Notes under the pieces: generated by a model
What the model saw: the letters and a program-made list of their open reading frames with translations, nothing else
Databases searched by the model: none
Told to the model about the DNA's origin: nothing
In this document: positions 1-32,217 of the stretch, piece after piece
How the letters are laid out: each line of letters opens with the position of its first letter
Position numbering within the stretch: the stretch's first letter is position 1
Origin: Polynucleobacter meluiroseus
Lineage (GTDB): Bacteria; Pseudomonadota; Gammaproteobacteria; Burkholderiales; Burkholderiaceae
Direction: 5' to 3'
Assembly: GCA_945864455.1 (NCBI GenBank)
Contig: CAMBBT010000005.1
Location: 1-32,217, forward strand
Length of the DNA: 32,217 nt
Made by a program: the position numbers and the translations under genes

Positions 1-1
1 A

Positions 2-376
2 AAAAGTCTTGCCATCAATAAATGGTATGAAGACTCCAGAGATCTAAAGTTAATTTCTTCCACTTGGGCTTTTACTGAATTTGCCAGTGCGCTAAGCATC
101 AAAGAGAGAACAAGACAGATTACCCCAAAAGAGAGTAAGAGCGCTTGGAAGATTTTTGAAGCTATATGCAATAACGATATTGAGTTACTCCCAATTGATA
201 ATAAAGTTTTTTACTCAGCTGGATTATTAGTGCTAGATAGCTCATCTAAGTTACGCTCTGGAGATGCGCTACATCTTGCTGCTGCTAAGCACTTTAAGGC
301 GAAAACTCTCGTAACTCTAGATAAAGTACTTAAGGAGAATGCCGTTCGATTGAAGATTAAAACTTTGACGATTTAG
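2..376 (+). CDS. PIN-domain toxin, VapC-like (5' end outside window)
   Basis: Frame 2 is open from the window edge to TAG at 374-376: ...SSTWAFTEFASALSIKERTRQITPKESKSAWKIFEAI...KLRSGDALHLAAAKHFKAKTLVTLDKVLKENAVRL...; the GDALHLAAA and LVTLDK motifs are typical of VapC PIN domains. Not in the ORF track because no start codon is in the window. Confidence 0.8.
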   Translation, partial: KSLAINKWYEDSRDLKLISSTWAFTEFASALSIKERTRQITPKESKSAWKIFEAICNNDIELLPIDNKVFYSAGLLVLDSSSKLRSGDALHLAAAKHFKAKTLVTLDKVLKENAVRLKIKTLTI

Positions 377-2376
<2,000 letters not shown>

Positions 2377-2386
2377 AATTAATGCC

Positions 2387-5695
<3,309 letters not shown>

Positions 5696-5721
5696 GTTTT
5701 CTGTTTATTGATTTTTATTGA

Positions 5722-5756
5722 GTAATAAAAAACGCCTAGCATTGCTAGGCGTTTTT
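5722..5756 (+). terminator. Rho-independent terminator of trxB (copy 1 of an identical 35-bp sequence)
   Basis: GTAATAAAAAACGCCTAGCATTGCTAGGCGTTTTT: stem ACGCCTAGCA/TGCTAGGCGT with T run; A run on the other side makes it potentially bidirectional. Confidence 0.9.
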
Positions 5757-5768
5757 GTTTATTACTTT

Positions 5769-6110
5769 TCATATACTTAAAGCTAACAATGCAACTTCGG
5801 GCGCTCGATCCAATATTTTTAATAACGCTTTAGCTGCACCAGTCGGACTTCTTTTGCCTTGCTCCCAATTTCGTATGGTCTCTAAAGAAACCTCAATTCG
5901 ATTGGAAAACTCCTGCTGGGATAGGCCTATACGTTCACGCACACGCTTTGCATACTTTGCTGCGTCTTGCATCGCCTCAGCATCATCCTGATGTTGATGA
6001 AGTTGAATAAGACGTTCGGTTGTTGCATCAAGCAACTTCTTATTAACAAAGCCTTTTGGAAAGCTTTTGGGGTTATTTAGATCAACACTAACTCGAACTA
6101 TTTTTTTCAT
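5769..6110 (-). CDS. XRE-type helix-turn-helix antitoxin of a BrnT-like module
   Basis: 113 aa; HTH core RERIGLSQQEFSNRIEVSLETIRNWEQGKRSPTGAAKALLKIL; downstream of and overlapping the BrnT-like ORF by 23 bp. Confidence 0.85.
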   Translation of the reverse strand: MKKIVRVSVDLNNPKSFPKGFVNKKLLDATTERLIQLHQHQDDAEAMQDAAKYAKRVRERIGLSQQEFSNRIEVSLETIRNWEQGKRSPTGAAKALLKILDRAPEVALLALSI

Positions 6111-6366
6111 AACGTTTGACCTCCCTACTATTAGCCTTTCTGGCTGAAATAATTCTGATAGCTCTTACCCTTCTGGTGAAGACAACTACGAAGACTCGCC
6201 TATCAATCACTCCAAGCGCGCGAAAGCGCTCTTCTCCGTACTCCCAACGCTGATCATGCTCAACAAGTAAGCTAGGATCTGTAAAAATTGTTATCACAAA
6301 TGCAAAATCGAAATTTCGAGAGTTCTGGCATGAGTTACTTTTAGCCAAATTCCATTCAAAATCCAT
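6088..6366 (-). CDS. BrnT-family toxin, possibly catalytically altered
   Basis: MDFEWNLAKS...IFTDPS...YGEERFRALGVIDRRVFVVVFTRRVRAIRIISARKANSREVKRYE matches the BrnT pattern (W..AK, DP, GEERF, G...V.VVV.T.R....RIISAR.A...E...Y). Start 6366 (MDFEW) preferred over 6375 (MGVMDFEW). Confidence 0.8.
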   Translation of the reverse strand: MDFEWNLAKSNSCQNSRNFDFAFVITIFTDPSLLVEHDQRWEYGEERFRALGVIDRRVFVVVFTRRVRAIRIISARKANSREVKRYEKNSSS

Positions 6367-6373
6367 TACCCCC

Positions 6374-6403
6374 ATAGTAGGTCAATGAACTACTAGTTGT
6401 CAA
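6374..6403 (-). promoter_or_regulatory. Predicted promoter and palindromic operator of the BrnT/XRE module
   Basis: Minus strand TTGACA (6403-6398), 18-nt spacer, TACTAT (6379-6374). An inverted repeat TAGTAG-N9-CTACTA (6375-6395) overlaps the -10 and spacer. Confidence 0.55.
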
Positions 6404-6410
6404 GGCCTAG

Positions 6411-6445
6411 GTAATAAAAAACGCCTAGCATTGCTAGGCGTTTTT
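6411..6445 (-). terminator. Rho-independent terminator of hppA (copy 2 of an identical 35-bp sequence)
   Basis: GTAATAAAAAACGCCTAGCATTGCTAGGCGTTTTT, identical to 5722-5756; lies downstream of hppA on the minus strand. Confidence 0.88.
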
Positions 6446-6469
6446 ATTTGTTGCTGTGATTGCTTTTTC

Positions 6470-8530
6470 TTAGCGACTCATCACTGGTAATAATGGCACG
6501 ATGAGCAATGCCACGATATTAATAATCTTGATGAGTGGGTTTACTGCAGGACCAGCAGTGTCTTTGTAGGGATCGCCTACAGTGTCACCAGTCACTGCTG
6601 CTTTATGCGCCTCAGAACCTTTACCGCCGAAGTTACCTTCTTCGATATATTTCTTGGCGTTATCCCAAGCACCGCCACCAGTACACATCGAGATCGCCAC
6701 GAATAAGCCGGTCACAATCGTACCCATGAGGAGGCCACCCAATGCAGCGGGCCCTAACAAGAGGCCGACTACGATCGGTGCCACTACCGGCAAGAGTGAA
6801 GGAACAATCATTTCTTTAATGGCTGCAGTGGTCAGCATATCTACCGCCTTGCCGTACTCAGGCTTAGCAGTGCCTTCCATAATTCCGGGGATATCACGGA
6901 ACTGGCGACGCACCTCTTCCACTACTGCACCAGCACAACGACCCACTGCTTCCATCGCCATCGCGCCAAACAAATACGGAATCATGCCGCCAATAAAGAG
7001 GCCAATGATCACCATATGGTTAGATAAGTCAAAAGAGACTTGTTGACCAATGCCCTCTAGCGCATGGGTGTAGTCAGCAAACAATACCAGTGAAGCTAAA
7101 CCCGCAGAGCCGATGGCATAACCTTTGGTAACTGCTTTTGTGGTGTTACCAACAGCATCCAATGGATCGGTAATATCGCGAACTGCTTGTGGCAAACCTG
7201 CCATCTCAGCAATACCACCTGCGTTATCCGTAATGGGGCCGTAAGCGTCTAGTGCAACGACGATACCTGCCATTGACAACATGGCTGTCGCTGCAATCGC
7301 AATGCCGTACAAACCAGCTAACCAGTAAGCTGCAAAAATTGCTGCACATACAAAGAGCACTGGATATGCAGTGGACTTCATAGAAATGCCTAAGCCGGCA
7401 ATGATGTTGGTACCGTGACCTTTAGTAGAAGCCTCAGCAATATGCTGCACTGGCTTGAACTGAGTTCCAGTGTAGTACTCGGTGATCCATACCAAGCCGG
7501 CTGTCAATAGGAGTCCTACTATTGTGCTACCAAATAAACGCCACTGACTTCCAGGAATGCCCAATGCATCATCAGGCATGATGAAGTTGGTCACAAAGTA
7601 AAACGCTATCAATGACAAAGTACCTGCAATGATTAAGCCCTTATACAAAGCTGGCATGACGTTCTTCATACCAGGCGTTGCTTTTACAAAGGAGCAGCCG
7701 ATGATAGAGGCAATGATGGAGACGCCGCCCAATACCAGCGGATAAATAATCGCAGCTACTGGGGCAGCAGTAATGATTAAGGAACCGAGTACCATCGTTG
7801 CAATCAATGTCACTGCATAAGTTTCAAAGAGGTCGGCTGCCATGCCTGCGCAGTCACCTACGTTATCACCGACGTTATCAGCAATCACTGCTGGATTACG
7901 TGGATCATCTTCCGGAATGCCGGCCTCTACCTTGCCCACCAAGTCGGCACCAACATCTGCACCTTTGGTGAAGATGCCACCGCCAAGACGTGCGAAGATT
8001 GAAATCAGTGAGGAACCAAACGCCAAACCAATCAGTGGATGCAATACAGCAGTGAGATCCTGTCCTGCACCTATCGATACGAGGAACATAAAGAACAAGC
8101 CAACCCCCAAGAGGCCAAGGCCGACTACCAGCATGCCAGTAATTGCGCCACCCTTGAATGCCACATTAAGTGCTTCGTTCATGCCTACGGTAGCCGCTTG
8201 CGCTGTGCGTACGTTTGCGCGTACTGAAATATTCATGCCAATAAAGCCGCATGCTCCAGAGAGCACTGCACCAATCACAAAACCGATAGCGGTTGCAAAG
8301 TCCAAGAAGAGCGCCATGAGGATAGTAAGAATCACCCCAACGACACCAATCGTTTTATATTGGCGGGATAAATAAGCGGCAGCACCTTGCTGAATCGCTT
8401 CTGCAATCTCCTGCATTTTGGCATTGCCTGGACTTTGCTTCAAAATCCAGCTGCGCATCACAAAACCGTAAATCACGGCCAGAACACCACATGCCAAGGC
8501 AAAATACAAGCCTAAAGTGACATTGCTCAT
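6470..8530 (-). CDS. hppA: Membrane-bound H+-translocating pyrophosphatase
   Basis: 686 aa; [101 protein letters not shown]. Confidence 0.97.
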
Positions 8531-8701
8531 ACTTGAACTCCCTAAAGTTGATCCTATTGTTTTATATATCTAGCGCTTAAATCCGTCTAGTTTTTTAAAG
8601 CTTTAAACTAGTGCTCTAAAGCTGTATCAGTATGTATCAGAATCAACCCTGAGCCTATTTGCTAATATCAGGGTATTTACTAATCACCCTTTGGAGTTTT
8701 T

Positions 8702-9238
8702 ATGAGTTTGGACAACGTCAAGCCGGGAAAAAAGATCCCTGAGAGCTTTAACGTCATTATTGAAATCCCAATGAATGCGGATCCAATTAAGTATGAAGTA
8801 GACAAGGAAAGTGGCGCGATTTTCGTAGACCGATTTATGGGTACTGCTATGCACTATCCATGTAATTATGGCTATATCAATAAAACTATCGCTGGTGATG
8901 GTGACCCTGTTGACGTACTTGTCATTACGCCATTTCCACTCATTCCAGGTGTCGTTGTCAGTTGCCGCGCAATTGGTGTTTTACAGATGGAAGATGAAGG
9001 CGGACAAGATGCCAAATTATTGGCTGTTCCAGAAGATAAGATTTTGCCAATCTATACCCATTGGCAAAAACCAGAAGATATAAACCCATTACGCCTTAAC
9101 CAAATCAAACACTTCTTCGAGCACTACAAAGATCTCGAGCCAGGTAAATGGGTTAAGGTAAAAGGCTGGGGTGGTGTTGCAGATGCCCATACAGAAATTC
9201 TGGAAGGCATCGAACGCTACAACAAAGAACATCAGTAA
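8702..9238 (+). CDS. ppa: Soluble inorganic pyrophosphatase
   Basis: 178 aa; family I PPase ([50 protein letters not shown]); GGAG ribosome-binding site upstream. Confidence 0.96.
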
Positions 9239-9273
9239 GCTTTAATCTACTGACTCGTTAACTAATAAAGGCT

Positions 9274-10905
9274 TTGTCATTCGAAGTGAGCGCACAGAAA
9301 ATTGCCCTAGTCCAAATGAACCCGATGCTGGGGGATTTGGCTGGGAACGCTCAACTGATTCACAAAGCGGCTCAAGATGCCTTTAAGCAAGGCGCCAAAC
9401 TCGTAGTGGCTCCAGAGCTTGCGCTCACTGGCTATCCCCCTGAAGATTTATTACTGCGCCCTGCTTTTATAGAGGCAGCAGAGCAACAGCTTGATCTCTT
9501 AATGAAAGAGCTAGCCCAATACTCAGGTCTCACAGTAGTTGTAGGGCACCCCAGAAATACATTAACTGGTCTACAAAACTATGCGTCCGTTTTTCAAAAT
9601 GGCAAAGTGATTGCAGGCTATGCCAAACAAGAATTACCGAACCATGAAGTATTTGATGAAGTGCGTTACTTTATTCCTGGTAATGAGGCCTGCGTATTTG
9701 AATGTGAAGGCATTCGGTATGGCGTGATCTTGTGTGAAGATGCATGGCATGCAGGCCCCGCCAAACAAGCACACTCTGCTGGTGCTCAAGTTTTACTGGT
9801 GCCCAATGCATCACCCTATCACCTTAAAAAAGAGGCCTTGCGCATTGATGTGCTGCGCGAACATATTGCACAAACCAAGATGCCTTTGATCTATGTCAAT
9901 GCCGTTGGCGGTCAAGATGAATTAGTCTTTGATGGCGGATCATTTGCATTAAATAGCCAAGGCGATCTTGTCATGGCGATGCCCCAGTTCGAAACTGGCT
10001 TAGGTATTATTAGCATCAGCGCCTCTGGTCAATTAGAGAAGGGTTCCATTAGCCTACCCCAAAGTGTTGAGGCCCAAGCCTATCAAGCACTTGTTTTGGG
10101 GGTTCGCGACTACGTGACTAAAAATCATTTTCCAGGGGTCATTATTGGTCTATCAGGCGGTGTAGATTCTGCTTTAGTATTGGCCATTGCAGTGGATGCT
10201 TTAGGCGCTGACAAAGTACGCGCAGTGATGATGGCTTCGCGCTACACAGCAGATATCTCCTGGATTGATGCCAGTGAGCTAGCCAAGAATCTGGGTGTGC
10301 AATACGACGAGATCCCCATTAGCGGCCCCGTAGATGCTCTCGAAGCATCTTTAGCAGGACAGTTCAAAGGCTTGAAGATAGACGCTACTGAAGAGAATAT
10401 TCAAGCACGTGTCCGTGGCACTCTACTCATGGCTCTTTCTAATAAAACCGGGCGCTTGGTTTTGACAACCGGTAATAAGAGTGAGATGGCTGTTGGCTAT
10501 TGCACTTTATATGGCGACATGGCTGGTGGCTTTGCAGTGATTAAAGATATTGCCAAGACTTTGGTGTATCGACTCTGCGATTACCGCAATAGCATTAAAC
10601 CCGTCATACCCGAGCGCATTTTGACGCGCGCCCCTTCAGCCGAATTGCGCCCCGATCAAACCGATCAGGACAACCTGCCTTCTTATGAAGTCTTAGACGC
10701 TATTGTCGAGCGTTATATGGAACAGAATCAATCTATCTCGCAAATCGTAGCCGCTGGCTTTGATCCTGAGAGCGTAGAGAAGGTTACCCGCCTGATCAAA
10801 TTAAATGAATACAAGCGTCGCCAAGCTCCTCCCGGAGTTCGCGTCACTACCCGCGCTTTTGGTCGTGACTGGCGCTATCCAATTACCTCGCAATTTAGAG
10901 CCTAA
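9274..10905 (+). CDS. nadE: NAD+ synthase, glutamine-hydrolysing
   Basis: 543 aa; N-terminal nitrilase-type amidase domain (VVAPELALTGYPPEDLL; GVILCEDAWH) plus NAD synthetase (VIIGLSGGVDSALVLAIAVDALG; TTGNKSEMAVGYCTLYGDMAGGFAVIKDIAKT). Start is TTG at 9274 or in-frame GTG at 9286. Confidence 0.95.
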   Translation: MSFEVSAQKIALVQMNPMLGDLAGNAQLIHKAAQDAFKQGAKLVVAPELALTGYPPEDLLLRPAFIEAAEQQLDLLMKELAQYSGLTVVVGHPRNTLTGLQNYASVFQNGKVIAGYAKQELPNHEVFDEVRYFIPGNEACVFECEGIRYGVILCEDAWHAGPAKQAHSAGAQVLLVPNASPYHLKKEALRIDVLREHIAQTKMPLIYVNAVGGQDELVFDGGSFALNSQGDLVMAMPQFETGLGIISISASGQLEKGSISLPQSVEAQAYQALVLGVRDYVTKNHFPGVIIGLSGGVDSALVLAIAVDALGADKVRAVMMASRYTADISWIDASELAKNLGVQYDEIPISGPVDALEASLAGQFKGLKIDATEENIQARVRGTLLMALSNKTGRLVLTTGNKSEMAVGYCTLYGDMAGGFAVIKDIAKTLVYRLCDYRNSIKPVIPERILTRAPSAELRPDQTDQDNLPSYEVLDAIVERYMEQNQSISQIVAAGFDPESVEKVTRLIKLNEYKRRQAPPGVRVTTRAFGRDWRYPITSQFRA

Positions 10906-10977
10906 AAATGGTTCGGGGTGTTTGTTTTTAGCGTTATATTTCAGTTCTAGGTATGATTACTGTATTAGGGGGAATAA

Positions 10978-11316
<339 letters not shown>

Positions 11317-11333
11317 TCGCTATTTAGGCTAGT

Positions 11334-11362
11334 ACAGATTCTCAGCGCAACTGAGAATCTGT
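11334..11362. terminator. 12-bp perfect hairpin between convergent genes (terminator function uncertain)
   Basis: ACAGATTCTCAG-CGCAA-CTGAGAATCTGT; overlaps the 3' end of the minus-strand gene. No adjacent T run on either strand. Confidence 0.5.
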
Positions 11363-12343
11363 CGAAGCTGCAGGCTGAATGAGTTCAGCAGCCTCCAAAA
11401 TAATCGTCTTGCCAGCACCGCCTGTCCGCACCTTAGCGCCCTGGAAATATAAGTCCACTTGATTTAAACCTAATGTAAGCACTTTAAATGGTGGCTTCCC
11501 ATAAATGCTTGCCTCTACCCCAGACTCCAAAGTTTTATTTTGATTTTTACCTAAGGCATCAATCACGCAAACAGTTTGTGCCGTCTTTGATTGCACATAA
11601 ATCATATCGCCAGCCTTTTTAGGAGCATCAGGCTTATAAGTCACTGCTGACACATCCACTGCTGGGCAATCTGTAGAAACTACCGCAACAGGCACAGCCG
11701 CTACTGCTGGACTTGGCGCTGTTGCTGGTACTTGTGCAGGCGTGGCCGGCTTAGCCTCTTCTGCAGCGGCACTGACTGGAGGAGTCTCTTGGACTTTTTC
11801 CACCACCACAATCTCTTGTTTTGGCGGCTCAAGGAAAAATAGAGGGCGCAGATTGATTATTGCAAACGCGAGTGCCGCAGTGATACCTAATAAAACAAAA
11901 AGTCTCTTTTGAGGATTACTGTGTGTGACTGCTTTACTAGCTTCATAGAGTTTTGCCGGCTCTAGACTTTTGATGACGACTTTGGGTGTCTCCTCCACTT
12001 GCTGTGGTTTGGATTTTTTTTTTGGCGCTGGTACTTTTGCAACGATCTCTACTTTTTCTACTTTTTCAGCAATGGGCTCTACTATTTTTTCTGGTAGGGC
12101 TTTCTCACCAAAATCAAAAGCGTCTTCTTCATTTAATTTGAGTAGGGCTGCAACTTTTTTGGCAGCGGTCACTTTGATTTGAGGGCTATAGAAAGAACTC
12201 ATCTCCCCATTTTCAATTTGCTCTATTTGGCGCACAGAGAAGCAAGCCATACCAGATAATTCTTTCGTGCTTAAGCCAAGACTTTCCCTCGCCTCAGTAA
12301 AAGCTCCTTTGCGAATCTCCGGAATTTTTGCTTTACTACTCAT
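11342..12343 (-). CDS. RodZ-like protein: N-terminal HTH, single TM helix, Pro/Ala-rich linker, DUF4115-like C-terminal domain
   Basis: HTH (FTEARESLGLSTKELSGMACFSVRQIEQIENGEM), TM LFVLLGITAALAFAIINL, linker, and C-terminal KTAQTVCVIDALGKNQNKTLESGVEASIYGKPPFKVLTLGLNQVDLYFQGAKV. Start moved to MSSKAKIPE. Confidence 0.65.
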   Translation of the reverse strand: MSSKAKIPEIRKGAFTEARESLGLSTKELSGMACFSVRQIEQIENGEMSSFYSPQIKVTAAKKVAALLKLNEEDAFDFGEKALPEKIVEPIAEKVEKVEIVAKVPAPKKKSKPQQVEETPKVVIKSLEPAKLYEASKAVTHSNPQKRLFVLLGITAALAFAIINLRPLFFLEPPKQEIVVVEKVQETPPVSAAAEEAKPATPAQVPATAPSPAVAAVPVAVVSTDCPAVDVSAVTYKPDAPKKAGDMIYVQSKTAQTVCVIDALGKNQNKTLESGVEASIYGKPPFKVLTLGLNQVDLYFQGAKVRTGGAGKTIILEAAELIQPAASTDSQLR

Positions 12344-12451
12344 AGAGGAATTGTCTTGAAATTTTTTATAGGTATAACTATAGCGTATTGATAAATGTAA
12401 CACTTTATCAATATTAGTACTTAAGTACCAATGCGTTAATTAGCCTTAAGG

Positions 12452-13081
12452 CTAGTGACTCAATGGATGATTTGACAAATCGGACTCGAGAAACTTCTTT
12501 ACCAAACTTTGCAGTGAATCTGCATGCATCTTCTCCATCACTCTGGCCTTGTGAACTTTAATGGTGGCATCTGTTATCCCTAATTTGACGGCAATATCCT
12601 TATTGAGAAGCCCCTTAACTAGCCAGCTACATACTTCTCGCTCTCTTGGCGTCAGACTGACGTATTCCCTTCTGGCTTCTACATCTAATAAAACACGCTT
12701 TAACTGGCGACTGTCAAAATCAATGGCATCGGCTATAGACTTGAGTAACTCTTCCAAATTAAAGGGTTTAAATAGGAAATCGACCGCCCCTTTTTTGAGG
12801 CCTGAGACAATTTGATGGGGCTGGCTTTGACCGCTGATAAAGATAATTGGGGTCTTACGACCCAATTTCAGTAATTTTTCTTGTAGGTCCAAGCCCGTCG
12901 CGTTTGGCATCTGCATGTCTAAGAGGATGACTGCTGGAGACACTGGGACGGATTTTTCTAGAAAAGTACTGGCTGAAGTGTAATCCTCCACCAAATACCC
13001 CAACTCACGAAGCATTCTGGCTAGTGAGATACGCATCGATTCATCATCGTCGATTAAGAAGATATGGCCAGCTTTAGTCAT
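12452..13081 (-). CDS. FixJ/NarL-type response regulator
   Basis: Receiver (IFLIDDDESMRISLARML; VILLDMQMPNATGLDLQ; IIFISGQS; KKGAVDFLFKPF) plus LuxR HTH (LTPREREVCSWLVKGLLNKDIAVKLGITDATIKVHKARVMEKM). Start MTKAGH at 13081. Confidence 0.85.
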   Translation of the reverse strand: MTKAGHIFLIDDDESMRISLARMLRELGYLVEDYTSASTFLEKSVPVSPAVILLDMQMPNATGLDLQEKLLKLGRKTPIIFISGQSQPHQIVSGLKKGAVDFLFKPFNLEELLKSIADAIDFDSRQLKRVLLDVEARREYVSLTPREREVCSWLVKGLLNKDIAVKLGITDATIKVHKARVMEKMHADSLQSLVKKFLESDLSNHPLSH

Positions 13082-13203
13082 TGAATTTAAAAGGAAAAGT
13101 AATGATTTATTAATATAAAGCTTGATATTAAACATTTATATTTAACATGGGTATTAGCCTTGCAGTGAATAGTTAAGCTTAGTGTTGTTGGATTTACTTT
13201 CTT

Positions 13204-13222
13204 TATATTGCATTGCAATATA
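13204..13222. promoter_or_regulatory. Perfect 19-bp palindrome upstream of ilvD, candidate operator
   Basis: TATATTGCA-T-TGCAATATA, about 100 bp upstream of the ilvD start. Confidence 0.4.
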
Positions 13223-13321
13223 TTTACCCCCTCCCCGTCTTAAATAGGATGCTTAGCCCTCCAGTGGTTCTCACGGCACAATAGAGCCTTTGAACACCAA
13301 TCTTTTCTGGAGTAATAAAGC

Positions 13322-15016
13322 ATGAAACGCCTTAATGAACGCTCACGCATGGTCACCGAGGGAGTCGCCCGCGCACCCAACCGCTCGATGTATTACGCCA
13401 TGGGCTACCAGGAAAAGGATTTCTCAAAGCCAATGGTTGGTGTTGCTAATGGTCATTCGACCATCACACCTTGCAATAGTGGATTACAGAAATTAGCAGA
13501 TGCGGCAGTCAATGCTCTAGAGGAAGCGGGTGCAAAGGCCCAGCTATTTGGCACACCTACTGTTTCTGATGGTATTGGCATGGGTACTGAGGGTATGAAA
13601 TATTCCCTCGTCTCACGGGAGGTAATTGCTGACAGTATTGAAGTGTGCGTCAATGGCCTTTGGCAAGATGGTGTGGTGGTGATTGGTGGTTGCGATAAAA
13701 ATATGCCAGGCGGCATGATGGCAATTGCGCGCACCAATGTTCCAGCGATTTATGTCTATGGTGGCACGATTAAGCCAGGCCATTACAAAGGCAAAGAACT
13801 CAATATTGTTTCCGCCTTCGAAGCAGTTGGTGAATTTACTTCTGGAAGATTAAGCGCTGAAGACTTAAAGGGTGTTGAAGAGAATGCTTGTCCAGGCAGT
13901 GGTTCCTGTGGCGGTATGTATACAGCCAATACTATGAGCTCGTCTTTCGAGGCCCTAGGTATGAGCCTGCCCTACTCCTCAACCATGGCTAACGAGGACG
14001 ATGAGAAGGTCGTCAGCGCCGCTGAATCTGCTCGTGTTTTGGTAGAAGCCATCAAAAACAACTTGCGCCCACTCGACATCATTACTAAAAAATCGATTGA
14101 GAATTCAGTCAGTGTGATCATGGCAGTGGGTGGTTCCACTAATGCGGTATTACATTTCTTGGCCATTACTAGTGCTGCACAAATTGATTGGACGATTGAT
14201 GACTTTGAACGTATTCGCAAACTTGTTCCCGTCATTGTGGATATGAAACCCTCTGGTACCTATTTGGCAACTGACTTACATCAAGCTGGCGGCATTCCGC
14301 AAGTCATGAAGATTTTGTTAGATGGCGGACTTTTGCACGGTGATTGCATGACTATTACTGGTAAAACGATTGCCGAAACTTTGAAAGATATTCCTTCTGT
14401 GCCCCGTGCAGATCAAAAAGTGATTCACACTTTAAACAATCCTTTGTATAAGCAAGGTCACTTAGCTATTCTGAAGGGGAATATTTCCCCAGAAGGTTGC
14501 GTTGCCAAGATTACTGGTCTAAAGAACCCATCTATGACCGGTCCAGCAAAGGTATTTGATTCTGAAGATGATGCTATGGCAGCCATCATGGCCCAAAAAA
14601 TCAAAGATGGTGATGTTGTCATCATTCGCTATGAAGGCCCTAAAGGTGGCCCTGGTATGCGCGAGATGCTATCTCCTACTTCGGCCCTCGTTGGACAAGG
14701 TCTAGGAGAAACTGTAGGCCTCATCACTGATGGTCGCTTCTCTGGTGGCACCTGGGGCATGGTCGTAGGTCACGTGGCCCCTGAAGCCTATGTTGGCGGG
14801 GTCATCGCCCTCATCCACGAAGGTGACTCAGTCACAATCGATGCCCATAAGCTACTCATCCAGCTCAATGTCAGCGATGAAGAAATTGCTAAGCGTCGTG
14901 CTGTTTGGAAGCAACCTAAGCCACGTTATACCCGTGGCCTGCTTGCTAAGTACGCAAGCCTTGCTAGTAGCGCAAGTAAAGGCGCAGTAACTGATCTGAA
15001 TTTAGATTTAACGTAA
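13322..15016 (+). CDS. ilvD: Dihydroxy-acid dehydratase
   Basis: 564 aa; [100 protein letters not shown]. Confidence 0.97.
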
Positions 15017-15044
15017 TTGCTAGAGCAGCAAAGCAATTAAGTAA

Positions 15045-15524
15045 TTAGTGCTTCATTGCTCCACCAGGTTGGCCCATGGCATTGACTGGCATCTTCACTT
15101 CAACTTCGCCAGCCTTAGCAAACTTGAGTTTGACTGGAACAGATTCACCAGCAGTCAAGGGGGCTTTAATGTTCATAAACATCAGATGTAAACCACCTGG
15201 CTTTAATTCAATAGAACCGCCAGCTGGCACAGTAATGTCTTTTACCTGACGCATTTTCATCACATTACCTTCCATTGCCATCTCATGTAATTGCACTTCA
15301 CCAGCGAGGGGTGAGCTTGCAGAGACCAATTGGTCAGTAGTACCTTTATTTTCAATCTTCATGAAGCCGCCGGCTACCTGCTGACCAGGAACAGTTGCAC
15401 GGGTATAGGCATTTTCAATTTTGATTGGGCCAACAAGGGCGTTTTGTGCCAATAGCGAGCTACTGAAGGCGATACCCGTAGTAGCAAGTAAGTAAACGAG
15501 ATGGTTTTTGCGGATATTGATCAT
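15045..15524 (-). CDS. PCu(A)C family copper chaperone, secreted
   Basis: 159 aa; signal peptide; IENAYTRATVPGQQVAGGFMKIENKG; HEMAMEGNVMKMRQ...LKPGGLHLMFMNIKAPL copper-ligand motif. Confidence 0.9.
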   Translation of the reverse strand: MINIRKNHLVYLLATTGIAFSSSLLAQNALVGPIKIENAYTRATVPGQQVAGGFMKIENKGTTDQLVSASSPLAGEVQLHEMAMEGNVMKMRQVKDITVPAGGSIELKPGGLHLMFMNIKAPLTAGESVPVKLKFAKAGEVEVKMPVNAMGQPGGAMKH

Positions 15525-15558
15525 TGAGTAATTTTATCGAACTTTTACTTTGCCATGC

Positions 15559-15581
15559 AAAAAGGGGCTTGCGCCCCTTTT
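15559..15581 (-). terminator. Rho-independent terminator after tctA
   Basis: Stem AAAAGGGGC/GCCCCTTTT, 4-nt loop, U run on the minus-strand transcript. Confidence 0.85.
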
Positions 15582-15616
15582 CAACTAGATCAGACTGGTT
15601 TTTGACCAGCCAAACT

Positions 15617-17116
15617 TTATGCAGCAACAGCCTTTTTCTTACCAATCAACTTGCCAATCAATGGCCAGAAGAGCAACAGTAAGGCCAATGTAGTGATCGC
15701 ACCTACCAAGTAGTTAGAGAAGAAAATATCTAAGCTTCCCTGTGAGAACAACATGGATTGACGGAAAGAATCTTCTGCACGGTCGCCCAATACTAAGGCT
15801 AATACCATTGGTGCCATTGGGTAGTCGAGTTTTTTGAAGGCATAGCCCAAAACACCGAAGCCCATCATCAACCAAACGTCAAACATCGCATTGTGAACAG
15901 TGTATGCACCTACCGCACAAATCACAATAATGACTGGTGCAATGATTGAGAACGGAATTCTCAAGATCGAAGCAAACAATGGCACGCAAGTTAGAACAAC
16001 AAACAAGCCAGCCAAGTTACCTAAGTACATACTGGCAATCAAGCCCCAAACAAAGTCTGGCTTCTCAACGAAGAGCAATGGACCAGGCTGCAAGCCCCAG
16101 ATCAGGAGACCACCAAGCAATACCGCCGCTGTTGGTGAACCTGGGATACCCAGAGATAACATTGGCAGAAGTGCTGCCGTACCTGCAGCATGGGCCGCAG
16201 TTTCTGGAGCAACAATACCTTCCATTTTGCCGCTACCAAACTGATCACTATCTTTGGATACGCGCTTAGCAACACCATACGCCATAAAGGAAGCTGGAGT
16301 AGCGCCACCTGGAGTGATACCCATCCAGCAACCAATCAAACAGCTACGCAATGAAGTAGCCCAGTATTTTGGTAACTGCTTCCAAGTTTCCCAAACTACC
16401 TTAGCGCGAATCTTGGCAGCTGCGCCTTTGAATGCAAGGCCCTCTTCCATCGATAGCAAGATCTCACCAATACCAAACAAACCGATCACAGCAATCAAGA
16501 AGTCAAAACCACGCATCAACTCTGGATTACCAAATGTCAAACGCAATTGACCTGTAACCGTATCCATACCAACAGTAGCCAAGCCAAAGCCCAGCATCAT
16601 GGCTGAAATCGTTTTAAACGGCGACCCCTTATTCATGCCCACGAAACTACAGAACGTCAGTAAGTAAACCGAGAAGAACTCCGGGGGCCCAAATTGCAAT
16701 GCAAACTTAGCAACCAACGGAGCTAAGAAGGTAATCATCACGATCGCAAAGAACGCGCCTATGAATGAAGAGGTAAACGCTGCAGTTAAAGCCTCACCTG
16801 CTTTGCCATTCCGAGCCATTGGATAACCATCAAAGGTTGTTGCAACAGACCACGGCTCACCTGGAATATTAAAGAGAATAGAGGTAATCGCTCCACCAAA
16901 TAATGCACCCCAATAAATGCAAGAGAGCATGATGATGGCTGAAGTTGGTGGCATTGTGAAGGTCAATGGCAACAGAATCGCAATGCCGTTTGCACCGCCC
17001 AGCCCTGGCAATACACCAATGATCACGCCAAGTGTGACACCAATCAACATCAACAATAAGTTAAAGGGTGTCATTGCAATGGCAAAACCATTGAATAGAG
17101 CGTTAATTTCTTCCAA
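15617..17116 (-). CDS. tctA: Tripartite tricarboxylate transporter, large membrane subunit TctA
   Basis: 499 aa; VLPGLGGANGIAILLPLTFTMPPTSAIIMLSCIYWGALFGGAITSILFNIPGEPWSVATTFDGYPMARNGKAGEAL. Confidence 0.94.
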   Translation of the reverse strand: MEEINALFNGFAIAMTPFNLLLMLIGVTLGVIIGVLPGLGGANGIAILLPLTFTMPPTSAIIMLSCIYWGALFGGAITSILFNIPGEPWSVATTFDGYPMARNGKAGEALTAAFTSSFIGAFFAIVMITFLAPLVAKFALQFGPPEFFSVYLLTFCSFVGMNKGSPFKTISAMMLGFGLATVGMDTVTGQLRLTFGNPELMRGFDFLIAVIGLFGIGEILLSMEEGLAFKGAAAKIRAKVVWETWKQLPKYWATSLRSCLIGCWMGITPGGATPASFMAYGVAKRVSKDSDQFGSGKMEGIVAPETAAHAAGTAALLPMLSLGIPGSPTAAVLLGGLLIWGLQPGPLLFVEKPDFVWGLIASMYLGNLAGLFVVLTCVPLFASILRIPFSIIAPVIIVICAVGAYTVHNAMFDVWLMMGFGVLGYAFKKLDYPMAPMVLALVLGDRAEDSFRQSMLFSQGSLDIFFSNYLVGAITTLALLLLFWPLIGKLIGKKKAVAA

Positions 17117-17156
17117 CTTGTACTCCTTTTTTTCTAATCTTTTTTAATTGTATTTT

Positions 17157-17684
17157 TTAGTTCACGCCAACAAACTCGAGCGGATTAAACCACGAGCCAT
17201 GTGGCAATGGAACTTGGAACCAGAACTCGAACATGAGGTAAAGCGCTACGGTCACCCCAACGGATACCGCAATTGCTTTCCAAATTGGATATTTGCCTAA
17301 CCACACCATAAAGATTGCGATGTAGAGGGCTGAAGCAACATAGATACCAATTAATTGCACACCAAGAACAAAAACAATTGCTGGCAATAAGACCGCCATT
17401 ACTTGTTTGAGAGGCTCCCTCCCAACAAACGATTCTGTTTTCTTTTTCTTATCAACGATTACCGCTTGATATAGGGTTGCAGAGCTTGAGAGAAGAATGA
17501 TCAAGCTGATATAGAACGGGAAATATCCCGCTTCTGGACCGTCACTACCCCAACTTGCGCCTAACTTGAGGCTTCCAATCATTACTGTTAGACCAAACGC
17601 AAGGAACAAGATAGCGGTAATGATATCCATTGCTCTTACGCTGATTGCTGAGTCTTCATTTGAATTATTTGCTTGTTCAGACAT
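17157..17684 (-). CDS. tctB: Tripartite tricarboxylate transporter, small membrane subunit TctB
   Basis: 175 aa, four predicted TM helices, GASWGSDGPEAGYFPFYISLII motif; between tctC and tctA. Confidence 0.88.
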   Translation of the reverse strand: MSEQANNSNEDSAISVRAMDIITAILFLAFGLTVMIGSLKLGASWGSDGPEAGYFPFYISLIILLSSSATLYQAVIVDKKKKTESFVGREPLKQVMAVLLPAIVFVLGVQLIGIYVASALYIAIFMVWLGKYPIWKAIAVSVGVTVALYLMFEFWFQVPLPHGSWFNPLEFVGVN

Positions 17685-17722
17685 TTTTTTTCACTAGTAA
17701 AAGTTGATTAATACACTTACTT

Positions 17723-17753
17723 AAAAAATAGGACCCCCAGTGGAGGTCCTATC
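17723..17753 (-). terminator. Stem-loop terminator/attenuator between tctC and tctB
   Basis: Minus strand: ATAGGACC-(9 nt)-GGTCCTAT followed by TTTTTT. Confidence 0.8.
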
Positions 17754-17767
17754 TCGATTCCTAAAAA

Positions 17768-18769
17768 TTACTTAGCCAAGAAACCTGCTTCAGTCATTAA
17801 CTGCTTATGGAGTACTTCATTCAGAGTTAACCAGTTTCTAAACTCTTTACCAGTCATAAATGTCTGATTGAATGCACCGTCAGCCATGAACTTCTTCCAC
17901 TCTGGTGTAGCTCGTACTTTTTTAAACAATTCAATAAAGAAATCAACTTGCTCTTGAGTTACGCCTGGAGCCATGAAAATACCACGCAGCATCACATAGT
18001 CAGTTGTTACTCCCGCCTCTTTGCAAGTGGGTACGTCATACCATGATTGAGTATCCGTAATTTTTTCTTTATAAGGCATGCGGGTGTCATCAAATACGCA
18101 TAATGCACGTAATTTGTTAGCACGCCACTGAGCTACTGCCTCAATAGGATTATTGACAGTTGAATCAATATGATTGCCAACGAGTTGAACAGCAACGTCT
18201 CCACCCCCCTTAAACGGGATGTAGATGAACTTTGCACCTGTGGCCTTTTCAAGGGCAACGGTAATGATCTGATCTTCTTGTTTAGAACCAGTACCACCCA
18301 TCTTGAACTTGCCTTGTGCTGCTTTAGCGGCATCGATATATTCCTTGGCTGTCTTATATGGCTTATCAACGTTATTCCACAAAACAAACTGGTCTAATGC
18401 CAACATGGCCACTGGAGTGATGTCTTGCCAGTTAAATGGAACACCGGTTGCCAATGGAGTAGTAAACAAATTGGAAAGTGTGATCACAATCTTATGAGGG
18501 TCGCCTTTAGCCTCTTTCATTGCCAAGAAACCTTCAGCACCAGCACCAGCACCTTTATTGACTGGAATGATTGACTGCTTCATCAAATTATTTTTTGTGA
18601 CGATGCCTTGGATCATACGAGCCATTTGGTCAGCGCCACCGCCAGGACCGGCGGGAATGATAAATTCAACAGGCTTAGTGGGCTCCCATGCAGCGAATGC
18701 AGGTGATACGCCAGCAACACCGAGGGCTAATGCGGTGGAAATCAATGCCCCTTTTAACTTCATCTTCAT
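17768..18769 (-). CDS. tctC: Tripartite tricarboxylate transporter substrate-binding protein (TctC/Bug family)
   Basis: 333 aa, signal peptide, AWEPTKPVEFIIPAGPGGGADQMARMI; AGAGAEGFLAMKEAKGDPHKIVITLSN; AGGAGC RBS. Confidence 0.92.
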   Translation of the reverse strand: MKMKLKGALISTALALGVAGVSPAFAAWEPTKPVEFIIPAGPGGGADQMARMIQGIVTKNNLMKQSIIPVNKGAGAGAEGFLAMKEAKGDPHKIVITLSNLFTTPLATGVPFNWQDITPVAMLALDQFVLWNNVDKPYKTAKEYIDAAKAAQGKFKMGGTGSKQEDQIITVALEKATGAKFIYIPFKGGGDVAVQLVGNHIDSTVNNPIEAVAQWRANKLRALCVFDDTRMPYKEKITDTQSWYDVPTCKEAGVTTDYVMLRGIFMAPGVTQEQVDFFIELFKKVRATPEWKKFMADGAFNQTFMTGKEFRNWLTLNEVLHKQLMTEAGFLAK

Positions 18770-19054
18770 TAATGCGCTCCTATAAATGGTTTACCAATTT
18801 ATTTTTGGCTTATTTAATGTGTGTGATTTTTAAACAAGATGGGTAACATAAACATGACTGCCATCAATAATTTTAAAATCGGTCCAAAGGAGTTTCTGCA
18901 ATCTAGTGGAAACACCTATCAAACAAGCCAAAGACAAGTTCAGTGTACTTATATCTAGACTGAAAAAACCTACTGAATGAACAAAAAAGTACAAAATGAG
19001 TATGGTTATCTATCCTGTTTTGAATCAAATCTAAGTATTTACCCTGATTAAGCC

Positions 19055-19130
19055 TGGTGCCGCTTGCCGGAATCGAACTGGCGACCTTTTCATTACGAAT
19101 GAACTGCTCTACCAACTGAGCTAAAGCGGC
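19055..19130 (-). tRNA. tRNA-Thr (anticodon CGU)
   Basis: GCCGCTT TA GCTC AGTTGGTA GAGC A GTTCA TTCGTAA TGAAA AGGTC GCCAG TTCGATT CCGGC AAGCGGC ACCA; 76 nt with encoded CCA. Confidence 0.95.
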
Positions 19131-19144
19131 AAATCGGTTTGATT

Positions 19145-19612
19145 CTAGCGGAAACGATCAAGCAGCTTTTTGCTGACTTTATCGAGCTGCGTGGCATCTT
19201 TAATTAGAAATTGTAGGCCATTTGAATCCGCAATCAGTAAGGTATTACCAGCGATTCTGCGGATGTCTTCCTCACCCTTAAGACGAATACGCGTTGGTCC
19301 ACGGTCCGTTTCAATATCCCAAATACTGGGCGTAGCAAATGTAGATACCTGGGTAATTTTTTCAATGACCGGCATAAATTCTCGGGCAGCCAACTCTTCT
19401 TCAATCAGTATGAGCTCTGCTTCTGGAATCAGTGCAACATCTGGGAACCAGCATACTTCGTTTCCAGACTGATTCATGATGCCGATACCAGCAGCAGGTG
19501 CAGTAATTGGAAATGCTCGCACGGGATATACGCCAATATGGCGATCACCCTTTGCGTCAATGAAAATCAAGTTTCCAAGCGCATCCCGTTCTAGTAGATG
19601 GGACTTATTCAT
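19145..19612 (-). CDS. DUF1854 family protein, cyanophycin-locus associated
   Basis: 155 aa; VYPVRAFPITAPAAGIGIMNQSGNEVCWFPDVALIPEAELILIEEELAAREFMPVIEKI; ATG overlaps the stop of the ABC transporter gene (ATGA). Confidence 0.82.
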   Translation of the reverse strand: MNKSHLLERDALGNLIFIDAKGDRHIGVYPVRAFPITAPAAGIGIMNQSGNEVCWFPDVALIPEAELILIEEELAAREFMPVIEKITQVSTFATPSIWDIETDRGPTRIRLKGEEDIRRIAGNTLLIADSNGLQFLIKDATQLDKVSKKLLDRFR

Positions 19613-21966
19613 ACTCCACCCCCAATATTCTTAGCAAGAAGATCTAATTTTTCTATCTGCTTTTGTTGCTGCTGTTCTGCTCGAGGCTCCTCAAGACTCT
19701 CACCAATCGCTCCGCCCTCAACCAACTCGGCAGCATGACGGAGTTGCGCCTGATATAGAGTGAAATAAGCGCCCTGGGATTCCATTAATTGCTCATGCGA
19801 GCCAATCTCGACAATCTCGCCCTTATCAAGTACTACCAGGCGGTCAGCCTTTCTCAGAGTCGAGAGGCGATGTGCAATCGCAATAGTTGTTCGGCCCTTC
19901 ACTAGGTTATCTAATGCGCGTTGAATTTCTTTTTCAGTAGTTGTATCAACTGAAGACGTAGCTTCATCCAAGATTAAGATGCTTGGGTTAATCAGGAGTG
20001 CGCGTGCAATCGAGATACGTTGACGCTCGCCACCCGATAAAGATTGGCCTCGCTCACCAACTAAGGAGTCGTAGCCCAACGGTAATCTGAGAATAAATTC
20101 GTGAGCATGCGCAGCGCGGGCAGCTTCAATAATTTCTTCTCGAGTCGCATCAGACTTTCCATAGGCAATATTCTCTGCAATCGTGCCAAAGAACAAGAAT
20201 GGCTCTTGCAAGACTAAACCAATGCGCTTGCGATAGTCAGAGATTCGAATGCTGCGAATATCACGCCCATCTAAAGAGATTGAGCCTGCACTCACATCAT
20301 AGAAACGGCAGATCAAATTCACTAAGGTGCTCTTACCCGAACCGCTATGCCCTACTAAGCCAATCATTTCACCAGGAGCAATATCTAAATCAATCCCTTT
20401 GGATACCGCACGGTTGCCGTAGCGAAAACCTACTCCCAGCAAGGAGAGGCGACCCTGAACTGGCCCCAGTGGTGCTGGGTTGATGGGCTCAGGAACACTC
20501 GAAACGTGATCCAAAATATCAAAAATACGCTTAGCACCCGCGGCTGCTTTTTGTGTATGAGAAACAATCCGGCTCATCGAGTCTAGGCGAATATAAAAAC
20601 GCCCGATGTAGGCCAAGAAGGCAATCAATACTCCGACTGTTACCTTTTGATGCGCAACCTGCCAAATACCAAAACCCCAAACCACTAGTAAACCTGTTTC
20701 AGTGAGTAAAGTGACTGTGGGAGAAAATAATCCCCAGACACGGTTTACACGATCATTGACTTGTAAGTTATGTTTATTGGAATCTACGAATCGTTTTAGT
20801 TCACGATCTTCTTGAGCAAATGCTTTGACCACCCGAATACCTGGGATAGTATCAGCCAAGATATTAGTCACCTCAGACCAGATACGATCAATCTTTTCAA
20901 AGCCAAAACGTAAGCGATCGCGCACAACATGAATCATCCAGACAATGAAGGGTAATGGAGCTAATGTCACTAAAGCAAGCAAAGGGTCAATCGATACCAA
21001 GATTGCTGCAGTCATGGTGATCATCAATACATCGGTTATAAAATCTAGGGCATACAAGGATAAGAAAACGCAAATCCGATCAGTCTCTGCACCAATGCGG
21101 GCAATCAAGTCGCCAGTACGTTTGCCGCCAAAATACTCCAGTGAAAGTTTGAGCAAGTGTTCAAAAGTAGTATTACGTAAATCGGCACCAATGCGCTCAC
21201 TCACCAAAGCAAGTAAGTAAGTTTTCCACCAACCCAAACCCCAAGCAACAATTGCAGCCCCAAACAATGCGAGCAAATACATGCTGGCCAAATGAAAATC
21301 AATTGGATTGCCTTTCTCATATGGAATCAAGACATGGTCCATCAATGGCATCGTGAGATAAGGCGGGATGAGTGTTGCACCAGTTGATAAGAAAGTCAGT
21401 ACAAAACCGAGTGCGAGTTGTTTTTTGTATGGCTTTGCAAAACGCCAGAGTTTAAATAAGGTCCACGTAGAAGGTGGAGCATCATCCTCTGGATCACAGG
21501 TAGGACATGAATCTGATTTAGTAGATTTTGGACTCAAGCAAACTGGACAAACTTGTTTGTCGTACTCACTTGCCTCACCCTTGCTTTGCTCTTCACCTTT
21601 GGTGAGTTGCTTAAAGCTCAACTGTAGACGCAGAACTTGTGGATTTACTGCAAGAGTGAAATACCAGGCTCTAAGCAAACTGTCAGAAGTTTCCAGTCTA
21701 AGATGGCCGACTCCAGCATGGTCTCCGTGAGCCAAATGCTGCCCTCGCTCTAAAGACCAGGAATCAAATTGCTTGCCATCAGTCCAAAAAAGGCCCTCTT
21801 CACTTAGCAAAAGCAGGCTTTTTTCAAAGCGCAAATCTGCGTCTAAATCCAACTCAACCCATGCTAGCAGGGCATCTAAGCTCCGGATCGGGGATTTTTC
21901 GTCCTGCAAAATCAACTGCCAATAGCTTGGTAAGCTTGAGGCGAAAGGTAGGATTTCTGGCTTCAT
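19609..21966 (-). CDS. ABC transporter, permease-ATPase fusion with N-terminal extension and Zn ribbon, cyanophycin-locus associated
   Basis: 785 aa; Walker A GLVGHSGSGKSTL, signature LSGGERQRISIARALL, Walker B ILILDEATSSVD, six-TM exporter fold, and an N-terminal ~170-aa extension with CPVC-x10-CPTC. Confidence 0.9.
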   Translation of the reverse strand: MKPEILPFASSLPSYWQLILQDEKSPIRSLDALLAWVELDLDADLRFEKSLLLLSEEGLFWTDGKQFDSWSLERGQHLAHGDHAGVGHLRLETSDSLLRAWYFTLAVNPQVLRLQLSFKQLTKGEEQSKGEASEYDKQVCPVCLSPKSTKSDSCPTCDPEDDAPPSTWTLFKLWRFAKPYKKQLALGFVLTFLSTGATLIPPYLTMPLMDHVLIPYEKGNPIDFHLASMYLLALFGAAIVAWGLGWWKTYLLALVSERIGADLRNTTFEHLLKLSLEYFGGKRTGDLIARIGAETDRICVFLSLYALDFITDVLMITMTAAILVSIDPLLALVTLAPLPFIVWMIHVVRDRLRFGFEKIDRIWSEVTNILADTIPGIRVVKAFAQEDRELKRFVDSNKHNLQVNDRVNRVWGLFSPTVTLLTETGLLVVWGFGIWQVAHQKVTVGVLIAFLAYIGRFYIRLDSMSRIVSHTQKAAAGAKRIFDILDHVSSVPEPINPAPLGPVQGRLSLLGVGFRYGNRAVSKGIDLDIAPGEMIGLVGHSGSGKSTLVNLICRFYDVSAGSISLDGRDIRSIRISDYRKRIGLVLQEPFLFFGTIAENIAYGKSDATREEIIEAARAAHAHEFILRLPLGYDSLVGERGQSLSGGERQRISIARALLINPSILILDEATSSVDTTTEKEIQRALDNLVKGRTTIAIAHRLSTLRKADRLVVLDKGEIVEIGSHEQLMESQGAYFTLYQAQLRHAAELVEGGAIGESLEEPRAEQQQQKQIEKLDLLAKNIGGGV

Positions 21967-22020
21967 AGATACTAAAAGTATAGTGGAGCTAGTTTTTTTA
22001 GATTTATCGCTCCTGTCAAC

Positions 22021-22034
22021 TTTAGAGCTCTAAA
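22021..22034. promoter_or_regulatory. Perfect 14-bp palindrome in the divergent ABC transporter/cphA intergenic region
   Basis: TTTAGAG|CTCTAAA; location between divergent starts at 21966 and 22172. Confidence 0.35.
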
Positions 22035-22171
22035 AAGCGTTGCATTATGTAAGTAGGTCTTTTTATGTATTTTTGCCAATTTTGTGAGTTTTAAATAAAA
22101 ACTAGAAACAAGAGAGACTGTCCGAAGCGTTATAGCCAAATCCTGGCTCCAGCACTCTCAACACCCCACAC

Positions 22172-24364
22172 ATGCCCCAATTACTTGATAAATCCATTGA
22201 GATCCTGAGCGTTAAGCATCTCCGTGGCCCCAATATGTGGACCTACCATCCCGTCATTGAGGTTTGGCTTGATATTGGTGATTTGGAGGACTATCCCTCC
22301 AATCTCATTCCTGGTTTTTATGGCCGTCTAGTCAAAGCCCTTCCTAGTCTGGTTGAACATCGTTGCAGTTATGGAGAAACCGGCGGTTTCTTAAAGCGGG
22401 TTGAAGAAGGCACTTGGCCAGCACATATTCTGGAACATCTCACACTTGAGCTGCAAAATTTAGCCGGTATTCCGGGTGGCTTTGGCAAAGCGCGTGATGG
22501 TGATCGCCGGGGAGTTTACAAAGTGATGGTGAGCGCTATTAATGAAGAAGTGACTCTCACTGCCCTTAAATACGCGCGTGATCTGTACTTAGCCTTAGTG
22601 CAAGATAACAAAGATTGTGTTGTGCAAGTTCAAACTATTATTGAAGAGCTACGTGATCTAGGCGATGATCTTTTACTGGGACCAAGCACAGCATGTATTG
22701 TGAATGCTGCAGAAGAGCGCGGCATTCCTTCAATCCGGCTATCCGAAGGCAATTTAGTCCAATTAGGTTATGGTGCTAAACAACGCCGTATCTGGACTGC
22801 AGAAACAGATCAAACCAGCGCGATTGCTGAAACAATTTCTAGAGATAAAGATCTAACTAAAAGCTTGCTGCGAAGCGCTGGCGTTCCTACGCCTGAAGGC
22901 AGAACAGTCACTAGCCCAGATGATGCATGGGAGGCTGCGCAAGATATTGGCCTGCCTGTAGTGGTCAAGCCAATTGACGGTAATCACGGTCGAGGTGTAT
23001 TCATTAACCTTTATACCCAACAAGAAATAGAAGCCGCTTATGCAGTAGCCATTGATGAAGGCAGTGAAGTGCTTGTTGAACGTCATATTATTGGTGATGA
23101 ACATCGCTTACTAGTAGTTGGTAATAAAGTCGTTGCTGCAGCTAAAGGCGAAACCGTTTGGGTTACTGGCGATGGCGAGCATACCGTGCATGAACTCATT
23201 CAGATTCAGATTAATTCTGATCCCCGTCGCGGCACTGCAGAAGAATGTCCACTTAATCCAGTTCGCATTGACTCAGCTGTTGAACTAGAGCTCGCGCGAC
23301 AACAGCTGACTGGTACTAGCATTCCTAGCTTAGATCAAAAAGTACTCATCCAAAGTAATGGCAACGTTGCTTTTGATGTAACCGATTTAGTTCATCCAGA
23401 CATTGCCCACCAAGTAGCCTTGGCTGCGCGCGTAGTTGGCCTTGAAATTGCTGGCGTTGATTTGGTTGCACAAGATATCAGTCGCCCAATGGCAGAGCAA
23501 AATGCTGCCATTGTGGAAGTCAATGCCGGCCCTGGTCTTTTAATGCATTTAAAACCAGCCAGTGGTAAGCCACAACCCGTTGGTAAAGAGATTGCTAACC
23601 ACCTCTTCCCTCCGGAGACGGATTTCCGGATTCCGGTTGTTGGCATTTGTGGTGAAAATGGCAAAACCCCTGTTGCAGAAATGATTGCTCACTTCTTGCG
23701 TCTTACCAATGCCTATGTTGGCCTCTCTTGCAGCAAAGGTTTATATCTTGGTAATCGCACAATTCTAAATACCAATATATCTAATTGGGAAAATGCACGT
23801 CGCACTTTATTAAACCGCACAGTAGAAGCAGTCGTGATTGAAAATAATCATCTCTCGATGCTGATTGAAGGTTTAGCTTACGATCGCTGCCAAGTTGGCG
23901 TGGTTCTCAATATAGACCCTAAGGCGAACTTTCCTCAATATGCAATCTACGATGAAGAACAAGTCTTTAGTATTGTCCGCACTCAAATTGACGTTGTGCT
24001 CCCGAGCGGCGTTGGTGTTCTCAATGCAGATGATCCCATGTGCGTTCAGATGGCAGAGCTCTGTGATGGTGAAGTCATCTTCTTTAGTGAAGATCCTAAT
24101 TCTGATGTTGTCAACACCCATCTACAAAATGGTGGTCGTGTAGTGCTAGTTGGCAAACAACAAATTACGCTTAAGTCTGGCAAGTTGGATCAAAAATCGA
24201 TTCCCGTGCCACGTCACTCAGAATCAAACTCTACTGCTCCATGGAGGGGGATGAACCTTGGCGCAGCAATTGCCGCAGCTTGGGCTTTAGATATTCCGTT
24301 TAATGTTATTGAGGTTGGCGCAGAAACATTTGTGCCAGATCTCACCACTACAACTGGGGTTTAA
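22172..24364 (+). CDS. CphA-like cyanophycin synthetase paralogue with degenerate, truncated Mur-ligase domain
   Basis: 730 aa; ILSVKHLRGPNMWTYHPVIEVWLDIGDLEDYPS, ATP-grasp (VVVKPIDGNHGRGVFINLYTQQEIE; AIVEVNAGPGLLMHLKP), P-loop region altered to CGENGKTPV, ends before the C-terminal Mur-ligase lobe. Confidence 0.92.
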   Translation: MPQLLDKSIEILSVKHLRGPNMWTYHPVIEVWLDIGDLEDYPSNLIPGFYGRLVKALPSLVEHRCSYGETGGFLKRVEEGTWPAHILEHLTLELQNLAGIPGGFGKARDGDRRGVYKVMVSAINEEVTLTALKYARDLYLALVQDNKDCVVQVQTIIEELRDLGDDLLLGPSTACIVNAAEERGIPSIRLSEGNLVQLGYGAKQRRIWTAETDQTSAIAETISRDKDLTKSLLRSAGVPTPEGRTVTSPDDAWEAAQDIGLPVVVKPIDGNHGRGVFINLYTQQEIEAAYAVAIDEGSEVLVERHIIGDEHRLLVVGNKVVAAAKGETVWVTGDGEHTVHELIQIQINSDPRRGTAEECPLNPVRIDSAVELELARQQLTGTSIPSLDQKVLIQSNGNVAFDVTDLVHPDIAHQVALAARVVGLEIAGVDLVAQDISRPMAEQNAAIVEVNAGPGLLMHLKPASGKPQPVGKEIANHLFPPETDFRIPVVGICGENGKTPVAEMIAHFLRLTNAYVGLSCSKGLYLGNRTILNTNISNWENARRTLLNRTVEAVVIENNHLSMLIEGLAYDRCQVGVVLNIDPKANFPQYAIYDEEQVFSIVRTQIDVVLPSGVGVLNADDPMCVQMAELCDGEVIFFSEDPNSDVVNTHLQNGGRVVLVGKQQITLKSGKLDQKSIPVPRHSESNSTAPWRGMNLGAAIAAAWALDIPFNVIEVGAETFVPDLTTTTGV

Positions 24365-26935
24365 TTGGAAATCACCCGTATTCGCATATTGCGCGGTCCT
24401 AATTTATGGAGCCGCCACACTACTTTAGAAGCGATTGTTGCTTGCGAAGAATCTGAACGCTCCATTGATTCCATCCCGCAGTTTGAAACTAAGATTCGTG
24501 AACGCTTTCCGCAATTGGGTAGCATGCGCCGGGGCGGCCAAAATGAAATACTTTCTTTAGCTCATGCTTTAGAATATGCCGCTCTAGGTCTACAAGCACA
24601 AGCGGGCTGCCCTGTCACTTTTAGCCGGACCGTTCAAACGATTGATATTGGCGTCTACCAAGTTGTCGTCGAATACACCGAAGAAGTAGTTGGGCGTATG
24701 GCTTTTGACTTTGCCTTTGCCCTCATTCAGGCTACCTTAAACGATGTATCTTTTGATCTCGCTGCCGCTCTCTCTGAGCTAGAAGCTTTATACGAGGATG
24801 TGCGCCTTGGTCCAAGCACTGGCTCTATTGTTGATGCTGCCGTACAGCGCAATATTCCGTACCGTCGCATGACTGAGGGCAGCATGGTGCAGTTTGGTTG
24901 GGGCAGTAAACAAAAGCGTATCCAAGCGGCTGAAACTAGCGATACCAGCGCTATTGCTGAAGCAATTGCCCAAGATAAAGAATTGACAAAAAACTTACTC
25001 GCAGCAGCTGGCGTATCAGTACCAGTCGGCGAAGTGGTCACTACTGCTGATGAGGCTTGGCGTGCTGCTCAGAAGATTGGCGGCCCCATTGTTTTAAAGC
25101 CAAAAGATGGTAATCAAGGTAAAGGTGTTGTTGCCAATATCCATACTGAAAAAGATATCCGCGCCGGTTTTGTGGTGACTCAAGGCTTTGGTAGCAAAAC
25201 TATTGTTGAACGCTACCTTCCTGGTGCTGACTATCGCTTACTAGTGGTTGGCAGTCGCCTCTCTGCTGCTGCACGTCGTGAGCCAGCCCAAGTGGTTGGT
25301 GACGGCACACACACCATAGCCGAACTAGTTGAAATAGAAAACCAAAATCCCTTGCGTGGCGATGGACATGCCACAGTGCTTACCAAAATTCGGTTTGATG
25401 ATATTGCCCTGGCCCACCTAGCTGGCAATGGCATAAGTCCTCAGTACGTCCCTAAAACTGGGGAACGCATATTACTTCGCAACAATGCAAACTTAAGTAC
25501 CGGTGGAACGGCTACCGACGTCACTGATGATGTCCATCCAGATGTGGCTGCGAGTGCAATAGCTGCCGCGCAAATGATTGGCCTTGATATAGCTGGCGTA
25601 GATATTTTGTGTGAATCTATTTACAAGCCATTAGAGCAACAAGGTGGCGGTATCGTGGAAGTCAATGCCGCACCAGGCTTACGCATGCACTTAAAGCCCT
25701 CTTACGGAAAAGGTCGTGCTGTTGGCGAAGACATTATCAACACCTTGTTCCCTCCTGGCGAAGATGGCCGCATTCCGGTGGTTGCAGTCACTGGTACCAA
25801 TGGTAAAACAACCACTGTCCGTTTAATTGCTCATCTATTAAACGAAACCGGTCTTCGTGTTGGCATCACTACAACTGATGGTGTTTACGTCAATCATCGC
25901 TTGATTGACTCTGGTGATTGCAGTGGGCCAAAGAGCGCTCGTAACGTATTAATGCATCCGGATGTAGATGCTGCAGTACTAGAAACTGCACGTGGCGGTA
26001 TGTTACGAGAAGGCCTTGGTTTTGATCGCTGTGAAGTAGCTGTAGTGACAAATATTGGTGAAGGTGACCACCTTGGGCTAAATTACATTACCAGTGTTGA
26101 GGATTTAGCTATTCTTAAGCGCGTCGTTGTGCAAAATGTTGCGCCAACTGGTGCTGCGGTTCTAAATGCCGCTGATCCTATGGTGGTCAAGATGGGTGAT
26201 AAGTGTGCCGGTCGGGTGATTTTCTTTGCCCAGAATCAACATCATCCGGTCATTGCTGCACATCGCGCGAAGAATAAAAAAGTAATCTACTTTGATGGCA
26301 CATATATTGTTGCCTCAAAAGGTTCACGCGTCATGTACCGCTTTCCTGTCAGTGAAATTCCACTGACTAAAAATGGTGTGTTGGGTTTCCAGGTAGAAAA
26401 TACGATGGCTGCGATTGGTGCAGCCTGGGCACTCGGATTGGACGCTGAAAAAATTGCACGTGGCTTGCATAGCTTTGAGAGTGACGCCAACTCTGTACCA
26501 GGTCGCTTTAATCAGTTCCACCACAATGGTGCAACTGTGATTGCAGACTATGGCCATAATCCAGATGCCATGCGCGCCCTAGCAAGTGCCATTCAAGCCA
26601 TGAAACCAACAAAGAGTCATGTTGTCATTAGCGGGGCTGGGGATCGGCGTGATGAGGATATTCGTGATCTCACCCGTATCCTTGGAAACTCGTTTGACAA
26701 TGTCATCTTGTACCAAGATGCTTGCCAACGTGGTCGTGAAGATGGTGAGGTGATCAAGCTCTTACAAGAAGGATTAGTAGGCGCAACTAAAGCAAAGCAA
26801 GTTAAAGAGATTCATGGGGAATTTAAGGCGATTGATACTGCCCTAAACGATATCTCGCCTGGAGATATCTGCCTCATACTCATTGACCAAGTTGAAGAGT
26901 CACTCGCCTACCTCAAAGAAAAAGTGAGACCCTAG
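24365..26935 (+). CDS. cphA: Cyanophycin synthetase
   Basis: 856 aa; TTG start abutting the upstream stop; ATP-grasp (IVLKPKDGNQGKGVVANI; GIVEVNAAPGLRMHLKPSYGKGRAVGEDIINTLFPPGEDGRIPVVAVTGTNGKTTTVRLIAHLL), AAVLETARGGMLREGLGFDRC, DYGHNPDAMRALASAI. Confidence 0.95.
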   Translation: MEITRIRILRGPNLWSRHTTLEAIVACEESERSIDSIPQFETKIRERFPQLGSMRRGGQNEILSLAHALEYAALGLQAQAGCPVTFSRTVQTIDIGVYQVVVEYTEEVVGRMAFDFAFALIQATLNDVSFDLAAALSELEALYEDVRLGPSTGSIVDAAVQRNIPYRRMTEGSMVQFGWGSKQKRIQAAETSDTSAIAEAIAQDKELTKNLLAAAGVSVPVGEVVTTADEAWRAAQKIGGPIVLKPKDGNQGKGVVANIHTEKDIRAGFVVTQGFGSKTIVERYLPGADYRLLVVGSRLSAAARREPAQVVGDGTHTIAELVEIENQNPLRGDGHATVLTKIRFDDIALAHLAGNGISPQYVPKTGERILLRNNANLSTGGTATDVTDDVHPDVAASAIAAAQMIGLDIAGVDILCESIYKPLEQQGGGIVEVNAAPGLRMHLKPSYGKGRAVGEDIINTLFPPGEDGRIPVVAVTGTNGKTTTVRLIAHLLNETGLRVGITTTDGVYVNHRLIDSGDCSGPKSARNVLMHPDVDAAVLETARGGMLREGLGFDRCEVAVVTNIGEGDHLGLNYITSVEDLAILKRVVVQNVAPTGAAVLNAADPMVVKMGDKCAGRVIFFAQNQHHPVIAAHRAKNKKVIYFDGTYIVASKGSRVMYRFPVSEIPLTKNGVLGFQVENTMAAIGAAWALGLDAEKIARGLHSFESDANSVPGRFNQFHHNGATVIADYGHNPDAMRALASAIQAMKPTKSHVVISGAGDRRDEDIRDLTRILGNSFDNVILYQDACQRGREDGEVIKLLQEGLVGATKAKQVKEIHGEFKAIDTALNDISPGDICLILIDQVEESLAYLKEKVRP

Positions 26936-26943
26936 GATTTAGC

Positions 26944-27942
26944 TTACGAATGGTATCGCTTTAATCGGTCAATCTCTTCTTCAGACCCCAACATCACTGA
27001 GACGCGCTCATGTAGGTCAGTTGGCTCAAGATCCATAATAGTTTGAGTGCCATTAATCGATACACCACCGGCCTGCTCTACCAAGAAGCTCATCGGATTT
27101 GCCTCATACATCAAGCGTAACTTGCCAGCTTTCTTTGGGTCACGCTTATCCCACGGATATATAAATACACCGCCACGAGATAACACTCTGTGGACATCCA
27201 CGACCATCGATGCAATCCAGCGCATATTGAAATCCTTATCCCGTGCGCCAGTGGTGCCAGCTAAGCATTCCTCTACATAACGACGAACAGGTTCAGCCCA
27301 ATGACGCATATTAGACATATTGATCGCAAACTCTTTGGTAGAGGGTGAGATGGTGACAGCATCTCTGATGAGTAGGAACTCGCCAGTCTCTTTATTTAAG
27401 GTGAACATTACTACACCATCGCCCAAGGTAAGTGCCATCGTCGTTTGTGGGCCGTAGACCACATAACCAGCAGCCACTTGGTGACGTCCTGATAATAAGA
27501 AATCAGAAGTTTGTAGTGGTGTACTGGGATCTTGCTTCTTCAGTATTGAAAAAATAGTCCCGATGGATACATTCACATCAATATTAGATGAGCCGTCGAG
27601 CGGATCGAACAAGAGAAGGTAATCACCAGTACCTTGCACTGCTACAGGCAATTCCATTTCTTCTGAAGCAAGACCAGCGAGTGATTGACATCCCTTAACA
27701 CCAGCCATCAATTGATCATTCGCAATGATGTCAAGCTTTTGCTGAACTTCGCCTTGCACATTACCGCTACCAGCAGAACCCAACAAACCAATTAAGGCAC
27801 CCTGCGACACTTCATGACTTAGGGTAGAGCAAGTATTGACTACTGCGAGCAATAAATCTTGCAGACCTGCAGGAATAGCAGCACCCTTTGGTTTGGCGCC
27901 AACTAAGTACTGCTTGAAATTGGTATTCATGCTTGAGGACAA
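26944..27942 (-). CDS. fbp: Fructose-1,6-bisphosphatase class I
   Basis: 332 aa; [63 protein letters not shown]. Confidence 0.96.
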
Positions 27943-27981
27943 AAGTGTTTCTCCAAAGCGCTATTGAGATTAGGGTCTATT

Positions 27982-28030
27982 TTGCCTTGTTATTAAAAAA
28001 CGGTTATAATTTGTTACTAGTTAATAGTAA
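27982..28030 (+). promoter_or_regulatory. Predicted promoter and palindrome upstream of the VapB-like ORF
   Basis: TTGCCT (27982-27987), 17-nt spacer, TATAAT (28005-28010), then TTACTA-GTTAA-TAGTAA (28014-28030) near the expected +1. Confidence 0.55.
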
Positions 28031-28064
28031 ATTTCATTCTTAAAAAATTAGGTGGCCCCTGCAA

Positions 28065-28241
28065 ATGAATCTCAATATTGATGAAAAATTGATACATAGC
28101 GCGATGGAGTTCGTAAATCCAAAAACTAGCCCTACAGACCTTATTCACGAGCTTATTGCCACCTTTATTAGACTTAGTGCAGGGAAAAATCTTGCAGCCC
28201 TTGGTGGAAAATCGCCAAAAATGAAGAATATACCTCGCTAA
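28065..28241 (+). CDS. VapB-like orphan antitoxin (58 aa, below the ORF-track cutoff)
   Basis: MNLNIDEKLIHSAMEFVNPKTSPTDLIHELIATFIRLSAGKNLAALGGKSPKMKNIPR; N-terminal ribbon-helix-helix-like segment and C-terminal LAALGG..P...IPR tail typical of VapB antitoxins. Confidence 0.75.
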   Translation: MNLNIDEKLIHSAMEFVNPKTSPTDLIHELIATFIRLSAGKNLAALGGKSPKMKNIPR

Positions 28242-28259
28242 CACAGGCATTCTTGATTG

Positions 28260-30869
28260 CTAGTTACCCAATGCCTTACCTATTACTTCCCGAGCATCTG
28301 GAGAGAGGGTTTGGCAGGCTGCAACGCGCTCTAAGGCCGATTTCATCTTGCCTTGATAGGGCTGGGCAAATAGGCGCCAGCGATCTAGAGCCCTGGCTAA
28401 ACGGGCTGCAACTTGAGGGTTGATGGGATCTAGAGTCAGAACACTATCGGCCCAAAATTCATAGCCACTGCCATCCGCCTGATGAAAACTGGCTGGATTG
28501 TTGGAACAGAAAGCATGAATTACGCTTCGCACTCGATTTGGATTATTCATTTTGAATGCAGGGTGCTGGCGTAATTTCTTCACATCGCTCAGAGTTGACT
28601 CAAGGCCATCAACCGGTGGGCGGCTCGATTGCAAGCCAAACCATTTATCAATCACTAGTGCATCGTTTGTAAAGCGTTCATAGAAATCGTTCAAGCAATC
28701 TGTTGCTTCCTTAGCCCCATGAATGACTAATCCAGCTAAAGCAGCATAACGATCGGTCATATTATCGGCAATACGGTGTTGATTGACTGCCATCGGCGCC
28801 CAAACAGCAGTATTAGCTTCAAGCAACACACCCAGAGCCAAGTTTTTTAAAGCCCGCTTACCTGCATCTATCGCATCTGACTTGAACGGTCCAGGTGTTT
28901 GCATTTGTTGATAGAGGGCAGCCCATTCCATCTGCAACTGTTTAGCAATTTCCCTACGGAAAGCACGGCGCGCGGTAAAGATTTTCTGTGGATCTACGCT
29001 AGTGCACTGCTCATATAGATAAGTTTCAGCAGGTAGTGTTAAAGCCAGCTCCTTGAAGGCTGGATCTAACATCGGATCCATCAAGAGATTGCGATAGGCA
29101 TCAATCAATTTAGCATCAGGCAAGCGATGATTCAAAATCATTTGCATGGCCAACTTCTGACCAGCTTCCCAGCGATTAAATGCATCATCATCACTTGAAA
29201 ATAGGGTCAGGAGATCTGCCTCACTTTGCTCGAAGTCTAAATTAATCGGGGCCGAGAAATTTCTGTTGATAGAAAGTACTGGACGCTCGTCAACATTGTC
29301 AAAAGTCCAAGATTGACTTGCCTGAGTTAATTCTAATAATTGCTCTACTTGATCATCACTCTTGGTAATCAAACGCATCTTTAATGGAATGTGAAACGGT
29401 TTCTTCTCTGGCTGCCCCGGGCTTGCCGCGCAACTTTGGGTCAATGTGATCTGATATTGTTTTTTTACTGCATCGTAATGCTCTTGGACTTTTATCCTTG
29501 GAGTACCTGCTTGGCTATACCAATTTCTGAACTGGGTAAGATCTCTACCATTAGCGTCTGCCATTGCCATTAAGAAGTCATCACAAGTGACAGCTTGACC
29601 ATCATGGCGCTTGAAATATAAATCCATACCCTTGCGAAAGCCCTCTTTACCTAGCAAGGTCTGATACATCCGCACTACCTCAGAGCCTTTTTCATAGACG
29701 GTCACGGTATAGAAGTTACTGATCTCCTGATATTCATCAGGACGAATTGGGTGAGCCATCGGACCCGCGTCTTCAGGGAACTGAAGTTGGCGAAGCAAAC
29801 GCACATCCTCAATGCGCTTCACTGCCCTACCGGATTCACTACCCATTTGATCGGCAGAAAACTCTTGATCTCTAAACACAGTGAGACCCTCTTTCAGGGA
29901 TAGCTGGAACCAATCTTGGCAGGTCACTCGATTACCGGTCCAGTTATGGAAGTACTCATGGGCAACGACGCTCTCAATATTGGCAAAGTCGGCATCTGTT
30001 GCAGTTTCTGGCTGGGCTAAGACAAACTTGGTATTGAAGATATTCAAACCCTTGTTCTCCATCGCGCCCATATTGAAGTCACCTACAGCCACAATCATGA
30101 AGCGCTCTAAATCGAGCTCTAGACCGAAACGTTTTTCATCCCAATGTATTGAAGCAATTAAAGAATCCATGGCATGATGGGTCTTCTTGAGATCATGGGG
30201 CTCTACCCAGATTTGTAATAGCTTCTTAGCACCGCTACTGGTAGTAATGGTCTCTTCTATGCACTCCAACTTACCGGCTACCAAGGCAAATAAATACGAT
30301 GGTTTCGGAAAAGGGTCTTCCCAGATAGCGCTATGCCAACCATTCGGCAATTTTTCAGTATTTAATAAGTTGCCATTGGATAAAAGCACTGGGTATTGCG
30401 CTTCACGCGCCCGCAAAGTCACGCGGTAACGTGCCATCACATCAGGGCGATCTAAGAAATAAGTAATCTTTCTAAAACCCTCAGACTCACATTGAGTAAA
30501 GAAGTTGCCATTAGAAACATACAACCCCATCAGGGAGGTATTTTTATCTGGCGCACAGACACAAATGATTTCAACAATGAACTTCTCTTTACCCTCTTTT
30601 GGCAAAGAATGAATTGTCAGAAAATCAGGGGTAAGCTCAAAGTGACGATGAGCCTCACCGTTAATACGCAAACTCACAAACTCTAATTCTTGGCCTACCA
30701 AAACTAAGGGTACCCCAGCCTCAAAACTCTTACCCGGTAATACCTCAATCCGACTCTTCACAATCGTGCGCGCAGGATCTAAAGCGATATCAAGCTCTAC
30801 TTGATCAAAGGTGTAAACAGGAGGGCGGTATTCGAGCCGACGAAAGCTCTGTGGCAGATCAGTTTTCAT
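28260..30869 (-). CDS. pepN: Aminopeptidase N (M1 family)
   Basis: 869 aa; GAMENKGLNIFNTKFVLA; VVAHEYFHNWTGNRVTCQDWFQLSLKEGLTVFRDQEFS. Confidence 0.96.
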   Translation of the reverse strand: MKTDLPQSFRRLEYRPPVYTFDQVELDIALDPARTIVKSRIEVLPGKSFEAGVPLVLVGQELEFVSLRINGEAHRHFELTPDFLTIHSLPKEGKEKFIVEIICVCAPDKNTSLMGLYVSNGNFFTQCESEGFRKITYFLDRPDVMARYRVTLRAREAQYPVLLSNGNLLNTEKLPNGWHSAIWEDPFPKPSYLFALVAGKLECIEETITTSSGAKKLLQIWVEPHDLKKTHHAMDSLIASIHWDEKRFGLELDLERFMIVAVGDFNMGAMENKGLNIFNTKFVLAQPETATDADFANIESVVAHEYFHNWTGNRVTCQDWFQLSLKEGLTVFRDQEFSADQMGSESGRAVKRIEDVRLLRQLQFPEDAGPMAHPIRPDEYQEISNFYTVTVYEKGSEVVRMYQTLLGKEGFRKGMDLYFKRHDGQAVTCDDFLMAMADANGRDLTQFRNWYSQAGTPRIKVQEHYDAVKKQYQITLTQSCAASPGQPEKKPFHIPLKMRLITKSDDQVEQLLELTQASQSWTFDNVDERPVLSINRNFSAPINLDFEQSEADLLTLFSSDDDAFNRWEAGQKLAMQMILNHRLPDAKLIDAYRNLLMDPMLDPAFKELALTLPAETYLYEQCTSVDPQKIFTARRAFRREIAKQLQMEWAALYQQMQTPGPFKSDAIDAGKRALKNLALGVLLEANTAVWAPMAVNQHRIADNMTDRYAALAGLVIHGAKEATDCLNDFYERFTNDALVIDKWFGLQSSRPPVDGLESTLSDVKKLRQHPAFKMNNPNRVRSVIHAFCSNNPASFHQADGSGYEFWADSVLTLDPINPQVAARLARALDRWRLFAQPYQGKMKSALERVAACQTLSPDAREVIGKALGN

Positions 30870-30918
30870 GGTTTTATTTTAAGCCTTAGCACAGAAGGTT
30901 GCTGACCCTTCATGCTCG

Positions 30919-31494
30919 CTAACTCCAGATCAGCGTGGCGATGCCAATCGCAATAAAGGTGACCGCAGCAACCGCATGTACCCACTTGATCGGCATACGT
31001 TTAGTGAATTTTTGACCAAGCCAGACTGCTGGGGCATTAGCCAACATCATCCCCAATGTGGTGCCAACTGTAACTGAGAAGACATCCTCATATCGTGCGC
31101 CCAAGGCAATAGTCGCAATTTGAGTCTTATCGCCCATCTCGGCCAAGAAGAATAATCCCACCGTCAGCAAAAATACTTGCCATGCACGATCTACTACCTT
31201 TGAGCTTGCAGCGTCATCAATATGATCTGGAACTAAGAGCCATAAACCAATTCCTAAAAAGCTCAAGCCCAGAATCCAGCGCATTACATCTGGAGAAAGC
31301 AAAGTAGTGAGCCAGTGACCTAACAAAGCAGCACATGCATGATTAGCAATGGTGGCGATGAATATTCCAGCAATGATAGCCAGGGCCTGCTTTGGGTAAC
31401 GCGCAGCCAACATCAAAGAGAGCAGTTGGGTTTTATCGCCCATCTCTGCCAAGGCCACAACCCCAGTAGAGAGAGCTAGAGCAGAAAAATCCAT
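30919..31494 (-). CDS. UPF0016/TMEM165-GDT1 family cation (probable Mn2+) exporter
   Basis: 191 aa with two internal repeats carrying the family motif: LAEMGDKTQLLSLMLAARYP and LAEMGDKTQIATIALGARYE. Confidence 0.88.
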   Translation of the reverse strand: MDFSALALSTGVVALAEMGDKTQLLSLMLAARYPKQALAIIAGIFIATIANHACAALLGHWLTTLLSPDVMRWILGLSFLGIGLWLLVPDHIDDAASSKVVDRAWQVFLLTVGLFFLAEMGDKTQIATIALGARYEDVFSVTVGTTLGMMLANAPAVWLGQKFTKRMPIKWVHAVAAVTFIAIGIATLIWS

Positions 31495-31524
31495 GAATAT
31501 CTGGGCCTAGTAAGTTGCTGATTA

Positions 31525-31565
31525 AATAGTGCGATGGGCTAGTTTAAATCCCCCAACGCACTATT
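31525..31565. repeat. 41-bp interrupted inverted repeat between ald and the UPF0016 gene
   Basis: AATAGTGCG a TGGG - 13 nt - CCCA a CGCACTATT: 9+4 bp arms with one symmetric mismatch. Confidence 0.8.
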
Positions 31566-31610
31566 CTTACACAGCACTCGCACACCACTGATTAGCCTTA
31601 TGCAATGAGG

Positions 31611-32217
31611 CTAGACCCTCAGCAGATCCTCTGCAGAGGAAAAAGCTAATCCCTGAGCTTGAGCGACTGGTTTAGATGTCAGTAAGCCTTTGTGTATGCT
31701 CAAACCATTCCGCAAGTGATGGTCAATTGATAAAGCGTTTATAAACCCTCGATTAGCTAAAGCTTCTACAAACGGATAAGTAGCATTGGTTAAGGCAAAA
31801 GTAGATGTTCTAGCAACAGCACCAGGCATATTGGCTACACAGTAATGCAACACACCATCTACCAGGAATGTAGGGTCGGCGTGCGTAGTAGGTCTAGAGG
31901 TTTCAAAGCAACCGCCTTGATCAATTGCTACATCCACCACGACCGATCCTGACTTCATCTTTTTCACCATCTCATGCGTAATCAACTTTGGCGCAGTACC
32001 ACCAGGTAAAAGAACTGCGCCAATCACAACATCTGCATCGCATACCTCTTGTTCAATCAATAGATTATCAGAGTAAAAAGTGCGCACTCGGTTGCCATAC
32101 AACATATCTATTTGACGCAGGCGATCAATATCCCGATCAAAGATACAAACATTCGCACCCAGACCTACTGCCATCTGTAAAGCATTACGACCCACTACCC
32201 CACCACCCAGAATGACA
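31611..32217 (-). CDS. ald: Alanine dehydrogenase, C-terminal part (5' end outside window)
   Basis: VILGGGVVGRNALQMAVGLGANVCIFDRDIDRLRQID...; DVVIGAVLLPGGTAPKLITHEMVKKMKSGSVVVDVAIDQGGCFETSRPTTHADPTF; HYCVANMPGAVARTSTFALTNATYP. Confidence 0.95.
   Translation of the reverse strand, partial: VILGGGVVGRNALQMAVGLGANVCIFDRDIDRLRQIDMLYGNRVRTFYSDNLLIEQEVCDADVVIGAVLLPGGTAPKLITHEMVKKMKSGSVVVDVAIDQGGCFETSRPTTHADPTFLVDGVLHYCVANMPGAVARTSTFALTNATYPFVEALANRGFINALSIDHHLRNGLSIHKGLLTSKPVAQAQGLAFSSAEDLLRV

Follow-up and report, generated by a model that had tools for sequence, protein, structure and literature searches.

Apparent division of the cutting and building sites of CphA1 between two tandem paralogs in Polynucleobacter meluiroseus

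Two abutting genes in a 32,217-nucleotide stretch of the Polynucleobacter meluiroseus genome (hereafter, the window) encode CphA paralogs that have lost different active sites: the upstream protein (UP) retains the complete N-domain site of CphA1, and the downstream protein (DN) retains the Asp pocket and the Mur active site. Judging from their residues, we consider it probable that the three active sites of CphA1 were divided after a tandem duplication, with UP becoming a dedicated cutter, or primer-maker, and DN the polymerase for cyanophycin, a nitrogen-storage polymer. SuCphA1 (Synechocystis UTEX2470; PDB 7LG5 and 7TXV) has the same three domains, its N-site being that of UP and its Asp and Mur sites those of DN, but it carries all three sites on one chain, whereas in the window they are split over two. 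Because they share that chain, cutting and building by CphA1, a self-sufficient machine, cannot be balanced through expression (PMC9262961); in the pair, the two kinds of site appear to have been separated naturally. An earlier sequence-only reading of the window had placed a primer-making site in UP and synthetic sites in DN, and the residue-level comparison supports that assignment; the ORF and motif coordinates that it gave were also correct. The upstream gene and its features are as follows.

22172..24364, + strand: UP, 730 aa; N domain, ATP-grasp (G) domain, and Mur core (Mcore), without Mlid
22358..22366, + strand: H63 and C65 of UP (H57 and C59 of SuCphA1)
22424..22438, + strand: HILEH of UP, with H85, E88, and H89 (H79, E82, and H83; metal ligands and general base)
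22985..22987, + strand: H272 of UP (H267 of the G-domain P-loop), retained
23147..23149, + strand: G326 of UP, at the place of Asp-binding R323 of CphA1
23357..23368, + strand: Asp-recognition loop of the G-omega module of UP, five residues shorter, S396 gone
23540..23542, + strand: L457 of UP, at the place of Asp-binding R458 of CphA1
23924..23929, + strand: A585-N586 of UP, at the place of the Mur catalytic D585-H586 of CphA1

Residues were mapped on SuCphA1, with the sequence taken from PDB alignments and all 31 reference positions verified. In a gap-free alignment, UP residues H63, C65, R76, H85, E88, H89, and E93 correspond to H57, C59, R70, H79, E82, H83, and E87, and the Cx19HxxEH endo-cyanophycinase site of CphA1 is complete (C65, H85, E88, and H89). 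In CphA1, where it was defined, this N-site makes primers, and C59 is its third metal ligand (PMC9262961). The alignment check, set beforehand, thus placed the HxxEH of UP on the proven hydrolytic site, as had been proposed; in the AlphaFold model, HILEH lies within helix 83-97.

The synthetic sites of UP present a different picture. Its ATP-grasp domain had been described as intact, which is true of the residues for ATP and acyl phosphate, K226, K266, H272, R312, D430, and E449 (K220, K261, H267, R309, D431, and E450 in the reference), retained here and in most UPs, although destroyed in two lineages of the survey described below. It is not true of the residues that, in TeCphA1, bind the Asp to be added (PMC9427784): R323 has become G, five residues including S396 are deleted from their loop, and R458 has become L. 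Conserved, UP-specific switches in the G domain (22985-23542) comprise 188 N, 203 T, 307 E, 323 G, 393 G, 418 L, and 458 L, together with the deletion of residues 396-400; their clustering at the Asp pocket suggests that the domain acquired another substrate or role and is not simply decaying. In the Mur domain, the P-loop is altered, as had been noticed, but only mildly, with N-G-K-T still in place. The sequence indicates that the domain is disabled instead by the loss of the D585-H586 pair and of the entire Mlid with R731 and H748, the C-terminus of UP coinciding with the Mcore/Mlid boundary, in agreement with the reported lack of a C-terminal Mur lobe. The D585A/H586A substitution inactivates M in CphA1 (PMC9262961), and D585-H586 and Mlid are retained only in the full-length UPs of some genera. 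The suggestion that UP supplies a ligation step does not hold up, given that conserved non-binding residues replace the Asp pocket in almost all UPs and the Mur site is gone in most.

Nevertheless, UP is predicted to be a well-folded, CphA1-like protein, its dead Mur core included (AlphaFold pLDDT 89.8). Cyanobacterial CphA2 (PDB 7TA5 and 8FXH), which polymerizes beta-Asp-Arg dipeptides, has a shortened and inactive Mur part, as does UP, and a likeness between the two had been proposed. The comparison breaks down, since the N-site motif of UP is missing from CphA2 (PMC9262961) and the fold of UP is nearer to that of cyanobacterial CphA1 (Foldseek TM 0.85-0.87) than to that of CphA2 (TM 0.62-0.67). 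With the sequences ranking likewise (496 bits versus 187 bits), identification of UP as a CphA2 was ruled out.

DN begins with a TTG codon that abuts the TAA of UP and shows the following features.

24365..26935, + strand: DN, 856 aa, TTG start; N-site lost, G-domain Asp pocket and entire Mur domain intact
24524..24589, + strand: N-site remnant of DN: M54, R56, a deletion over F67/R70, then HALEY (24563-24577)
25115..25117, + strand: Q251 of DN, replacing H267
25277..25684, + strand: Asp pocket of DN, R305, N376, S378, and R440 (R323, N394, S396, and R458), all retained
26066..26557, + strand: Mur catalytic D568-H569, F675, R714, and H731 of DN (D585-H586, F692, R731, and H748), retained

At the places of H57, C59, R70, H79, E82, H83, and E87, DN has M54, R56, a deletion, H67, E70, Y71, and G75; the N-domain site is absent, and the Asp-pocket, Mur active-site, and Mlid residues are present. 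The N-domain site is missing in about 17% of CphA1. TmCphA1, a primer-dependent CphA1 (PDB 7LGN), resembles DN in having the synthetic sites without the N-site motif, but its P-loop has H267; in DN the residue is Q267, and next to DN lies an obligate partner that bears the N-site. The sequence-only reading had recognized that DN lost the N-site, which it ascribed to HALEY. However, 60-odd of the 149 DNs surveyed still have HxxEH, so that the H-to-Y change is a lineage-specific detail of the window and was ruled out as a general loss; what every DN lacks is C59 and H57, together with ~9 residues deleted over F67 and R70. The Q at the place of H267 had been missed.

The survey covered named genomes and other GTDB genomes, leaving out the Tetrasphaera pair (with cphB), and yielded 149 readable tandem pairs, which at 70% identity form 52 UP and 22 DN clusters. 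The N-site HCRHEHE is complete in all 148 readable UPs, and C59 is present in none of the 149 DNs, H57 being likewise gone. By cluster, the four metal and base residues occur in 51/51 readable UP clusters and 16/16 single-CphA clusters, and C59 in 0/22 DN clusters. Conversely, every DN has R323, N394, S396, and R458 (149/149), and every readable DN has D585/H586. A pattern shown by 149 pairs in this many clusters excludes chance, and its conservation, which had been put forward as a check, extends across the order and beyond. An unbiased count of the columns conserved at ≥95% in single CphA1 gives the same division: UP and DN retain, respectively, 84% and 44% of such columns in the N domain, 76% and 92% in the G domain, 49% and 88% in Mcore, and 11% and 100% in Mlid. 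The hydrolytic site is the sole feature common to every UP surveyed; in genomes G279, G382, G498, and G590, from two lineages, the ATP-grasp P-loop or metal ligands of UP (L177, L181, L182, and L135) are destroyed while the N-site is perfect.

This conservation bears on the nature of UP. Its degraded G and M sites and preserved fold would be expected of a regulatory or structural pseudoenzyme with a zinc site for folding only, DN alone making cyanophycin, yet we regard this as improbable: E82, the general base, and H57, R70, and E87 of the second shell vary no more than the metal ligands, although a structural zinc site would have no need of them, and within UP the N domain is under the strongest constraint. 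Within Polynucleobacter, relative dN/dS increases from N through G to Mcore in UP and from Mcore through G to N in DN, the absolute values being only approximate, as synonymous sites are almost saturated. That UP is a decaying pseudogene was ruled out by strong purifying selection, the confident fold, and the invariant N-site, and is also countered by the conservation of the altered Asp-pocket residues themselves.

The chief reservation about this assignment is some doubt that DN performs both ligations unaided, raised by its G-domain P-loop, in which Q replaces H267 in 145 of the 149 DNs. In SuCphA1, H267A abolishes the activity of the G domain, and in TeCphA1 it reduces activity. However, Gln also occupies this place in Escherichia coli RimK (GTQGIGV), an active acidic-residue ligase, which shows that an ATP-grasp enzyme with Gln there can ligate an acidic residue. 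Since H267 is retained in most UPs (46/50 readable clusters), with the Asp pocket distributed in the opposite way, the two proteins might form an obligate hetero-oligomer in which UP aids Asp ligation, its H267 complementing Q267 of DN, and both are needed for polymer synthesis. Obligate adjacency and the dimerization of CphA1 G domains, with E215 reaching across (PMC9427784), would fit such an arrangement. We nevertheless find it rather unlikely: in the structures, a single protomer supplies both H267 and the Asp pocket, which makes complementation geometrically unlikely; DN has kept Q in G279 and G382 despite the destroyed P-loop of UP; and RimK functions with Gln. E215 is absent from both UP and DN, a loss that counts against the proposed division of labor. 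The DN partners of L181 and L182 have H267 rather than Q.

In the phylogeny, UP and DN each form a clade (SH-aLRT 100 each); the two group as sisters (99), separate from every single CphA1, and therefore stem from one duplication. The Mur region of full-length UPs (Achromobacter, Pandoraea, and others) forms its own clade beside DN (100), indicating that the ancestor of UP had the Mur lobe and that it disappeared on several occasions (the N+G tree has seven changes). Gene conversion from DN as the source of this Mur domain was ruled out by the same clade. A third CphA, L195 (G055:C1:5341500-5348500), is not in tandem and lies near a cyanophycinase gene; it lacks the N-site, has Q267, and sits on a long branch just outside the UP+DN clade.

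Under the preferred reading, a single CphA1 would have been duplicated in tandem and its three active sites shared out between the copies. DN would act as the polymerase, its ATP-grasp domain extending the backbone with Asp and its Mur domain attaching Arg to the side chain; being presumably unable to cut the polymer, it is expected to depend on primers when alone. UP, having retained the N-domain metal site, would hydrolyze DN-made chains into short segments for DN to extend, supplying primers in trans, in line with the rescue in trans by a SuCphA1 construct with only the N domain active (PMC9262961). Both cphA copies are evenly expressed in Accumulibacter (PMC10687191). The ATP-grasp domain of UP, predicted not to bind Asp, may persist as an altered, often ATP-competent module that holds the polymer or acts on another substrate, with the Mur domain serving as a folded scaffold or lost; conservation of the ATP-site residues in most lineages points to a further function beyond this model. 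What the comparison establishes is the residues and their conservation, a single duplication, obligate pairing, and the lack of cyanophycinase; the catalysis of each protein, the supply of primers in trans, a depolymerase role, and any physical association are inferred.

CphA was found in 114 of 300 genomes of Burkholderiales, with at least two matches in 105 of the 114, and exactly two in all 57 sampled Burkholderiaceae genomes with CphA; the median gap between UP and DN is 0 nt in a sample composed mostly of Polynucleobacter. The cyanophycinase family TIGR02069 is present in 4/62 pair genomes versus 18/18 single-CphA genomes, where the gene mostly adjoins cphA. In one of the four, G055, it lies beside the third, non-pair CphA. 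The absence is partly confounded with ancestry; within Burkholderiales, 4/4 single-CphA genomes tested have the gene. UP may also mobilize the polymer in cells without cyanophycinase, but full depolymerization would need more, since the characterized N-site is slow and releases mainly 4-mers. That UP is the long-missing cyanophycinase of Betaproteobacteria as well as a primer-maker, the depolymerase being a retired synthetase, is an idea that we advance tentatively, as possible but doubtful. CphB cyanophycinase (S51 family) would share the cutting of cyanophycin with UP, but uses serine chemistry rather than a metal site, has an unrelated fold, and is nearly mutually exclusive with the pair.

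Divergent from the pair lie two genes of families named for their association with CphA, for which our search found no literature account.

19609..21966, − strand: ABC exporter, NCBIfam CphA_assoc_ABC (1321 bits, cut-off 880), divergent from the pair
19145..19612, − strand: DUF1854 protein, NCBIfam CphA_assoc_prot (NCBIfam match)

All 62 pair genomes carry CphA_assoc_ABC, and none of the 18 single-CphA genomes does. Together with the general lack of cyanophycinase in pair genomes, the loss of E215 from both proteins, and the absence of detected cyanophycin in Ralstonia eutropha H16, this could mean that the pair makes an oligomer or modified polymer exported by the dedicated transporter, rather than ordinary stored cyanophycin. 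We hold this to be a slim prospect, as all examined Asp- and Mur-site residues are retained in DN, pointing to a standard Asp/Arg product, and both the substrate and the direction of the transporter are only putative. Cyanophycin fragments could be a candidate substrate. An N-terminal CxxC...CxxC zinc-ribbon-like motif is present in 75/78 full-length relatives of the exporter.

Adjacent cphA copies, with an ABC transporter and without cphB, have been reported in Betaproteobacteria and both products treated as cyanophycin synthetases (PMC5178258, PMC10687191, PMC8560796); those of Sideroxydans, Accumulibacter, and R. eutropha H16 are, in all likelihood, these same pairs of genes. Betaproteobacteria have also been reported to lack cyanophycinase (PMC5178258, PMC10687191, PMC10206079), and a substitute or analogue has been called for (PMC10687191, PMC10206079), for which UP is a direct candidate. 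Of the residue-level division of active sites, our search, with subscription papers and preprints outside its scope, found no published account. According to Adames 2013, as relayed in PMC8560796 and PMC11362209, the two cphA homologs of R. eutropha H16 yielded cyanophycin neither in their own host nor in E. coli, a result that counts against the pair as a cyanophycin-making system. In one survey, 903 of 1614 CphA1-bearing genomes came from this bacterial group (PMC10206079). DN-type proteins would be among the motif-less CphA1s read as primer-dependent despite the neighboring partner, and the division could be a reason for failure when one gene is expressed alone. The two-gene pair would also offer a tunable system for polymer production.

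Two minor observations concern gene structure and neighborhood. At L120:5033-7847 (+), DN lies in two overlapping frames, through either a frameshift or an assembly error. In the window, genes for two tripartite tricarboxylate transporter subunits, TctB and TctC, lie beyond the DUF1854 gene (15617-18769, − strand).
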